64,000 nt of DNA from Nocardia ninae NBRC 108245 (GTDB lineage Bacteria > Actinomycetota > Actinomycetes > Mycobacteriales > Mycobacteriaceae): the NCBI RefSeq assembly GCF_007990755.1, contig NZ_BJXA01000024.1, positions 1-64,000 on the forward strand, in the 5' to 3' direction. Position numbers and translations under genes: made by a program. This document shows, in pieces, positions 1 to 64,000 of the stretch. Within the stretch, counting starts at the first letter, position 1, and every line of letters starts with the position of its first letter. The notes under the pieces were generated by a model, which made no database searches, was not told the origin of the DNA, and worked only from the letters and a program-made list of their open reading frames with translations.

Positions 1-1
1 G

Positions 2-586
2 GGCGGGGCGGCCAGGGCCGAACGCGGCAGCGCGACCCCCGCGTCGGACGCGAATGCGAAGCTCGACACCGAGGCGCATCTGTTCCGGCTCACCTCGGCC
101 GAGCCGAACCGATACGACGGCGGCACCTTGCGCGGCGCACACGAGGGCACCTTCCCGGTGCTGACGGGTCAGCAGGCGTCGGTGTACTACGTCGAACTGG
201 AGATCGGCGGTCTGCGTGAGCCGCACTGGCATCCGACGGCGTGGGAGCTCAACTACATCATTTCCGGCACGGCGGACTGGACGATTCTCGGCACCCACCC
301 CGACGGCACCTATCGCAACGACGCCTTCGAGGCGAAGCAGGGCGATCTGGTGTTCGTGCCGCAGGGCTTCTTCCACTACTTCGCCAACTCGAGCACCGAG
401 CAACCCCTGCAGGTGCTGGTGGTCTTCAATACCAGCGCCCAGGAACCCAACGACGACATCGGCATTGTCGCCACGGTGAATTCGCTGCCGCGCGAAATAT
501 TGGCCGCCGCGTTCGGGGTGCCGGTCGCGGCATTCGGTGCAGTCCCCACCGAGGTGAAGCCGGTGGTGATCACCAAACGCACATAG
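2..586 (+). CDS. Cupin-domain protein, 5' end outside the window
   Basis: The frame is open from base 2 to the stop at 584-586, so the start lies upstream and at least 194 residues are present. The visible part is a cupin of the oxalate-decarboxylase kind. A metal-binding first motif (HWHP, then E in AWELNYIISG) is followed by a second motif with QGFFHYFAN. The fold normally binds Mn, Fe or Zn. The upstream residues are compatible with the tail of a linker after a signal peptide, but that end is missing. It faces the PrsW-like gene tail to tail with 4 bp between the stops. The substrate cannot be told from this fragment. A TTG at 128 is in frame, but the homologous-looking sequence before it argues against it as the start. 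Confidence 0.75.
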   Translation, partial: GGAARAERGSATPASDANAKLDTEAHLFRLTSAEPNRYDGGTLRGAHEGTFPVLTGQQASVYYVELEIGGLREPHWHPTAWELNYIISGTADWTILGTHPDGTYRNDAFEAKQGDLVFVPQGFFHYFANSSTEQPLQVLVVFNTSAQEPNDDIGIVATVNSLPREILAAAFGVPVAAFGAVPTEVKPVVITKRT

Positions 587-590
587 TGCG

Positions 591-1634
591 TCAGGGCACG
601 CGGATACCGGATCGCGCGCCGGTCTCCTGGACCCAGTCGAGCAGCGTGCGCTGCCGGCGCAGCAGGTTTCGACGGTTGTAGTTACCACCCAGCCGTTCCG
701 CGTTGCGGGCTCGGCGCCTGCTCTGCCGGGAGATCAAGGTGCTGAGTTCGCCGGCCGGTGCGATCCCCCGGGTCACCGCCCAGCCCACCACCGCGCGGAA
801 CCATTGCCGTTCGGTGCGTAGCACCCAGGTGTAGACGACGGCGAAGATGAGGATGTACAGGATCGTGCGCGCCGCGATCGAGCCGACCGGGACGCTCGCC
901 GGGCTCGGCGCGTCCCAGCCGAAATGCAGTGCGGCGCCGAGCAGATAGAACTGGACGAAGACCTGCGCGCGCCGCCTGACCGGCCAGTCCGCGCGGGCCA
1001 CCGCCAGCACGATGCCGATACCCGCGAGGGCGGTGAGCATCCAGTGCGAGGTGATCCCGGTGAGCAGCCGCACGAAGCCGACCAGCATCGCGTTCGCCGG
1101 ATCGTGCTGCGCCGAAAGCAATCCGGCGTTGGCCGAGTAGGTGATGTTCTCGACCACCTGGAAGCCGAGGCCGGTGCAGCCGCCGAGCAGCAGCCCATGG
1201 ATCGGCCGATTCAGCAGCGGCTTGCCGAGCCACGCGACGGCGAAGACGCCGACCCCTTTGACCGCCTCCTCCACAATCGCGGCGGAGATCGGGGCCTGCC
1301 AATCCATGGCGAACGCGTCACCGGCCAGGTTCTGGATGATGCGCATGTTGTGGTCGTTGGCGAACAGGGCGATGCCCGGGCCCGCCAGCGCACCCCAAGT
1401 GAAGCCCATGACGAGCGGTGTCCTGATCCGGCGGTGCGCGCGGAGCCGATCCAAATGCAGGACCAGCCAGCCGAATACAACCAGGGTCGCCAGTGTGAAC
1501 GGCAGGCCGACCAGGATGTCGCGCCAGGTCAGCGCGGCGACCGGTGCCAACTGGAGCGCCAGCCCGACCACGCCGAGCAGCGAGGTCAGGCAATACACCC
1601 ACCACAGCGCTGATTTCGGCTGGAACCAGCTCAT
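591..1634 (-). CDS. PrsW-family intramembrane metalloprotease
   Basis: A 347-residue polytopic membrane protein. Family hallmarks are visible: EEAVK at residues 122-126 within a membrane segment, GFQVVEN at 157-163, a conserved His in SHWML near 197 and a His before W-D near 237. These are the proposed Zn/glutamate site of PrsW-type CPBP-like proteases. In Bacillus PrsW cleaves anti-sigma factor RsiW, but many actinobacterial paralogues have no known substrate. The start overlaps the stop of the upstream gene at 1631-1634 by 4 bases (ATGA), so the two are translationally coupled. The C-terminal 60 residues are basic and probably cytoplasmic. Confidence 0.85.
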   Translation of the reverse strand: MSWFQPKSALWWVYCLTSLLGVVGLALQLAPVAALTWRDILVGLPFTLATLVVFGWLVLHLDRLRAHRRIRTPLVMGFTWGALAGPGIALFANDHNMRIIQNLAGDAFAMDWQAPISAAIVEEAVKGVGVFAVAWLGKPLLNRPIHGLLLGGCTGLGFQVVENITYSANAGLLSAQHDPANAMLVGFVRLLTGITSHWMLTALAGIGIVLAVARADWPVRRRAQVFVQFYLLGAALHFGWDAPSPASVPVGSIAARTILYILIFAVVYTWVLRTERQWFRAVVGWAVTRGIAPAGELSTLISRQSRRRARNAERLGGNYNRRNLLRRQRTLLDWVQETGARSGIRVP

Positions 1635-2173
1635 CGGCGCACCGTCAGTGAGTCGAGCACCGGGGCCAGCTCCGGCAACGCCGCGTCGTCACCGATGAGG
1701 ACCAGGGTGACCGCCAGATTGTCGTTGCCGAGAATGGCGCAGACCCCCGCCTTGTCGGTGCCGCGGCAGGTCGGCCCGCTGAAGCCGTTCGGTGTCTTGA
1801 CCTCGCCGCCGTCGAAGTAGGCGTCGAAACCCTGCACGCCGAGCACTTTTCGCCGCCACTCGACGGCTTCGGCGAAGTCCGTGACACCGTCGACCACACT
1901 GACCGCGAGTCGCGAACCATCCGGTGCGATGAGCACGGCGGTCGACTGGTCGCCCGTCGGTCTGCGCTGCCAGCCGCCCACCCCGCCGAAGCCGATGGTG
2001 TCCGGTTCCGTTCCCGGCGCGGTCAATTCGATCTCGCTGTCCGGTGCGACCGCGGTCTCCCGGACCGGCACGAGTGCGGCGACGACCGAGGGGACGACGA
2101 GCAGTGCCGCGACCACCGCGAGCACCAGTCCGGCCTGCTTCCAGTCGTTGCCGGTGCGGATCGGCTGGGTCAT
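1631..2173 (-). CDS. Membrane-anchored hypothetical protein coupled to PrsW
   Basis: 180 residues: a short basic N-terminus, one hydrophobic segment (about residues 13-35) and an extracytoplasmic domain of about 140 residues with two Cys (in TCRGTDKAGVCAI) that may form a disulfide. No enzyme motif is seen. The architecture (single N-terminal anchor, small globular outer domain) and the 4-base overlap with the PrsW-like protease make it a plausible partner or substrate; that is inference from position only. A GAGGGGAGCAC stretch just upstream of the ATG at 2173 serves as ribosome binding site. Confidence 0.75.
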   Translation of the reverse strand: MTQPIRTGNDWKQAGLVLAVVAALLVVPSVVAALVPVRETAVAPDSEIELTAPGTEPDTIGFGGVGGWQRRPTGDQSTAVLIAPDGSRLAVSVVDGVTDFAEAVEWRRKVLGVQGFDAYFDGGEVKTPNGFSGPTCRGTDKAGVCAILGNDNLAVTLVLIGDDAALPELAPVLDSLTVRR

Positions 2174-2419
2174 GTGCTCCCCTCGGCGTTCTCACTCGAC
2201 GGCGCGCTCTAGGCGAGAAACTGCCGCCGACCAGCGGTGCAGTCGCCTCCACGGTAAGCCAGTTCGCACCGTTTCCCCGGGAACCCGGCCGTCCTGAATG
2301 CCCTGTTCGTGCGGATCCGCAGCAGACCGTAAACAATCCGTAAACCGGTTCCAGCACAGTAGAGACACACCAGCACGGCGGGTCCGGAACCGGATTCGCC
2401 CCTCGAAAGGAAGCACCTC

Positions 2420-2986
2420 ATGCGCAAGCTCAAGCTCCAGGTCCAGACCACCGCCGACGGCTACATGGGCGGCCCGAACGGCGAAATGGACTGGATGACC
2501 TTCCCGTGGACCGACGACGTCGGCACCTACATCAAGAACGTGATGGACTCCGTCGACACCATCGTCCTCGGCCGCAACCTCGCCGAGGGTTTCATCCCGG
2601 TCTGGGCCAACCGCACCGAGGCCGACGGTGAGGACCAGGAAACCATCGACTGGATGAACAACACCCCCAAGATCGTCTTCTCCGACACCCTCACCGAATC
2701 CCCCTGGCCCAACACCATCATCGCCAGCGGTGACCTCACCAAAACCGTCACCGACCTCAAGTCCCAGCCCGGCGGCGACCTCATCGTCTACGGCGGCGCC
2801 ACCCTCGCCGCCGCCCTGATCGCCGCCGAACTCATCGACGAACTCCACCTCTTCGTCAACCCCACCGCCATCGGCACCGGCCTCCCCGTCTTCGCCCCCG
2901 GCACCTACCAACCCCTCCGCACCGTCGCCGCAACCCCCTTCGACTGCGGCATCACCGCCCTCCACTACGCCCCGAAGAGCGCCTGA
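2420..2986 (+). CDS. Dihydrofolate reductase-family (RibD C-terminal-like) protein
   Basis: 188 residues with the layout of RibD-C/DHFR-like NADPH-binding reductases: an N-terminal strand with TTADGYMGGPNGEMDWM, VDTIVLGRNLAEGF, then a Rossmann part with GDLIVYGGATLAAALI and IDELHLFVNP. Proteins of this type are common in actinobacteria; true folate or riboflavin activity is usually undemonstrated. A GAAAGGAAG ribosome binding site lies 7-8 bases before the ATG. Monocistronic. The third codon positions are almost all C, typical of a well-expressed native gene. Confidence 0.85.
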   Translation: MRKLKLQVQTTADGYMGGPNGEMDWMTFPWTDDVGTYIKNVMDSVDTIVLGRNLAEGFIPVWANRTEADGEDQETIDWMNNTPKIVFSDTLTESPWPNTIIASGDLTKTVTDLKSQPGGDLIVYGGATLAAALIAAELIDELHLFVNPTAIGTGLPVFAPGTYQPLRTVAATPFDCGITALHYAPKSA

Positions 2987-3050
2987 ACGCGGGCGGAGCA
3001 GGAGAGAGCGGCGGACCCTGGCAGCAAGTTACCGGCCGCCGCTAGAAGTG

Positions 3051-3092
3051 GTACGACATGTTGTACGGAATTGGGTGTACGATATGTTGTAC
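3051..3092. promoter_or_regulatory. Tandem palindromic operators of the toxin-antitoxin module
   Basis: Two near-identical 16-base palindromes, GTACGACATGTTGTAC at 3051-3066 and GTACGATATGTTGTAC at 3077-3092, with starts 26 bp apart. The second ends 21 bases before the antitoxin ATG. Each half (GTACRA/TTGTAC) is nearly self-complementary. The position matches the paired operators bound cooperatively by YefM-YoeB-type complexes. Confidence 0.75.
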
Positions 3093-3113
3093 GACTTTGA
3101 AGGGTGATTGCCA

Positions 3114-3728
3114 ATGTCAGCACTACCGATCTCGACAGTTCGTCAGGACCTATTCGGACTGGTGAAGAAGGTCAATGAAGACCACGATCAAGTGACTGTG
3201 GTCACAAAGACCGGTGAGAACGCCGTGCTCATGGCCGAGTCCGATTGGAACTCGATTATGGAGACGTTGTATGTGCTCCAGACCCACGGCGGTGCGCAAC
3301 TGCTGGCCTCGGCTCGAGACGCTCGCGAAGGGCGCACGGAAGCTCATGCCCTGATCGACCCGGACGAGGAGGCGTCGGCAGAACAGTCGACTCGTGCTTT
3401 CACGCTCCGGCGCGGTGACGTGGTCTGGGTGGTCGAGCCCAAGACGTTCCGCGACGACCCCGAAACCGATGACGACGTTCCGGACAAGCTTCTCGTCGAG
3501 GGCGGGCAGCGATACGCGGTCGCGCCCGCCGCGAAGCTGTGGGCATTCGCTGAGAAGTTCTGGGGTGACAACGCCGGCCGAACCAATTCCGAAGATCGTT
3601 TCAAGCGCTTTATGGATGAGTTGGATCGCGGCGCTGCACGAGATGAATTCCTGTCGGTGTGGGTAGCCGAGCCGGACGACACAACCAAGAGCCACCGGTG
3701 CACGCATCCGCGCCGATGGAAGGCGTGA
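3114..3728 (+). CDS. YefM/Phd-family antitoxin with long C-terminal extension
   Basis: 204 residues from ATG 3114 (a TTG two codons earlier is less likely). Residues 1-85 are a standard YefM fold: MSALPISTVRQDLFGLVKKVN for DNA binding and dimerisation, then WNSIMETLYVL, the toxin-neutralising segment. YefM antitoxins are usually 80-90 residues. This one continues for about 115 more residues (RAFTLRRGDVVWVVEP and onward, ending rich in His, Arg and Trp) with no domain I recognise. It is followed 4 bases later by the toxin gene. Two palindromes upstream suggest autoregulation. The extension could be a fused partner domain or a sensor; its function is unknown. Confidence 0.8.
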   Translation: MSALPISTVRQDLFGLVKKVNEDHDQVTVVTKTGENAVLMAESDWNSIMETLYVLQTHGGAQLLASARDAREGRTEAHALIDPDEEASAEQSTRAFTLRRGDVVWVVEPKTFRDDPETDDDVPDKLLVEGGQRYAVAPAAKLWAFAEKFWGDNAGRTNSEDRFKRFMDELDRGAARDEFLSVWVAEPDDTTKSHRCTHPRRWKA

Positions 3729-3732
3729 TGGC

Positions 3733-4002
3733 GTGCCCGATCGAAAGCTGACCTTCACCGCCCAGGGGTGGCGTAGCTATTCATCCTGGCTCGCCAGGGA
3801 TCGCGCGGTACTGAAGGCGGCGAACAAGATGATCAGCGCTGTGCTTGCCGATCCGTTCGCTGGGATCGGCAAGCCCGAGCCGCTGCGGCACCAGCTCGCC
3901 GGGCACTGGTCGCGACGGATCAGCCAGGAGCATCGGTTGGTCTACTACGTCAGCGATACCGAGATTGTTGTTGTGCAGGTGGGCAGTCACTACGACGACT
4001 AA
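3733..4002 (+). CDS. Txe/YoeB-family toxin (ribosome-dependent mRNA interferase)
   Basis: 89 residues, the usual YoeB length. It shows the family signature nearly complete: FTAQGW, DPFAGIGKPEPLRHQL, GHWSRRISQEHRLVYYV and a terminal HYDD. The Glu, Arg and His used by YoeB for ribosome-bound mRNA cleavage are retained in the GKPE, SRRI-EHRLVY and terminal HY motifs. GTG start; GGAAGG about 9 bases upstream lies inside the antitoxin tail. The gene pair is a complete type II toxin-antitoxin module, apparently active by sequence. Confidence 0.9.
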   Translation: MPDRKLTFTAQGWRSYSSWLARDRAVLKAANKMISAVLADPFAGIGKPEPLRHQLAGHWSRRISQEHRLVYYVSDTEIVVVQVGSHYDD

Positions 4003-4064
4003 CTGCCTGCTCTTCGCCCACAGCGAACGATGGGAAAGTTCGGAACAAAGTGGTGGGGGGTGGG

Positions 4065-4085
4065 GTTGAGTTGGTATCGCTCAAC
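4065..4085. promoter_or_regulatory. HAIR-like HspR operator upstream of lon
   Basis: GTTGAGT, 7 bases, GCTCAAC. The arms match each other at 6 of 7 positions. The element matches the HspR-associated inverted repeat CTTGAGT-N7-ACTCAAG at 11 of 14 defined positions with the exact 7-base spacer. It ends 19 bases before the GTG of lon. HspR represses lon in Streptomyces, so control of this gene by the heat-shock repressor is expected. Confidence 0.65.
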
Positions 4086-4104
4086 TTTTGGAAGGGTCGA
4101 ACAC

Positions 4105-6525
<2,421 letters not shown>

Positions 6526-6536
6526 CGAAGGAGCAC

Positions 6537-6565
6537 AGGCCGGGCACCTAGGGTGCCCGGCCTTT
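6537..6565. terminator. Bidirectional terminator after lon
   Basis: AGGCCGGGCACC (6537-6548), a 3-base loop, GGTGCCCGGCCT (6552-6563), then TT. A perfect 12-bp stem between two convergent genes. Confidence 0.9.
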
Positions 6566-6588
6566 CCTATGCCGCTGCTCTTTTCGGG

Positions 6589-7881
6589 TCAGCTCAGGAA
6601 GGAGATCACCGGCGGTGCCACGACTTCGGCCGGGGCACTGTGATCTTGGCCGGCCAGCACGCTGAGCTGGGCCGCGGGCAGCAGTTCGGTGAGCCGAGTC
6701 GCGGTGTGGTGGAAGAACTCCGGGCTCGCGTCACCGAGCAGCACGAGCACCGGGATCTCGACGGCTGCGACGAGATCGAGCGGGATCACGCCACCGGTGT
6801 CGGCGTTGCCCATGATGGCGAGGTCATAGGGCATGGTCGGAGCGACCGCCTGCATAGCGGGATCCTGACCGGCGAACTGGGCCGCATCCGGTGGTGCCCC
6901 TGCCGCGGTGAGGAAGATCCGGATGGCTTCGGCGGGACGATGCTGCTCGATGGCCGCCCCCACTTGCTCCGCGAGTTCGCGTGCGCTCCTTTTACTTTCG
7001 TCACTGTCGTCGCCGTAGGGCGGTTCATGCAGCACCAGACGGGTGATGGGTACTCCTGCCGCCGCGGCCCGCAGTGCGAGACCGGCCCCGGACGAATGCC
7101 CGTACACCGCCGCCTTGCCGCCCAGTTCGTCGACCAGCGCGGCCAGATCCTCGACCTCCCGGTCCGGCGCGTACGGTGCGGTGTCGCCGCTCGCGCCACG
7201 CCCGCGACGGTCGTAGTTGAGCACGGTGAACCGCTCCGCGAGCCGGGTGGCGAGGTCGTGCGTCATCGGCCGCGCGCAGAACATCCCGCTCACCACGATG
7301 ACCGGCGCGCCGTGCCCGAGTCGATCGAATGCGATGCGGGTTCCGTCGGCGGACGTCACGAAATCTGTCACAGCTCTTCCCTTCGTCACCAGTGCAGACG
7401 AGACGAAGACGCCGAACTGAGCGGTGCGCGGGGCGTTATTACAGGCGTTGTCGGCGGTGAGGTCGCGCTCGACCGACCGGGTGGTGCCCTGCGCGACCGC
7501 GCACAGCACCGGCTCGGTGTCGGCATCCTCGGCGTAGATCTCGCAGCGGACCACGGCTTGGCGGCGGGTGGCGCCGGTGACGGTGGCGACGGCGCGTAGA
7601 CGTTGGCCTGCGGCGGGGCGCAGGTAGGTGATGGTGAAGCCGCCGGTCAGCACGTTCGGGCCGAGGGCCGTGCCCGCGGCGAAGGTGAGCGCGTTGTCGG
7701 CCGCGTAGGACAGCACGCCGCCGTGCACGAAGCCGAACTGCTGGCCGAGTTCGGGGCGGATGGGGATCACCAGAGTGACTGTGCCGTCACCGAATTCGGC
7801 GATCTCGGTGCCGACCAGCTCGGCGAAGGGTTGCGCGGCGAGGACTTTCTTGGCGAGGTCGATATCTATGGTCGCGGTCAT
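6589..7881 (-). CDS. Hotdog thioesterase and alpha/beta hydrolase in one open frame
   Basis: One frame of 430 residues from ATG 7881. Residues 1-138 are a PaaI-type hotdog thioesterase (GFVHGGVLSYAADNA around 50-64, the usual catalytic loop). Residues 171-430 are an alpha/beta hydrolase with nucleophile elbow GHSSG, a later Asp in LLGDASPE and a terminal His in GQDHSAP. The 30 residues between look like an intergenic stretch. GGAAGAG precedes an in-frame GTG at 7371 that would give a typical 260-residue hydrolase. Either this is a real fusion, or two genes whose first stop has been lost by a frameshift: TAATAA stands in the -1 frame at 7441-7436. The TetR gene lies 55 bp upstream on the same strand and probably controls it. 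Confidence 0.75.
   Translation of the reverse strand: MTATIDIDLAKKVLAAQPFAELVGTEIAEFGDGTVTLVIPIRPELGQQFGFVHGGVLSYAADNALTFAAGTALGPNVLTGGFTITYLRPAAGQRLRAVATVTGATRRQAVVRCEIYAEDADTEPVLCAVAQGTTRSVERDLTADNACNNAPRTAQFGVFVSSALVTKGRAVTDFVTSADGTRIAFDRLGHGAPVIVVSGMFCARPMTHDLATRLAERFTVLNYDRRGRGASGDTAPYAPDREVEDLAALVDELGGKAAVYGHSSGAGLALRAAAAGVPITRLVLHEPPYGDDSDESKRSARELAEQVGAAIEQHRPAEAIRIFLTAAGAPPDAAQFAGQDPAMQAVAPTMPYDLAIMGNADTGGVIPLDLVAAVEIPVLVLLGDASPEFFHHTATRLTELLPAAQLSVLAGQDHSAPAEVVAPPVISFLS
7369..7381 (-). other. Internal ribosome binding site and GTG start of the hydrolase
   Basis: On the minus strand GGGAAGAGCT is followed by GTG at 7371, in frame with the downstream alpha/beta hydrolase. The resulting protein would begin VTDFVTSADGTRIAFD, a natural start for this hydrolase family, suggesting that the hydrolase is, or was, an independent gene. 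Confidence 0.6.
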
Positions 7882-7936
7882 CAGCTGTCCTTCGTTCACG
7901 CGCCGCAGCGCGATAGTCGTTGGGGCGAAGCGGTTA

Positions 7937-8491
7937 TCAAACGGCGCGCAATGCGAGCCACGCCGCGTCCGCGAGGTCGTCCGCGACGTCGGTCGGCGCG
8001 GCGAGCATGTCGCCGCCGAGCCACTGCCTGCTGTACTCCTGCGCCGGGCCCAACCACAGCGCGTACACCAGATCGAACGACAGATCACGCACCGCGCCGT
8101 ACCCGGCGTGCGTGCGCCACCAGCGCACGACATTGCGCAGGAACTCGCGATTGCTGTCGCTCTCCCGCACCCCCGGCGGCCGGGCGGAGGTGAGAACCTT
8201 TGCCCGGTATTGATTCTCGGCCACCCAGCGCAGGTGTTCCCGTACCCCCGCCGTGATCCCCTCCCTGGCATCGGCGCTGTCGCCGACCGCCGCCCAGAAG
8301 TGCTGCTGGTAGTCGACGAGCGCGTTCGCCCAGACCTGCCGATACAGGTCCGCTTTGTCCGGGAAGTGGTGATAGAGAGCGCCGACGCTGGCGCCCGCCG
8401 CGTCGCGGATCTGGGCCAGCGTCGCCTCCAACGCCCCCTGCTCCGCGAACTGCCGCTCGGCCGCCAACAGCAACCGATCTCGAATCTTCAT
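7937..8491 (-). CDS. TetR/AcrR-family transcriptional regulator
   Basis: 184 residues. The N-terminal helix-turn-helix is clear (TLAQIRDAAGASVGALYHHF, about residues 24-43), and the C-terminal part is an all-helical ligand domain. It lies 55 bp upstream of the thioesterase/hydrolase frame on the same strand and is likely in one transcript. A short inverted repeat immediately before its start codon suggests autoregulation. The ligand is unknown; an acyl-CoA or aromatic compound would fit the target enzymes. Confidence 0.85.
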   Translation of the reverse strand: MKIRDRLLLAAERQFAEQGALEATLAQIRDAAGASVGALYHHFPDKADLYRQVWANALVDYQQHFWAAVGDSADAREGITAGVREHLRWVAENQYRAKVLTSARPPGVRESDSNREFLRNVVRWWRTHAGYGAVRDLSFDLVYALWLGPAQEYSRQWLGGDMLAAPTDVADDLADAAWLALRAV

Positions 8492-8512
8492 AACCAGAAT
8501 TTAGTTCTGTTT
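8492..8512. promoter_or_regulatory. Inverted repeat before the TetR start (putative operator)
   Basis: AACCAGAA, 5 bases, TTCTGTTT. The core CAGAA/TTCTG is perfect (8495-8509) and the outer AA/TT also pairs. It directly abuts the regulator's ATG. Confidence 0.45.
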
Positions 8513-8550
8513 TTCGGGCAGCGCAATGGCCGGATCGGCAATGCGCAGAG

Positions 8551-9156
8551 TCAGGCCGGGCGCGGCTTGCCGCGCAACCACTCCAGGAAGGAGCGGCGAG
8601 GTCGCCGCGGATACCGCGCGAGCAGCGTGCCGGAACCGACGCGACCATCGACCCGCAACAGGGGCGCGCCGGGCCGCACCGGCCCGGTGACCTTGCTGCG
8701 CACGTCACCGCTCTTGGCCCGCACCCGGTCCACGTCGACCATCCACCCGCGCGGCACGATGAGTTTGAGACCGCCGGAGCCGACGGACGCGTGCAGCACC
8801 ACCTCGCGATGTGCGCAGAAGGCCTGGCTGAAGTCGATGATGATGGTGCCGGAAGTACATTCGGCGGTGATCTCGGCGGGCACGATCCACTGCCCGCCCT
8901 TCTTACGCGTCCCGCTCCCGACACTGAGCTCGATCGGCTCGCGGGTCGTGGCGGCCGCCGGCAGATCCGCCGTGACGGCCACCAGTTCCTCGGTGGTCCG
9001 CGCCGAGTAGACGGTGACGAGTCGCCGATCCAGCTCCAGCAGATCCAGTCGCCCCTCCTCGACCGCGAGTTGCAGCTGTCGAGCGGCGATCTCCCGGTCC
9101 ACGTGGCCGACGCGAACCTCGGGCAGCGCGGTGGGCTCGTCCTGCGAGTCGGTCAT
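8551..9156 (-). CDS. DUF1707 / LiaF-like C-terminal domain protein
   Basis: 201 residues. Residues 14-70 form the DUF1707 (SHOCT-like) helical domain with VGHVDREIAARQLQLAVEEG and LDLLELDRRL. Residues about 75-185 are beta-rich and resemble the cell-wall-active-antibiotic-response (LiaF-like) domain (GSGTIIIDFS, VGSGGLKLIVPRGW). There is no membrane segment, so it is cytoplasmic or surface-associated. Such proteins are common in actinobacteria and linked to envelope stress by LiaF similarity only. Monocistronic, transcribed away from dinB. Confidence 0.8.
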   Translation of the reverse strand: MTDSQDEPTALPEVRVGHVDREIAARQLQLAVEEGRLDLLELDRRLVTVYSARTTEELVAVTADLPAAATTREPIELSVGSGTRKKGGQWIVPAEITAECTSGTIIIDFSQAFCAHREVVLHASVGSGGLKLIVPRGWMVDVDRVRAKSGDVRSKVTGPVRPGAPLLRVDGRVGSGTLLARYPRRPRRSFLEWLRGKPRPA

Positions 9157-9284
9157 CGGAGTGCTCCCCCTTTGGTGGTCCTCACCGAAATCGTACGACG
9201 CGCTGCCGTTCCAGACGCCGCCGTCAGCGCCCGATCGATCCGGAAGTCCGGCTGTCTGTCACCCCCGTGGGGTAAGACGGACAT

Positions 9285-10355
9285 ATGGCCAGGTGGCTGT
9301 TGCATGTCGATCTCGATCAGTTCCAGGCCGCGGTGGAGTTCCGCAGGCACCCGGAGCTGCGCGGCCTGCCGGTCATCGTCGGCGGCAACGGCGATCCCGC
9401 CGAGCCGCGCAAGGTGGTAACCTGCGCGTCCTATCCGGCGCGCGCGTTCGGCGTGCGGGCCGGGATGGCGCTGCGCAGCGCCCAGCGCAAGTGTCCGGAG
9501 GGCGTGTTCCTGCCGTTGGACATGGCCAGCTACGAGGAGGCGTCGGAGGAGGTCATGTCGCTGCTGCGGACCTTTCCCGGCCGCGTCGAGGTGTGGGGCT
9601 GGGACGAGGCGTTCCTCGCCACCGACACCGCCGATCCCGAGGCCCTTGCCCGCGAAATCCGCAGCGCCATCGAGCAATTGGAGCTGACCTGCGCGATCGG
9701 CATCGGGGACAACAAACTCACCGCCAAGCTCGCCACCGGTTTCGCCAAATCGACGGGCAAGACCGACGCCGGACCGGCCACCGACGCGGGCGCGGCCGCA
9801 GGCATCTTCCGCCTCACCGCCGCGAACTGGACCGAGGTGATGGCGCACCGCCCGACCAACGCCCTATGGGGCATCGGCACTCGGATCGCCGCCCGCCTCG
9901 CCGATCTCGGCATCCACACCGTCGCCGACCTGATGGCCGCCGACCGGCAGCGCCTCGCCGCCGAATTCGGCCCCACCACCGGCCCCTACCTCTGGGTCCT
10001 CGGTCACGGCAAAGGCGACACCGACGTCACCACCGAACCCCGGGTCCCGGTGGGCCGCAGCAAATCCGAGACCTTCCCCCGCGACCTCACCGACCCCACC
10101 GAGATCCGCGCGCAGGTGGCCCGCCTCGCCACCGAGGTGGCCGAGGAGATGGCCGAAGCGGGTCGCGTCGGCACCCGGGTCTCGGTCACCGTTCGCACCA
10201 ACACCTTCTATACCCGCAGCAAGCAGGAGAAACTGCCTACGCCCACCATCGACCCCGCCGAAATCACCGACACCGCCCTGCGCATCATCGACCGCTTCCC
10301 GCTCGACCGCCCGATCCGCCTGCTCGGCGTCCGCCTCGAACTCGTCCCCGAGTAG
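9285..10355 (+). CDS. dinB2: Y-family DNA polymerase, mycobacterial DinB2-like
   Basis: 356 residues. It has the Y-family palm with the metal ligands in HVDLDQF (Asp9) and GWDEAF (Asp107, Glu108), the helix-hairpin-helix thumb and a little-finger domain ending RLLGVRLEL. Like Mycobacterium smegmatis DinB2, it has WGWDE where ordinary Pol IV has S-x-DE, and no beta-clamp-binding tail is obvious. The steric-gate position, Phe or Tyr in most Pol IV and Leu14 in DinB2, is Gln14 here (DLDQFQAAVE). DinB2 incorporates ribonucleotides readily, so relaxed sugar selection is expected. I see no LexA box in front of it. Confidence 0.9.
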   Translation: MARWLLHVDLDQFQAAVEFRRHPELRGLPVIVGGNGDPAEPRKVVTCASYPARAFGVRAGMALRSAQRKCPEGVFLPLDMASYEEASEEVMSLLRTFPGRVEVWGWDEAFLATDTADPEALAREIRSAIEQLELTCAIGIGDNKLTAKLATGFAKSTGKTDAGPATDAGAAAGIFRLTAANWTEVMAHRPTNALWGIGTRIAARLADLGIHTVADLMAADRQRLAAEFGPTTGPYLWVLGHGKGDTDVTTEPRVPVGRSKSETFPRDLTDPTEIRAQVARLATEVAEEMAEAGRVGTRVSVTVRTNTFYTRSKQEKLPTPTIDPAEITDTALRIIDRFPLDRPIRLLGVRLELVPE

Positions 10356-10421
10356 CCGGCCCACTCCGACGCGGACGTCGGGAGCCGCGCAGACGCGGGC
10401 CGACGCTCGTATGCTCGTCGC

Positions 10422-11417
10422 ATGGAGTTCTGGGCGATGGTGGCGCATGAATCGGACAGCGGGATCGTGCTGACCAAGCAGGAGGTCGGGGAGGATTTCC
10501 TCGGGCCCGGCGAGGTGACGATCAAGGTGCATTTCTCCAGCGCGAACTATAAGGACGGGCTGGCGATCACGCCCGGTGGCGGGGTGGTGCGCAAGTATCC
10601 GATCATCCCCGGCATCGATATCACCGGCGAGGTGGTGTCGTCCGAGGACGACGATTTCGCCCCCGGCGACCTGGTGGTGGCGCACGGTTACGACATCGGC
10701 GTCTCGCACCACGGCGGGTTCGCCGAGTACGCCAGGGTGCCCGCCGACTGGGTGGTGAAGCTCGACGGCCTGAGCCCGAGGGACGCCGCCGCGCTCGGCA
10801 CCGCCGGCTTCACCGCCGGACTGAGCGTGCAGGCCTTGCTCGACCACGGCATCACCCCGGAGACGGGCGCGGTGCTGGTCACCGGCGCGACCGGCGGTGT
10901 CGGCAGCGTGAGTATCGATATCCTGTCAGGTCTCGGCTACGAGATCATCGCCTCCACCGGCAAGACCGACGCGGGCGAGCTGCTCGCCGAGATCGGCGCC
11001 AACGAGGTGATCGGCCGGCTGCCGGAGGATCCCGACGCGAAGCCGCGGCCGCTGAACAAGGCCCGCTGGGCCGCCGCGGTCGACAGTGTCGGCGGCAAGT
11101 CGCTCGCCTACGTGCTCAGCACCACCGGTTACGGCGGCGTGGTTGCGGTCAGCGGTCTGACCGGGGGCCCCGGCCTGCCCACCACGGTGCTGCCGTTCAT
11201 CCTGCGCGGTGTCAGCCTGCTCGGCATCGACTCCGTCTTCCTGCCGATCGAGAAGCGCCGTGAGCTGTGGGGCCGCCTCGCGAACGAGCTGCGCCCGCAA
11301 CATCTCTCGTCGCTCACCAATTTCGCGTCCATCACCGACGCCACCGAGGTGCTGCACACCATCCAGCACGGCAGCCACAGCGGCCGCACCGTCTTCAACG
11401 TACTCGGCGAATTCTGA
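10422..11417 (+). CDS. YhdH/YhfP-type MDR oxidoreductase (AcuI-like)
   Basis: 331 residues, a zinc-free medium-chain dehydrogenase: GroES-like N-terminal half with ANYKDGLAIT and PIIPGIDITGEVV, then a Rossmann domain with VTGATGGVGSVSIDILS binding NADPH, and the family-specific SLLGIDSVFLPIEKRRELW. E. coli YhdH/AcuI reduces acryloyl-CoA, and quinone reductase activity is also reported for the family. Monocistronic, ending at a strong hairpin shared with the convergent MFS gene. Confidence 0.9.
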   Translation: MEFWAMVAHESDSGIVLTKQEVGEDFLGPGEVTIKVHFSSANYKDGLAITPGGGVVRKYPIIPGIDITGEVVSSEDDDFAPGDLVVAHGYDIGVSHHGGFAEYARVPADWVVKLDGLSPRDAAALGTAGFTAGLSVQALLDHGITPETGAVLVTGATGGVGSVSIDILSGLGYEIIASTGKTDAGELLAEIGANEVIGRLPEDPDAKPRPLNKARWAAAVDSVGGKSLAYVLSTTGYGGVVAVSGLTGGPGLPTTVLPFILRGVSLLGIDSVFLPIEKRRELWGRLANELRPQHLSSLTNFASITDATEVLHTIQHGSHSGRTVFNVLGEF

Positions 11418-11441
11418 ACGGATAGAAAGCAATCCATGCGA

Positions 11442-11476
11442 AAAGACCGGCTCGACGAGTAATCGAGCCGGTCTTT
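11442..11476. terminator. Bidirectional terminator
   Basis: AAAGACCGGCTCGA, 7-base loop, TCGAGCCGGTCTTT: a perfect 14-bp stem flanked by A and T runs, between convergent genes. Confidence 0.92.
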
Positions 11477-11486
11477 CCCGTTCGGG

Positions 11487-12998
11487 CTAATCGACGAGTG
11501 CGACCTTGTCCAACGCCTCCACCGTCGCGTTCTTCTTGTTGCGCATGACCACCAGGGCAACCACCGCGCCGGCCAGGATGCCCACGCCACCGGCGAGGAA
11601 GCTGACCGACATGGCGTCGGTGAACGCCTCCCGCGCGGTGCCGAACAAGGCGGTGTCGCCGGTGCGTGCGGCCAGCGCCAGCGCGTCACCGATCGAATGC
11701 CGGGCGGCCGCGGGCGCCGAGTCCGGCATGCCGCTGGTGTAGGTGCTGGACAGGATGCTGCCGAGCACCGCGATGCCGAGCGCGGCGCCCGCCTGCTGAA
11801 TGGTGTCGTTCAGCGCGGACCCGACCCCCGCCTGCTCCCGTGGCACCGCGCCCATCAGGGCGGCGATGGCCGCGGGCTGCGCCAGTCCCGCACCGGCGCC
11901 GAGGATTACCAGCGCCAGTGCGAGCATGCCGAAACCGCTGTCCGCGGCCAGACCGGCCAGCAGGCCGAGACCGACGGCCGAGACGAGCATGCCGGTGACG
12001 GCGAGTGTCCGGTTGCCGACCTTGTTGCCCAGACTCGCGCCGAGTCCGTTGAACGCGATGGAGGCCACCATCATCGGAATGAACGCCAGCCCCGCCTTGG
12101 TCGGCGAGTAACCGAGCACGAACTGCAGGTACTGGGTGAGCGCGAGCAGCAGACCACCGTTGGCGACCTGGACCAGGGTCAGCGACAGGCTGCCGCCGGT
12201 GAAGTCACGGTTGCGGAAGAGGTCGAGCGGCACCATCGGGTGTTCGACGCGCTTCTCCCACACGATGAACGCGACCAGACTGACGATCGCGATGGTCAGC
12301 GTGCTCAGCGTGGACGCGTGATCGAAACCGCCCTTGGGGAATTCGATGATGGTCCACACCAGCGCCGTCATGCCGACCATGGACAGCACCGCACCGGGCA
12401 CGTCGGGCGCGGTCCACGGCCCCTTGGACTCCGGCATCAGCATCACCGCGGCGACGATGGCCACGATCGCGACCGGAATATTGATCAAAAACGCGGCGCC
12501 CCACCAGAAGTGCGCGATCAGCACGCCGCCGAGCACCGGCCCGCCGACCAGTCCGAGCACCGAGGCGGCGCTCCAGAAACTCATCGCCTTGCGCCGCTCC
12601 TCATCGTCGAACACGGTGATCAGGATCGACAGTGTGCTCGGAAGTACCAGTGCGCCACCGACGCCCATCACGGTGCGGGCCACGATCAGCTCGATCGGGC
12701 TCGACGCCAGCGTCGCGCCGAGTGAGGCCAGTCCGAACAAGGCCAGGCCGATGATCATCACCCGGCGCCTGCCGAACCGGTCGGCCAGGCTGCCCGAGGT
12801 GAGCAGCAGACCGGCGAAAACCAGAATGTAGGAATCCAGGATCCACTGGATGTCCTGGGCGCTGGCGTTCAGGTCCTCGGCCAGCGGCGGCACCGCCACG
12901 GCCAGCACGAAGTTGTCGATGACCAGGACCAGCGTGCTGAGGCACAGCACGATCAGAATCCACCAGCGCTTCGGATTGCGGGTCTCGATCGGATTCAT
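11487..12998 (-). CDS. MFS drug transporter, DHA2 (14-TMS) family
   Basis: 503 residues from ATG 12998 (MNPIETRNPKRWW); the frame extends upstream to 13088, but that part overlaps the operator region. About 14 hydrophobic segments are seen. Motif A-like SGSLADRFGRRRVM follows TM2, and the antiporter-type segment with WSAASVLGLVGGPVLGG (motif C) lies in TM5. EmrB/QacA-type proteins export cationic or lipophilic drugs with protons. It is divergent from a TetR regulator with inverted repeats between them, the classical efflux-pump arrangement. Confidence 0.93.
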   Translation of the reverse strand: MNPIETRNPKRWWILIVLCLSTLVLVIDNFVLAVAVPPLAEDLNASAQDIQWILDSYILVFAGLLLTSGSLADRFGRRRVMIIGLALFGLASLGATLASSPIELIVARTVMGVGGALVLPSTLSILITVFDDEERRKAMSFWSAASVLGLVGGPVLGGVLIAHFWWGAAFLINIPVAIVAIVAAVMLMPESKGPWTAPDVPGAVLSMVGMTALVWTIIEFPKGGFDHASTLSTLTIAIVSLVAFIVWEKRVEHPMVPLDLFRNRDFTGGSLSLTLVQVANGGLLLALTQYLQFVLGYSPTKAGLAFIPMMVASIAFNGLGASLGNKVGNRTLAVTGMLVSAVGLGLLAGLAADSGFGMLALALVILGAGAGLAQPAAIAALMGAVPREQAGVGSALNDTIQQAGAALGIAVLGSILSSTYTSGMPDSAPAAARHSIGDALALAARTGDTALFGTAREAFTDAMSVSFLAGGVGILAGAVVALVVMRNKKNATVEALDKVALVD

Positions 12999-13021
12999 CG
13001 GAAGCTCTCTTCTCACGGCGT

Positions 13022-13087
13022 TGCGTACAACGTTCTGCTGTTGCGAACAATGTACGCATACGGTTCGGACGTTCGCAAGTGCGAACA
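13022..13087. promoter_or_regulatory. Operator cluster between the MFS and TetR genes
   Basis: Several related inverted half-sites: TGCGTACA (13022-13029) paired with TGTACGCA (13051-13058), and the tight palindrome GTTCGCAAGTGCGAAC (13071-13086). TGCGAACA also recurs at 13042 and 13080. The TetR protein 38 bp downstream is the obvious binder, repressing both directions. Confidence 0.7.
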
Positions 13088-13124
13088 TCGTGCGCTACGC
13101 TGTGGGTAACTGGAAGGAGTCGAC

Positions 13125-13841
13125 GTGGCCGTCGAGAAACAGCAGGTCGGATCTGTGTGGACTCGTCCACGCAAGGGCAGGGAGCAGCCGGCGCTGACCA
13201 GGGAACAGATCGTGGCCGAGGCCGTCGCCCTGCTGGACGCCGAGGGCATGGAGGCGCTCACCATGCGTCAGCTCGGGGCCCGGCTGAACGCGGGCGCCAC
13301 CTCGCTGTACCGGCACGTCGCCAATCGCGACGAGCTCATCGAGCTGGTCGTCGATGAGGTGTACGGCGAGATCAGGGTGCCCGAGCTCGCCGACCCGACG
13401 GCGTGGCGCGCGGCCACCGAGGAGTGCGCGCAAAGCCTGCGCGGGATGATCCTGCGGCATCCGTGGATGGCGTCGACGCTGGGCCAGGTGGGGCTGTCCT
13501 ACCTCGGCCCGAACGTCATGCGGCTCAACGACGGCCTGGTCGGCCTGTTCGAGGCGGGCGGATTTCCGTCGGCGGAGACCGACGAGGCGCTCAGTGCGGT
13601 GATGAGCTACGTCGTCGGAATGGGCATCAGCGAGGCGGCCTGGCTGGCGCTACTCGTCCGCTCCGGGCAGACGGAGCAGGAGTTCGTCGCCGCGCTGCGA
13701 CCCGCGGCCGAGGCGGCGGCCAGGAACTATCCGAGGGCGCAGCAGGAGAATTGGGACGCCGACCCGAGTGAGCGCCGCGACCGGAAGTTCCGCTACGGCC
13801 TGGACCGCCTGCTGGACGGGCTCGACGCCCGCCGGGGCTGA
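13125..13841 (+). CDS. TetR-family regulator with TetR_C-type domain
   Basis: 238 residues, GTG start with AAGGAG upstream. The helix-turn-helix (ALTMRQLGARLNAGATSLYRHVANRDELIE, about residues 45-74) has the SLYRHV recognition helix of the classical TetR/Tet-repressor branch, followed by the TetR_C-like ligand domain (residues about 90-220). It is divergent from the MFS transporter and probably represses it until a drug binds. Confidence 0.9.
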   Translation: MAVEKQQVGSVWTRPRKGREQPALTREQIVAEAVALLDAEGMEALTMRQLGARLNAGATSLYRHVANRDELIELVVDEVYGEIRVPELADPTAWRAATEECAQSLRGMILRHPWMASTLGQVGLSYLGPNVMRLNDGLVGLFEAGGFPSAETDEALSAVMSYVVGMGISEAAWLALLVRSGQTEQEFVAALRPAAEAAARNYPRAQQENWDADPSERRDRKFRYGLDRLLDGLDARRG

Positions 13842-13857
13842 CGCGAGGCCGACGCGC

Positions 13858-14805
13858 TCAGTGCCAGGTGTGATCGGTGAGCGGCGTGCGCGGTCCGAAC
13901 TTCGGCTTGTGCGCCTGACCGCTGATCTCCAGCAGCCGGACCGCCCGATACCGGTGCGGCCGAAGCGGTGCCAGGTATTCGACCATCGTGTCGTCGTCGA
14001 TCGGGTGGCCCAGCAAGGTCCAGCCGATGATGGCCGCGAGGTGGAAATCGCCGACCGACAACGCGTCCGCGTCACCGAACGCGCGCTGCGCGGTCTCGGC
14101 GGCGGTCCACTCGCCGATCCCGGCGATCGTCCGGAGCCTGCGGGCGGCCTCGGCCGGGTCGACACCCGCCGCCCGTTCCAGCGAGCTCGCCACCCGCGCG
14201 GCCCGCACGATCGTCTGCGCGCGCTGCGGACCGACATTGGCGCGATGGAAGGCCCAGGACGGCACCCGCCGCCAGGTATCGGCATCGGGTGGCAGCCGCA
14301 GGCCCTCCGGCGCCGGTCCCGGGGCCGGATCACCGAACTGCCGCACCAGCTTTCGCCACGAACCGCGCGCCGAGATGGTGTGTACTTTCTGCTCGAGCAC
14401 CGCGGGCACCAGCGCCTCGAGCACCAGACCGGTGCGCAACATCCGCAAACCGGGGAACCGGCGATGCGCCTCGACCAGCTTCGGATGGTCCGGGACGAAG
14501 CCGTCCAGGTCCTCGTCCAGGCACAGCATGTGGTCGAGTCCGTCGAGGAACTCCTCGGCACCGGGCCCCCAGGCGTTGCCCTTTACCGCGCACGGCCCGG
14601 CCTGGGTCAGCCGGTAGGTGACCGGGCCCGACGACATGCGGGAGGCGTGCCAGTGCGCGCCGTCGCGGGTGGTCTGGTGGCACGGATCGCCCGCGCCGCG
14701 GCGCAGCGGCGCGATCGTGCACGCCAGGTCGATCGGGCGGTCGGACGTCACGGTTCTGGTCAGACCGGTCGGATCACCTACCGGCTCGACCATCGCGCTA
14801 CGCAT
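13858..14805 (-). CDS. AlkA-like DNA-3-methyladenine glycosylase (HhH-GPD)
   Basis: 315 residues from ATG 14805 (a TTG at 14880 would add 25 residues but has no ribosome binding site). The HhH-GPD core is clear: VLEQKV at the start of the helical domain, IAGIGEWTAAETAQRAFG (hairpin) and VGDFHLA with the catalytic Asp. This type removes alkylated bases, opening base-excision repair. No Fe-S cysteines follow, as in AlkA and unlike Nth. The N-terminal 100 residues resemble the AlkA N-domain only in layout. It is convergent with the TetR gene, 16 bp apart. Confidence 0.85.
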   Translation of the reverse strand: MRSAMVEPVGDPTGLTRTVTSDRPIDLACTIAPLRRGAGDPCHQTTRDGAHWHASRMSSGPVTYRLTQAGPCAVKGNAWGPGAEEFLDGLDHMLCLDEDLDGFVPDHPKLVEAHRRFPGLRMLRTGLVLEALVPAVLEQKVHTISARGSWRKLVRQFGDPAPGPAPEGLRLPPDADTWRRVPSWAFHRANVGPQRAQTIVRAARVASSLERAAGVDPAEAARRLRTIAGIGEWTAAETAQRAFGDADALSVGDFHLAAIIGWTLLGHPIDDDTMVEYLAPLRPHRYRAVRLLEISGQAHKPKFGPRTPLTDHTWH

Positions 14806-15011
14806 CGGCTCATTCTGCCCGATGGCACCCGCGTGGAATGCGGCCAGTCCGTGATCGGTCGAGAAGGTCTTCGCGGACAACGGAATTCACCGCTATTCGA
14901 TACCGAATGCGTATGACCGCAGGTCCCCGGTATTTTGTAACACGAAGAATGGACGTGGCGATATTGGTTCCGATCGGCAAACAGCTGGCAGTCGCCACAT
15001 GGAGGTATCGA

Positions 15012-15116
15012 ATGATCACCAACTTGCTCAACTGGTTGCTCGCCGCCTGGGGCGGTGTTTCCGCAGGTAGTTCGGGTTATCAGATTCCGCCCGGCACCCT
15101 GCCTTTCGGCAGCTGA
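15012..15116 (+). CDS. Possible 34-residue small protein
   Basis: The ATG at 15012 lies seven bases after a consensus GGAGG and opens a 34-codon frame. The product has a hydrophobic Leu/Trp-rich first half (MITNLLNWLLAAWGGVSAG) and a Pro/Gly-rich tail, so it could be a membrane or secreted peptide. No homology is claimed. It stands alone between the divergent AlkA gene and the end of the oxidoreductase gene. Support is the ribosome binding site, a sensible composition and the otherwise empty 280-bp gap. Confidence 0.45.
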   Translation: MITNLLNWLLAAWGGVSAGSSGYQIPPGTLPFGS

Positions 15117-15167
15117 CCTGTTGCGCGCACTCGCCGTGACCACGCGTCCGGCGAGTGCGCGAAAGTC

Positions 15168-18038
15168 TCACTGCTCCAACAGGAATTGGGCCAGATGGCG
15201 GCTCGATCGACCTGCCAATTGCGCCGCCTGAGTACGGCAGGAGAAGCCGTCCGCCAGGAGAACGGCGGCCTCCTCGGCGGCCCGCAGCGCGGGCAGCAGA
15301 CCGTGCTCGGCCACCGCAACCGAAATGTCGTAATGGTCGCGCTGCATTCCGAAGTTTCCCGCGAGTCCGCAACATCCGGTGACCTCAGTCACATTCATTC
15401 CCATTGTGGTTAACAACTGGCGATCGGCCGTGAAGCCGAGGATCGCATGATGGTGACAATGCGGCTGAACCACCACAGATCGTCCGGGCAATTGCGGTGG
15501 CCGCCAGTTCGGTTGTTCGCTCAGGAACTCCGCGAGCGTGCGCACGGCCCGCGCCGTGGCCACCGCGCGCGGATCCTCCGGTAGCAGTTCGGGCAGATCC
15601 GACCGCAGCACCGCGGTACAGGACGGTTCCAGTCCGACCACGATGCCGCCGGCGCGCACGTGCGCGTCCAGCGCGTCCAGCGTGCCGCGCAGCCGCGCGC
15701 GGGCACCGTCGAGCTGACCGGTGCTGATCCAGGTGAGTCCGCAGCACACGCGGCGGGCGGGGATGCGCACCCGGTAGCCGAGCGACTGCACCAATTGTGC
15801 TGCGGCCAGCGCTATCTCGGGGTCGAAGGCATCGGTGAAGGTGTCGATCCACAGCATCACCTCGGGCCGCTCCCCCTCGGCTTGTGGTCCGTCGACCAGG
15901 CTCCCCGTCTCGACCGCCGTGACGTTCCCTTGGATCTCCTCCGCTCGACTTACCGACACCGCGGGCGGGATTACGCCGCCGAGGTCACGCCAGATGTGCC
16001 GAAAGCTGCGATCCGCCAGTCGCGGTACCTCGCGGCGCGAGTCGATCCCCGCCGCGCGCAACCCGATTCGGCGCAGCACCGAGACATTCGCCAATGCGTT
16101 GGCAGCGCGCGGCAGCTTGGTCGCCACCGCGAGCCAGCGCGGCAGCCAGCCCAGCGAGTAGTGATCGAGCGGTCGCGGGCGGTGCCGGTATCGGCGATAC
16201 AGTGCCTCAGCTTTATAGGTGGCGACATCGACACCGGCCGGGCAGTCGGATCGACATGCTTTGCAGGACAAACACAGATCGAGCGACTCCGCGACGGCAT
16301 CCGACGACCACGGCAGCGCGCCGCGGACCGCCTCCTGCAGCACTCGGGCGCGGCCGCGGGTGCTGTCCTTCTCGTCCTTGGTGGCCAAATAGGACGGGCA
16401 CATGAAACCCCCGGCGGCGCTGGTATCAGCACGACACTTGCCGACACCGACACAGCGGTGCACCGCCGTACTCAAGTCGCCGTGGTCGTGCGGGAAGGCG
16501 AAACCGCCCGCCGCAGGTAGCAGCGGCAGCCCGGTCAGTCGCAGGTCGGCGTCGACCGGTCGCGGTTCGACGAGCACCCCGGGATTCAGCACTGCGTGGG
16601 GATCGAAAAGCGCCTTGTAACCGGCGAATACGTCGAGCACCGGCCGGGAGTACATGAGCGCGAGCAACTCCGAGCGGGCCCGCCCGTCCCCGTGCTCACC
16701 GGAGAGCGAACCACCATGCCGCACAACCAGTTCCGCCGCGTCGAACAGGAAGCGCCGAAACCGTTGCGGCGCATCGGCGATCGGGAGATCGAGCCGTACG
16801 TGGATACAGCCGTCACCGATGTGGCCGTACAGCAAGCCGTCCACGCCGTGCGCGCGCGTCAAATCGGCGAAATCGCGCAGATAGGCGCCGAGCCGCTCCG
16901 GCGGCACCGCCGCGTCCTCCCAGCCCGGCCAGGCCGGCTGCCCGTCCGGCGTGCGACCGGCCAGGCCCGCGCCGTCCGCGCGGATATGCCAGAGTGCCGC
17001 CGCGGCAGCGGGCTCGGTGACAATGCGGGAGTCCAGCGCGTCGGCCGACCGGCGCAGCTGTTCGGCGCCTGCCAAAGCCTCGGCGGGTGTGTCGCCGGTG
17101 GTCTCCACGAACAGCCAGCCACCGCCGCGTGGCAGTTCGGGCACGGTGCCGCGATGGGCACGGACCGTATCGACCAGCCGGGCGTCGATGCCCTCGACCG
17201 CAGTGGGCTTGCACGCCATCACCGCGGCGACATCGTCAGCGGCGGTGGCGATGTCGGGGTAGCCGAGCACAGTCAGTACCGCGGCCTTCGGGAGCGGAAC
17301 CAGGTCGACGGTCGCGTCGAGCAGCAACCCGCAGGTGCCCTCGGACCCGACGAACGCCTTCGCCACCGCCGAACCACGTTCGGGCAGTAGATGTTCCAGT
17401 CCGTAGCCGGAGGCTTGGCGTTCGAAACGACCCAGGTCGGTGCGCAGCACCGCGAGATGCGCCCGGGTGAACTCGGCGAGACCCGGCAGCACCGACAGGT
17501 CGTGCGCGAGGGTTCGCTCGACGCCCGTCCCGTCGAGAATCCGCAGTTCCCGCACCGTGTCCGAGGTGCGACCCCAGGCGACCGCGCGCGGGCCGCAGGC
17601 ATTGTTGCCGATCATGCCGCCGAGGGTGCAGCGGTTCTGCGTCGACGGATCCGGGCCGAACCGCAGCCCGTGCGGCCGGGCCGCGCGCTGCAATTCCGAC
17701 AGCACCACACCGGGTTGCACCCGAGCCACCAGCGCCTGCGGATCCAATTCCAGGATGCGGTTCATGTGCCTGCTGAAGTCGAGCACCAGCCCCGGCCCGA
17801 TCGCGTTGCCCGCGACCGAGGTCCCACCGCCACGCGCGGTCACCGACAGTCCGTTGTCCCTGGCGAATTCCAATGTGACGGCCACATCCTGGTCCGTGCG
17901 CGGAAAAACAACCGCCCGTGGCGGCACCCGATAGTTGGAGGCATCCGACGAATACTCCGCCCGTCGGCGTTCGGACGCGTCGACCTCACCGCTGAGCTTG
18001 CTGCCCAGCGCCGCCACCACCCGGTCCTTGGTCACCAC
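15168..18038 (-). CDS. FAD-linked oxidase fused to Fe-S/CCG reductase domains
   Basis: 956 residues. Residues 1-470 are a GlcD/Dld-type FAD-binding-4 plus C-terminal oxidase domain (TARGGGTSVAGNAIGPGLVLDFSRHMNRI, GEHGDGRARSE). From about 520 come two 4Fe-4S-type Cys clusters (CVGVGKC... and CLSCKACRSDCPAG near 588). The end is a GlcF-like region with two CCG motifs (near 761 and 888). This single-chain GlcD-GlcF architecture is found in D-2-hydroxyacid dehydrogenases (D-lactate, D-2-hydroxyglutarate) feeding electrons to the quinone pool. The substrate is not evident. Monocistronic. Confidence 0.92.
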   Translation of the reverse strand: MVTKDRVVAALGSKLSGEVDASERRRAEYSSDASNYRVPPRAVVFPRTDQDVAVTLEFARDNGLSVTARGGGTSVAGNAIGPGLVLDFSRHMNRILELDPQALVARVQPGVVLSELQRAARPHGLRFGPDPSTQNRCTLGGMIGNNACGPRAVAWGRTSDTVRELRILDGTGVERTLAHDLSVLPGLAEFTRAHLAVLRTDLGRFERQASGYGLEHLLPERGSAVAKAFVGSEGTCGLLLDATVDLVPLPKAAVLTVLGYPDIATAADDVAAVMACKPTAVEGIDARLVDTVRAHRGTVPELPRGGGWLFVETTGDTPAEALAGAEQLRRSADALDSRIVTEPAAAAALWHIRADGAGLAGRTPDGQPAWPGWEDAAVPPERLGAYLRDFADLTRAHGVDGLLYGHIGDGCIHVRLDLPIADAPQRFRRFLFDAAELVVRHGGSLSGEHGDGRARSELLALMYSRPVLDVFAGYKALFDPHAVLNPGVLVEPRPVDADLRLTGLPLLPAAGGFAFPHDHGDLSTAVHRCVGVGKCRADTSAAGGFMCPSYLATKDEKDSTRGRARVLQEAVRGALPWSSDAVAESLDLCLSCKACRSDCPAGVDVATYKAEALYRRYRHRPRPLDHYSLGWLPRWLAVATKLPRAANALANVSVLRRIGLRAAGIDSRREVPRLADRSFRHIWRDLGGVIPPAVSVSRAEEIQGNVTAVETGSLVDGPQAEGERPEVMLWIDTFTDAFDPEIALAAAQLVQSLGYRVRIPARRVCCGLTWISTGQLDGARARLRGTLDALDAHVRAGGIVVGLEPSCTAVLRSDLPELLPEDPRAVATARAVRTLAEFLSEQPNWRPPQLPGRSVVVQPHCHHHAILGFTADRQLLTTMGMNVTEVTGCCGLAGNFGMQRDHYDISVAVAEHGLLPALRAAEEAAVLLADGFSCRTQAAQLAGRSSRHLAQFLLEQ

Positions 18039-18332
18039 GCCAGCCTAAGCGCGGCTCGATCCCAGGCTGCTTTGGAATGGCCAGCGGTTCGCGGTCCTGA
18101 ATGCCGGTCGGCGAAACGGTACGAGATCGCCCGGAAGTTTCGCTGTGCGCGGAATCGGAATCCGGCGGCAACGACTTGCTCTGAACCTTTGTTGAGGTCT
18201 TAGTGTCGGTGCCGACGGCTTTGATGGGTGGGGAGCGAGAGGACAGTGCAACGTGAGCGAGCGACAGCGAGCGAACCAAGGACACAGCGTGCTGATGCGC
18301 GCGACGGAGCCGAGCGCTAGCGAGGTGGAGTC

Positions 18333-20213
18333 GTGAGTATCGAATCGGTGGCCTGGAGCCAGATGTACCGGCAGGCCAACGCGCCCAAGGAGCAACGGCC
18401 GTTCAGCATGGCCACCGCGCGGCGCATTCTCCGCTTCGCCGCGCCACACCGGCGCCGGATCGGCGTGTTCCTACTGTTCAGCGTGGTATCCGCGCTCCTG
18501 GCGGTGGCGACGCCGGTGCTGGCCGGGCGGGTGGTCAACAACATTGTCAGCGGTGCGGCCCCACGGATCGTGGTCACACTCGCACTGATCATCGGCGTGC
18601 TCGCGGTCTTCGACGCCGCGCTCGGCGTGGTCATCCGCTGGTTATCCTCGCGCATCGGTGAGGGCTTGATCCTGGATCTGCGCACCGCGGTCTTCGATCA
18701 CGTGCAGAAGATGCCGATCGCCTTCTTCACCAGGACTCGGACCGGCGCGCTGGTCAGCCGGTTGAACAACGACGTGATCGGCGCGCAGCGCGCGTTCAGC
18801 GACACCCTGTCCGGCGTGGTCGCCAACCTGGTCACCCTCGCGCTCACCCTCGCCGTGATGCTCAGCATCTCCTGGCAGATCACCTTGCTCGCCCTGCTCC
18901 TGCTGCCGGTGTTCGTGCTGCCGGCCCGGCGGATGGGCAACCGGCTCGCCGACATGCAGCGCGAGGCCGCCAAACTCAACGCCGCGATGAGCACCCAGAT
19001 GACCGAGCGGTTCTCCGCGCCCGGTGCGACGCTGGTGAAACTCTTCGGCCGTCCGCACCAGGAATCCGTCGAGTTCGAGCTGCGCGCCCGCCGGGTGCGC
19101 GATATCGGCGTGCGGACCTCGATGCTGCAGACCGTCTTCGTCACCTCACTCACCCTGGTGTCGGCGCTGGCGATCGCGCTGGTTTACGGACTCGGCGGCT
19201 GGTACGCCCTGCGCGGTCAGCTGGACGCGGGGGCTGTTGTCGCCCTGTCGCTGCTGCTGACCAGGCTCTACACCCCGCTGACCGCGCTGGCCAGTGCCCG
19301 GATGGAGATCATGGCCGCGCTGGTGAGCTTCGAGCGGGTCTTCGAGGTGCTGGACCTGAAGCCGCTGATCGAGGACGCCCCGGGCGCGGTGCCGGTGCCG
19401 GAGGGGCCGGTCGCGGTCGAGCTGGACGACGTGACGTTCGGCTATCCGTCCGCCGACAAGGTGTCGCTGGCCTCGCTGGAGGACGTCGCGACCTTGGACA
19501 CCCGCGGCGGTGTCGACGTGCTGCACAACGTGTCGCTGCGGGCCGATCCCGGCCAGCTCATCGCGTTGGTCGGTTCGTCGGGTGCCGGCAAATCCACGGT
19601 GGCGCAGCTGGTTTCCCGGCTGTACGACGTGGACAGCGGCGCGGTGCGACTCAACGGCACCGACGTGCGCGAGCTGACCATCGAGTCGATCAGGGCGGCG
19701 GTCGGCTTGGTCACCCAGGACGGGCACCTGTTCCACGACACCATCCGCGCGAACCTGCTGCTCGCCCGGCCGGAGGCGCAGGAGCCGGAGCTCTGGGACG
19801 CGTTGCAGCGCGCCAGGTTACGCGACCTGGTCGAGTCGCTGTCGGACGGTTTGGACACCGTCGTCGGCGAGCGCGGCTACCGCCTGTCCGGCGGTGAGCG
19901 CCAGCGTCTCACCATCGCACGTCTGCTGCTCAAGCAGCCGCGCGTGGTGATTCTGGACGAGGCGACGGCCTCGCTGGACTCGACCTCGGAAGCCGCGGTG
20001 CAGGAAGCGCTGTCCGAAGCACTGGCCGGCCGGACCGCCCTGGTGATCGCGCACCGACTGTCCACGATCCGCGCGGCCGATCAGATCCTGGTGATGGAGG
20101 ACGGTCGGATCGTGGAGCGCGGCACGCACACCCAACTGCTGGCCGCCGACGGACGCTACGCCGAGCTGTACCGCACCCAGTTCGCCGACGACCCGGCGAC
20201 CGTCGCCGCCTGA
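18333..20213 (+). CDS. ABC exporter, fused permease/ATPase
   Basis: 626 residues, GTG start behind GAGGTGGAG. A six-helix transmembrane domain (about residues 40-330) is followed by an ATPase domain with Walker A GSSGAGKST (from 414), signature LSGGERQR (about 519), Walker B VVILDEATAS (about 538) and the H-loop His in AHRLST. A full exporter is a homodimer or heterodimer; no partner lies next to it, so a homodimer is likely. The substrate could be a lipid, peptide or drug. A 16-bp hairpin follows 22 bp downstream. Confidence 0.93.
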   Translation: MSIESVAWSQMYRQANAPKEQRPFSMATARRILRFAAPHRRRIGVFLLFSVVSALLAVATPVLAGRVVNNIVSGAAPRIVVTLALIIGVLAVFDAALGVVIRWLSSRIGEGLILDLRTAVFDHVQKMPIAFFTRTRTGALVSRLNNDVIGAQRAFSDTLSGVVANLVTLALTLAVMLSISWQITLLALLLLPVFVLPARRMGNRLADMQREAAKLNAAMSTQMTERFSAPGATLVKLFGRPHQESVEFELRARRVRDIGVRTSMLQTVFVTSLTLVSALAIALVYGLGGWYALRGQLDAGAVVALSLLLTRLYTPLTALASARMEIMAALVSFERVFEVLDLKPLIEDAPGAVPVPEGPVAVELDDVTFGYPSADKVSLASLEDVATLDTRGGVDVLHNVSLRADPGQLIALVGSSGAGKSTVAQLVSRLYDVDSGAVRLNGTDVRELTIESIRAAVGLVTQDGHLFHDTIRANLLLARPEAQEPELWDALQRARLRDLVESLSDGLDTVVGERGYRLSGGERQRLTIARLLLKQPRVVILDEATASLDSTSEAAVQEALSEALAGRTALVIAHRLSTIRAADQILVMEDGRIVERGTHTQLLAADGRYAELYRTQFADDPATVAA

Positions 20214-20234
20214 TCGTCACCCGCCCCGGATGAC

Positions 20235-20286
20235 GAGATCGGCTCAGGCCACGCGGGCCTCGACCCGGGCGGCCTGAGCCGATCTC
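20235..20286. terminator. Long hairpin between convergent genes
   Basis: GAGATCGGCTCAGGCC (20235-20250) pairs perfectly over 16 bp with GGCCTGAGCCGATCTC (20271-20286) around a 20-base loop that is itself GC-rich. No T-run, as is common in actinobacteria. Confidence 0.8.
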
Positions 20287-20356
20287 GGTGCACCGTACGG
20301 ACGATTGCGGCTGGGCCCGATGCCGGTGCTCCGACCGGTGCGCGCTGATCGGGCTG

Positions 20357-21877
20357 CTACTGGGGTGCCGCGTCGGCGTAGCAGGTCGTGTCCTCGGCGG
20401 GCAGCGTACCCGTGCCGAAGTAGGTGTTGATCGCGTCGTTCACACAGGTACTCAGCTTCGGCCGAAAGGTCATGTGAATGCGCACATCCTGCAGGGTGAC
20501 CAACCGCGACCCGGCCATGTCCTGATGCAACTGGACGGCATGCGCGTACGGAGTGCGCGGATCGCCGGTGGAGTTCACGATGAGCGCGGGCACCGCGTTG
20601 CGCACGACGGTCGGGGGCTCCACCGGCCCCGGCCAGAACGCGCACGGTTGAATATTGCTCGCCATCGCCCCGAACACCGGCTGATCGGCCCTGGTCTGCT
20701 CGATATTGCGCCAGTACCAGCCCGGATCGCGGGGCGCCCCGGCGTCACCACAGGCGATCTGCGCCAACGTCGAATTCTCGCCGTCCCGCAACGCGGTCAC
20801 AATCGCCTTCAGCCGAGGCGATTTCGCCGTAGTCGGCGGCCCGCCCGCGGCATCGGCGAGTTCTCGGAGGGTGTCGGCGAGCGCCGCGTTCAGCCGGAAG
20901 TTCATCAGCATCCCGTGCAGGACGAACGGCAGCCAGTGATCGTCGACCGCGAAGCCGTCGACGACGATCGGTTGCCGCGCCACGGTCCGCACCAGCCCCT
21001 CGACTGTGCCGCGGACTTGCTGCGGCGTTGCGCCGAAGTGATAGGTGTCGTCCTGGGTAGCCGCCCAGGTTGCCCAATCGTCCAGCGCGAGCTCGTCGGC
21101 CGGTCCCCAATCCTGCACCAGCCCTTCCCAATACCGGTCCGGATCGATCGCACTGTCCAGCACGATCCGCCCGCTGCGGTCCGGGAACATCTGGGTGAAC
21201 ACCGCACCGAGATAGGTGCCGTACGACAACCCGAAGTAGTCGACCGTCTGCTCGCCCAGCGCGCCGCGCACGATGTCGATATCCCGGGCGGTATTGCGGG
21301 TGGTGAATTGCCGCATCATCTCCGGGTCGTGGATCAGGCAGCCCGCGGCCATGCCCGCCGACTGCACCGTGTCGTGCACGAAGCCGAGCGGATCCAGACC
21401 CGCCGAGCGGATCATCTCGCCGACCGGCCAGCCGCAGCGCGGACTCCGCCCCGACTCGCCGACCCCGCGCGGGTCCATCCCGATCAGGTCGTGCGTCGCG
21501 AGGACGTCCGGCGTCAGTACGTCGCCGAGCAGATCAACACTGTCCAGTCCCTCGCCGCCGGGCCCGCCCGGGTTGGCCAGCAGGATCCCTTGGCGGCGAG
21601 CCGGATCCGTGGCCGGGACCCGGGAGATCGCCACGGTCATGGTCCGGCCGTCGAGCCGTCCGTAGTCGAGCGGCACCAGGACGTCGGCGCACTCCCCGCC
21701 CGCCTTGTCCAGATTCTCGAGCTCGCACGGGTGCCATTGCAACTGCTGGCGATAGAACCGTTCCAGGCCGACCGGCTGCGCGTCACCCCCGGGCGCGGCA
21801 TTGCTGTTGACCGGCACGGCGGCGAGCACCGACACCGCCACCACCGCCACCGAACGCCGGAACAACCGCACCAACAC
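20357..21877 (-). CDS. Secreted alpha/beta hydrolase, tripeptidyl-aminopeptidase (TAP) type
   Basis: 506 residues. A signal peptide (RRSVAVVAVSVLAAVPVNSNA, cut after about residue 27) indicates export. The hydrolase_1 part has NPGGPGGEG (oxyanion loop) and GLSYGTYLG with the nucleophile Ser near 215. The TAP-like C-terminal domain carries STGDPRTPYAHA (Asp) and RIHMTFRPKLSTCV (His plus the family Cys). Members cleave short peptides or esters outside the cell. Six or more Cys suggest disulfides. It is the last gene before the DUF397 locus. Confidence 0.9.
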   Translation of the reverse strand: MLVRLFRRSVAVVAVSVLAAVPVNSNAAPGGDAQPVGLERFYRQQLQWHPCELENLDKAGGECADVLVPLDYGRLDGRTMTVAISRVPATDPARRQGILLANPGGPGGEGLDSVDLLGDVLTPDVLATHDLIGMDPRGVGESGRSPRCGWPVGEMIRSAGLDPLGFVHDTVQSAGMAAGCLIHDPEMMRQFTTRNTARDIDIVRGALGEQTVDYFGLSYGTYLGAVFTQMFPDRSGRIVLDSAIDPDRYWEGLVQDWGPADELALDDWATWAATQDDTYHFGATPQQVRGTVEGLVRTVARQPIVVDGFAVDDHWLPFVLHGMLMNFRLNAALADTLRELADAAGGPPTTAKSPRLKAIVTALRDGENSTLAQIACGDAGAPRDPGWYWRNIEQTRADQPVFGAMASNIQPCAFWPGPVEPPTVVRNAVPALIVNSTGDPRTPYAHAVQLHQDMAGSRLVTLQDVRIHMTFRPKLSTCVNDAINTYFGTGTLPAEDTTCYADAAPQ

Positions 21878-21963
21878 CAGACTCGCCTCTCACACGATCA
21901 CAATCCTCGTCGCGCAGAGAACGGTAACGGATCGGGCTCGGCTCCGGTGGGTGTGGCGTTTCC

Positions 21964-22170
21964 TCAGGACGGCAACGCGCGCTCGTCGAGCACGCATTTG
22001 CCCGCCTCGACCAGCGTCGTGCGCGCGCGCCGCCGCACCCGGCACCGGTCGACGGTGCAATCAAGGTGCAATTGCATTGCGGCATGGGCTTGTTCGACGG
22101 TCATGACCCCCGGATCGGCGCCGCAGGCCAGCAGGGCGGCCACATGCATGTTCAGGTTGGTCAACTGCAT
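21964..22170 (-). CDS. Small Cys-containing hypothetical protein
   Basis: 68 residues. Its ATG overlaps the stop of the preceding gene by one base (TGATG at 22172-22168), so it is translated by coupling. It carries four Cys (in LLACGAD, LDCTVDRC, GKCVLDE), a possible metal site or disulfide pairs. No homology is recognised. It sits at the end of a two-gene unit divergent from a DUF5753 regulator. Confidence 0.6.
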   Translation of the reverse strand: MQLTNLNMHVAALLACGADPGVMTVEQAHAAMQLHLDCTVDRCRVRRRARTTLVEAGKCVLDERALPS

Positions 22171-22490
22171 CAGGAGACACCCGCCCCGTGCGCCCCGGCG
22201 GTCCATCGATGTCGGGTGGGTGCCGGACGATCCTCCGGCCAGGAAGATTGCCGCACGGCCATGCCGACCGCCTCCAGCGCGGTCAACCCGACCTCATCGG
22301 CGAGTTCGCCGACCAGATCGAGCAGGGTCGGCACCACCTCGGCAACCCGCAGCGCGGCAACGGCTTGCGCACACGTCAGGGTGCGGCCGGGCAGGTAGGA
22401 AACCACCCAGCTCCCGTGTCCGACGCTGCGCGCGCGATGCGCGGTGAGATCGCTGGTCATCAAGGACGACGCAATGACATGTACAGCCAT
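22170..22490 (-). CDS. Small hypothetical protein divergent from the DUF5753 regulator
   Basis: 106 residues, with GAGGAG directly upstream of ATG 22490. The core HGSWVVSYLPGRTLTCAQAVAALRVAEV recalls short uncharacterised actinobacterial proteins; I know of no assigned function. The remainder is helical (LLDLVGELADEVGLTALEAVGMAV). It is translationally coupled to the 68-residue gene. Its position back-to-back with a DUF5753/DUF397 cluster suggests common control. Confidence 0.7.
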   Translation of the reverse strand: MAVHVIASSLMTSDLTAHRARSVGHGSWVVSYLPGRTLTCAQAVAALRVAEVVPTLLDLVGELADEVGLTALEAVGMAVRQSSWPEDRPAPTRHRWTAGAHGAGVS

Positions 22491-22794
22491 GACTCCTCGT
22501 TCCTGCGGGCGACTCCTGCTGAGTGCCCGGAGGTTTCGCGGCGGGACGCCGAGGATGGCGTTCGATCCCTCCGGGCATACTTCCAGCACACCATTGACGG
22601 GGGCGCGAAACAACGCCCGCGATGGATATCCAAAGATTTCGCGCGAATTCCCAGCACGAAAACCAGCCGGGAGGGGAGGATTCTCCATAGTGGACGAAAG
22701 CGCCCGCTGCCCAAGCGAAGTGACGGGGGACCGAGCTTGCTGGTTGCCCCCGGAAAACCACGGGTGAGCAGCCGAACACAGAACGGAGCGTGCT
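22491..22794. other. Divergent intergenic region, 304 bp
   Basis: It holds the promoters of the 106-residue gene (minus) and the DUF5753 regulator (plus). No convincing gene, long repeat or operator was identified. Confidence 0.6.
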
Positions 22795-23748
22795 GTGTCA
22801 GCGAGTTCGGCAAGACTGTCAGCGAGTTCGGAGCGAGCGTCCGGGGGGTCCGACAGACCGACCGGTACCGAGAGCGCCTCCTCCACCCTACCGCGCAGAC
22901 AGCTAGGCAGGTATCTACGCGACTGGCGCACCCAGGCGGGCCTGACCATCGCTGAGGCCTCGCGGCTGATGGAATGGGGCGCAAGCACTTTGCAACGCCT
23001 GGAAAAAGGCCAGGCCGATCGCATCCGCACCATCGACATTCAGGAACTGTGCCGCATCTACGGCATCCCCGACGAGCTCGCCGACGGCCTCAAGGGCCTG
23101 GCCCAGCAGGCCGCGGTCAAGAGCTGGTGGCACGCCTACGGTGACCTGATCCCGGAGAACTTCGATGTCTATGTCGGTTTGGAAGCTTCGGCCCAGCAAC
23201 TCAGTTCGTACCAGTCCGAGTTGGTGCTCGGTCTGCTGCAGACTGCGGACTACGCCAGGGCCCTGCATCGTCTCGGCTATCCGGACGATTCCGAGGCCGA
23301 GCTCGAACGCCGGGTCCAGCTCCGGTTACAGCGGCAGGCCTTGATCACCAGGAAGGCCTCGCCCGCGACCGTTGCCGTGGTGTTGCACGAGTCGGTGCTG
23401 CGCCGGGTGGTCGGTGGCGCGAAAGTGATGGCGGCGCAGCTAAGACATATTGCGGATTTGAGTACCAATGACAATGTTGCGGTGCGTATTCTGCCGTTCG
23501 CGGCCGGTATTCCGCTCGGGGATTCAACGGGACCGTTCACTGTTCTGGAGTTCGGTACCGATAGCAAAGGGCAACCGGTAGAACCACCGGTTGTGTATGT
23601 GGAGGGTTTCACCGGAGATCTCTACTTGGAAAGACCGGTCGATGTGCAGCGGTACCATCGGGCACACGAGTGCCTCCAGCGCGCCGCGCTGGATATCCAA
23701 ACGAGTAGACATCTGCTTCGGCAGATAGCGAAGGAGTTTGCGGCATGA
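22795..23748 (+). CDS. XRE-type HTH regulator with DUF5753 (WhiJ/AbaA-like)
   Basis: 317 residues, GTG start with GGAG seven bases upstream. The first 40 residues are Ser-rich with a short repeat (SASSARLSASSERAS). Then comes an XRE helix-turn-helix (QLGRYLRDWRTQAGLTIAEASRLMEWGASTLQRLEKG, about 40-75). The DUF5753 domain follows, with WWHAYGDLIPENFDVYVGLEASA and SYQSELVLGLLQTADYARA. In Streptomyces such regulators pair with small DUF397 proteins and affect development. Here its stop overlaps the first DUF397 gene by 4 bases. Confidence 0.93.
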   Translation: MSASSARLSASSERASGGSDRPTGTESASSTLPRRQLGRYLRDWRTQAGLTIAEASRLMEWGASTLQRLEKGQADRIRTIDIQELCRIYGIPDELADGLKGLAQQAAVKSWWHAYGDLIPENFDVYVGLEASAQQLSSYQSELVLGLLQTADYARALHRLGYPDDSEAELERRVQLRLQRQALITRKASPATVAVVLHESVLRRVVGGAKVMAAQLRHIADLSTNDNVAVRILPFAAGIPLGDSTGPFTVLEFGTDSKGQPVEPPVVYVEGFTGDLYLERPVDVQRYHRAHECLQRAALDIQTSRHLLRQIAKEFAA

Positions 23749-23948
23749 GTATCGATCTTATTGGGGCGCAGTGGTTTACCAGCGCCCGCAGCGGCAGCAA
23801 GGATTGTGTGGAAGTCGCGTTCCTCGGCGGCGGACATGTCGGCGTGCGCGACAGCAAGAATCCCGGCGGCCCGGCCCTGGTTTTCACTCCCACGGAATGG
23901 GATACGTTCACGGCCGGTGTGGCGGACGGTGAATTCGCGCGGGCGTGA
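23745..23948 (+). CDS. DUF397 protein, first copy
   Basis: 67 residues. The DUF397 pattern is complete: W(F)TSARSGSKDCVEVAFL, GGHVGVRDSKNP, ALVFTPTEWDTFTAGV.DGEF. Its start overlaps the regulator stop (ATGA), indicating equal synthesis with the DUF5753 protein, its presumed partner. Confidence 0.92.
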   Translation: MSIDLIGAQWFTSARSGSKDCVEVAFLGGGHVGVRDSKNPGGPALVFTPTEWDTFTAGVADGEFARA

Positions 23949-24044
23949 AGCGGTTTCGGTAGTTGCGGAGTTCGACCGTGCGTGCACGAATCCATGGACA
24001 ACGGGCTGCTTTCGAAGCAGCCGTAGGGGCAGTGAGGCGGAGTC

Positions 24045-24272
24045 ATGAGTGTCAATAACGGCGCGAATGTCGATCTGGACGGCGCGACCTGGCGTAAGGC
24101 CGATGCGGGCGCGGGCAACGACAGCGTCGAGGTAGCCATGCTGGCAGACGGTCACGTAGGCCTACGTGACGGCAAGAACCCGGACGGCCCCGTTCTGGTC
24201 TTCACCCCGAGCGAGTGGGCCGCGTTCACCGCAGGCGTGCACGACGGCGAGTTCGACCGGCCCGGCGCGTAG
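24045..24272 (+). CDS. DUF397 protein, second copy
   Basis: 75 residues, with GGCGGAG before the ATG. It is a diverged duplicate of the preceding gene: W-x-K/S near the N-terminus, DSVEVAMLADGHVGLRDGKNP, VLVFTPSEWAAFTAGVHDGEF. The conserved Cys of DUF397 (CVEVA) is Ser here (SVEVA). A 96-bp gap separates the copies, so it may have its own promoter. Confidence 0.9.
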   Translation: MSVNNGANVDLDGATWRKADAGAGNDSVEVAMLADGHVGLRDGKNPDGPVLVFTPSEWAAFTAGVHDGEFDRPGA

Positions 24273-24407
24273 CCAGCGGAGCCCGGCCGCGTCCGAACGC
24301 GCGCCGGGCTTCATTGCGTCACGAGCGGATCAGCAAGATCACGAAATGGCACAAATCGGGCAACAAAACGGGTTTCGCCACGAGAATTTTCGGGTAGTTA
24401 ATCTTTT

Positions 24408-24605
24408 GTGGATCGTGGGCTGAAAGGTTCCCACTCCCGGTACAAGAAATTGCGACCTGGGGACTGGGTGGAATGGTTGATCGTCGCGTTGCTGTTCGCA
24501 GTGACGTCGATCGGTCTGTTCATCCTCACCGGCTCACTGATGTCATCGCTGTTCATCGGCGTACTCGTGGGAGTTGTCGCCGTCGGTGTCGTGGCCATGC
24601 TGTGA
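24408..24605 (+). CDS. Small membrane protein, hypothetical
   Basis: 65 residues: a basic N-terminal 20 residues followed by two hydrophobic segments (about 24-42 and 45-65) running to the C-terminus. GTG start; no good ribosome binding site is visible, so the start is uncertain. It ends 49 bp before sdhB, convergent with it, with a hairpin between. Confidence 0.55.
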   Translation: MDRGLKGSHSRYKKLRPGDWVEWLIVALLFAVTSIGLFILTGSLMSSLFIGVLVGVVAVGVVAML

Positions 24606-24612
24606 GAGAGAT

Positions 24613-24650
24613 GTGCCCGCCGGCCGAGGATGATTCCGGCCGACGGGCAC
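24613..24650. terminator. Terminator hairpin for the sdh operon and the convergent small gene
   Basis: GTGCCCGCCGGCCG, 10-base loop, CGGCCGACGGGCAC: a 14-bp stem with one mismatch, 4 bp from the sdhB stop. Confidence 0.8.
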
Positions 24651-24654
24651 CTCG

Positions 24655-25401
24655 TCAACGACGAAACAGCTTGTTGCCCAACCACACCAGCGGATCGTAT
24701 TTCTGATCCGCCACGCGTTCCTTCATCGGGATCAACGCATTGTCGGTGATCTTGATGTGTTCCGGGCAGACCTCGGTGCAGCACTTGGTGATATTGCAGA
24801 GACCGAGCCCCTGCTCGTCCTGTGCCAGGCCACGCCGGTCGCCGACATCCAGCGGGTGCATCTCCAATTCCGCGATCCGCATCAGGAACCGCGGCCCGGC
24901 GAACGACGTCTTGTTCTCCTCGTGGTCACGCACCACGTGACAGGTGTCCTGGCACAGGAAGCACTCGATGCACTTGCGGAACTCCTGCGAGCGCTCGACA
25001 TCGACCTGCTTCATCCGGTAGTCACCCGGCTTGAGATCCGCAGGCGGCGTGAACGACGGTATCTCCCTGGCCTTCTGGTAGTTGAAGGACACGTCGGTGA
25101 CCAGATCCTTGATCACCGGGAAGGTGCGCATCGGGGTCACCGTGATGACCTCGGCCTCGGTGAAGGTGGACATCCGCGTCATGCAGAGCAGGCGCGGTCG
25201 CCCATTGATCTCGGCCGAGCACGAACCACACTTGCCCGCCTTGCAGTTCCAGCGCACCGCCAGATCGGGCGCCTGCGTGGCCTGCAGCCGGTGGATGATG
25301 TCGAGCACCACCTCACCCTCGTTCACCGTCACGGTGAAATCGTGCAACTCACCGCCGTCGAGGTCGCCGCGCCATACGCGGAATTTGGCGTCGTAACCCA
25401 T
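24655..25401 (-). CDS. sdhB: Succinate dehydrogenase Fe-S subunit (Sdh1 type)
   Basis: 248 residues from ATG 25401 (MGYDAKFRVWRGD). It has the N-terminal [2Fe-2S] ferredoxin fold (NCKAGKCGSCSAEINGRPRLLC), then two C-terminal Cys clusters, CIECFLCQDTCHV and CNITKCCTEVCPEH, for the [4Fe-4S] and [3Fe-4S] centres. It carries electrons from SdhA to the membrane subunit. It is the last gene of sdhCAB, 2 bp after sdhA, and ends at a hairpin. The sequence type matches the mycobacterial Sdh1 set (Rv0247c), not the Sdh2 enzyme. Confidence 0.95.
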   Translation of the reverse strand: MGYDAKFRVWRGDLDGGELHDFTVTVNEGEVVLDIIHRLQATQAPDLAVRWNCKAGKCGSCSAEINGRPRLLCMTRMSTFTEAEVITVTPMRTFPVIKDLVTDVSFNYQKAREIPSFTPPADLKPGDYRMKQVDVERSQEFRKCIECFLCQDTCHVVRDHEENKTSFAGPRFLMRIAELEMHPLDVGDRRGLAQDEQGLGLCNITKCCTEVCPEHIKITDNALIPMKERVADQKYDPLVWLGNKLFRR

Positions 25402-25403
25402 CG

Positions 25404-27344
25404 CTACGCCTCTCGCTCTGTCGATTGCCCGGCCGTCGCCGGATGCCCGGCGATTTCGTCGGGGGTGTAGTACTTTTCGAGCTCGCCGAGTTCGAAAAGG
25501 GCGAGCAGTTCCGGTCGCATCGGGGTCTGCTCCTTGGGCGTCACAGTGACGTCCGGGATGGTCTCCCCCGCCGTGTTCGGATCCACCGCACACACCAGCA
25601 GCTTGTGCCGCCAGTCGGGATCCATCGACGGATGATCGTCGCGCGTGTGCCCGCCGCGACTCTCGGTGCGCAGCAACGCGGCCTTCGCGACGCACTCGCT
25701 GACCAGCAGCATGTTCTCCAGGTCGAGCGCGAGATGCCAGCCCGGGTTGAACTGCCGGTGCCCCTCGACGGTGACCTGCTTGAACCGGGCCCGCAGCTCT
25801 TCGAGCTTGCTGAGCGCCTCGCGCACCTCGTGCTCCTTGCGGATGATGCCGACCAGGTCGTTCATCGTCTGCTGCAGATCGGTGTGCAGAGTGTACGGGT
25901 TCTCACCCCGGCCGTCGGAAGGCGGATCGAACGGCGCCAGCGCGACTTTCGCGGCCGCGGTGATGTCGGCGTCGGTGATCGAGGGCCGCTGCGCGAGCTG
26001 CTCGACATACGCGGCGGCGCCGAGCCCGGCCCGGCGGCCGAAGACCAGCAGATCCGACAGCGAGTTGCCGCCGAGCCGGTTGGAGCCGTGCATGCCGCCG
26101 GAACACTCACCCGCGGCGAACAATCCGGGCACAGTCGCCGCCCCGGTATCGGGATCGACTTCGATGCCGCCCATCACGTAGTGACAGGTCGGGCCCACCT
26201 CCATCGGCTCCGCCGTAATGTCCACGTCGGCAAGCTCTTTGAACTGATGATGCATGGACGGCAGCCGGCGCTTGATCTCCTCGGCGGGCATCCGCGAGGC
26301 GATATCGAGGTAGACCCCGCCGTGCGGTGTGCCGCGACCGGCCTTGACCTCCTCGTTGATCGCGCGCGCGACCTCGTCACGTGGCAGCAGGTCAGGGGTT
26401 CGGCGCGCGGAATCGTTGTCGCGCAACCACTGATCGGCCTCCTCCTCGGTCTCGGCGTACTGCCCCTTGAAGACCGGCGGGATGTAGTCGAACATGAACC
26501 GCTTGCCCTCGGTGTTCTTCAGCACGCCACCGTCACCGCGCACACCCTCGGTGACCAGGATGCCCTTGACGCTGGGCGGCCAGACCATGCCGGTTGGGTG
26601 GAACTGCAAGAACTCCATGTTGATCAGCGTCGCGCCTGCGCGCAGCGCGAGCGCGTGGCCGTCGCCGGTGTACTCCCACGAATTCGAGGTCACCTTGTAC
26701 GACTTGCCGATGCCGCCGGTCGCGAGAACCACTGCGGGAGTTTCGAAAAGCACGAATCGGCCGGACTCGCGCCAATAGCCGAACGCGCCGGAAATGCGGT
26801 CGCCGTCCTTGAGCAGCTCGGTGATGGTGCATTCGGAGAAGACCTTGATGCGCGCCTCGTAATCGCCGGTCGCCGCGTAATCCTCCTGCTGCAGCGAGAC
26901 GATTTTCTGCTGCATGGTGCGGATGATTTCCAAGCCGGTGCGGTCACCGACGTGCGCGAGCCGCGGGTAGGTGTGGCCACCGAAGTTGCGCTGGCTGATC
27001 CGGCCGTCCGCGGTCCGATCGAACAGCGCCCCATAGGTTTCCAGTTCCCACACCCGGTCGGGTGCCTCCTGGGCATGCAGTTCGGCCATGCGCCAGTTGT
27101 TGAGGAACTTGCCACCACGCATGGTGTCCTTGAAATGCGTTTGCCAGTTGTCCTTTTCGTTGGCATTGCCCATCGATGCGGCGCAGCCGCCTTCGGCCAT
27201 CACGGTGTGCGCCTTGCCGAACAAGGATTTGCACACCACCGCGACGGAATGGCCGTGTTCTCTGGCCTCGATCACCGCGCGCAATCCTGCGCCACCGGCC
27301 CCGATGACGACGACGTCGTACTTGTGCCGTTCCACTTCTGGCAT
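25404..27344 (-). CDS. sdhA: Succinate dehydrogenase flavoprotein subunit (Sdh1 type)
   Basis: 646 residues. The FAD-binding Rossmann motif is VVVIGAGGAGLRAVIEA near residue 10; AHTVMAEGGCAASMGN carries the region of covalent FAD attachment; EFLQFHPTGM and the catalytic RGDGG (Arg) loop are present, as is HGSNRLGGNSL. It oxidises succinate to fumarate. Compared with the Sdh2 type it has the Sdh1 features of the Rv0248c group (FLNNWRMAELHAQEAPDRVWELE). Middle gene of the operon. Confidence 0.96.
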   Translation of the reverse strand: MPEVERHKYDVVVIGAGGAGLRAVIEAREHGHSVAVVCKSLFGKAHTVMAEGGCAASMGNANEKDNWQTHFKDTMRGGKFLNNWRMAELHAQEAPDRVWELETYGALFDRTADGRISQRNFGGHTYPRLAHVGDRTGLEIIRTMQQKIVSLQQEDYAATGDYEARIKVFSECTITELLKDGDRISGAFGYWRESGRFVLFETPAVVLATGGIGKSYKVTSNSWEYTGDGHALALRAGATLINMEFLQFHPTGMVWPPSVKGILVTEGVRGDGGVLKNTEGKRFMFDYIPPVFKGQYAETEEEADQWLRDNDSARRTPDLLPRDEVARAINEEVKAGRGTPHGGVYLDIASRMPAEEIKRRLPSMHHQFKELADVDITAEPMEVGPTCHYVMGGIEVDPDTGAATVPGLFAAGECSGGMHGSNRLGGNSLSDLLVFGRRAGLGAAAYVEQLAQRPSITDADITAAAKVALAPFDPPSDGRGENPYTLHTDLQQTMNDLVGIIRKEHEVREALSKLEELRARFKQVTVEGHRQFNPGWHLALDLENMLLVSECVAKAALLRTESRGGHTRDDHPSMDPDWRHKLLVCAVDPNTAGETIPDVTVTPKEQTPMRPELLALFELGELEKYYTPDEIAGHPATAGQSTEREA

Positions 27345-27374
27345 GGCCGCGAATACTCCTGGGGTTGGGGCGGG

Positions 27375-28220
27375 TCAGTTGATGAACCGCAAGTCCGAAA
27401 TCTTCTCGCTGGCAACCAACATGACGTAGAAGTCGGTCAGCACGAGGGTGCCGAGGGTGGTCCAGGCCAGTGCCATGTGCCGGGTGTTCAACTTCGAGAC
27501 CTGGGTCCAGAACCAGTAGCGCACCGGATGGGCGGAGAAGTGCTTGAGCCTGCCGCCCGCGATATGTCGGCAGGAATGACAGGACAGGGTGTATGCCCAC
27601 AGCAGGATCACGTTGACCCACAGGACGATGTTGCCGAGACCGAAGCCGAAGCCGCCGTCCGCACCGTGGAAAGCGACGGCCGCGTCGTAGGTATTGATCA
27701 CCGAAACCACCACGGCCACATAGAAGAAGTAGCGGTGCGCGTTCTGGATGATCAGGGGGAGCTTGGTCTCGCCGGTGTACTTGGCGTGCGGCTCGGCGAC
27801 CGCGCAGGCCGGCGGGGAGAACCACACCGCGCGGTAATAGGCCTTGCGGTAGTAGTAGCAGGTCAGCCGGAAACCGAGCAGGAACGGCAGCACCACGAAG
27901 CCCAGCGGCAGGATCGCGGGCAGATCGCCGAACGGCGTGCCGAAGTGGCTGGAGCCCTCGACGCACGCGGTGCTGAGGCACGGTGAGTAGAACGGCGTCA
28001 GATAGTGGTAGTCGGCGACCCAATAGTGGTCGCGCGCATAGGATCTGACCGTCGCGTAGATCACGAACGCGGCGAGGCCGAGCACGGTGATCGCCGGCGG
28101 AATCCACCAGCGATCGGTGCGTAGCGTGCGTTCGGAGATTCGAGCCCTGGTCCTGCTGAAGACGCCGGTCCCCGTTTCCGAGGTGGTGCTGCTGCTGGTG
28201 GTAGTCGGTGCGGCACTCAC
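27375..28220 (-). CDS. sdhC: Succinate dehydrogenase membrane subunit (Sdh1 type, Rv0249c-like)
   Basis: 281 residues from GTG 28220 (VSAAPTTTSSST); an in-frame ATG at 28295 is possible but lies inside the promoter-like region. Five or so membrane helices are visible (about 45-65, 100-120, 160-185, 195-215, 250-270). The segment SCHSCRHIAGGRLKHF combines two Cys and several His in one loop. In mycobacterial Sdh1 this region is reported to hold a membrane-embedded Rieske-type [2Fe-2S] cluster. It replaces the usual SdhC/SdhD pair as quinone-reducing anchor. First gene of the operon; 30 bp before sdhA. Confidence 0.88.
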   Translation of the reverse strand: MSAAPTTTSSSTTSETGTGVFSRTRARISERTLRTDRWWIPPAITVLGLAAFVIYATVRSYARDHYWVADYHYLTPFYSPCLSTACVEGSSHFGTPFGDLPAILPLGFVVLPFLLGFRLTCYYYRKAYYRAVWFSPPACAVAEPHAKYTGETKLPLIIQNAHRYFFYVAVVVSVINTYDAAVAFHGADGGFGFGLGNIVLWVNVILLWAYTLSCHSCRHIAGGRLKHFSAHPVRYWFWTQVSKLNTRHMALAWTTLGTLVLTDFYVMLVASEKISDLRFIN

Positions 28221-28672
28221 TGGTGGATGCCTCGCTGATCTGCTGTGCGGGTGGTCATCGTTACCTCCGCAATCGAATGTGATGCCCAGCACCATACGAC
28301 ACCCTGGCTATCGCTCGAGCGGGGTCCCGGCATTCCAGACCCGCCGGGATGCCCGTGATTTGCGCCACATTCGATGTCGCTTCAACAGAACCGGTCGGAC
28401 GGTGAACGGACCGCAAACTCTTCGAACTCGACTAAAACAGAACACGATTCGAGGCAGGTGCGCGTAAAGGAAACCTGGGGTCGAAATGCCGACGCGCCCA
28501 TCGTCACACGGCGGCAACATATCTGTGGTCCTCTTTTTCCGAGATGTGCCCGCTGACGTGCGCCGATGTCCGCGTCGCGAACGTCGGATCCGGTGGCGGC
28601 AGCCTGCTCGACCACCATGGCCTGCCGAGCGCCGCTGCTCGGACATGACGCCAGGCCGGGGGAAGGAAGACC
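28221..28672. other. Divergent promoter region sdhC/thiolase, 452 bp
   Basis: No gene is supported here. It contains a perfect 10-bp inverted repeat, ATCGAATGTG (28272-28281) and CACATTCGAT (28366-28375), spaced 84 bp. The stretch around 28380-28500 is less GC-rich than the neighbouring genes, consistent with promoters for both directions. Confidence 0.6.
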
Positions 28673-29890
28673 ATGATGCGAAGAGCCGCGATCGTCGCGC
28701 CGGTCCGTACGCCCAGTGGGATCGAAGGGGGTGCGCTGTCGGGAATGCCGCCGGAGTGGCTGGCCTCGACGGTGCTGTCCGCGGTGATCGAGCGCTCCGG
28801 CGTCGACCCGATGCGCATCGAGGATGTCGCGATGGCCTGGGGTCTGGCCGACGGGCCGGAGTTGAGCAGGCTGGCCGCGCGCGGCGCCGGGCTACCGTTC
28901 GCGGTTCCCGGCTTCCTTACCGATCGGCGCTGCGGCAGCGGCCTGCAGGCGGTGATCACCGCGGCCATGATGGTGCAGACCGGCGCCGCCGAGGTGGTGG
29001 TGGCGGGCGGCGTCGAGTGCGCCGCGGATGCGACTGTCCGCCAGGGGGATTCGGCGCGGGTCGCCGATCTGCGCAATGCCGAGGAGCTGGCCCGCCACTA
29101 CGGCATCAGCCGGGCCGAAGCCGACGAGTTCGCTGCGGCCAGCCATCGCAAAGCCGCACGCGCCTGGCGGCAGGGCACCTTCGCCGCCGAGGTGATCCCG
29201 GTCGGCGTGGCCGGCGAGCCGGGCTGGTCCGCCGCGGATGTCGAAGGCACCGGGGGACACCGGATCCTGCGTGACGAGGGTGTGCGCGACGACGTCTCCA
29301 CCTACACCTTGGCCGCGTTGCGCCCGTTGTTCGCCAACGGGGTGGTGACCGCAGGCAATATGACTGCACACCGGCACGGCGCGTCGGCGTGTCTCGTGGT
29401 CGCCGAGGAGCGGCTGGACGAGCTGGGCCTGACGCCGATGGCGTATTTGGCCGGCTGGGCCGCGGCCGGATGTGCCTCGGCGACGGCGACACTCGGTGCG
29501 GCGCCCGCCGTGGCCAAGGTGCTCGGCCGCACCGGGATCGGACTCGACGAGATCGATCTGGTCGAGGTCAACGAGGGTTTCGCGGTGGAAGTGCTTGCGC
29601 TGGCGCGGGAATGGGATTTCGATCCGCGGGATCGGCTGAACGTGAACGGTTCGGCCATCGCACTGGGTCACCCGGTGGGTGCCACCGGCTTGCGGATCAT
29701 GACCACGATGCTGCACGAACTCGCCCGCACGGGTGGCACCTACGGTCTGGAGGCGATCGCGCTCGGCCACGACCACGGTATCGCCGCGCTGTTCGAGTCG
29801 GCCTCGGCCGCCCCGATCACCGAGACTCCGCGCGGTGCCCGATTCCACGGCGCCCGCCCGGCTCGGCGGTTCGGCCGCCATCGGGCCTGA
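28673..29890 (+). CDS. Thiolase-family acetyl-CoA acyltransferase, second catalytic Cys missing
   Basis: 405 residues, GGAAGGAAG upstream of the tandem ATGATG. Thiolase fold with nucleophile Cys87 in TDRRCGSGLQA, NEGFAVE, and His333 in ALGHPVGATG. The C-terminal C-x-G-G-G motif that supplies the base Cys is replaced by IALGHDHGIA, with Ala363 at the Cys position. Classical thiolysis or condensation should therefore be impaired. It may use another residue, act as a binding protein or catalyse a variant reaction. The last 25 residues are Arg-rich and low-complexity. It is divergent from sdhCAB. Confidence 0.88.
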   Translation: MMRRAAIVAPVRTPSGIEGGALSGMPPEWLASTVLSAVIERSGVDPMRIEDVAMAWGLADGPELSRLAARGAGLPFAVPGFLTDRRCGSGLQAVITAAMMVQTGAAEVVVAGGVECAADATVRQGDSARVADLRNAEELARHYGISRAEADEFAAASHRKAARAWRQGTFAAEVIPVGVAGEPGWSAADVEGTGGHRILRDEGVRDDVSTYTLAALRPLFANGVVTAGNMTAHRHGASACLVVAEERLDELGLTPMAYLAGWAAAGCASATATLGAAPAVAKVLGRTGIGLDEIDLVEVNEGFAVEVLALAREWDFDPRDRLNVNGSAIALGHPVGATGLRIMTTMLHELARTGGTYGLEAIALGHDHGIAALFESASAAPITETPRGARFHGARPARRFGRHRA

Positions 29891-29934
29891 CCGCGCCGGG
29901 GATCGGGCCTGACCTCATCGGGGACCGGGCCTGA
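29882..29934 (+). repeat. Three short repeats CGGGCCTGA
   Basis: CGGGCCTGA at 29882-29890, 29904-29912 and 29926-29934, exactly 22 bp apart; the first copy contains the thiolase stop. A short slippage-type duplication of the gene end. Confidence 0.7.
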
Positions 29935-29954
29935 GGTTGCCGGGCTTGGACGCG

Positions 29955-29993
29955 ACTTCGCGGGCCCACCGGCACGGAGCGGGCCCGCGAAGT
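29955..29993. terminator. Bidirectional terminator
   Basis: ACTTCGCGGGCCC, 13-base loop, GGGCCCGCGAAGT: a perfect 13-bp stem between convergent genes. Confidence 0.88.
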
Positions 29994-30006
29994 TGTCGAT
30001 CGTGCG

Positions 30007-30294
30007 CTACTCGGTCCGCGGGCGGGAGTGGAAACCCAGCCCTTCGTCCTGCGCGCCCATCCAGGCCGCCTCGTCGGACTTGCTGTCCGGGACGTAGATG
30101 GTGTCCTGCGGGCGGCGGCGGACCTCCGGCGGCGGCGACTGCTCGAGCTCGTCGGCGTCGATGACGAGCCGCTCGAGATCGTTCTCCAGCCGCCGCACCA
30201 TATTGGCGTCACCGTAGTGGGCCCGCAGTGCGCCGATGGATTGCCGGAGCTGGCCGACCGTGTAGCGGAGTTCCGCGATTTCGCTGCGTGTCAT
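30007..30294 (-). CDS. Coiled-coil hypothetical protein
   Basis: 95 residues from ATG 30294, preceded by a strong AGGAGG; the frame upstream is not needed. Residues 1-55 form charged amphipathic heptads (MTRSEIAELRYTVGQLRQSIGALR, NMVRRLENDLERLVIDADELE) expected to coil. The tail is polar with PPPEVRRRPQDTIYVPDS. No membrane segment, no recognised family. Monocistronic. Confidence 0.8.
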   Translation of the reverse strand: MTRSEIAELRYTVGQLRQSIGALRAHYGDANMVRRLENDLERLVIDADELEQSPPPEVRRRPQDTIYVPDSKSDEAAWMGAQDEGLGFHSRPRTE

Positions 30295-30551
30295 CGATAC
30301 CTCCTGTGTTCCGGGCAGACATGCGAACTCGGTGGGTAACGGGTACTTCCGTGTCCTGCCTGGAAGCGCGCTGCACCAAGCCGTGTGACTCACCACACAA
30401 CGTGATCTTTAACACAGTACAGAAAGATTCCTGATCTGGCTCGTCAGCTGCGAATCTTCGGCAGTTCGCCCAATTGTTGCTCAGCCTCCGGCATCGCGCT
30501 TCGTGTGAACCGACGGTGGGTCAATTTCGGTGCTCCCGGCCCGCTCGGCAC

Positions 30552-31517
30552 TCATCCGGCGACGGCGTACTCCGGTCCCTGCCCGCGCAGACTCGCGACG
30601 ACCTGATCGACCAGACCGACGATGGACAGCGCGACCTCCTCGGCGCGCTCGAAGATCACGCTGTGCCCCGCCCCTTCGAGCGGAACCAGCTGCGAGCCGG
30701 CCAACTGCGAGGCGAGCACCACCGAATGCGCGAACGGCACCACGATGTCTGCCGTGCCCGCCAGCACCAGCGCCGGGATGGCGCCGAGACGGTGCAGGGT
30801 CGCGGTCTCGTCGAAGGTGATCAGCGAGGCGAGGAAGCTCGACATGGTCAGCAGCGGCGTGTCGTTCAGCATGGCGGTGGCGACCGCGACCATGCGCGGA
30901 TTCACCTTCCTGGTGCCGGAATTCGCGGCCCGGATGATCGGCTCGAAGATCCGGCGGGACAGCCGCTTCGAGCCCTGCATGACGCGCGGCGCGCGAACCA
31001 CGGCCACCTGCAGCGAGTTCACCGCGCGCCGCTTGAGGAACCGGCCGAGGCCCACCTCGGTGATGCCGTTGGCGGCGCCCGCGATCAGGCCGACGCCGAC
31101 GATGCGGGTGCCGATCATCTCCGGGAACAGCCGGGCGTAGGCGAGCACGACCATCGCGCCCATCGAATGCCCGATCAGGATCACCGGCCCGGTCGGCGCG
31201 ACTGTCCGCAGTACGGCGTCGAGATCGTGACCGAGCTGGTCGATGGTGTACGTCGACGGGTGGGCCTGCCCGGATTCGCCGTGACCGCGGTGGTCGTAGA
31301 ACACCATCCTGGTCTCGGCTCCCCACTGACGCAGCAGTTGGTCGCGCAGGAAGCGCCACGATTCGGTGCGTAAACAGTGGCCGTGGGCGAACACCACGGT
31401 GACAGGTGCGGTGTCGGTGCCGAACACGCGGACCGACAGTGGAACGCCGTCGTCGGCCGACACTGTGACACGGTGACCGTCATAGCCTGCGGCGCTGCGG
31501 GCGATGATCATGGACAT
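30552..31517 (-). CDS. Alpha/beta hydrolase
   Basis: 321 residues from ATG 31517 with AGGAGGAC upstream. The triad is complete: GHSMGA (Ser), GTADIVVP (Asp), GAGHSVIFERA (His), with HGHCLRTESWRFL at the oxyanion loop and YDHRGHGES. It is likely an esterase or lipase of the kind abundant in mycolate actinobacteria; no signal peptide. Substrate unknown. Monocistronic, reading away from a 350-bp AT-richer gap. Confidence 0.88.
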   Translation of the reverse strand: MSMIIARSAAGYDGHRVTVSADDGVPLSVRVFGTDTAPVTVVFAHGHCLRTESWRFLRDQLLRQWGAETRMVFYDHRGHGESGQAHPSTYTIDQLGHDLDAVLRTVAPTGPVILIGHSMGAMVVLAYARLFPEMIGTRIVGVGLIAGAANGITEVGLGRFLKRRAVNSLQVAVVRAPRVMQGSKRLSRRIFEPIIRAANSGTRKVNPRMVAVATAMLNDTPLLTMSSFLASLITFDETATLHRLGAIPALVLAGTADIVVPFAHSVVLASQLAGSQLVPLEGAGHSVIFERAEEVALSIVGLVDQVVASLRGQGPEYAVAG

Positions 31518-31867
31518 GACGTCCTCCTGGGGAGGGTGCATCCTCGCGGAGCGTTCTTGCCCGGTTGTCGATATATATTTCCGCCGCGTTAGCAGGTCAT
31601 ACCCGGCGTTATGGACAAGTTGTCCAACTGACGCACGGGAGGTATCCGACACTGCCCCGCTACGATCGTCCGCCGTATCTACGTTTCTATAGGAAAATGA
31701 CTAGAGTCTGACAGATAGCACTGATCGGTTGATCGTGACCGAGGGGTAGGGAACATCTGCGAGCTCGCCTAGAGACCGCTAGAAACCTTGAGACGGTCGC
31801 GACAATACGGTTATCTAGACCGTTCTAGCGTTTTCTATATAGTTACCAAGACTCATCAAGAGGTTGC
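31518..31867. other. AT-richer intergenic region with CTAG-type repeats, 350 bp
   Basis: No gene is supported. It contains CTAGA-N5-CTAG elements at 31769-31782 and 31815-31828. A 30-base segment starting at 31813 is 23/30 identical to one starting at 34862 on the other side of the T7SS-like cassette. Base composition drops visibly from about 31,560 onward. Confidence 0.6.
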
Positions 31868-32287
31868 TCACGTCCCTTTACCGAAGGCCTCGAATCGTCG
31901 ACTGCAACGTTCATATAATGCATGGAGAGAGAAGATCAGCATGAAATAGATCGGGATCGACAAGATTTCCCAGTTCTCATTCCGCACGGTTAAGGCCGCG
32001 GATACCACGATGAGGGCATATGACGTGAAAAATGCTGTGCGAATTACGGTAAGGAGATGTCCGCTGGGTGGCCGTCGATGGCAGATGGCGACCGCCGACA
32101 GCGCCACCGTCAATGCCACTCCGATGGCAATGCGTTGCACTACACCGACTCCCGCATATTCCCCGACGAAGGTGAACAGGAGTCCACACCCGATCAAGAT
32201 GGGCACAACTGCTAGAACAAGGAGCCCGAACACTCGGACCCGCAGCTCCCACTCCGTTTCGCGCCGGGCCCCGGGCTCGGACATCAT
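31868..32287 (-). CDS. Small membrane protein of the T7SS-like cassette
   Basis: 139 residues from ATG 32287, which overlaps the upstream stop by one base (TAATG); a second ATG follows immediately. Four hydrophobic helices are visible (VFGLLVLAVVPILIGCGLLF, IAIGVALTVALSAVAI, AFFTSYALIVVSAALTV, ILSIPIYFMLIFSLHAL). No homology recognised. Its coupling to a WXG-like gene is compatible with an immunity protein or membrane partner, but this is inference. Codon use is AT-richer than in the flanking core genes. Confidence 0.72.
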   Translation of the reverse strand: MMSEPGARRETEWELRVRVFGLLVLAVVPILIGCGLLFTFVGEYAGVGVVQRIAIGVALTVALSAVAICHRRPPSGHLLTVIRTAFFTSYALIVVSAALTVRNENWEILSIPIYFMLIFSLHALYERCSRRFEAFGKGT

Positions 32288-33066
32288 TACACTATCTTCC
32301 AGTTGGACTTGTTGTCCCCGTCGACCGATGCATCGTTGAAACTCGAGGACTGCGAGTCCGGCCACTTTCCTTCGGGGAACGATCTTTCCAGATCGCTCAT
32401 GGCCTTTATCTGGGCGCCGAGAAACGTGGCCAGGGCGGTGCAGGCTCCCCAAATGGCTGCCGTGGATACCCCGGAGGTAGCGGCAATGTCGGCGATGCTG
32501 ACAGGCGCCCCGACTCCGGTGATCAGCTCAGCGATGGCCCTGGCGAGACCGAGGAGGAATTCGGCACAAATTACCAATATGCCGACATAGAAGGCGAGGC
32601 CACCGACTGCGGCATCCAGCATCCCGCTCCTCGCCTTATCGGCGATATCAGAAAATGTCCCAGCGGCACCGACCTGGCTGGTGCACGTCTGCATATATGC
32701 AGTCCGAGCGCTACCTTCCCACCTTCGAAGCGCTTCCACGTTGTTGGGATCGATACCTTGCTTGACCCCGGCGGAAACGTCACGGATGTCAGCCCAGTCC
32801 TTGCTTCGCAAGTACATTTCGTACGGCGCACGCACGCCATGGTAGATCTCTTTGATTTTGTCCCATATCCACTGACAAATCTCGATGACTTTATCTGCGC
32901 AAGTCTTGATGAGGCGCTGGAGCGGGGGAAGAAGTCTTACGTAAGGTAGATCCAATGCATCGCTCTTGGCATTCGGAACTTCGACCTTTATTGCATTGTC
33001 TACTTTGGTAAAGAATTTATCCAAGCCATCGAGCACGGAATTGTACTGAGAGATATCGAAACTCAT
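32287..33066 (-). CDS. WXG-like protein with hydrophobic C-terminal half
   Basis: 259 residues from ATG 33066 behind a G-rich ribosome binding site. The N-terminal half is helical. At about residues 133-150 ALRRWEGSARTAYMQTCTSQ carries the W-x-G turn and spacing seen in type VII secretion substrates. Residues about 165-240 contain two long hydrophobic stretches (AAVGGLAFYVGILVICAEFLLGLA; AAIWGACTALATFLGAQI). The tail is polar. It resembles secreted helical-hairpin proteins that insert into or cross membranes; a toxin role is speculative. Less GC-rich than its surroundings. Confidence 0.72.
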   Translation of the reverse strand: MSFDISQYNSVLDGLDKFFTKVDNAIKVEVPNAKSDALDLPYVRLLPPLQRLIKTCADKVIEICQWIWDKIKEIYHGVRAPYEMYLRSKDWADIRDVSAGVKQGIDPNNVEALRRWEGSARTAYMQTCTSQVGAAGTFSDIADKARSGMLDAAVGGLAFYVGILVICAEFLLGLARAIAELITGVGAPVSIADIAATSGVSTAAIWGACTALATFLGAQIKAMSDLERSFPEGKWPDSQSSSFNDASVDGDNKSNWKIV

Positions 33067-33080
33067 AATCGCCCCCCTGG

Positions 33081-33392
33081 TCACCAGACATTGTCGATGC
33101 GGTGCTTGCCTGCCGCGTCTTCGGCTTCGTAAGTATCGGCGCATGTGCGCAGCACGCCGGCTACTTCCGTGAAGCGTTGCGATGCCTCACCTGCACGGCT
33201 GGCCAGATCGTTGACAAGTTTGTCATTCGCGCCGGTGATTGTAAAGAACAAGCCGGCCTCGAGATGAGTAAACGTCAACGTCTCTATCTTCGCCTTGAGG
33301 CCTGACATATCAGTGGCCTTGCCCTCCCAGAGCGCCGCATCGTTGCGGAGTGAGCCGGTTGCGACCTCGAGCTTCTCTGCATCAGCACCCAC
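33081..33392 (-). CDS. EspC-like (DUF2580) type VII secretion protein
   Basis: 103 residues, GTG start after AGAGGGG. It is all helical, with WEG at 22-24, and a C-terminal CADTYEAEDAAGKHRIDNVW holding the Y-x-x-x-D export signal (Tyr88 to Asp92). The end of the ESX-1 substrate EspC has the same layout. It is expected to be exported by an ESX system, probably as a partner of the downstream protein. No ESX core gene (EccB-E, MycP) is in the window. Confidence 0.82.
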   Translation of the reverse strand: MGADAEKLEVATGSLRNDAALWEGKATDMSGLKAKIETLTFTHLEAGLFFTITGANDKLVNDLASRAGEASQRFTEVAGVLRTCADTYEAEDAAGKHRIDNVW

Positions 33393-33463
33393 TGCTGTTC
33401 CCCTCTGATCTACTCACTCGACTCGTAAGTTATGAATCGGCGGCTATTGCTGGTGCAGTAAGT

Positions 33464-34432
33464 TCACCGTGCATCGGACGGCGGATGAATCTGCAGATTG
33501 GCAATGGCTTGAATAGCTTCACCAATCAGCGTACTGGGTGAAATCTCCGAATCGCCATCGTTCGATGTAATTCGCTGGCGATATGCCTGATTATATGACT
33601 CGCTGATCGCCAATGCAATCCGGCCGCCACCCGCATCCATTCCCCAGGGAATGCGGACCGAGCAGTCGACGATGCCATTCTTGTTCAACGTGATTGATGC
33701 GTACAGTTCATTCTCGCCGCCGACGGAAGCCGTGAATTCTCCGACTTTTGATTCTGTGGGATCTCCGTCAAGCTTACGAAGAGCTTTTTCAAGCATCTGC
33801 TCCACGCTGACCGGTTGATAATGCGAGGGCTGTGGCGGGCTGAAACTTGTAGGCGTTGCGGAAGTAATATCGAGCTCTTCGAGTCTGTCGATTGTACCGT
33901 TCTCCGCCGCTGCGATGCTGGTCAACTCGAGGCGCTTTATCTCCGCGTTCTTCACCGCCTGTACGAAGGCCGGGCCGATGCCATTTTGGTCGAGGTATAG
34001 ATGCCAGTTCTCCGAAACGACAACTTGATTCAATTCGCCTGTGCCTGTCACGGTAACCTGTACGGCCCCTGTGCTGTCATGCGCAGTAGTGTTCGATGGC
34101 CCGGCGGAGAAGGCTTCTTGCATCAAGTCTGATATTGCCCTGGTATACCCATGAAACTTGGCAAGGTCGTCGAGGAGGCTGCCGAAACCGGGCAAGTCTG
34201 CCGGTTGATCAGGTCGTGAAGCGGACCCGGAAAAGGTCGAATGCGCGGAACTCGTTGTCGGCAATTCAACGGGATCGGTCGGCGCAGCGGGAGCGGGCCC
34301 GAACGAGGGAGAAGGGGTGGTCCGGGGTTGCGCGATGGAGTCCGCAGGACGAGCCTTTGGCGTCGGCCGGAGCGGTTCCTCATCCCAGTGTTCGTCAGGA
34401 TCGTCGTAATGGTTGTAGAAACCGCCTGCCAT
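33464..34432 (-). CDS. YbaB/EbfC-domain protein of the ESX-associated type
   Basis: 322 residues from ATG 34432 with GAGGTG upstream (a frame extending to 34846 is not credible). Residues 1-75 are acidic and then Pro/Ser/Thr-rich linker. About 85-180 is a YbaB/EbfC-like domain (LMQEAFSAGPSNTTAHDSTGAVQVTVTGTGELNQVVV). A second similar strand-rich segment follows, near 215-300 (KVGEFTASVGGENELYASITLNKNGIVDCSVRI). EspL-type YbaB proteins accompany EspC-like substrates in ESX loci, probably as cytoplasmic chaperones. First gene of the cassette. Confidence 0.78.
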   Translation of the reverse strand: MAGGFYNHYDDPDEHWDEEPLRPTPKARPADSIAQPRTTPSPSFGPAPAAPTDPVELPTTSSAHSTFSGSASRPDQPADLPGFGSLLDDLAKFHGYTRAISDLMQEAFSAGPSNTTAHDSTGAVQVTVTGTGELNQVVVSENWHLYLDQNGIGPAFVQAVKNAEIKRLELTSIAAAENGTIDRLEELDITSATPTSFSPPQPSHYQPVSVEQMLEKALRKLDGDPTESKVGEFTASVGGENELYASITLNKNGIVDCSVRIPWGMDAGGGRIALAISESYNQAYRQRITSNDGDSEISPSTLIGEAIQAIANLQIHPPSDAR

Positions 34433-34981
34433 CACCACACCTCGCAGCGATTGCCGGTTGCCAACGCGATCGGTGTGGTGTTTTTTGAAGTTTGCATCAA
34501 CCCCCCGTTCACGTTCGCCGCCGCTTACTAGGCGGTCGCGCCCACCTTCGCTGGCATCGATCTGTTTGTCAAACCCTGTCGGCGTGCAATGGTGCCTAGA
34601 GCCAGCCGGCGTGCTCGTGATGTCCTTGGTCGGCTCAGGCAAGGAGACGTATGCAACGGCTTGTTCGGCTTCCAGTCGCGGCAAGGCTGTCGGTCGGAGT
34701 GGTCGTCTATCGCAGGGAAGGCCCTCGGCGGTTGTTGGCGTCTGGGTCGGCGATCGACAGCTCGAAGGTGACCGAGGCGGCGATCGACAGCCGTCAACCG
34801 GGTGCGGATGTGACTGCGTAGCGGGCTGGCGCGGCGGCGGAGCCACCCACCGATCAGGGTAATCTAAGCTGTTCTAGTGTTTTTGAAATAGAAGATAATA
34901 GTCTCCAATGAGGGCACCCGCCGGACGTCACGTTCGTGGCACAGCGTTATCGAACGTGACGCCCGGTGAGCGGCCGACCGT
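34433..34981. other. Intergenic region, 549 bp
   Basis: No gene has codon structure or a ribosome binding site here. It contains the promoter of the T7SS-like cassette and, at 34862-34891, the counterpart of the repeat near 31813. The boundary to GC-rich core sequence is near 34,900. Confidence 0.6.
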
Positions 34982-36937
34982 TTACGGGGTGGCGGTGCTG
35001 CGGGTGGACGGGAGGAAGGGGCGCAGCAGGTTCTCCTCGGTGGACGGGCCGACCTGCCACTCGGCGATCCAGGGACCGGTGCCCTCGCTGGGGTCGAACA
35101 CACCCTCCTCCAGCCAGGTGTAGCGACCGGTGAGCACGCCGCGGGTCAGCGCGCGATCGTCGTCGTCGGTGTTGTCCCAGAGCCGGTCGAACAGGCTGCG
35201 CACCCGGACCCTGGCCTGCTTGCAGAAGGCGTCGGCGAGCTCTGCGGCGGCGTTGGCCTCCGGCGCGCCCGCGTTGTGCAGTGCGTGCGCGCGTACGCAG
35301 GCCGCCGACATGGCGAACAACTCGGCGCCGATATCGACGATCCGGCCGAGGAAGTTCTGCTTGTACTCCAGCTTCGCCTGCCAGCGGCCCATCGCGTACA
35401 TCAGCGACCTGGCCTGTTTGCGCGAGCTGCGCTCGATGAAGCGCAGATGCTTTGCCAGCGAGCCGAATTCGGTATAGGTCGCGGGTACGGTGCCCGAGCC
35501 GACCGCGAGCTGCGGGAACCACTTGGCATAGAAGCCGGTCGCGCCGACGGCCGCCTTGGCTTTGTCCTTCAACTCGGCGTTGCGGTCCACCAGCGCGCCT
35601 GCGGCCGCCATGTGCGCGTCGGCCATCTCCCGAGCGATCAGTAGCCGCATGATCTCGCTGGAGCCCTCGAAGATCCGGTTGATGCGCAGATCGCGGACCA
35701 GTTGTTCGGCGCCGACCGCGCGTTCACCGCGGGCCGCGAGCGAGGCCGCCGTCTCGTAGCCGCGGCCACCGCGGATCTGCACGAGTTCGTCGGCGATGGT
35801 GCAGCTCATCTCGCTGGCCCACAGCTTGGCCAGCGCCGCCTCGATCCGGATGTCGTTGCGCGCCTCGTCGCACATGGCGGCGGACAGGTCGAGTGCGGCC
35901 TCGAGCGCGTAGGTGGTCGCGGCGATGAAGGAGATCTTCTGGCCGACCGCCTCGTGCTCGCCGACCGGCCTGCCCCACTGCACCCGCTCGGTGCTCCACT
36001 CCCTGGCGATCTTCAGCGACCACTTCGCCGAGGCGGTACACAGCGCCGGGATGGCCAGCCTGCCCGCGTTGAGGGTGGTGAGCGCGATCTTCAGGCCGTC
36101 GCCTTCGCGCCCGATGAGGTTGGCCCGCGGCACCCGCACGTTGTGCATCCTGGTGACGCCGTTCTCGATGCCGCGCAGGCCCATGAACGCATTGCGCCGC
36201 TCGACGGTGATGCCCGGCGAATCGGCCTCGACCACGAACGCGGAGATACCGCCGCGATGGCCCTCGCTCTTGGGCACCCTGGCCATCACCACCAGCAGCT
36301 CGGCCACCACACCGTTGGTGGTCCACAGCTTGACGCCGTTGAGCTCGTAGGCCGTCCCGTCGTCGACCGGAGTGGCGGTGCTCGCCATCCTGGCCGGGTC
36401 GGAGCCGACGTCGGGCTCGGTGAGCAGGAAGGCACTCACCGCACCCGCGGCGCAGCGGGGCAGGAACTCCGCCTTCTGCTCCGCGGTGCCCGCCAGCTTC
36501 AACGGTTCGGGTACGCCGATGGACTGGTGCGCCGAGAGCAGCACGCCCAGGCTGGGATGGGCCGAGCCGACCAGCATCAACGCCCGGTTATAGCCGAACT
36601 GGGAGAGTCCCTGCCCGCCATAGGATTCCGGAATCTTCAAGCCGAAGCAGCCGAGCTCGGCGAGCCCCTTGACGTACTCGTCCGGGATCCGGCCCTCCGC
36701 CTCGATCACCCCGCCGTCGATGGACTCGCAGAACGGCCGCAGCCTGGCGAGGTAGGCCGCGGTGCGGGCGGCATCCTCCGGGCTCGGCTCCGGGTAGGGG
36801 TGGATCAGATCGAGCCGGAACCGCCCGAGGAACATCTCCTTCGCGAACGATGGTTTGGCCCAGCTGGTTTCGCGGGACTCCTCGACCAGTGCGCGGGCCT
36901 GTTCTTCGGTGGCGTCGACTTTCGCGGCTGTCGCCAT
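34982..36937 (-). CDS. Long acyl-CoA dehydrogenase (VLCAD/FadE-type)
   Basis: 651 residues from ATG 36937 with GAGGAGGAC upstream. It has the three-part ACAD fold: AFLLTEPDVGSDPARM (FAD/substrate), ISAFVVEADSPGI, MGLRGIENGVTRMHNV, QIRGGRGYETAASLAARGE and RIFEGSSEIMRLL, with the Glu used as base in long-chain enzymes. An extra C-terminal helical region of about 180 residues (after residue 460) is typical of VLCAD-like enzymes, which bind membranes or dimerise through it. It starts beta-oxidation of long acyl-CoAs. A 12-bp palindrome lies 53 bp upstream. Confidence 0.93.
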   Translation of the reverse strand: MATAAKVDATEEQARALVEESRETSWAKPSFAKEMFLGRFRLDLIHPYPEPSPEDAARTAAYLARLRPFCESIDGGVIEAEGRIPDEYVKGLAELGCFGLKIPESYGGQGLSQFGYNRALMLVGSAHPSLGVLLSAHQSIGVPEPLKLAGTAEQKAEFLPRCAAGAVSAFLLTEPDVGSDPARMASTATPVDDGTAYELNGVKLWTTNGVVAELLVVMARVPKSEGHRGGISAFVVEADSPGITVERRNAFMGLRGIENGVTRMHNVRVPRANLIGREGDGLKIALTTLNAGRLAIPALCTASAKWSLKIAREWSTERVQWGRPVGEHEAVGQKISFIAATTYALEAALDLSAAMCDEARNDIRIEAALAKLWASEMSCTIADELVQIRGGRGYETAASLAARGERAVGAEQLVRDLRINRIFEGSSEIMRLLIAREMADAHMAAAGALVDRNAELKDKAKAAVGATGFYAKWFPQLAVGSGTVPATYTEFGSLAKHLRFIERSSRKQARSLMYAMGRWQAKLEYKQNFLGRIVDIGAELFAMSAACVRAHALHNAGAPEANAAAELADAFCKQARVRVRSLFDRLWDNTDDDDRALTRGVLTGRYTWLEEGVFDPSEGTGPWIAEWQVGPSTEENLLRPFLPSTRSTATP

Positions 36938-36989
36938 GATGTCCTCCTCGGACGTGATCAGGATCACATACGAGTGTAAGAACTTTAGT

Positions 36990-37001
36990 TACCGGCCGGT
37001 A
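36990..37001. promoter_or_regulatory. Perfect 12-bp palindrome upstream of the acyl-CoA dehydrogenase
   Basis: TACCGGCCGGTA, in a less GC-rich leader, 53 bp from the start codon. The position suits a TetR-family repressor of fatty-acid genes; the protein is not identified. Confidence 0.45.
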
Positions 37002-37091
37002 GGGCTGCAGGTCGATTGATTTCTATCGATCTCTAATGATCTTGGTAGACAGGCTAATTCGAGGCTATCCGATCGTTCGCTCTTCAGAACG

Positions 37092-38273
37092 TCAGACGCT
37101 GCGCAGGTAGCGGCCGAAGTGCGGCACGGTGAATCCGATGGTGCCGCGCTCGGCCGAGTAGATCAGGCCCTTCTTGATCAGGCCGTCGCGCGCGGGCGAG
37201 AGGGAGGCGGGTTTGCGGCCGAGTTCGCTGGCCACCGCCGAGGTCGCCACCGGGCCGTCGTCGCCGGCCAGATCCGCCATGGCGCGCATGTATTCGCGCT
37301 CGGCCGGCGTTGCCCGTTCGTAGCGGGAGCCGAAGAAGCCGACCGCCAGCTCCTCTTCCGCGGTCGGCGAGGCCACCTCGACGTCCTCGGCCGTGATCGG
37401 GCTCTCCGGCGCCTGGTCCCAGGCGGCCTTGCCGTAGGCCTGCACAAAGTACGGATAGCCATCGGCCTTGTGGTAAAGCGCATCCAGCGCCTCGTCGGTG
37501 AACTTCACCTCTTCGCGCTCGGCGGGCGCGATCAGCGCGAGGTCTGCGGATTCCCGGTCGAGTCGATCGATGCGGTGGTAACTGAACAGACGCTCCGAGT
37601 AACTCTTCGAGGCGGACAGCACCGCGGGCAGATGCGGCAACCCGGCCCCGACCACGATGAGCGGCGCTGCGTCCTGGCTCAATTCGTGGCAGGCACCGCA
37701 GATCGCGGAGACGTCGGCCGGGCCGAGGTCCTGCATCTCATCGATGAAAATCGCGATGCCGACGCCGATCTCGCTGGCCAGCGCCGCCGCCTCGACCAGC
37801 AGCTCGACCAGGTCGATCTCGATGTCACCGGAGTCCGCGCGCCCGGTCACCGCGGGTACGTCGATACCGGGCTGCCAGCGTTCGCGCATGCCCTTGTCGG
37901 CGGTGGCGCGCAGCGCGAAAGCCTTGAGGATGCCAAGGAAGTCGTCGACCCGCTCCGGATTGCGGTGGGCCATGGCGATCGCGCGGACGGCCATATGTAG
38001 CGCCGAGGACAGCGGGCGGCGTAGCTCCTGGTCCGGCCTGGCCTCGATCTTGCCGGTGCCCCAGCCGCGCGAGATGGCGGTGGAGCGAAGTTGGTTGAGC
38101 AGCACCGTCTTTCCGACGCCGCGCAACCCGGTGAGCATGACGCTGCGTTCCGGGCGGCCGCGGGCGACGCGTTCCAGCACGATGTCGAAGGCGGTGAGTT
38201 GCTTGTCGCGCCCGGCTAATTCGGGTGGGCGCTGTCCGGCTCCGGGAGCATACGGATTCCGCACGGGGTCCAT
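37092..38273 (-). CDS. AAA ATPase of the Orc1/Cdc6-like ATP-binding type
   Basis: 393 residues. Walker A LTGLRGVGKTVLLNQL near residues 47-62, Walker B AIFIDEMQDLG near 175, sensor-like VVGAGLPHLP, a lid domain with ADGYPYFVQAYGKAAWD and a C-terminal winged helix (SAVASELGRKPASLSPARDGLIKKGLIY). Such single ATPases are widespread in actinobacteria and of unknown job, possibly DNA-linked. Divergent from a short gene; the promoter region has CTAG-type repeats. Confidence 0.88.
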   Translation of the reverse strand: MDPVRNPYAPGAGQRPPELAGRDKQLTAFDIVLERVARGRPERSVMLTGLRGVGKTVLLNQLRSTAISRGWGTGKIEARPDQELRRPLSSALHMAVRAIAMAHRNPERVDDFLGILKAFALRATADKGMRERWQPGIDVPAVTGRADSGDIEIDLVELLVEAAALASEIGVGIAIFIDEMQDLGPADVSAICGACHELSQDAAPLIVVGAGLPHLPAVLSASKSYSERLFSYHRIDRLDRESADLALIAPAEREEVKFTDEALDALYHKADGYPYFVQAYGKAAWDQAPESPITAEDVEVASPTAEEELAVGFFGSRYERATPAEREYMRAMADLAGDDGPVATSAVASELGRKPASLSPARDGLIKKGLIYSAERGTIGFTVPHFGRYLRSV

Positions 38274-38313
38274 ACCCTGACACCGTAGCCCGTTCGGTCC
38301 GGAGAATCTGCCC

Positions 38314-38345
38314 GTATCTACGGCGTGTCCTAGATACGCCTAGCG
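38314..38345. promoter_or_regulatory. Inverted repeat and CTAG element in the divergent promoter
   Basis: GTATCTA (38314-38320), 10 bases, TAGATAC (38331-38337) is a perfect inverted repeat. It overlaps CTAGA-N5-CTAGCG (38330-38345), the same element as at 31815-31830 apart from its 5-base spacer. Confidence 0.5.
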
Positions 38346-38432
38346 GAAGGTATTGCACGATGACACTTGCACTATTGCTATAGGCCCGGAACTCACTACG
38401 CTGGTGGCGTTTCCGGCGAGTATCGGAGGGGC

Positions 38433-38711
38433 ATGTCCGACGAACCCACCCCCACCACGGCCGAGGTGGTCGAATCCTGGAACGTTCCGGCGGGTGCCAC
38501 CGTCGCGCGGCGCATCCGCTCCAACATTCTGGTGGCGATAGAGCGCGGCTATGACGATCCGCAGCTGGTGGCGGACCTGGCGGTCGGGCCGTTGGTGATG
38601 GCGCTGGGTCAGCTGGAGGTCGGGCTCGCCGATGCGCGGCGCCGGATCATCGAACTCGAGCGGGCGCTCGCCGAACGCGACGATGAGTCCTCGAACGGCC
38701 ACGAATCCTGA
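38433..38711 (+). CDS. Small hypothetical protein
   Basis: 92 residues from ATG 38433, GGAGGG just upstream. A polar N-terminus (MSDEPTPTTAEVVESWNVP) is followed by helices with a C-terminal coiled coil (LADARRRIIELERALAERDDE). No family recognised. It is divergent from the AAA ATPase. Confidence 0.75.
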   Translation: MSDEPTPTTAEVVESWNVPAGATVARRIRSNILVAIERGYDDPQLVADLAVGPLVMALGQLEVGLADARRRIIELERALAERDDESSNGHES

Positions 38712-38904
38712 ATTCCCAGCGGCCGATTCGGACATTTGCCGCCGATCGGTAACGGACACCGCTGCGCCGATATCGTGTCGTGACCTTGTGGGCGTGTCGC
38801 GTTTCCGGGCGATCGTCCAGCGGGTTTGCCGAGAGTGAAAAACTCGCAGGTCTGTGCGCTGGACAACACCGCGTCGGCATCGTAATCTCTTCGTGACTTA
38901 GTGG

Positions 38905-39060
38905 AGTCCTGTCGCTTCGAAAGAGAAGCGGCGCCACGGAGTTACCGCCTTAGCGGCCGTCGGGGCCATCTTCCCGGCTGTCGTGCCGGGATCACCCACA
39001 GGGTTCATTCGGGTGATGCCTTGCGGCCATTTTCTGGTCAGCTAGCCCGGTCGGCGGGAA
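38905..39060 (+). ncRNA. c-di-AMP (ydaO/yuaA-type) riboswitch
   Basis: The leader of the NlpC/P60 gene has the layout of actinobacterial ydaO riboswitches. A 5' hairpin CGCTTC/GAAGCG stands at about 38913-38930, then GGAGTTACCGCC, GC-rich paired arms around 38950-39020, and near the 3' end GGTCAGCTAGCCCGGTCGGC (39036-39055), matching the conserved UCAGCUA-x-CC core. It lies 30 bp before the gene's ribosome binding site. This class turns expression off when c-di-AMP binds and commonly controls cell-wall hydrolases. Ends are approximate. Confidence 0.8.
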
Positions 39061-39086
39061 AGCACGAAGATCGGAGACGTAGCTCG

Positions 39087-39752
39087 GTGGGTAAACACAG
39101 CATGCAGCGGGATTCTCGCTTGCCGAATTCCGTCAAGGGTGCCCTCGTGATGGGCGCGGTGGCCGCGACAACCGGTGCCATGCCGGCGATTCCCGCGATG
39201 GCGGCAACCGTCAGCATTCCCGGCCTCGGCAACTTCGACGTTCCTGTTCCACAGGAATACGAGGCGCCGGTCCAGCAACTGAACCAGCAGATCCAGCAGG
39301 CTGTCTCGGCTATGCCGAACGCGCAGCTGCCCGGTGCACCGCAGCAGGCGGCGCCCGGCGTTCCCAACTTCGCGCCGAACATGCCCGGCATGTTCAATCC
39401 CGCTCCCAGTGCCAGTGATATCGCGCTCGACGCCGCCAAGACCAAGGTCGGCGCGATGTACTCCTGGGGTGCCGCGGGCCCGTCCAACTTCGACTGCTCG
39501 GGTCTGGTCCAGTGGGCCTACCGGCAGGCCGGCGTCGAACTCCCCCGCACCAGCTTCGAGCAGTCGCACGTCGGCGCTCCGGTGGCCTTCCAGAATCTGC
39601 AGCCCGGCGACATCGTCATCACCAACGGTGGTAACCACGTCGGCATCTACGCGGGCGACGGCAAGCTGCTCAACGCCGTCCAGTCCGGCTCGCCCGTCTC
39701 CTACACCCCGCTCCGCCCCGGCGACGTCGTCACCGCACGCCGTATCGTTTAA
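39087..39752 (+). CDS. Secreted NlpC/P60 peptidoglycan hydrolase
   Basis: 221 residues from GTG 39087 (VGKHS), with GGAGACG upstream; ATG 39102 is an alternative. A signal peptide ends near AMAA at about residue 40. A Pro/Gln/Ala-rich linker follows, then the NlpC/P60 domain from about 108, with catalytic Cys137 in NFDCSGLVQWAY and His184 in GGNHVGIY. It probably cuts peptide stems of peptidoglycan between D-Glu and meso-DAP. Riboswitch control ties it to c-di-AMP and osmotic or wall state. Confidence 0.93.
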   Translation: MGKHSMQRDSRLPNSVKGALVMGAVAATTGAMPAIPAMAATVSIPGLGNFDVPVPQEYEAPVQQLNQQIQQAVSAMPNAQLPGAPQQAAPGVPNFAPNMPGMFNPAPSASDIALDAAKTKVGAMYSWGAAGPSNFDCSGLVQWAYRQAGVELPRTSFEQSHVGAPVAFQNLQPGDIVITNGGNHVGIYAGDGKLLNAVQSGSPVSYTPLRPGDVVTARRIV

Positions 39753-39754
39753 GG

Positions 39755-40174
39755 GTGACCCCCGCCGATAACGGCATCCGTACCAACGGAAACAAGAGCA
39801 CTGCGACGCAGGCCCGAGTCGATTCCTGGACTTGGGCCGTGCGCCTGTTCAAAACAAGATCCGCCGCCGCCGCGGCCTGCCGAGGCGGTCACGTCCGCGT
39901 CAACGGCGTCGCGGCCAAGCCCGCCCAGCCGGTCAAGCCCGGCGACGAGGTGCGTATCCGCGTCAGCGGCCTCGAACGCATCGTGATCGTCGAACAGATT
40001 GTCACCAAGCGCGTCGGTGCTCCCATCGCCGCCCAATGCCTGATCGACCGCAGCCCGCCGCCACCGCCGCGCGAACTCCTCGCCGCCCTGCCGCGCCGCG
40101 ATCGCGGCTCCGGGCGGCCCACCAAACGTGAACGGCGCGAGACGGATCGGCTCCTCGGTCGCACCGAAGAGTGA
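39755..40174 (+). CDS. S4-domain RNA-binding protein (Hsp15-like)
   Basis: 139 residues, GTG start two bases after the preceding stop. The S4 domain is clear: RVDSWTWAVRLFKTRSAAAAACRGGHVRVNGVAAKPAQPVKPGDEVRI. A basic C-terminal tail follows (RDRGSGRPTKRERRETDRL). E. coli Hsp15 binds stalled 50S-nascent chain complexes. Tight spacing suggests co-transcription with the NlpC/P60 gene, but function is probably unrelated. Confidence 0.88.
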   Translation: MTPADNGIRTNGNKSTATQARVDSWTWAVRLFKTRSAAAAACRGGHVRVNGVAAKPAQPVKPGDEVRIRVSGLERIVIVEQIVTKRVGAPIAAQCLIDRSPPPPPRELLAALPRRDRGSGRPTKRERRETDRLLGRTEE

Positions 40175-40244
40175 ATGTTCAGGTCGAAGCTCGCGTGGCC
40201 AGGTAATTCACCGCAGCGATGTTGTGAACGCGCCAGCGGGAAGA

Positions 40245-40634
40245 TCACGGCATCGCGGCAAGTTTCGCCGGAATAGCGATGTTCTCGTCAGCCCAGTGGA
40301 TCGCACAGACCCGGTGGTAACCGTCGGCGATCACCATCGGCGCCCCGGTGCGAAAGTCGCCGCGCACCAACAGGATCGGCGACAACGCCTTGCCATTGTG
40401 AATCTTGATCAAATCGCGGCGGACGTGCAGGTTCTCCGGTGGCAGCAGCTCGAGCCGCGCGGCACGAAGAATGTCCTTGGCCTTCTTGTGCACGATCGGG
40501 GCGGCCCGCAGATCGTCCACCACCGCGCTGACGATCTTCGGTCCGGCCAGCAACTCCAAGTAGTCGGCGGCTGCGGGGTAGTCGTGCGCCTCGGGGACGT
40601 CTTTCCACCGCACAGCGATGATCTCGGTTGCCAT
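40245..40634 (-). CDS. ParB-like N-terminal-fold hypothetical protein
   Basis: 129 residues from ATG 40634. The end LSPILLVRGDFRTGAPMVIADGYHRVCAIHW has the layout of ParB/sulfiredoxin-type domains, where a G-x-H-R motif (here DGYHR) binds nucleotide. The N-terminal half has WKDVPEAHDYPAAADYL. It is alone in containing this domain here and 62 bp downstream of the FAAL gene, so it could be the last gene of that operon or separate. Actual function unknown. Confidence 0.72.
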   Translation of the reverse strand: MATEIIAVRWKDVPEAHDYPAAADYLELLAGPKIVSAVVDDLRAAPIVHKKAKDILRAARLELLPPENLHVRRDLIKIHNGKALSPILLVRGDFRTGAPMVIADGYHRVCAIHWADENIAIPAKLAAMP

Positions 40635-40696
40635 AGGCCACATCCTCGCGGCCGACCGGCCGGATCGGCGGGACCTCGACGGTGTTTCGGCCGAGC

Positions 40697-42412
40697 TCAG
40701 ATCATCGCCACCGGCTCGAGCTGACCGGCGATATAGCGGGCACGGCACTCACCGCGGCGCAGCTTCCCGCTGGTCGTCTTGGGTATGCGTCCTGGCTCGA
40801 CCAGCATTACCGCACCGGGTATTACCTCGTGTGCGGCCGCGACTTCCGCGCGGATCCGGCGGGCAAGCGCCGAGAGTTCGGCGGGCTCGATGGCCTCGAC
40901 GGCGGTCAGTTCGGCCACGATCACCAGATCTTCACGGCGCCCGTCGTCGTGCCCGAACGCCGTCACATGGCCGGGCCGGATCGCGGCGGCGCAGCTCTCG
41001 ACCGTCGCCTCGATATCGACCGGAAAGTGATTGCGGCCGTCCACCACGATGACATCCTTGCGGCGTCCCGCTATGTAGAGCTGACCGTCGAACCAGAAGC
41101 CGAGGTCGCCGGTGCGCAGCCAGCGGGCGTCGCTGCCGCGCAGGGTGGCGTGGAAGGTCTCGGCCGTGGCGTCGGGTCTGCCGTGGTAGCCGTCGCACAC
41201 ATTGGCGCCCGTGACCCAGATCTCGCCGACCCGGCCGACGGGCAGCTCGACGCAGGAAACCGGGTGCACGATGCGCACGTCCTGACCGATCGGTGCCCCG
41301 CAGCCGACCAGCGGCGCACCGCCGAGCGGTGGCGGTTCGGCGGCATGCGGCACCGCCCGGCCCTCGGCGAGCGCACCACGGTCGAAGTGCTGTGCCACCG
41401 GCGGTTTTCGCCAGTCACCGATGGTGACGGTCAGTGTCGCCTCGGCCAGGCCGAAGCCGGGCGTGTGTGCCTGATGCCGGAAGCCGTACTCGGCGAACGT
41501 CGCGGTGAATTCCGTGAGGGCCTCGGCCCGAATGGGTTCGGAGCCGTTGAGCAGCATGTCGAGGCAGGACAGGTCGAGTCCGGCCCGCTCCTCCGGCGTT
41601 GTCGCCGAAATAGCAAGGGCCAAACCGAAATTCGGCACACCGGTGATTCCCGCGCGGTAGTCGCTGACGGCACGCAGCCACCGGATCGGGCGCTTGACGA
41701 ATTCCGAGGGGGACATCGTCACACCGAGCACGCCGCAGTAGAGCGGCAGCGCCATACCGAGGATGAGACCCATGTCGTGGAAGAACGGCAGCCAGGTCAG
41801 AATGGGCTTGTCCGGCGAGGGTGCCAGCGCCTGACAGAGCTGTTCCAGTGCAGTCGTCATGTTCGCGTGGGTGACCCGCACGCCGGCGGGCGACTGGGTG
41901 GAGCCCGAGGTGTATTGCAGATAGGCGAGGTCGGTGCGGATCGGGTCGATGACCGGTTCGGCCGAATCCGCAGGCGGCGCAGTGACATCCGACGGGAGTT
42001 CGAGCACCTGGCCGAGCATGGGACCCAGTACGGACGAACTGGTCGAGTCTCCGTGCGAGAGCAAGGCGAGCGTGGGCCGCGCATCGGCGAGTACCGCGAG
42101 CAGCCGCTCCTTGTTGCGGGTACCGGCCGCCGGGAACAACGGCACCGCAATGCGATTGCTGTACAGGCAGGCGAGAAACGCGACCGCATAGTCGAGTCCG
42201 TGCGCGCAGAGGATGGCGACCCGGTCGCCCGGTGCGCTGCCGTCCCGGATCCGTTCGGCGAGTTCGCCTGCGGCGGTATGCAAGCGGGCATAGGTCATGT
42301 CGACGGGCAGCCGCTCGTGTATCCGGTAGCGCAGCTCGGTGCAGGCCACCGTGTCCGGCCGGGACGCGGCCCACTCGGCGATCCGGGCGGCGAGGCTGTT
42401 GCAGGCGGTCAT
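40697..42412 (-). CDS. Fatty-acyl-AMP ligase (FAAL)
   Basis: 571 residues from ATG 42412, overlapping the PKS-like stop by 4 bases (ATGA). ANL-superfamily motifs are intact: LQYTSGSTQSPAGVRVTHANM (P-loop), GFGLAEATLTV, WLRTGDLGFW and the C-terminal PKTTSGKLRR with the catalytic Lys. Phrases such as GSTQSPAGV and VDGRNHFPVDIE are typical of FAAL, not acyl-CoA ligases. It should activate a fatty acid as acyl-AMP and load it on an ACP, most simply the free ACP encoded two genes upstream. All expected active-site elements seem present, in contrast to its PKS-like neighbour. Confidence 0.92.
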   Translation of the reverse strand: MTACNSLAARIAEWAASRPDTVACTELRYRIHERLPVDMTYARLHTAAGELAERIRDGSAPGDRVAILCAHGLDYAVAFLACLYSNRIAVPLFPAAGTRNKERLLAVLADARPTLALLSHGDSTSSSVLGPMLGQVLELPSDVTAPPADSAEPVIDPIRTDLAYLQYTSGSTQSPAGVRVTHANMTTALEQLCQALAPSPDKPILTWLPFFHDMGLILGMALPLYCGVLGVTMSPSEFVKRPIRWLRAVSDYRAGITGVPNFGLALAISATTPEERAGLDLSCLDMLLNGSEPIRAEALTEFTATFAEYGFRHQAHTPGFGLAEATLTVTIGDWRKPPVAQHFDRGALAEGRAVPHAAEPPPLGGAPLVGCGAPIGQDVRIVHPVSCVELPVGRVGEIWVTGANVCDGYHGRPDATAETFHATLRGSDARWLRTGDLGFWFDGQLYIAGRRKDVIVVDGRNHFPVDIEATVESCAAAIRPGHVTAFGHDDGRREDLVIVAELTAVEAIEPAELSALARRIRAEVAAAHEVIPGAVMLVEPGRIPKTTSGKLRRGECRARYIAGQLEPVAMI

Positions 42413-45400
42413 GGGGCCTCGCCGAGGTGCGCGTCGACCAGGCGGCCGAGGGTGTCGGATGGATGGCGTTCGGCCGTGCGGGTGTGCTCGGACGAAGCCG
42501 TCATGGGAGCAAGCAGATTCGTCAGCCGCGTCGCCATGGGTGCGGTGTCGGCGGACGGGGTGTAGTCGACGGCCAAAAGGTATGCCCCCGTGAACCGCAG
42601 CGCGTCGGACAGCAACGCGGCCGCACTGCGGGCGTCGAAGCCGGCTATGCCCGCCTGCCGTGGCGGTACTGCCGGACCTATCGTCCACGCACCCCAGCCG
42701 ATGCTGAGCACGCCCCGCCCGGGGTGCGCCAGTGCGAGGGAATCCATCGCGGCGTTGGCAGCGGCTTCGGCGGAATGGCCTGGTCCGCCGAGTGCACCGG
42801 TGGCCGCGGAGAACAGCAGAATGAAGTCGGTCGGGTCGGCCGAGGTGAGTCCGATCAGATTGCTTGCTGCGGTCAGCTTGGGCGAGAACACTTCGGCCAG
42901 TTGCCCCGGGGTGGTCGCGTCGAAGGTTGCTTCGGTCGCTGTGCCTGCGGCGTGTACGACACCACGGATGGTCGAGCCGCATTCCCGAATGTCGTTGAGC
43001 GCGTTCGCGAGATCGCGCCGATCGGCGGCGTCGCAGCGGACGATGACGATCCGGTCCTCCAGTCCGTCCAGCAGTGCGGGCACCGGGCGGGGCGCGCGGG
43101 TGAGCACCACCACGTCGCGTGCCCCGGCATCGAGCAGCCAGCGCACCGCGACCGCGCCGACCGCACCCAAACCACCGGTGACCACGTAGGTGCCGGTGGC
43201 GTCGACGGTGGCGGTCGGAGTAGGACGAAGCTGTGCGGGGCTGAAGCGCCGGATCGCGAAAGCGCCTGCCCGGAGCCGTATCTCGTCGAGAAGCCGGGTC
43301 GAAGCGCTCGGTCCCCGAGCAACGAGCCGACTCAACGGTGCGACATTCCTGAGATCCGTGTCGATCCAGATCAGGCGCACCGGAAGGTCGGATTCGAGCT
43401 GCAAGGAGCGAACCAGACCGGCAATGGCCTGGGGGGCGGCCAAGGCATCGGTATCGGTGCTCAGCAGCCCGGACGCGGTGGTTCGTTCGACGGGTTCCGG
43501 CAGCACAACCGTCAGGGACCCGGTGCCGTCGTCGGCATGCACGCGTTGCAGCAGGTCGAGTACCCGGCAGGTGGTCGCGGTGGCACTCCGGCCGGGGCCG
43601 ATGGGGTCGGATAGCGTGGCCGAAGAGGCTGTTTCGGATGGCCAGACGAGGACAACGGCAGTGTGCGCGCTACCGGTACCCGACATCGGCAAGGCGGTGA
43701 TGAGGGTACTCGCGGCGTCGGGTTCGCGAGCGACCCGCTCGGTGGGCAGGGTGGTCGAGAGTGTGTCGGACAACCGGATCGCCAGTTCCGAATCGCCGAT
43801 TACCAAGGCGCGGATGGCGATCGGGTGGTCGGGAGCGCAGCTCGCTGTGCCGAAGAAGTCGGTGTCGTGCGACTCCCACATCTCCTGGCGGAAAGGTACC
43901 CGCCGCTCGGTATCTCGTGGGCGCACGGAAAGACGTGCGGAAGGGCTGGATTCCGCAAACCGGATACGCACGCCGCACATCGCCAGACACGGCACGCCGT
44001 GCTGGTCGGTGCCGATGACGTCGCCGCTGAATCCGGTGTCGGTACGCTCGCGGAGCAAGGCGTGCGCCTCCAGCACCACCCGATTCGGTTCGGCCGACAG
44101 CCACACGGAGTCGATGCCGATCGACAGCGGGCTCGCCCCCGTGGGCATCTCATCGAAGGCAATCGCACCGAGCAGATGTAGGCAGCCACTCAACGTTGCG
44201 GCACTCCGCGTTTCAGCGGCATCGAACACGCCGACCGCCCGGTCAGGACCCGTCGCGATGCCGCGCAGCGCGCGGAAACGCGGTCCGTACTCGAGCCTTA
44301 GCGCGCGCAGCGCGTCGTAGAAGGCGGCCGGTGCGATGACCCGCATGCGGTGCCGCCCAGCCCGGTTGGCATCCACCACTCGCATCCATGCGACGATATC
44401 CGCGGGTGTGGGGTCGCCGCCGGGCCGCGCCGATGCCAGCGCTGCGGCCGCCGTGACCTCCGCCCGTACACTTCCGCCGTGCCTGCGATAGCGGACCGCG
44501 GGCAGCGCCGCGAGATCGAGCCGCTCGTGCAGCACGAAGTCGGTGAGCATCGTCGCGGCAGCGCCGCTGGTGCGGGTCAGCTGCAGCAGCCCGAGCAGCC
44601 AGAAAGTCGCGGGCACGGTCGGTACGCCGTTGATCACGTGGTCGGCGAGATCGTCAGAGACGGAAGCGGATTCGGTCGACTCCGGTGCCGCTATGTCGGT
44701 AGCCAGGGGGAATCGACGCTTGCGCCACACCCGCCGTGGTGCGGTACGGAACGGGCCTTGCGCGGACCAGTCGACCGGTCGCCCTTCCAGATGGAGTCGG
44801 GCCAGGCAGGTCAGGAAAGCGCCGGCCTCGTCGGCACGAGTCGCCACCGGGTGAGCGCCGCCATGGAATTGGGGGTACTCCTCGACCGCCAAAAGCAACG
44901 AGGGATGTGGCGCGAGCTCCAGCACCGTCGAGAGTCCGTCCGCGGCGGCCCGCTCCAGCGCGGCGGCGAGATCGACTGTCCGCGAAGCATTCTCGGCCCA
45001 GTACTTGCCGTCCAGCACTGCGGTGTCGATCAGCTCGCCGCGGCGGGTGGTGGAGTACAGCGGAGTGTGCGGTGCCGTCGGTGCCAAGTCGGCGAGCGAT
45101 TCGATGAACTCCGCAGGGACGGTGGCGAGGCGCGGGTACGCGGCGGACTCGTCGGTGAGCCGCAGCACAGGCAGGTCGCGGCGCTTGGCCCGCCGCACCA
45201 GCGTATCGATGTAGCGCGGGGTGCCCGAGACGACCACCGACCGCGGACCGTTGATCGCCGCGACGGCGACCTGTGCGCGCATCGGCTCCACCAGTTTCAC
45301 CACCAGATGCGACGGTGCGAGCAGCAGGGCTACCGCGTCACTGTCCACAGATTCGGACAGGATCGCGCTGCGCCGCAGCACGACCCGCGCCGCATCCGAC

Positions 45401-46983
45401 ACCGACAGCGCGCCGCCGACCACGGCCGCGGCGATCTCACCGAGACCGTGCCCCACCACCGCGTCCGGCCGAATACCCCACGTCGCGAGCAGTTCCGCCA
45501 TCGCCAAGTGGAACGCGAAAATCGCGGGATGGGCGAATGTGCGTGAGCCGTTTCCATTGCTCGCAGCGCCGATGGCGAAGCCGTGCCGTGGCGTCCAGAC
45601 CCGAGGCCCGCCTGCCGTAACGATCGCGTCGGCGACCCTGGTCAACGCGGCCGCGAATGTGCTGTGCCGGGCGGCGAGTGCCCGTCCCATGGCGAGATGT
45701 TGTTCGCCTGTACCGGTGAACAAGAACAACAGTCCGCCCGGCCTTCGAGTCGGGGACGGACCGATCACCGCTCTGCTCGGATCGCCGTCTGCCAGCGCGC
45801 GCAGCCGATGCACCGCATCGTCACGGGCGTCGGCCAGCACACACGCCCGTGTCTGCTCCGGCATCAATCGTGAGGCAGCGGAGGCGATTTCACGCAACGG
45901 CTCGGTACCGGGTTCGAGTCGGTCGGCGAGCCGGAGCGCCTGTGCGCTCAGTTCATCGGCGTCGCGCCCGGTGATGGGGATGAGCACCGGCGGATCGTCG
46001 CTGCGGACCAACGGTGATGTCTCGATGCGGCGCAGTACGTGCGCGGCGTCGGTGTCGAATGCGCTGATGCCCCAGTGGGTTTCGCTCGGTCGCGCAGCGG
46101 TCCAATCGCCAGGCGCGGTGGACACCTGTGGACTGTGCGCACCGGCCGTAGCCGTGCCGGCTCCGTCGTGAACAGACAGTGCTGCCTCGATCAGTCCGAT
46201 CAGGCCTGCGCCGGCCGTACGGTACATGTCGTCGGAGGCCGTCGAGCCGTTCCGGATCTGTTCGGTTGGCGATGAAATGCCCTGTGTAACAACGGAACAC
46301 GATGTCGTAACGAGTTCCGCGTATACCCGATTGCCTTCACGCAACGCGTCGCCGGTGCGCTGCATGATCACCACGGCGCAGGCGGCACGGCGTACATCGC
46401 CATCCAAATCAAGGGAGTCCGGTGAACGGAATCCGTTCTCCGCGAAGTAGTCCGATGCGAGCAGCGGCAGATCGACCCCGCCCACGATGGCGAACGGCAC
46501 CGCCTCGTCGACGAGCAGCCGGACCGCCAAGTCGACGGCTACCAACGACGATCCCGCGCTGTCCACCACCAGGCTCGGCCCGTGTAGCTCCAGCGCGGCG
46601 GACAACCGAGTGGCGACGCCGCTGAGCGCGGTGCCGGCGTGCGGTACGTCGAATCCATCCCGGCCGAGCATCGGGCTGTGGTCGTAGCCGAAGAGCACCG
46701 CGGCCCCCGAACCTCTGGTGCGATAGCCGATACCGGCATCATCGATGGCCTCGACCGCGACCTCCATGGCCATCCGTTGCCGCGGATCCAGCAGCGCCGC
46801 CGCTTGGTCGGCGATGGCGAACCATTCGTTGTCGAACCACGCGGTGTCGTCCGGATATTCGCCGCGCGGCGCGTCCCTTTTCGGACCGGTAGCGTCGCGC
46901 CCCAGCAGCCCCCGGAATTCGTCGCCTTCGGCTCCCGGCACGCGGCAACCGATCCCGATGATGGATACCCAGGGCCCCGTCAT
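42409..46983 (-). CDS. PKS-like multidomain protein with apparently inactive KS-AT-DH-KR
   Basis: 1524 residues from ATG 46983 (MTGPWVSIIGIGCRVPG), overlapping the ACP stop by 4 bases. Domain order: KS-like (1 to about 290), AT (about 400-690), DH (about 760-960), KR (about 1180-1460); no integral ACP. Each lacks key residues. The KS nucleophile motif is DSAGSSL (141-147) without Cys, and the HGTGT and N-x-GH blocks are absent. AT has GHGLGE with Gly513 for Ser. DH keeps His782 (H-x3-G-x4-P), but Ser932 stands at the Asp position. KR keeps the NADPH loop TGGLGAVG, but Ala1393 and Glu1406 replace Ser and Tyr. The 4.6-kb frame has no stop or frameshift, so it is not a decaying pseudogene by ordinary signs. 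Confidence 0.88.
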   Translation of the reverse strand: MTGPWVSIIGIGCRVPGAEGDEFRGLLGRDATGPKRDAPRGEYPDDTAWFDNEWFAIADQAAALLDPRQRMAMEVAVEAIDDAGIGYRTRGSGAAVLFGYDHSPMLGRDGFDVPHAGTALSGVATRLSAALELHGPSLVVDSAGSSLVAVDLAVRLLVDEAVPFAIVGGVDLPLLASDYFAENGFRSPDSLDLDGDVRRAACAVVIMQRTGDALREGNRVYAELVTTSCSVVTQGISSPTEQIRNGSTASDDMYRTAGAGLIGLIEAALSVHDGAGTATAGAHSPQVSTAPGDWTAARPSETHWGISAFDTDAAHVLRRIETSPLVRSDDPPVLIPITGRDADELSAQALRLADRLEPGTEPLREIASAASRLMPEQTRACVLADARDDAVHRLRALADGDPSRAVIGPSPTRRPGGLLFLFTGTGEQHLAMGRALAARHSTFAAALTRVADAIVTAGGPRVWTPRHGFAIGAASNGNGSRTFAHPAIFAFHLAMAELLATWGIRPDAVVGHGLGEIAAAVVGGALSVSDAARVVLRRSAILSESVDSDAVALLLAPSHLVVKLVEPMRAQVAVAAINGPRSVVVSGTPRYIDTLVRRAKRRDLPVLRLTDESAAYPRLATVPAEFIESLADLAPTAPHTPLYSTTRRGELIDTAVLDGKYWAENASRTVDLAAALERAAADGLSTVLELAPHPSLLLAVEEYPQFHGGAHPVATRADEAGAFLTCLARLHLEGRPVDWSAQGPFRTAPRRVWRKRRFPLATDIAAPESTESASVSDDLADHVINGVPTVPATFWLLGLLQLTRTSGAAATMLTDFVLHERLDLAALPAVRYRRHGGSVRAEVTAAAALASARPGGDPTPADIVAWMRVVDANRAGRHRMRVIAPAAFYDALRALRLEYGPRFRALRGIATGPDRAVGVFDAAETRSAATLSGCLHLLGAIAFDEMPTGASPLSIGIDSVWLSAEPNRVVLEAHALLRERTDTGFSGDVIGTDQHGVPCLAMCGVRIRFAESSPSARLSVRPRDTERRVPFRQEMWESHDTDFFGTASCAPDHPIAIRALVIGDSELAIRLSDTLSTTLPTERVAREPDAASTLITALPMSGTGSAHTAVVLVWPSETASSATLSDPIGPGRSATATTCRVLDLLQRVHADDGTGSLTVVLPEPVERTTASGLLSTDTDALAAPQAIAGLVRSLQLESDLPVRLIWIDTDLRNVAPLSRLVARGPSASTRLLDEIRLRAGAFAIRRFSPAQLRPTPTATVDATGTYVVTGGLGAVGAVAVRWLLDAGARDVVVLTRAPRPVPALLDGLEDRIVIVRCDAADRRDLANALNDIRECGSTIRGVVHAAGTATEATFDATTPGQLAEVFSPKLTAASNLIGLTSADPTDFILLFSAATGALGGPGHSAEAAANAAMDSLALAHPGRGVLSIGWGAWTIGPAVPPRQAGIAGFDARSAAALLSDALRFTGAYLLAVDYTPSADTAPMATRLTNLLAPMTASSEHTRTAERHPSDTLGRLVDAHLGEAP

Positions 46984-47219
46984 CGCATCGCGAGATACTC
47001 GACCAGCCGGTCTATGTCGGGGTAGTCGTACATCGCGGTGAGCGAAACCTCCACCCCCATCGCGTCCTCGAGGCGTGCCGTCAACCGCGCCAATTGGGTG
47101 GAGTTCAGGCCGAGATCGGTGAACGGCGCGTCGGTGCAGACGGCGGTCGCATCGACGCCGAGCAGCTCCGCCACGGCCGTGACCGCCGTGGTGGTGAGCG
47201 CCGCACGACTGCGTACCAT
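46980..47219 (-). CDS. Free-standing acyl carrier protein
   Basis: 79 residues from ATG 47219, which has CGGAG five bases before it; ATG 47234 is an alternative. A typical carrier fold with the 4'-phosphopantetheine site in FTDLGLNSTQLARL (Ser after Leu-Asn), preceded by LLGVDATAV and followed by VSLTAMYDYPDIDRL, the helix II-III pattern of PKS-type ACPs. First gene of the ACP, PKS-like, FAAL operon; it is the obvious acceptor for the FAAL product. Its stop overlaps the next start. Confidence 0.9.
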   Translation of the reverse strand: MVRSRAALTTTAVTAVAELLGVDATAVCTDAPFTDLGLNSTQLARLTARLEDAMGVEVSLTAMYDYPDIDRLVEYLAMR

Positions 47220-47373
47220 CGAGCTCCGATCCATCCCGAGACGTACTACCCCCGCAACGGCGGCTCGTCTCGACCGCCCAGGTACCCCCCGCGATTATGC
47301 CGAGATATCGCACTGTGGAGAAGAGTCTCTTGCGCGGCATGCGCCGCGAACACCCATCACCTACCGTGGCGAG

Positions 47374-48333
47374 GTGAGCGAAAACTCCGCACGCCTGGCC
47401 GATGGCCGTCCTGGAACCCTCCGCACGCTGGCCCGCTGCTGCGCCGCGCTGGCCGCGACGCCCGGCCGCCTGCTCCGCCCGCGGCAGCCCGACGCGGCGT
47501 TTCTGGCAAGCCTGGCGGACACGCCCGCCCCGAAGGCCACCGCGACGGTCCGGTTGACCGCGCTGCCGCAGGCGACGATGGCCGCGCCCGCCATCATCGT
47601 CGCCGAGGGGGTGCGCAGCCTGCGCGAGTTGCCGATGTCGATGGGCGCCTTCCTGATCGAGCATCCGCAGGCCAGGTTCCTCGTCGATCCCGCCATCTGC
47701 TCCGACGTGCACGAGCGGGTCCTGCCCGGTCACCCCTTTCCGGTCGGCAAGCTGGTGTCGCCCGACAAGCCGGTCCTCGGCCTGAGCAACGCGCTCGCCG
47801 CCCGCGATCTCGCCCCCACCGACATCGATTTCACCCTGGCCACCCACCTGCACTGGGATCATGTCGCGGGCCTGCTCGAACTACCGGACTCGATCGAACT
47901 CAGGGTCCCCGCGGTGGAATACGACTGGGCGATGCACGGTGCCGAGGCCCCGATCGGCGTCATCCGCGAACCGCTACGCGGCCGAGCCATCGCCCCGGTG
48001 GAACTGGACGGCCCGCCGGTCCTGACCTTCCCGCGCAGCCATGATGTATTCGGCGACGGTGCCGTCATCCTCGTCGACCTGGCCGGGCACACCCCCGGCA
48101 GCATCGGCGTCCTGCTGGCAGTCGAGGACGGCACCCGAGTCCTGCTCGCCGGTGACGCCGTCTGGAACACGCTGCAGATCAGCCTGATCCGCGAAAAGGC
48201 TCCCATGCCCGGCAACCTTTTCGACGCCGACCGCGACGCCGCCTTCCGCACCATCCAGCGCCTGCACGCCCTCCCGGCCGACATCGAGGTCATCGCCAGC
48301 CACGACTACGACGCCGTTCTGGCCCGGGCCTGA
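47374..48333 (+). CDS. Metallo-beta-lactamase-fold hydrolase
   Basis: 319 residues from GTG 47374 (GAGG just upstream; a frame from 47038 overlaps the ACP and is rejected). The zinc motif HLHWDH stands in LATHLHWDHVAGLLEL, followed by GHTPGS, LLAGDAVW and ASHDYDAV supplying the other ligands. This is the lactonase/AttM-like lineage of the fold; it could also be a thioesterase. It is divergent from the ACP operon with 154 bp between starts, so it may share regulation. Confidence 0.87.
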   Translation: MSENSARLADGRPGTLRTLARCCAALAATPGRLLRPRQPDAAFLASLADTPAPKATATVRLTALPQATMAAPAIIVAEGVRSLRELPMSMGAFLIEHPQARFLVDPAICSDVHERVLPGHPFPVGKLVSPDKPVLGLSNALAARDLAPTDIDFTLATHLHWDHVAGLLELPDSIELRVPAVEYDWAMHGAEAPIGVIREPLRGRAIAPVELDGPPVLTFPRSHDVFGDGAVILVDLAGHTPGSIGVLLAVEDGTRVLLAGDAVWNTLQISLIREKAPMPGNLFDADRDAAFRTIQRLHALPADIEVIASHDYDAVLARA

Positions 48334-48407
48334 GCTGGACCTCGCGCCGGGCGTGGATCCGTCGGCAGTGACGCCGGATCTTTGATCGAGGTCCGGCGGC
48401 GCCGACA

Positions 48408-48854
48408 TCAGTTGGCGCGCAGGGCGATGACGAGGCCGTCCTTCGAGCAGCTGGAGGGAGTCGCCGGGTCGGGTTGGGCGTTGCACTGCCAGCCGTCGAC
48501 GGTTTGCGCGTCGGTGTTGCTGATCGTTGTCACGTATTTCGTTGCCACGGTGATCGCTTCGGTGCAGCCGACGCGGCCCGCCGTGCCGCCGACCGCGATG
48601 ACGGTGCGGGTGCCACCGCCCGCGTCGGTGACGGGGCCGCAGTTGACGTCCTCGACGATTTCGGCGGACGGCGTGCTTGGTGCGGTCGAGGACGACGCCG
48701 GGTCGGCGGTGGTCGAGGTCGAGGAGGACGTCGGGACGGCGGTGGTCGAGGTGGCGTGCGCCGAGTGGTCCTGGTCGTTGTTGCCGCAGCCGGTCGAGCA
48801 GACTGCTACCGCGAGGGCGGTCGCGGCGAAAACCGCGAGGTGGGTGGGTTTCAC
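48408..48854 (-). CDS. Putative lipoprotein
   Basis: 148 residues from GTG 48854 with AGGAGC upstream. The signal sequence KPTHLAVFAATALAVAVCSTGCGNN ends in a lipobox-like STGC. A Ser/Thr/Ala-rich linker of about 35 residues follows, then a small domain with four Cys (VNCGPVTD, GRVGCTEAI, WQCNAQP, SSCSKDG). Similar small disulfide-rich lipoproteins are common in Nocardia and Mycobacterium envelopes. Function unknown. Confidence 0.8.
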   Translation of the reverse strand: MKPTHLAVFAATALAVAVCSTGCGNNDQDHSAHATSTTAVPTSSSTSTTADPASSSTAPSTPSAEIVEDVNCGPVTDAGGGTRTVIAVGGTAGRVGCTEAITVATKYVTTISNTDAQTVDGWQCNAQPDPATPSSCSKDGLVIALRAN

Positions 48855-48969
48855 CGAGCTGGCTCCTGATCTAATGGGCGGAGCGGCCGAAGCGGCGATG
48901 GTCCACCAACATTCGACCGTAGCTGTCATGTTGCCGGAATCATTCAAGCACGGTGCTGTGCCGCGAATG

Positions 48970-49575
48970 TCAGTGGTGGCCGGTCAGCTGCAGCGCCTGT
49001 GCCGCGGTCAGCGAACCCGCGGTGACGAGTTCGAGATTAGCCAGCGAAGCCTCGTGTGCTGCCACGTCGGCAGCGGCCGTGCAGTCGGCCAGCACGTGCA
49101 CGGTGAAGCCCAGATCGGTGGCTTGCCTTGCCGTTTGCTCCACCGTCAAATTGGTCGCGACACCTGTGACGAACAAGGTATCGATGCCGTGGCCGGCCAG
49201 CCACTCCGCCAGTGCGCTGCCCGCCAACCCGGACAGCTTCTGGTTGTCGAAGACCTCGGTCGCCTGCGCCGCCATCTCCGGAATGAGCTGACTACCAGGC
49301 GAATCCGGCCGGAACTCGGTCTGCGCCGCGCCTACCGAGCGCATGAACCCGGTATTGCGCACCAACTCCCCCTCACCCACCGGAATGGTGAACCGAGTGA
49401 AGACCACCGGAATCTTGCGCGCGGCAGCGGCGTCGTGAAACTCCACCGCACGCGCGACGACCCCGCTGGCCGCCACCGGCTCCGCGAGCATCGGGCCGAA
49501 AAACCCGTCGGGCTTGATGACATTCACCTGCCAGTGCAGAGCGAGTACGGCCGCGCGGATCCGAGGGTTCGCCAT
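48970..49575 (-). CDS. Isochorismatase-like protein lacking the catalytic Asp and Cys
   Basis: 201 residues with the cysteine-hydrolase fold. The triad should be Asp (end of strand 1), Lys and Cys. Lys113 is present (DNQKLSG), but strand 1 reads AAVLALHWQ with His14 for Asp, and the nucleophile motif reads TGVATNLTVEQTAR with Thr144 for Cys. The rest of the fold is well kept (GFTVHVLADCTAAAD). It is 27 bp downstream of the FadD-type gene on the same strand, so co-transcribed. Likely a non-hydrolytic or altered family member. Confidence 0.82.
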   Translation of the reverse strand: MANPRIRAAVLALHWQVNVIKPDGFFGPMLAEPVAASGVVARAVEFHDAAAARKIPVVFTRFTIPVGEGELVRNTGFMRSVGAAQTEFRPDSPGSQLIPEMAAQATEVFDNQKLSGLAGSALAEWLAGHGIDTLFVTGVATNLTVEQTARQATDLGFTVHVLADCTAAADVAAHEASLANLELVTAGSLTAAQALQLTGHH

Positions 49576-49602
49576 CCCACGACCATACTCAGCTGCCCGG
49601 AA

Positions 49603-51174
49603 TCAGGATGAATAATCTTTGCGCAGTTGGCCTTTCACGACCTTGCCACTGGCATTGCGCGGCAGCTCATCGACCAGCACCAGATCCTTGGGATGCTTGT
49701 AGCGGGCCAGGTTCTCGTTGAGGAACGCGGTCAGCTCGTCCAGGGTGAGCTCGTCCTCAGCGCTGTTGAGGGCGACGACGGCGACCGGCACCTCGCCCCA
49801 CTTCTCGTGCGCCCGGCCGATCACCGCGGCCTCACGGATCTTGGGGTGGGCGAAGAGCACGTTCTCCACCTCGGCGCAGTAGATGTTCTCGCCACCGGAG
49901 ATGATCATGTCCTTCTTGCGGTCCACCACCCAGATGAAGCCCTCCTCGTCCTGGCTGACCAGGTCGCCGGAGTGGAACCAGCCGCCCGCGAACGCCTCCG
50001 CCGTCGCCTCGGGCTTGTTCCAATAGCCCTGCATGAGCGTCGGTCCGCGATAGACGATCTCGCCGACCTCACCGGGTGCGACATCGTTCATCTCGTCGTC
50101 GACGATCCTGGCCTGGATGGTCGGGATGGGCTTGCCGACCGAACCGAGCTTGCGCAGCGCATCTTTGCCCTCCAGTACGCAGGTGATCGGCGACATCTCG
50201 GTTTGACCGAATACCGCCACGTTGAACGCGTTCGGGAAGCACTCGGCCATCGCCTTCAGCACCGTGTCGGAGGCGGGTGCGGCACCCCAGCTGAGCGCGG
50301 TGAGCGCCAGCTTGCGCTCCTTCACCGTCGGCTCGGCACAGATGGCCTGCCACTGCGCCGGCACGCAGAACGCACTGGTCGCTTGCTCCTGCTCGATCGC
50401 GTCGAGGAATTCGGTGGGGTCGAACGCGCCGAGCGGATGCAGCACGGTCTTCGCGCCGAGCAGGAAACACGGTGCGAGACTGCCGAGTCCGGCGATGTGG
50501 AACAGCGGCGAGGTGCAGAAGCCGATCGAGCTCTGCTCCGTCGCGAGCGCCCGAATGACGGTCAGCGCTTGGGAATTCATGTTCGCGTACGACAGGATCG
50601 CACCCTTGGGGCTGCCGGTGGTGCCCGAGGTGTACATGATCAGCGACGGGGTGTCTTCGGGAATGTCGAGCGGGGTGTGCGGCGTACCGCCCTCGGCGAG
50701 CACATCGTCGAAGCCGAGCACGCCGTCCGCGGTCGCCCCGCCGATCACGAAACATGTTTCCAGCGTGGCGGATTGCGCCAGCACGGCGGTGGCCAGCGGT
50801 TGCAGCACGGTGTCGGTGACGATCGCCTTCGCGCCGCTGTCGCTGACGATGTAGGCGACCTCGGGCGGGGTGAGCCGGAAGTTGACCGGGACCGCGATGG
50901 CGCCGAGCGCGTTGATGCCGAACACGGCCTCGATGTATTCGGGGTAGTTCAGCGCGAGGATCAGCACCCGATCGCCGAAGCCGACGCCGCGGCGGGCGAG
51001 CGCGTCGGCGAACTTCAGCGAACGCTCGTGCAACTGCCGCCAGGTGGTGTCCGCACCTCGGAAGCGCAGCGCGACCGCGTCGGGCCGCATCTGCGCGTGC
51101 CCGGCGATCTGGTTGTTCCAGTGGTTGCGCCGCGACTTGAGCGGCTCGTCGAGCGCCTGCGCACCGGTGGTCAT
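49603..51174 (-). CDS. Long-chain fatty-acid-CoA ligase (FadD5-like)
   Basis: 523 residues from ATG 51174 with GAGGAG upstream; an in-frame ATG at 51258 is rejected as lacking a ribosome binding site. Full ANL motif set: LIMYTSGTTGSPKGAILS, FGQTEMSP, WFHSGDLVSQDEEGFIWVVDRKKDMIISGGENI and the terminal PRNASGKVVKG with the catalytic Lys. It activates fatty acids as CoA thioesters. Resemblance to mycobacterial FadD5 is in general sequence only. It heads a two-gene unit with the isochorismatase-like gene. Confidence 0.9.
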   Translation of the reverse strand: MTTGAQALDEPLKSRRNHWNNQIAGHAQMRPDAVALRFRGADTTWRQLHERSLKFADALARRGVGFGDRVLILALNYPEYIEAVFGINALGAIAVPVNFRLTPPEVAYIVSDSGAKAIVTDTVLQPLATAVLAQSATLETCFVIGGATADGVLGFDDVLAEGGTPHTPLDIPEDTPSLIMYTSGTTGSPKGAILSYANMNSQALTVIRALATEQSSIGFCTSPLFHIAGLGSLAPCFLLGAKTVLHPLGAFDPTEFLDAIEQEQATSAFCVPAQWQAICAEPTVKERKLALTALSWGAAPASDTVLKAMAECFPNAFNVAVFGQTEMSPITCVLEGKDALRKLGSVGKPIPTIQARIVDDEMNDVAPGEVGEIVYRGPTLMQGYWNKPEATAEAFAGGWFHSGDLVSQDEEGFIWVVDRKKDMIISGGENIYCAEVENVLFAHPKIREAAVIGRAHEKWGEVPVAVVALNSAEDELTLDELTAFLNENLARYKHPKDLVLVDELPRNASGKVVKGQLRKDYSS

Positions 51175-52487
<1,313 letters not shown>

Positions 52488-52495
52488 AACCCTGC

Positions 52496-53092
52496 TCAGC
52501 CTGATCGGACCCGGCCGGACAGGCCGGGTCCGATCAGTTGCACCAGGCGCCGGTACGCCTCGGTGGGCGAGAGCGGCGGGTCGGCGTCGGCGATCGCGCC
52601 GAGTATCCCGACCACGCCCCAGGACAGGAACGTCACGGTCGCGGCGAACTCGCCCTCGTCCATGTCGAGCTGCTCGGCGAGGCGTTCGGCGAGGATCTCG
52701 GCGACCATCTCGCGCGTCGTCCGCAGCAGCAGTGCACCGCTCTTGCGACCGAGCAGGGCTTGGTACACCTCAGGATTCGCCGCGGCCAGCTGGAACAGTG
52801 TTTGCACGGGGGCCAGCGGTGTCGCGGCGTCCGGGCCTGTGTCGGCGCCGGGTGCGGTCACCGCGGCCCGCAGGTAGTCGGTGCTGCTCAGCAACAGCAG
52901 GTCGTCCTTGTCGCGGAAGTGCGCGTAGAACGTGGACCGTCCGACATCGGCCCGGTGCAGGATGTCGCGCACCGAGATTCGGTCGTAACCGCGCTCCAGC
53001 ATGAGTTCGATCAACGCCCGATGCAGCAGGCTTTTGGTCCGCCGAACCCGGCGATCCGTGCTGCCCGTCAGTCTTTTCACTTCCGACGACAA
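52496..53092 (-). CDS. TetR-family regulator
   Basis: 198 residues if started at TTG 53092, four bases after GGGAGG; the frame is open further upstream, so the start is uncertain. Helix-turn-helix RISVRDILHRADVGRSTFYAHFRDKDDLL near residues 36-64 is of the typical TetR/AcrR kind. A C-terminal all-helix ligand domain follows. It is divergent from the methyltransferase gene, its most likely target, 98 bp away. The 3' end of the gene overlaps a terminator. Confidence 0.85.
   Translation of the reverse strand: MSSEVKRLTGSTDRRVRRTKSLLHRALIELMLERGYDRISVRDILHRADVGRSTFYAHFRDKDDLLLLSSTDYLRAAVTAPGADTGPDAATPLAPVQTLFQLAAANPEVYQALLGRKSGALLLRTTREMVAEILAERLAEQLDMDEGEFAATVTFLSWGVVGILGAIADADPPLSPTEAYRRLVQLIGPGLSGRVRSG
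52501..52535. terminator. Terminator overlapping the 3' end of the TetR gene
   Basis: TGATCGGACCCGGCC, 5-base loop, GGCCGGGTCCGATCA: a perfect 15-bp stem inside the last 14 codons of the TetR gene; it can end both convergent transcripts. Confidence 0.85.
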
Positions 53093-53190
53093 TGTGCCTC
53101 CCGTACAAATGTCGCGAATCCGTCCCGAATGGAACGGTTTCCGTGGTTTTGCCTCTGGTCGAAGTGGCGGCCCCTCCCGACCATGAACAC

Positions 53191-53907
53191 ATGACCAAAA
53201 ACGCACCCCAGTCTTCCATTCGACAGGGCCACCATGACACCGAAACCGGTGTTCTGCTTACCGAGCCGCGGCGTTACCGCATATTCAAGGCTCTATTTCT
53301 ACTCGGTCGAGGTAACCGCCTCAACGCCAGGCTGGTCGTCCTCAGTGGTGCGGCCCCCGGCCATGCGGTAGCCGACATCGGTTGCGGGCCAGGTGATCTC
53401 GTCCGAGCGCTGGCCGCGCGAGTCGGCCCCGACGGTACTGCTGTCGGCATTGATCCGGCCGTGGAAATGATCGAGTTCGCGACCCGGCATTCCCGTGCGG
53501 TGCCGAATTGCCGATTCGAACTCGGTGCCGCACAGACGCTACCGCTGCCCGACGCTTCCTGCGACGTGGTCACCTCGACCTTCGCCATGCACCATATCCC
53601 GGAGGCGCACCGCGCGGCGGCCGTCGCACACATGTTCCGGATACTGCGGCCCGGCGGCACGCTACTGCTGGCCGATACCCATCCGACCGGCCGGGTACTG
53701 CCCGCGGTGGTCCGGGTAATGGCACGCGCCGCCGCGCGCCGCACGCATGACGAGATCGGCTCGGATCACCACTCGGATCCGTTGGCGGCGGTGGATATTC
53801 GCCGCTATCGAGACATGCTGACCACGGCTGGATTCGCCGCCGTGACCTTCCACGCCGTCCAGCCCGCGACGGGAGTCCTGCTGGCCACCAAGCCGGCTGA
53901 GGTCTAG
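53191..53907 (+). CDS. SAM-dependent class I methyltransferase
   Basis: 238 residues from ATG 53191. Motif I VADIGCGPGDLVRAL, acidic Asp in VGIDPAVEM, post-I FELGAAQTLPLPDASCDVVTSTFAMHHI and motif III LRPGGTLLLAD are in the order of UbiE/Methyltransf_11 proteins. The substrate is unknown. The gene is divergent from a TetR regulator, and its last 4 bases overlap the end of the convergent 790-residue membrane protein gene. Confidence 0.9.
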   Translation: MTKNAPQSSIRQGHHDTETGVLLTEPRRYRIFKALFLLGRGNRLNARLVVLSGAAPGHAVADIGCGPGDLVRALAARVGPDGTAVGIDPAVEMIEFATRHSRAVPNCRFELGAAQTLPLPDASCDVVTSTFAMHHIPEAHRAAAVAHMFRILRPGGTLLLADTHPTGRVLPAVVRVMARAAARRTHDEIGSDHHSDPLAAVDIRRYRDMLTTAGFAAVTFHAVQPATGVLLATKPAEV

Positions 53908-56276
53908 ATCATGTCCTTCGACGCCAGCCAGCGCATGGTGAACCAGCCGCACAGCACCGGCAGCCAGCAGGTGAGCACGCGGTAGAGCAGCACCGAGGGC
54001 ACCGCGATGTCCAGCGGCACGTTGAAGGCGCCCAGACCACCGATCAGCGCCGCCTCGACGGCGCCGACACCGCCGGGTGTCGGCGCCGCCGAGGCCAGCG
54101 TGCCGCCGATCATGGTGACGATGGTGACGGTGATGAACGTGGTGCCGCCGCCGAAGGCTTCCACGCTGGCCCACAGCGCACCGGCCATGCCGAGGGTGAT
54201 CGCGGCGCAGCCGAGAATGATCACCGAGAAACGCTTGGGATCGCGCGCCAGTTGGGCGAGCTCGCTGAGTACCTCCTGCAATTGCGGGCGCACCGAATTA
54301 TTCAGCCAGCGGCGCAATTTCGGCACGAACATGAAGGTGCCGATGATGCCGACGCCGACACCGGCGATCAGATACAGCACCGTGGCATCGGGCACGAAGT
54401 GCGAAAGATCCGCGGAGGTGCCCGCCGCGATGCTGAATACCGCGAGCAGGCACAGGTGCGTGATCACCTGGACCGCCTGCTGTAGCGCCACCGCCGCGGT
54501 GGCGCGCACCGTGCCGACACCACCCTTCTGCAGGAACCGGACGCTGAGGGCGAGGCCACCGACCCTGGCCGGGGTGGTCGTCGCGGCGAAGGTGTTGGCG
54601 ATCTGCATGATCACCAGGTTCTTCAGGCTCACCGCGCCGGACGCGCAGGCCCACAGCGCCGCCGCCGCACCGACATAGGTGAGGCTCGAGACGGCGAGCC
54701 CGAGCAGTGCCCACCACCAGTTGGCCGTCTTGAGCTGGGTGAAGAACGTCGGCACCGCGCTGATGAACGGGTACGCGACGTAGACGAGCCCGATCAGCAG
54801 CACCAGCTGGATGATCTGGTTGCGGGTGAACCGGGTGATCTGCTCGGCCTCGATCTTGTCCTGGCCGGTCTGCTTGCGCACCTCGTCGCGGGCGTCCGCC
54901 AGCGCGTCCTTCCAGCCGGGCACCGACTTGCGCAGCCCGGCGGGCATGGCGGACTTGGCGAGCCGGCTCGCCGCGGCGATGACCGGCTCCTTGCCCAGGG
55001 ATTCGATGGCCGCGGCCACCGCGGGCTCCTTGCCGAAGATCGCCGTGGTGGACACCAGCAACTGGGCGATATCGGATTGTTGCTGCTTGTCCGAGGCGCC
55101 GTATTCGGCGTTGGCGAAGCCGCCGAACAGCGTGGTGCCGTTGTCGATTCGGATCTCGGTCGGGCGCAGGTCGCCGTGCGAGATCTGACCCTGGTGCAGG
55201 GCGCCGAGCGATTTCCAGACCCCGGCCAGCTGGTCGACCGACGCTTCGCTGATCCGGGTGCCCTTGGGCATGGTGTGCGCGTGCAGCATCCAGCCGCGGT
55301 CCAGCGCCGCGACGGCGACCGGTGTGCTGCTCGCCAGGCCGAGGTCGCCGACGGCGATGGTCATCAGCGCGCGATGCTCGACGGCGCGGTGCATGGAGCC
55401 GTGCATCGCCGCGGTTTCGCTGGCGCGGAAGGTGAGCCAGCGCCAGAGCTGGCGCAGTGCGCCGAAGCTGCGCTGATTCTTGCCGTACATCTCGACGACG
55501 AGCCCGCGTTCGGGCCCGTCGATGGCGGCGGCCAGCACCAGCGGCCCGCGCCCGGCCGGATGCACCACGGTGAATCTGGTGACCGTGTGCCCGCGTCTGG
55601 CCAGCACCCGCACCGCGGCGTCGAGCGGCACCTCCAGCGCGGGCGTGCCGACGACCAGCACGATGACCGCGCCGACCAGCCAGCCGACGGCAAGGCCGAA
55701 CATCGCCCGTGCGGGCACCACGGTGCTGACTACCAAGTGGATCGGCGCGAACGCCAGCAGCAGGAACCACAGGTACCGCCGGGGCCGGTTGGGCAGCCAC
55801 GGGCTGGACACCGTGAGCACGGCCGCCAGCATCGCGATCCAGCGCGGATCGTCCAGGAATTGGGAGAGGAAGGTGTCGAGCCGATCCGGCACCTGCAGAT
55901 GCCATTTCGGCGCCGAGAGGCCCGTGCCGGTGATCGAGAGCAGCAGTCCGGCGGTGAGCCCCGCCGCCGCGTAACCGGCGAGCAGTTTCCACTGCCTGCC
56001 GATGATCAATTCGATCAGGATGGCGAACGGCAGCGCCAGAATCGCCATGCCGTAGACGAGATACACCAGATTCGATTGGTCGGGGTTCAAGAATCCGACG
56101 ATGTTGGATACCGAACGTTCCAGCGCAAGCCATTCCGGCCGGGTGATCACCGACGCCGCAATGACGATCGCCACCCACGTCGCCGCGAGCACCACGCGAA
56201 TGATGTCGCTCGTCCGCCGGATCAGCGGTTGTAGGAGGTTGCCCGTTACCGGGATTTCCCGCCCGTCGACTCGCAT
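53904..56276 (-). CDS. Membrane protein: kinase-like domain plus LPG-synthase-type (UPF0104) helices
   Basis: 790 residues. Residues 25-220 hold several membrane helices. About 225-410 is a cytoplasmic kinase-like domain: ISHGDLRPTEIRI near 364 resembles the H-G-D-L-x-P catalytic loop, but the following LFGGFANAEYG has Gly where the DFG Asp should be. About 480-785 is the lysylphosphatidylglycerol synthase/YbhN-type integral domain with FAATTTPARVGGLALSVRFL and ASAAPTPGGVGAVEAAL. No aminoacyl-transferase (DUF2156) domain is present. It could flip or move a lipid under control of the kinase-like part. Confidence 0.85.
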   Translation of the reverse strand: MRVDGREIPVTGNLLQPLIRRTSDIIRVVLAATWVAIVIAASVITRPEWLALERSVSNIVGFLNPDQSNLVYLVYGMAILALPFAILIELIIGRQWKLLAGYAAAGLTAGLLLSITGTGLSAPKWHLQVPDRLDTFLSQFLDDPRWIAMLAAVLTVSSPWLPNRPRRYLWFLLLAFAPIHLVVSTVVPARAMFGLAVGWLVGAVIVLVVGTPALEVPLDAAVRVLARRGHTVTRFTVVHPAGRGPLVLAAAIDGPERGLVVEMYGKNQRSFGALRQLWRWLTFRASETAAMHGSMHRAVEHRALMTIAVGDLGLASSTPVAVAALDRGWMLHAHTMPKGTRISEASVDQLAGVWKSLGALHQGQISHGDLRPTEIRIDNGTTLFGGFANAEYGASDKQQQSDIAQLLVSTTAIFGKEPAVAAAIESLGKEPVIAAASRLAKSAMPAGLRKSVPGWKDALADARDEVRKQTGQDKIEAEQITRFTRNQIIQLVLLIGLVYVAYPFISAVPTFFTQLKTANWWWALLGLAVSSLTYVGAAAALWACASGAVSLKNLVIMQIANTFAATTTPARVGGLALSVRFLQKGGVGTVRATAAVALQQAVQVITHLCLLAVFSIAAGTSADLSHFVPDATVLYLIAGVGVGIIGTFMFVPKLRRWLNNSVRPQLQEVLSELAQLARDPKRFSVIILGCAAITLGMAGALWASVEAFGGGTTFITVTIVTMIGGTLASAAPTPGGVGAVEAALIGGLGAFNVPLDIAVPSVLLYRVLTCWLPVLCGWFTMRWLASKDMI

Positions 56277-56521
56277 GAGCTCCTCCGCCTCTCCGCGTCT
56301 CTTGCCGGTCGTTCGGTGCGCTCAACGTACCGTCGCGGCCCGGCGGTTCACGGCATGCTGCGTTCTGGGCGTACCCGGCGAGTTACCCGTGTAGTGACGA
56401 AATCAGTTGTTTACGTCCGCCGGGGAGAATACACACCGTCGCGGCGCGGCTGCCTCGCCCGAATCGCCGCCGATCCGCGGGCCTGTGCGGTATCTCACGC
56501 CGCGCGGGGATTGAACCTGAC

Positions 56522-57448
56522 ATGAGTGTCAGATTCGAGAATCGACGCATGGACAACGAGCTCTACGACTACAGCCCGATCACCGACCGCGCCCCGATTC
56601 GCTGGCCGGACGGCGCTCGCGTCGCCTTCTATGTCGGCCTGAACGTCGAGCACTATCAGGTGGATCAGCCTTCGACGAGCATCTTCCCCGGGACCGCCGG
56701 CCTCGCCCCCGACCCGTTGAACTACGGCTGGCGCGACTACGGCCCCCGGGTGGGCATCTGGCGGTTGACCGAGATCCTGGACCGGCACCGTATTCGCGCC
56801 AGCGTGCTGCTCAATTCCGATGTGGTCGAGCACAATCCGCAGATCATCACGGCGGGCTTGGCGAGGGACTGGGCCTGGCTGGCGCACGGGAAGAACAACT
56901 CTATCTTCCAGGCTGATATGACGATCGAGCAGGAGCGCGACTACCTCACCGAGGTGGTCGAGACGATCGAGCGGGCGACCGGGCGCAGGCCGCGCGGCTG
57001 GATGGGCCCGGCGCTCACCGAGACCTTTCACACCCCGGCGCTGCTGGCCGAGCTCGGCCTGAGCTACGTGCTCGACTGGACCAACGACGACCAGCCCTAT
57101 CGGCTGAATGTGCCCGGGATGCTGAGCGTTCCGTACACGGTCGAGCTGAACGACAACACCCTGTTCCTCGGCAAGGGGACCAGCGGCCCCGACTTCGTGC
57201 GGATCGTGCGGGACCAACTCGACCAGCTCTACGCGGAGTCGGCCGACAGTGGCCGGGTTATGGCGCTCGCGCTGCACCCCTTCGTCATCGGGCAGGCGTT
57301 CCGGGCCAAGTATCTGGATCAGGCGCTGGAGTACGTGGTGAACCATCCCGGCGTGTGGTCGACCACCACCGACGACATCGCCGCGCACTTCGCGGGCGCG
57401 TCACCCCTTGCTGAATCCGCGCGGGCCGAAGACGATCAGGTCAGTTAG
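56522..57448 (+). CDS. Polysaccharide deacetylase/PuuE-like protein
   Basis: 308 residues from ATG 56522 (ATG 56549 is an in-frame alternative). The NodB-like barrel is recognised from RVAFYVGLNVEHY, DYGPRVGIWRLTEILDRHRIRASVLLNSDVVE, WAWLAHGKNN and GWMGPALTETFHTPALLAELGLSYVLDW. It resembles PuuE (cofactor-independent allantoinase) and other amide hydrolases acting on small substrates rather than chitin deacetylases. No signal peptide, so cytoplasmic. Substrate not assigned. Confidence 0.85.
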   Translation: MSVRFENRRMDNELYDYSPITDRAPIRWPDGARVAFYVGLNVEHYQVDQPSTSIFPGTAGLAPDPLNYGWRDYGPRVGIWRLTEILDRHRIRASVLLNSDVVEHNPQIITAGLARDWAWLAHGKNNSIFQADMTIEQERDYLTEVVETIERATGRRPRGWMGPALTETFHTPALLAELGLSYVLDWTNDDQPYRLNVPGMLSVPYTVELNDNTLFLGKGTSGPDFVRIVRDQLDQLYAESADSGRVMALALHPFVIGQAFRAKYLDQALEYVVNHPGVWSTTTDDIAAHFAGASPLAESARAEDDQVS

Positions 57449-57525
57449 GCGTACCTGCGGCCGTACCAGGCCGGGGATCGACTACGTCCGGCTGCTCGCG
57501 TTTGGCCGATGTTCAGGAGGCAGGG

Positions 57526-58371
57526 ATGGCTGTGCAGGACCAGGATCTGACAGGGAAGACCGTGGTGGTGACCGGTGCGAGCTCCGGTATCGGCGCCGAG
57601 GCGGCGGCGACATTGGCCGCCCGCGGCGCCACCGTCGCGGTGGTCGGCCGGTCACCGGAGCGGACGGCCGAGGTGGCGGCCAAGGCGGGTGCGGAGCCCT
57701 TCCTCGCCGACTTCGCCCGGTTCGACGAGGTACGCAAACTCGCCGACCAGCTGCTCGACCGCTATCCGCGCATCGACGTGCTCGCCAACAACGCGGGCGG
57801 TTCCTGGCCGAAGCGGACCGCCACCGACGACGGCAACGAGCTGACCTTCCAGGTCAATCACCTGTCCCCGTTCCTGCTGACCAGCCTGCTGCTGGACCGG
57901 CTCGTGCAGTCGCAGGCGCGGGTGATCAACACCGCCAGCATGACCTACCGGATGGCGAAGCTGAACCTCGACACCGTCAACGCGACCACCGGGTCGTTCA
58001 ACCAGATGGGCGCCTACGCGGCGTCGAAGCTGGCGAACATCGTGTTCACCCGGGAATTGGCGCGCCGCACCGCTGGCACCGGTCTGGTCACCGCCGCGTT
58101 CCACCCCGGCGCGGTAGCCACCCATGTGTACGACAACGCGCCGCTCGGCCTCGGCGCGCTCATCCGGTCCCCGCTGGCCAAACCGTTCTTCATCAATCCG
58201 AAGAAGGGCTCGGAACCGTTGGTGCACTTGGCAACCACCGCCGACGACATCAACGGGCACTACTTCCACCGGCTCGAGCTGGAGCCGCCGAGCAACAAGC
58301 AGGCGGTGGATCAGGCGCTCGCGCAACAGCTGTGGGAGCTGTCCGAGCGGGTCACCGGCGCGTCCCGGTAG
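57526..58371 (+). CDS. Short-chain dehydrogenase/reductase
   Basis: 281 residues from ATG 57526 with AGGAGG upstream (an in-frame start at 57502 is less good). TGASSGIGAEAAATLA (NAD(P) binding), NNAGG, catalytic Ser in NTASM and YAASK. The sequence type (long C-terminal part with FHPGAVATHVYDNAP and FINPKKGSEPLVHLA) is that of WWOX/retinol-dehydrogenase-like SDRs acting on lipophilic alcohols. Convergent with a second SDR gene 3 bp away. Confidence 0.92.
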   Translation: MAVQDQDLTGKTVVVTGASSGIGAEAAATLAARGATVAVVGRSPERTAEVAAKAGAEPFLADFARFDEVRKLADQLLDRYPRIDVLANNAGGSWPKRTATDDGNELTFQVNHLSPFLLTSLLLDRLVQSQARVINTASMTYRMAKLNLDTVNATTGSFNQMGAYAASKLANIVFTRELARRTAGTGLVTAAFHPGAVATHVYDNAPLGLGALIRSPLAKPFFINPKKGSEPLVHLATTADDINGHYFHRLELEPPSNKQAVDQALAQQLWELSERVTGASR

Positions 58372-58374
58372 CGG

Positions 58375-59145
58375 TTACTGTTCGGCCTCGGCGAGCTGGG
58401 CGGGCGCGCCGTCCGGCCCGCTCGGCTCCGCGCCGATGCCGAACACCCCGCCGGTGAAGCTGCCGCCGTCGAGTTCGATGATCGCCTGCGCGACCTGCTC
58501 GGTGGGTACCACTGCGGGAAAAGAGTTGGGCGCGATGGCATTCGCGCGCACCCCGAACTCCGCGAATTCGTCGGCGATATTCCGGGTCAGCTGGTTGAGC
58601 GCCGCCTTCGACGCGGAGTACAGCGTCTGCCCGGGATACACCTCCGAGCCGGAGATGCTGGAGACGTTGACGATGTTCCGGTTCGCCGCGCGGTTCTCGG
58701 CGCCGGTGTGCAGCCAGCTGCGCTGGGCCAGCCGGGCTGCGAACCGCAGCGGCACCGCGACATTCAAGGTGAAGTGCGGATCGAACTGCTCCAGCGAAGC
58801 GTCACCGTCGACGATGCCGCGCGGCTGCAACTGGACGTGCGCGGCATTGTTGACCAGCAGGTCGACCTTGCCGTACCGGGCGAGCGCGAGATCGACCACC
58901 CGCTCCACCTCGCCCGGTACGGTGAGATCGGCGCGGACCACGAAGACTCGCGAATTGTTCTCCGGCACCGGCTTTTCCGGCTCCAGCGGGTCGACGAACG
59001 ACTCCAGCTGCGAGGGCACCGCGGGCGTGCGGGTGCGGCAGACCGCGACGATGTCGTACTCGGTGTAATAGGAGCGGCAGAACACGTTGCCGAGCGTGCC
59101 GCCCGCGCCCGTGATCAGGCAGACCCGGCGTTCACCAGTAGACAA
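58375..59145 (-). CDS. Short-chain dehydrogenase/reductase paired with a 2OG oxygenase
   Basis: 256 residues. TGAGGTLGNVF cofactor loop, LLVNNAAHVQ, VSSISGSE (Ser) and YSASK. The first 14 bases overlap the end of the 2OG oxygenase gene, so the two are co-translated. It most likely oxidises or reduces the product of that hydroxylase in a small dedicated pathway. An insertion around residues 40-62 (VPSQLESFVDPLEPEKPVPE) is unusual for a classical SDR. Confidence 0.9.
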   Translation of the reverse strand: MSTGERRVCLITGAGGTLGNVFCRSYYTEYDIVAVCRTRTPAVPSQLESFVDPLEPEKPVPENNSRVFVVRADLTVPGEVERVVDLALARYGKVDLLVNNAAHVQLQPRGIVDGDASLEQFDPHFTLNVAVPLRFAARLAQRSWLHTGAENRAANRNIVNVSSISGSEVYPGQTLYSASKAALNQLTRNIADEFAEFGVRANAIAPNSFPAVVPTEQVAQAIIELDGGSFTGGVFGIGAEPSGPDGAPAQLAEAEQ

Positions 59146-59932
59146 TCTTGTCCCCTCCCCAGCGGGCCACCGCGTCGTCTTTGGTCCGGTGCACCCACAT
59201 CACCACGCTGTTGCGGTCCTTGATGTTGCCGCCGGCGAAGGTGTGCCAGGTGCGCGGCGTGACTTCGAACAGGATCAGCGAATTATCCAGTGGCGGAATC
59301 AGTGTCAGCTCCGGCAGCTTCTCACCATCGGAAAGGTTGTTGTAGAGCGCGGTTTCGCCGCCGTCGCCCGGCTGCCATTCGGGGTTGCCGAAGTAGAACA
59401 GCACAGCCACCGCGCGGATCGACTCGCGGGCGAGCACCCCGGCTTCACGCTGGCCGGACTTGATGTCTACCGAGTCGGCCGGCAGCCGCACCTCGTCGGG
59501 GCTCGGCGGCTCGCCGGGGAACCACGCGGGATTGAGGTCGTTGTGCGGCCACCCGTACGGGGCACCCGGCGCGTGATGATGCACCGACCCTTCGACGTCA
59601 CCGGTCGCGGTGACGCCGGCGATCCCCGCGACCAGGTCGTGCCATTCCCGGGAGGCGAACACATCGAACGCGGTGCCCCGCAGATTGGCCAGGCGGATCC
59701 CGTCGGCGCTGTAGTTCGCCGCCACCTGCTGGAACAGGTCGGGGCTTTCGCGACGCACCCGGGCCAGGTCCTCGCTCATCCGCGCGAAATACTCCGGTAC
59801 GAACACGTCGCGGGCGTACACATGCGGGAACGGGTCGCTACGCCGGATCCAGCGCCGATGGGCGAACAGATCCGCGAAGCGCTTCGGGCGCGCCTGCGCC
59901 TCCAGTACCGATTCGGTTGTCACACCACTCAC
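59132..59932 (-). CDS. 2-oxoglutarate/Fe(II)-dependent oxygenase
   Basis: 266 residues. Double-stranded beta-helix with the H-x-D pair in GWPHNDLNP (about 130-132), the distal His in VTPRTWHTFAGG and the Arg for 2-oxoglutarate in DRNSVVMWVHR. It is of the prolyl-4-hydroxylase-like soluble family (2OG-FeII_Oxy_3). An extra loop near HHHAPGAPY looks like a substrate lid. First gene of a two-gene unit with an SDR. Probably involved in modification of an amino acid or specialised metabolite. Confidence 0.88.
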   Translation of the reverse strand: MSGVTTESVLEAQARPKRFADLFAHRRWIRRSDPFPHVYARDVFVPEYFARMSEDLARVRRESPDLFQQVAANYSADGIRLANLRGTAFDVFASREWHDLVAGIAGVTATGDVEGSVHHHAPGAPYGWPHNDLNPAWFPGEPPSPDEVRLPADSVDIKSGQREAGVLARESIRAVAVLFYFGNPEWQPGDGGETALYNNLSDGEKLPELTLIPPLDNSLILFEVTPRTWHTFAGGNIKDRNSVVMWVHRTKDDAVARWGGDKIVYW

Positions 59933-60126
59933 TCCCTCCCGGTCGAACCACTCGCGATCATATTGCGCGGTGCACGCCCTCGCCGCTGGTGTTCGTTTTG
60001 TGCGCGGGTGGGCGGGTGGTGCGCATCGGTGGGAGTGGTCGGGCCAGGAAGGCCCGCCTGCGGTCCGATTTCCGGCAACCCCTCGTGTTCCGGAAGTCCG
60101 CGACCGCGCCGGTCAGGCCGTGCCGG

Positions 60127-60513
60127 TCACCATGCGTGCGTGCCGGACTGTTCGACCGGCCGGGCGCCGGAGAAACGTGCCGCGAGGAAAGCGAGGTAGG
60201 CGATGAAGCCCACCGACCCGAGCGGCCTGCTCCGCCGGAAGGTGATGGCCAGTCCCAGTACTACTTCGGTGAGCCCGTTGCGATAGGTCCAGCGGCGGGT
60301 GGCGCGGGGAAATGCGCGCGCGGTCAGCGGATCGAAGGCCTGCGGCGCCGTGAAATGTGCCGCGCCGGTACCGGCGAGTCCGAGTCCGAAAGCCCGCGCG
60401 CGCAAGCTGTCCGGCGTCCGTGCCGGGAGCACGGCAGGATTCTGCGGCGGACTCCCCGCCGCGAGCGCTCGGGTCGACTTGCGGCGCTTACGACGGCCGA
60501 TGATTCTGCCCAT
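60127..60513 (-). CDS. Small membrane protein of the AarF locus
   Basis: 128 residues: basic N-terminus (MGRIIGRRKRRKSTRAL) and three or four hydrophobic helices with FGLGLAGTGAAHFTAPQAFDPLTARAFP, YRNGLTEVVLGLAITFRR and LGSVGFIAYLAFLAARFSG. The GAAHF..P layout recalls DoxX-like small membrane proteins. A perfect CTGTC-N3-GACAG motif at 60627-60639 lies 113 bp upstream, the same element found at the AarF and GntR genes. Confidence 0.75.
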   Translation of the reverse strand: MGRIIGRRKRRKSTRALAAGSPPQNPAVLPARTPDSLRARAFGLGLAGTGAAHFTAPQAFDPLTARAFPRATRRWTYRNGLTEVVLGLAITFRRSRPLGSVGFIAYLAFLAARFSGARPVEQSGTHAW

Positions 60514-60626
60514 GCTTCTCCTCGGTAGGCCTAGGTGCGGACGCTCAGCCAGCGGCTGCGGAAGAACTCGGCTGGCTGCCGACGGACTCCCTGCACAACT
60601 GAGGGGTAATTATCCGAACCCTAGCA

Positions 60627-60639
60627 CTGTCTGGGACAG
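60627..60639. promoter_or_regulatory. Palindromic motif CTGTCTGGGACAG
   Basis: A perfect CTGTC/GACAG palindrome with TGG between, in the promoter region of the small membrane gene. Related copies stand at 62218, 62242 and 63148 next to the GntR and both AarF-type genes. Confidence 0.65.
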
Positions 60640-60685
60640 CATGTCTCGGTAGGTGTCGTACCTTGCCCGTGGGGGACGGCCCGGC

Positions 60686-62176
60686 TCAGCCGACCGACAT
60701 CTGGCGATTCGCGGCCTGGGCCCGCTGCTCGCGGACTGCGGCCAAGTCCACCGGCCGGTCCGGGTCGGGATCCTCGAGCGTGCCGAGCGCCTCGGCCAGC
60801 ATCGGCATCCAGCGCAGGATCTCCTCGCGGTACGGCCCCTCCGTCTCCAGCTGGCTCAGCACCCCGACCAGCGTGAGCGCGGCCCGCGCGAACGGCGTGA
60901 AGTAGGCGGGCATCGTCATCTCGCGCACCACATTCGACAGCCGCGGATTGGTGGTGCGCAGCACCTGTTTGCGCAGCCACGGCGTCGTCATCCGATAGGT
61001 TGCGTGCTTGAACGGCTCACTGCACGGTTCGACAACGGCGTAGAGCGCGTCGCTGTCGAACGCGCGTCCGAAGGTAACGAAGCCGTGCCGCCGGGTCGCC
61101 GCTTCCAGCTGCTCGGGTCCGCCGCCGGTGAAGAAGGCCTTGCAGTAGTCGATCGCCAGTTCCTCGAAACCCTCGGGCGGCCAGGCACAGCAGGCCCCGA
61201 AGTCGACCACGCCGAGCCGTCCGTCGGGCAGTACGCGGAAGTTGCCGGGATGCGGATCGGCATAGAGCAGCCCGTGCCGTCCCCAGCCGGAGGTGACGAA
61301 ACGAACCATGAGCATGCCGACCCGATCGCGCTCGTCCTGCGCGCCGGTGGCCACGATCCTGGTGAGCGGGGTGCCCTCGACCCACTCGGTGATCAGCACG
61401 TCGCCGCACTGCGCGACCACCTCGGGGACGTAGAAGTCCGGGTCGTCCGCGTAGGCCACGGCGAAGGCGCGCTGATACTCGGCCTCGGCCGCGTAGTCCA
61501 GTTCCTCCCGGACGCAGTCGCAGATCGCCTCGGTGACCGCCTTGACGTCGGCGCCGGGCAGGAAGACGGTGGCCAGATGCGAGATCCGGCGCAGCTGCTC
61601 CAGATCGCCCTCCACCGCCTGGCGGCCGCCGGGGTACATCACCTTGACCGCGACCGCCCTGCCGTCGTGCCACACCGCGCGGTGTACCTGGCCGAGCGAG
61701 GCCGCGGCCGCCCGTCGATCGTCGAATTCCCGGAAGCTGTCGCGCCAGTCCGCACCCATGCTGGCCGCGATGGCCTCGTGCACCGTCCGCGGCAGCATGG
61801 CGGGGGCCGCGTCCTGCAGCTGGCTCAGCGCGATCCGATACGGCTCGGCGAGCTCCGGCGGCAGCGCCAGTTCGTAAATCGCAAGCAGCTGACCGAGTTT
61901 CGCGGCGCAGCCCTTCAACTCGCCGAGCACCTCGAACATGTGCTGGGCGGTGCGCAATTGGATGTCTCGATTGACTTCTTCGGACGATCTGCCGAGGGCG
62001 CGTTTACCGACGCCCGCGGCCTGCCGACCGGCGAAGGCCAAGGGCAGTGCGGCGAGCTTCGCATTGCGAACAGCGGTGCGAACTGGGGGTTTGCCGTCGG
62101 ACCTCGACGCGAAAAGGCGCGAGCGCTTGCTCGTTGAACCCTCGTCTGAACTGTCGCCGCTGCGCCGGATCGCCAT
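60686..62176 (-). CDS. ABC1/AarF/UbiB-family atypical kinase
   Basis: 496 residues. ABC1 hallmarks are present: the KxGQ motif (CAAKLGQLLA), ALSQLQDAAPAM, the Ala-rich nucleotide loop AAAASLGQVHRA, VKVMYPG (Lys), YADPHPGNF (catalytic loop) and VVDFGACC (metal). Bacterial UbiB-type proteins act in isoprenoid-quinone or lipid transport and have ATPase activity. It is divergent from a GntR regulator with two copies of the CTGTC-N3-GACAG motif between. Confidence 0.93.
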   Translation of the reverse strand: MAIRRSGDSSDEGSTSKRSRLFASRSDGKPPVRTAVRNAKLAALPLAFAGRQAAGVGKRALGRSSEEVNRDIQLRTAQHMFEVLGELKGCAAKLGQLLAIYELALPPELAEPYRIALSQLQDAAPAMLPRTVHEAIAASMGADWRDSFREFDDRRAAAASLGQVHRAVWHDGRAVAVKVMYPGGRQAVEGDLEQLRRISHLATVFLPGADVKAVTEAICDCVREELDYAAEAEYQRAFAVAYADDPDFYVPEVVAQCGDVLITEWVEGTPLTRIVATGAQDERDRVGMLMVRFVTSGWGRHGLLYADPHPGNFRVLPDGRLGVVDFGACCAWPPEGFEELAIDYCKAFFTGGGPEQLEAATRRHGFVTFGRAFDSDALYAVVEPCSEPFKHATYRMTTPWLRKQVLRTTNPRLSNVVREMTMPAYFTPFARAALTLVGVLSQLETEGPYREEILRWMPMLAEALGTLEDPDPDRPVDLAAVREQRAQAANRQMSVG

Positions 62177-62217
62177 GACTCACCTCACACTGTGCGCCGA
62201 CCAGTGTTACACACGTG

Positions 62218-62254
62218 CAGTCTGGCACAGTAGGCCTTAGACTGTCTGGGACGT
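62218..62254. promoter_or_regulatory. Two copies of the CTGTC-N3-GACAG motif between AarF and GntR genes
   Basis: CAGTCTGGCACAG (62218-62230) and CTGTCTGGGACGT (62242-62254), each with two changes from CTGTCTGGGACAG and 24 bp apart. They stand within 45 and 65 bp of the start codons on both sides. Confidence 0.7.
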
Positions 62255-62282
62255 ATTCGAACGTAGTCGAAAGGTGACTTCG

Positions 62283-63059
62283 ATGGGATCCCAGACGGTA
62301 GTCGCCGACGTTGCCGATGAGTTGGCACGCCGGGTTGCCGCGGGGGAGTATCAGCCGGGGGATCTCATGCCGTCCGTGCGGCAGGTGGCCGAGGAGTTCG
62401 ACATGAACCGGGCGACCGCGCAGCTGACGCTGGGACGGCTGGAGACGAACGGATTCGTCGAGGCGCGCCGCGGCAAGGGTTTCACCATCCGCGATGTCCG
62501 CGAGGCCGGTGGCGTCGATGTGTATCGGCAGCTGTTCCGGTTCTCGATTCCGATGCCAGACGTCGCGACCGAGATGTTCCGCGACATCGTCGATGTCGAG
62601 CGCGGCATCGTGATGGAGACGCTGCTCGCCTACACCGGCAGCGAGCAGGCGATCGATCAGACCGTCCTCAAGGCGGAGATCGACAAGCTGGAAGCCATTG
62701 CCCGCCAGGATGATCCGGACCTGCGCCAGATTCTGGCCATCGAGGTCGGGCTGGTCCGCAGGCTGCTCACGGCGCTCGGGCTCACCATGCAGCGGGCCAT
62801 CATGAACTCGGTCGGCGAGATGGTGCTCGAGGTGCCGGAGGCGGTCGAGGCGTTCTTCGCGGGCGCACCGGATCTGCACGTGCTGGTCTGGCGGGCGCTC
62901 GCGGCGGTGTGGGACTCCGGTTCCGGGCCGTCCGACGCGCAGGTCGCGCTGTTCGAGGATCTGTTCGGGATGTACCACGAGCGGGTGATCCTGCGCTTCG
63001 ACGAGCTGGTGGGCGCGGCGCACGGGCACGCCGACAACGGGCACGCGGCGACCGCCTGA
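62283..63059 (+). CDS. GntR-family transcriptional regulator
   Basis: 258 residues from ATG 62283 with AAAGGTGA six bases upstream; a GTG at 62274 is possible. The N-terminal winged helix is GntR type (LARRVAAGEYQPGDLMPSVRQVAEEFDMNRATAQLTLGRLETNGFVEARRGKG). The C-terminal all-helical domain (residues about 80-240) resembles FCD/FadR-like effector domains, but the metal-ligand His pattern is not obvious. Likely binds the shared motif and controls itself and both flanking AarF-type genes. Confidence 0.9.
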   Translation: MGSQTVVADVADELARRVAAGEYQPGDLMPSVRQVAEEFDMNRATAQLTLGRLETNGFVEARRGKGFTIRDVREAGGVDVYRQLFRFSIPMPDVATEMFRDIVDVERGIVMETLLAYTGSEQAIDQTVLKAEIDKLEAIARQDDPDLRQILAIEVGLVRRLLTALGLTMQRAIMNSVGEMVLEVPEAVEAFFAGAPDLHVLVWRALAAVWDSGSGPSDAQVALFEDLFGMYHERVILRFDELVGAAHGHADNGHAATA

Positions 63060-63147
63060 CGGCGTCTTCCCCGCCCGCAGTCCCGATCTCCCTTGCTGTT
63101 CCGCCCGGCCGATGCGACTCGTGCGGCCGTATTGCCCCATTGCCTCA

Positions 63148-63160
63148 CTGTCCCAGACGG
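63148..63160. promoter_or_regulatory. Motif copy upstream of the second AarF gene
   Basis: CTGTCCCAGACGG, reverse orientation of CTGTCTGGGACAG with one change, 36 bp before the ATG of the second AarF-type gene. Confidence 0.7.
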
Positions 63161-63196
63161 AATAGGGTAAAGGGCACGCAACGAAGCGAGGGAAAC

Positions 63197-64000
63197 ATGG
63201 CAGGCAGCAGGCGTAAGGGCTTGGCGCGGTCGGCGAAGTTGGCCGGCCTGCCGATGAGCATCATGGCCCGCCGGGTCACCGCGACCGGGCGCGCGATGAT
63301 GACCGGCGCATCGCGCGACGAACTCGACGACGAGCTCATCGACAAGGCCGCCGACCAGATGTTTGCTGTACTCGGCGAACTCAAGGGCGGCGCGATGAAA
63401 CTCGGCCAAGCACTGAGCGTGGCTGAGGCCAGCATTCCGCCCCGCTTCGCCGACCGCTACCGCGACGCGCTCACCAAGCTCCAGTCGCAGGCGCCGCCCA
63501 TGCCGACCAGCGCTGTGCATCGGATGCTCGCCGAACAACTCGGCTCCCGCTGGCGCGAACGCTTCACCGAGTTCGATGACAAGCCGGTCGCCGCGGCCAG
63601 CATCGGGCAGGTGCACCGCGCCGTCTGGCGCGACGGCCGCACCGTCGCGGTGAAGGTGCAGTACCCGGGCGCCGACACGGCCCTGATGTCGGACTTGAAA
63701 ATGCTCCAGATGTTCTCCGGCGCTTTCGGTCTCATGATGCCGGGCGCGGACACCAAGGCACTGATCGCGGAGTTCATCGACCGCACCGCCGACGAGCTCG
63801 ACTACCGGATCGAGGCCGATCACCAGCGGCGCTTCGCCAAGGTCTTCGCCGGTGACCCGGACTTCCAGATCCCCAGGGTGATCGCCAGCGCACCGAAAGT
63901 GCTTGTCTCGGAATGGATGCAGGCCACTCCGCTCTCAGCGATCATCGCCGACGGCACCAAACAGCAGCGCGATCGAGCGGGCCGGCTGCTCGTCGAATTC
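63197..64000 (+). CDS. Second ABC1/AarF-family kinase, 3' end outside the window
   Basis: 268 residues are visible and the frame stays open to the last base. GAGGGAAAC precedes ATG 63197. Motifs in order: GGAMKLGQALSV (KxGQ), ALTKLQSQAPPM, AAASIGQVHRAVWRDGRTVAVKVQYPG and the Glu-containing ADELDYRIEADHQRRF. The catalytic HPGN and DFG motifs would follow beyond the window. It is a paralogue of the 60.7-62.2 kb gene on the other side of the GntR regulator. Confidence 0.93.
   Translation, partial: MAGSRRKGLARSAKLAGLPMSIMARRVTATGRAMMTGASRDELDDELIDKAADQMFAVLGELKGGAMKLGQALSVAEASIPPRFADRYRDALTKLQSQAPPMPTSAVHRMLAEQLGSRWRERFTEFDDKPVAAASIGQVHRAVWRDGRTVAVKVQYPGADTALMSDLKMLQMFSGAFGLMMPGADTKALIAEFIDRTADELDYRIEADHQRRFAKVFAGDPDFQIPRVIASAPKVLVSEWMQATPLSAIIADGTKQQRDRAGRLLVEF

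Follow-up and report, generated by a model that had tools for sequence, protein, structure and literature searches.

The frame examined here, in a 64,000-nucleotide stretch of the Nocardia ninae NBRC 108245 genome (the window), is homologous to type I cis-AT polyketide synthases (PKSs), lies at a locus that is syntenic across Nocardia (as checked at loci with flanks, the short loci L139-L158 being left out) and has lost catalytic residues from all four of its domains. This loss recurs in separate lineages, purifying selection acts on the frame, and a set of non-catalytic residues is retained. Comparison of these sequences suggests that the protein is probably a catalytically dead pseudoenzyme, descended from an intact Nocardia FAAL/ACP/type I PKS and kept for a non-catalytic role.

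The window frame, its lost residues and its neighbours

42409..46983, reverse strand: pseudo-PKS frame, 1524 aa, with a KS remnant, AT with Gly, DH, and KR without Ser and Tyr; no cis-ACP
46174..46983, reverse strand: what remains of the KS (approximately residues 1-270), with a deletion at the nucleophile Cys and neither the HGTGT nor the NIGH block present
44878..45726, reverse strand: AT core (residues 420-702) from domain search, with an AT fold in the predicted model
45577..45597, reverse strand: WTPRHGF (residues 463-469), family-specific motif retained in AT-Gly forms
45445..45447, reverse strand: codon at the AT nucleophile position, GGT (Gly513), where intact orthologues have Ser
45178..45195, reverse strand: RRAKRR (residues 597-602), four Arg retained in 50 of 50 AT-Gly loci
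43948..44676, reverse strand: DH domain, His782 kept, Ser932 at the Asp position (44188-44190)
42634..43197, reverse strand: KR domain, NADP-binding half kept
42805-42807, reverse strand: Ala1393 at the KR Ser position (orthologue alignment)
42766-42768, reverse strand: Glu1406 at the KR Tyr position (orthologue alignment)
46980..47234, reverse strand: free-standing ACP, 84 aa, DLGLNS motif intact
40697..42412, reverse strand: fatty acyl-AMP ligase (FAAL) of 571 aa with its motifs kept

With the domain order KS-AT-DH-KR, the protein scores 79 bits against the Pfam KS N-terminal half, 152 against AT, 50 against PS-DH and 140 against KR, and gives no Pfam match to the KS C-terminal family at E values up to 1; against NCBIfam NF045894 it reaches 464, the cut-off being 1740. 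Alignment bears out the original prediction that all four domains are disabled, at the residues it had read (Gly513, Ser932, Ala1393, Glu1406, and the KS Cys with its HGTGT and NIGH blocks), within one uninterrupted frame overlapping the ACP on one side and the FAAL on the other by 4 bases. The KS Cys-His-His residues are all missing (DSA-GSSL aligning with DSACSSSL of intact orthologues), and the AT has lost its Ser-His dyad (Gly513, with the His also gone) and its oxyanion Gln, too; the KR retains Lys1369 at the Lys position and GGLGxxG. Also missing is the cis-ACP that intact orthologues carry at their C-terminus, a loss that had not been mentioned. We rejected the reading that the residues are displaced but present, as alignment to orthologues and to a solved homologue shows real loss, and also a KSQ identity (Cys-to-Gln with both His kept), as the window has a deletion instead; at three other loci (L015, L029 and L109) Gln does stand at the KS Cys, yet both His are missing. 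GC3 of the frame is 0.79 versus 0.87 for its FadD5, and no second copy was found in the window's genome above the threshold of the genus search.

One could still envision an enzyme acting through moved or unusual residues, given that the DH and KR still have their His and Lys, respectively, together with the cofactor motif, and that KR Ser and KR Tyr are each kept in 7 of 20 AT-Gly rows of a 72-row set. Such activity is very improbable in a window protein where the cis-ACP is absent, AT Ser, His and Gln are jointly gone, the KS is without Cys and both His, and the KR lacks Ser and Tyr.

Motif reading agrees with the predicted intactness of the ACP Ser motif and of the FAAL, whose adenylation motifs A3, A5, A7 and A10 Lys are all present; the best NCBIfam model for the latter, PRK05850, gives 447 bits, under its cut-off of 775. 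Intact Nocardia orthologues, which come with a free ACP and FAAL, share locus, neighbours, domain order and the WTPxxGF and RRAxRR motifs, and differ in their intact catalytic residues and C-terminal ACP (present in 50 of 52 AT-Ser rows). Mycobacterial type I PKSs, mycocerosic acid synthase among them, are homologous in KS, AT and KR (best PDB match 9d2z; NCBIfam NF045894); these, however, are active, and mycocerosic acid synthase has neither WTPRHGF nor RRAxRR at the corresponding positions.

Recurrence of the loss in Nocardia

The genus sample comprised one genome per species (118 genomes), with loci of 106 read and the remaining 12 not fetched; four of the 106 have no such frame (G031 because its contig ends) and one (G034) is cut before the AT site. 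Among the 101 readable genomes, the AT site is Ser in 51 and Gly in 50, with no third letter, a count taken from the genus-genome set alone, which partly overlaps loci L009-L039; seven duplicates were removed from the combined locus set. When orthologues with the same losses were sought, N. suismassiliense (L009) proved to have lost the same sites as the window, with Thr rather than Ala at the KR Ser position, and this, together with the 50 Gly genomes, indicates that the residue loss is not due to chance. Gly occupies the AT nucleophile in every degenerate locus read; its neutral odds are 0.23 per event (one mutational step, assuming a transition weight of 2.5).

This distribution seems to reflect losses in several separate lineages. 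On an 89-row neighbour-gene tree, a quick tree with a single kind of support value and with L132 (genome G034) labelled Ser although its AT is not readable, there are 8 Ser/Gly changes, all 8 forced by starred branches; a 73-row neighbour-gene tree has 8 changes, 6 of them forced, and the tree of the PKS itself 7, with 6 forced. A single AT-Gly clade was rejected both on neighbour genes (p-AU 4e-39, 20 rows) and on the PKS (p-AU 9e-11, 19 rows), in tests run without a mixture model on groups picked after the trees had been seen. A single ancient AT-Gly allele, whether transferred horizontally or inherited from a common ancestor, was rejected, since the neighbour-gene trees, the PKS tree and the AU tests contradict it.

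The degenerate frames are open, at 1524 aa in the window and as little as 649 elsewhere. Because loci were chosen as open frames, stops would be hidden by design; an AT-core family search reading through stops counters this, and found no internal stop inside the listed AT matches. Five whole-protein matches in the genus search do contain a stop: in G008, G040, G047 and G058 it is, as read at the loci of those genomes, the shared frame end of the N. brasiliensis group, some 40 residues short of where the window frame stops, and in G065, a draft, it is the broken frame L074 (the same as L030), whose KR columns and C-terminus cannot be interpreted for that reason. In three genomes (L121, L122 and L126) there is no such frame at the site and the surroundings are rearranged, so the frame is dispensable there.

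Selection and the alternatives to a retained role

Against L009, dN/dS (omega) of the window frame is 0.32 (bootstrap 0.27-0.38, 60 resamplings); it is 0.14-0.18 in the N. brasiliensis group and 0.08-0.16 for intact pairs, and FadD5, FAAL, NMO and ATPase of the window-L009 pair lie at 0.02-0.05 (FAAL 0.049). Constraint is relaxed compared to intact pairs but well under 1, and most relaxed in the KS (residues 1-329), at 0.59 versus 0.03-0.10 in intact pairs. The AT core has 0.18 in the window-L009 comparison and 0.06-0.14 in intact pairs; after Ser loss, it has 0.03 and 0.07 for the two pairs of the N. brasiliensis group that are closest to each other, and 0.16 for a third pair. Pairs of AT-Gly rows range from 0.13 to 0.40 (mini pair L125-L128), those with dS >1 from 0.13 to 0.21, and the saturated pair L089-L106 gives 0.085. 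Under a neutral model, 4-8 stops per lineage are expected since the window-L009 split, but both frames are stop-free through all domains; the full range of the expectation is about 4-33 per lineage, and the frames are open. Of the two observations that together were to count against the original proposal, the first holds and the second does not: orthologues with intact residues do exist (all eight scored residues in 51 of 72 rows, counts that leave out L022, fragments L119 and L120 and paralogue L116; the D of L119 in the C-terminal ACP listing reflects only that its AT lies outside the contig), but the frame in the window is not neutral. Judged by its sequence, it is not an ordinary pseudogene and appears to be retained by selection.

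Alternatively, function may be gone and decay slow, the open frame and low dN/dS representing a lag together with selection against harmful misfolded products. The almost relaxed KS would fit, as would the shrinking frames, the loss of cis-ACP, FAAL and ACP in many lineages, the three genomes without a frame and the value for L125-L128. We nevertheless consider this unlikely, because it sits poorly with the constraint on the AT core after Ser loss, with low omega persisting at dS >1, with frames open against the stops expected, and with a Gly common to all degenerate loci read, along with the four Arg. The original proposal that selection keeps the protein and not the chemistry is supported by the same dN/dS and open frame, by the recurrence of one residue in separate lineages and by the retained residues.

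A second possibility is that the frame is a translated spacer, open only to bring ribosomes to the start codon of the FAAL, which shares 4 bases with the end of the PKS. Although overlaps on both flanks and a strongly conserved FAAL are what a spacer would predict, the amino-acid constraint and shared Gly would be left unexplained, and at four loci (L019, L037, L089 and L106) no FAAL follows, the next mapped gene being on the opposite strand, while the frames are open and L037-L106 has an omega of 0.14; a spacer is therefore hardly credible.

A third possibility is a docking scaffold, in which the dead PKS receives (as had been proposed) or shields the FAAL-loaded ACP. The window's own clade is favourable ground, with FAAL and ACP motifs kept in 10 of 10 rows (the ACP frame of L030 being cut) and FAAL omega at 0.02-0.10 (8 pairs) versus 0.08-0.21 in intact clusters (9 pairs). 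However, of the 33 AT-Gly loci for which flanks were fetched, 20 showed no FAAL and no ACP in those flanks, a further three have a degenerate FAAL and no ACP, and the same AT and KR residues are kept at these loci. A scaffold is thus not supported as the general reason for retention, and we regard it as quite unlikely overall, possible as it is within that clade. A divergent metallo-hydrolase gene was considered as an obligate partner and rejected, since it is present in 63 of 89 loci and absent beside 12 of 33 AT-Gly forms; it also occurs at three loci that have no PKS frame. A known anti-phage family was likewise set aside, PADLOC giving no match for P0001 or P0003.

Retained residues and their possible role

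Outside the catalytic sites, the Trp and Gly of WTPxxGF are kept, like the Arg residues above, in all 50 AT-Gly loci. Of 94 AT columns conserved at ≥98% in Ser rows, 23 are unchanged in all 32 Gly rows; Trp175 and the RRAxRR arginines, four in number, belong to this group. Another 22, the oxyanion Gln and the catalytic Ser and His included, are kept in fewer than half. In the KR, the glycine loop, R56 and D78 are kept in 31-32 of 32 AT-Gly rows, which retain the catalytic Ser in 9, Tyr in 7 and Lys in 17. The 684-aa mini form (L128) has a predicted structure with a confident AT (mostly >90) and a Rossmann part at 84-94.

The ancestor would have been an intact KS-AT-DH-KR-ACP synthase with FAAL and ACP at one vertically inherited locus; the window lineage would then have lost the cis-ACP and AT nucleophile and, probably later, the KS, DH and KR residues. 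The non-catalytic role may be carried by the AT fold, with Gly in the nucleophile turn and the Trp/Arg signature, and by the KR's nucleotide-binding half. What the retained residues bind may be a protein partner or a nucleotide of the NADP(H) or CoA type, and such binding would be the function under selection, although those in the KR might instead be kept for folding. In the window's clade the pseudo-PKS may still work beside a FAAL-loaded ACP. As intact orthologues bear both motifs too, the role is probably older than the loss of chemistry, and probably common to pseudoenzyme and intact synthase, a second function surviving the enzyme's retirement. More tentatively, but quite possibly, the AT of this Nocardia-specific PKS had a second, non-catalytic function before its chemistry was lost, and about half of the sampled species gave up the enzyme and retained this function alone, in at least eight independent events, each with Ser-to-Gly in the nucleophile turn, some of them reducing a synthase of about 1700 aa to an AT/Rossmann protein of 650 aa.

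A literature search turned up no description of such a recurrent dead Nocardia PKS. Working PKSs and fatty acid synthases (FASs) are known to carry dead domains, such as KSQ, inactive DH or KR, and the pseudo-methyltransferase of mammalian FAS, in which catalytic residues are likewise lost and the fold kept; those, however, are single dead domains in a working synthase, whereas in this case every domain is dead and the carrier is missing, and the loss recurs in separate lineages at one locus. Pseudoenzymes are usually viewed as single old events following gene duplication; here the dead form replaces the enzyme itself in separate lineages, with intact sister species as controls. Plant CHIL is described as a noncatalytic protein beside a polyketide pathway, where it acts on an active synthase (PMC10276294); the window protein resembles it in being noncatalytic in such a setting, but here it is the synthase itself that is dead. 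A domain search alone would label AT-Gly loci PKS genes, and in genome mining a lipid product should not be predicted from that half of the loci. These loci offer a natural experiment on the path from megasynthase to non-catalytic protein, on the order in which its domains die and on what its second job was.

The window frame and its relatives

The PKS-like frame of the window lies between genes for a free ACP and a FAAL:

42409-46983, minus strand: pseudo-PKS frame of 1524 aa, open, with a 4-base overlap with the ACP gene and another with the FAAL gene

Pfam matches in this frame cover AT, PS-DH and KR, but of KS only the N-terminal half. When its residues were re-read in the alignment, the original prediction, that the catalytic residues of all four domains are gone (Gly513 at the AT nucleophile), proved correct, as did the uninterrupted frame overlapping both neighbours. 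The protein has also lost the AT oxyanion Gln and the AT His, the second half of its KS is reduced, and the protein lacks the C-terminal ACP found in intact orthologues, those with catalytic residues present.

Scanning named genomes yielded 31 loci, every one titled Nocardia. With the whole protein as query, 68 genus genomes matched at E <= 1e-100 (118 searched, including that of the window). A search with the AT core at E <= 1e-40 found an orthologue in 3 of 61 wider-family genomes, all three Nocardia and one of them the window's genome; the 58 genomes from 30 other genera gave none. Synteny holds, with local changes, at every locus for which flanks were fetched; the gene set is an acyl-CoA ligase like FadD5, a nitronate monooxygenase-like gene (NMO), ACP, PKS, FAAL, an S4 protein, an NlpC/P60 protein and an ATPase. 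Type I PKS clusters have been compared across seven Nocardia strains, three of them N. brasiliensis (Komaki et al. 2014, PMC4035055); the available portions of that paper report DH domains that are probably inactive in a different cluster and do not mention a locus of this type, nor do those of PMC12153302 and PMC7413640. Our literature search found no paper on a whole-PKS pseudoenzyme; subscription journals were mostly outside its coverage, so one is possibly in print elsewhere.

Intact orthologues have the architecture KS-AT-DH-KR-ACP plus a separate ACP and a FAAL. All eight scored catalytic residues are present in 51 of 72 aligned rows, one row (locus L039) has the AT Ser but is missing one of the KS His residues, and the other 20 have Gly at the AT position. 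The cis-ACP is present in 50 of 52 AT-Ser rows (exceptions L039 and L115), and among the 20 AT-Gly rows it persists as a remnant in L103 only (40.9 bits), L030 and L102 being too short at the C-terminal end for judgement. The two exceptions also have no FAAL at the site and a changed KS His or KR Lys, and it is possible that they represent an early stage of retirement. Two orthologues with intact catalytic residues (L014 and L036) carry in the KS domain a repetitive insertion rich in Arg, Ser, Thr and Gln, long in L014, between the HGTGT and NIGH blocks. One genome (G066, contig C1) has a second PKS relative elsewhere (L116, 35% identical).

Recurrent replacement of the AT serine

A quick tree built from six neighbour genes (73 rows) requires 8 changes between Ser and Gly, 6 of these forced by starred branches; when the mini forms, short AT-Gly frames at the same locus, were added (89 rows), all of the 8 changes were forced. 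A quick tree of the PKS itself (71 rows, Ser column masked) gave 7 changes, 6 forced. A single clade for all AT-Gly rows was rejected both on the neighbour genes and on the PKS. Regain of Ser from Gly is judged not credible, because the remaining catalytic residues and the ACP are also present in the Ser rows.

In the genus sample, 101 loci were readable at the AT position, with Ser in 51, Gly in 50 and no other letter. The 20 Gly rows show no such uniformity at the KS Cys position (Arg 5, Gln 4, Gly 4, Cys 3, gap 2, Ser 1, Asp 1) or at the KR Tyr position (Tyr 7, Asp 6, Glu 2, Ser 2, gap 1, Gly 1, Arg 1). With a one-step mutational chance of ~0.23 for Gly, its appearance in eight of eight events without selection would have a probability of ~7e-6. 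Glycine is probably the replacement best suited to the strained nucleophile turn, which implies that the fold matters. In the N. brasiliensis group, L015, L029 and L109 show the Cys-to-Gln change of KSQ domains, yet have neither KS His.

Constraint on the remaining protein

Pairwise maximum-likelihood dN/dS (omega) between AT-Gly rows was 0.32 for the window and N. suismassiliense (L009) (0.27-0.38, 60 bootstraps; 0.31 from a separate pairwise alignment), 0.14-0.18 in the N. brasiliensis group and 0.14 for L037-L106, with 0.08-0.16 in intact pairs for comparison. For the window-L009 pair, twice the log-likelihood difference from omega = 1 was 106; by domain, omega was 0.59 in KS, 0.21 in AT, 0.16 in DH and 0.19 in KR, and among neighbour genes it was 0.02-0.05 for FadD5, NMO, FAAL and ATPase and 0.12 for the short ACP. 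The AT core gave 0.03, 0.07 and 0.16 in three N. brasiliensis-group pairs and 0.06-0.14 in intact pairs. A neutral model predicts 4-8 stops per lineage since the window-L009 split and up to 33 in older pairs; the frames of these pairs are uninterrupted through all domains. Constraint on AT-Gly proteins is relaxed, yet omega is far from 1. Signs of relaxation are an earlier stop ~40 residues short of the window's end, common to N. brasiliensis-group frames (L015, L029 and L109 included), the broken L030 frame, and a window-frame GC3 of 0.79, as compared to 0.87 in its own FadD5 (0.82-0.90 in the twelve intact orthologues listed). L030, identical to L074 (N. brasiliensis IFM 10847), is a pyrosequencing draft in which the PKS frame is broken and the ACP frame cut, and these breaks may be sequencing errors. 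Overall G+C dips to 0.558 at 32001-34000 of the window, the remaining 2-kb blocks being 0.635-0.697.

Of 94 AT columns conserved at >=98% in the 52 Ser rows, all 32 Gly rows compared retain 23, and 22 others persist in under half of them. The losses include the AT Ser (0/32), the oxyanion Gln (5/32) and the catalytic His (15/32) with its surrounding loop, while the Trp of WTP, both letters of GF, and Arg306, Arg307, Arg310 and Arg311 (RRAxRR) are each retained in 32/32; the AT-Gly census agrees (Trp, Gly and each Arg 50/50, Gln 7/50, His 27/50). Seven further AT domains from the genome that holds the window showed neither motif in the stretches compared, and mycocerosic acid synthase has neither in alignment to the window protein. 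The KR keeps its glycine loop, R56, D78 and D81 in 31-32 of the 32 Gly rows, and its catalytic Ser, Tyr and Lys in 9, 7 and 17.

In genomes that escaped the whole-protein search, the site holds shorter frames: L125, L127, L128 and L138 (649-684 aa) consist of AT, linker and the first half of KR without KS, and L129-L131, L133-L136 and L102 (871-1114 aa) have KS remnants. Among loci scored by motif, Gly frames measured stop to stop number 12 below 760 aa, 21 at 760-1400 aa and 15 longer, and 48 of 50 Ser frames reach at least 1400 aa, the other two being shorter and on short contigs. Mini proteins (649-758 aa, AT-Gly plus half KR) occupy 12 of 98 motif-scored genus loci (L125, L127, L128, L138 and several of L139-L158), and a thirteenth (G097, 681 aa) counts as Gly in the AT census. 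Omega between short forms was 0.13-0.40. The predicted structure of the 684-aa form (L128) matches PKS AT structures, with pLDDT mostly >90 in the AT, 84-94 in the first Rossmann half and disordered linkers between (mean 71); that of window residues 325-1524 (mean 78) matches PKS modules.

FAAL, ACP and a putative non-catalytic role

Flanks are available for 33 AT-Gly loci. At 20 of these neither FAAL nor ACP was found; in 3 others the FAAL is degenerate and the ACP missing; the remaining 10, which form the window's clade, retain both. Because 20 of 33 show neither, the proposed role does not in general require FAAL and ACP. The scaffold coupled to ACP and FAAL that was originally proposed is not supported as a general role; it may still apply in the window's clade, where both are retained. 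There FAAL omega is 0.02-0.10, as compared to 0.08-0.21 in intact clusters, so that in this clade FAAL and ACP probably serve a purpose of their own, in which the pseudo-PKS may take part. In L103, L104 and L105 the degenerate FAAL has lost its P-loop and A10 Lys motifs, and a second pseudoenzyme may thus adjoin the first. The window also encodes a hydrolase:

47578-48333, plus strand: divergent metallo-beta-lactamase-fold hydrolase, HxHxDH

It occurs in 63 of 89 loci at 64-98% identity (the window aside), including three without a PKS frame.

Because active sites were lost and other sites kept in separate lineages, and those other sites are kept in intact relatives too, the simplest account of these sequences would be a non-catalytic function that predates the loss of chemistry, with the AT surface and the nucleotide-binding half of the KR as putative binding sites.
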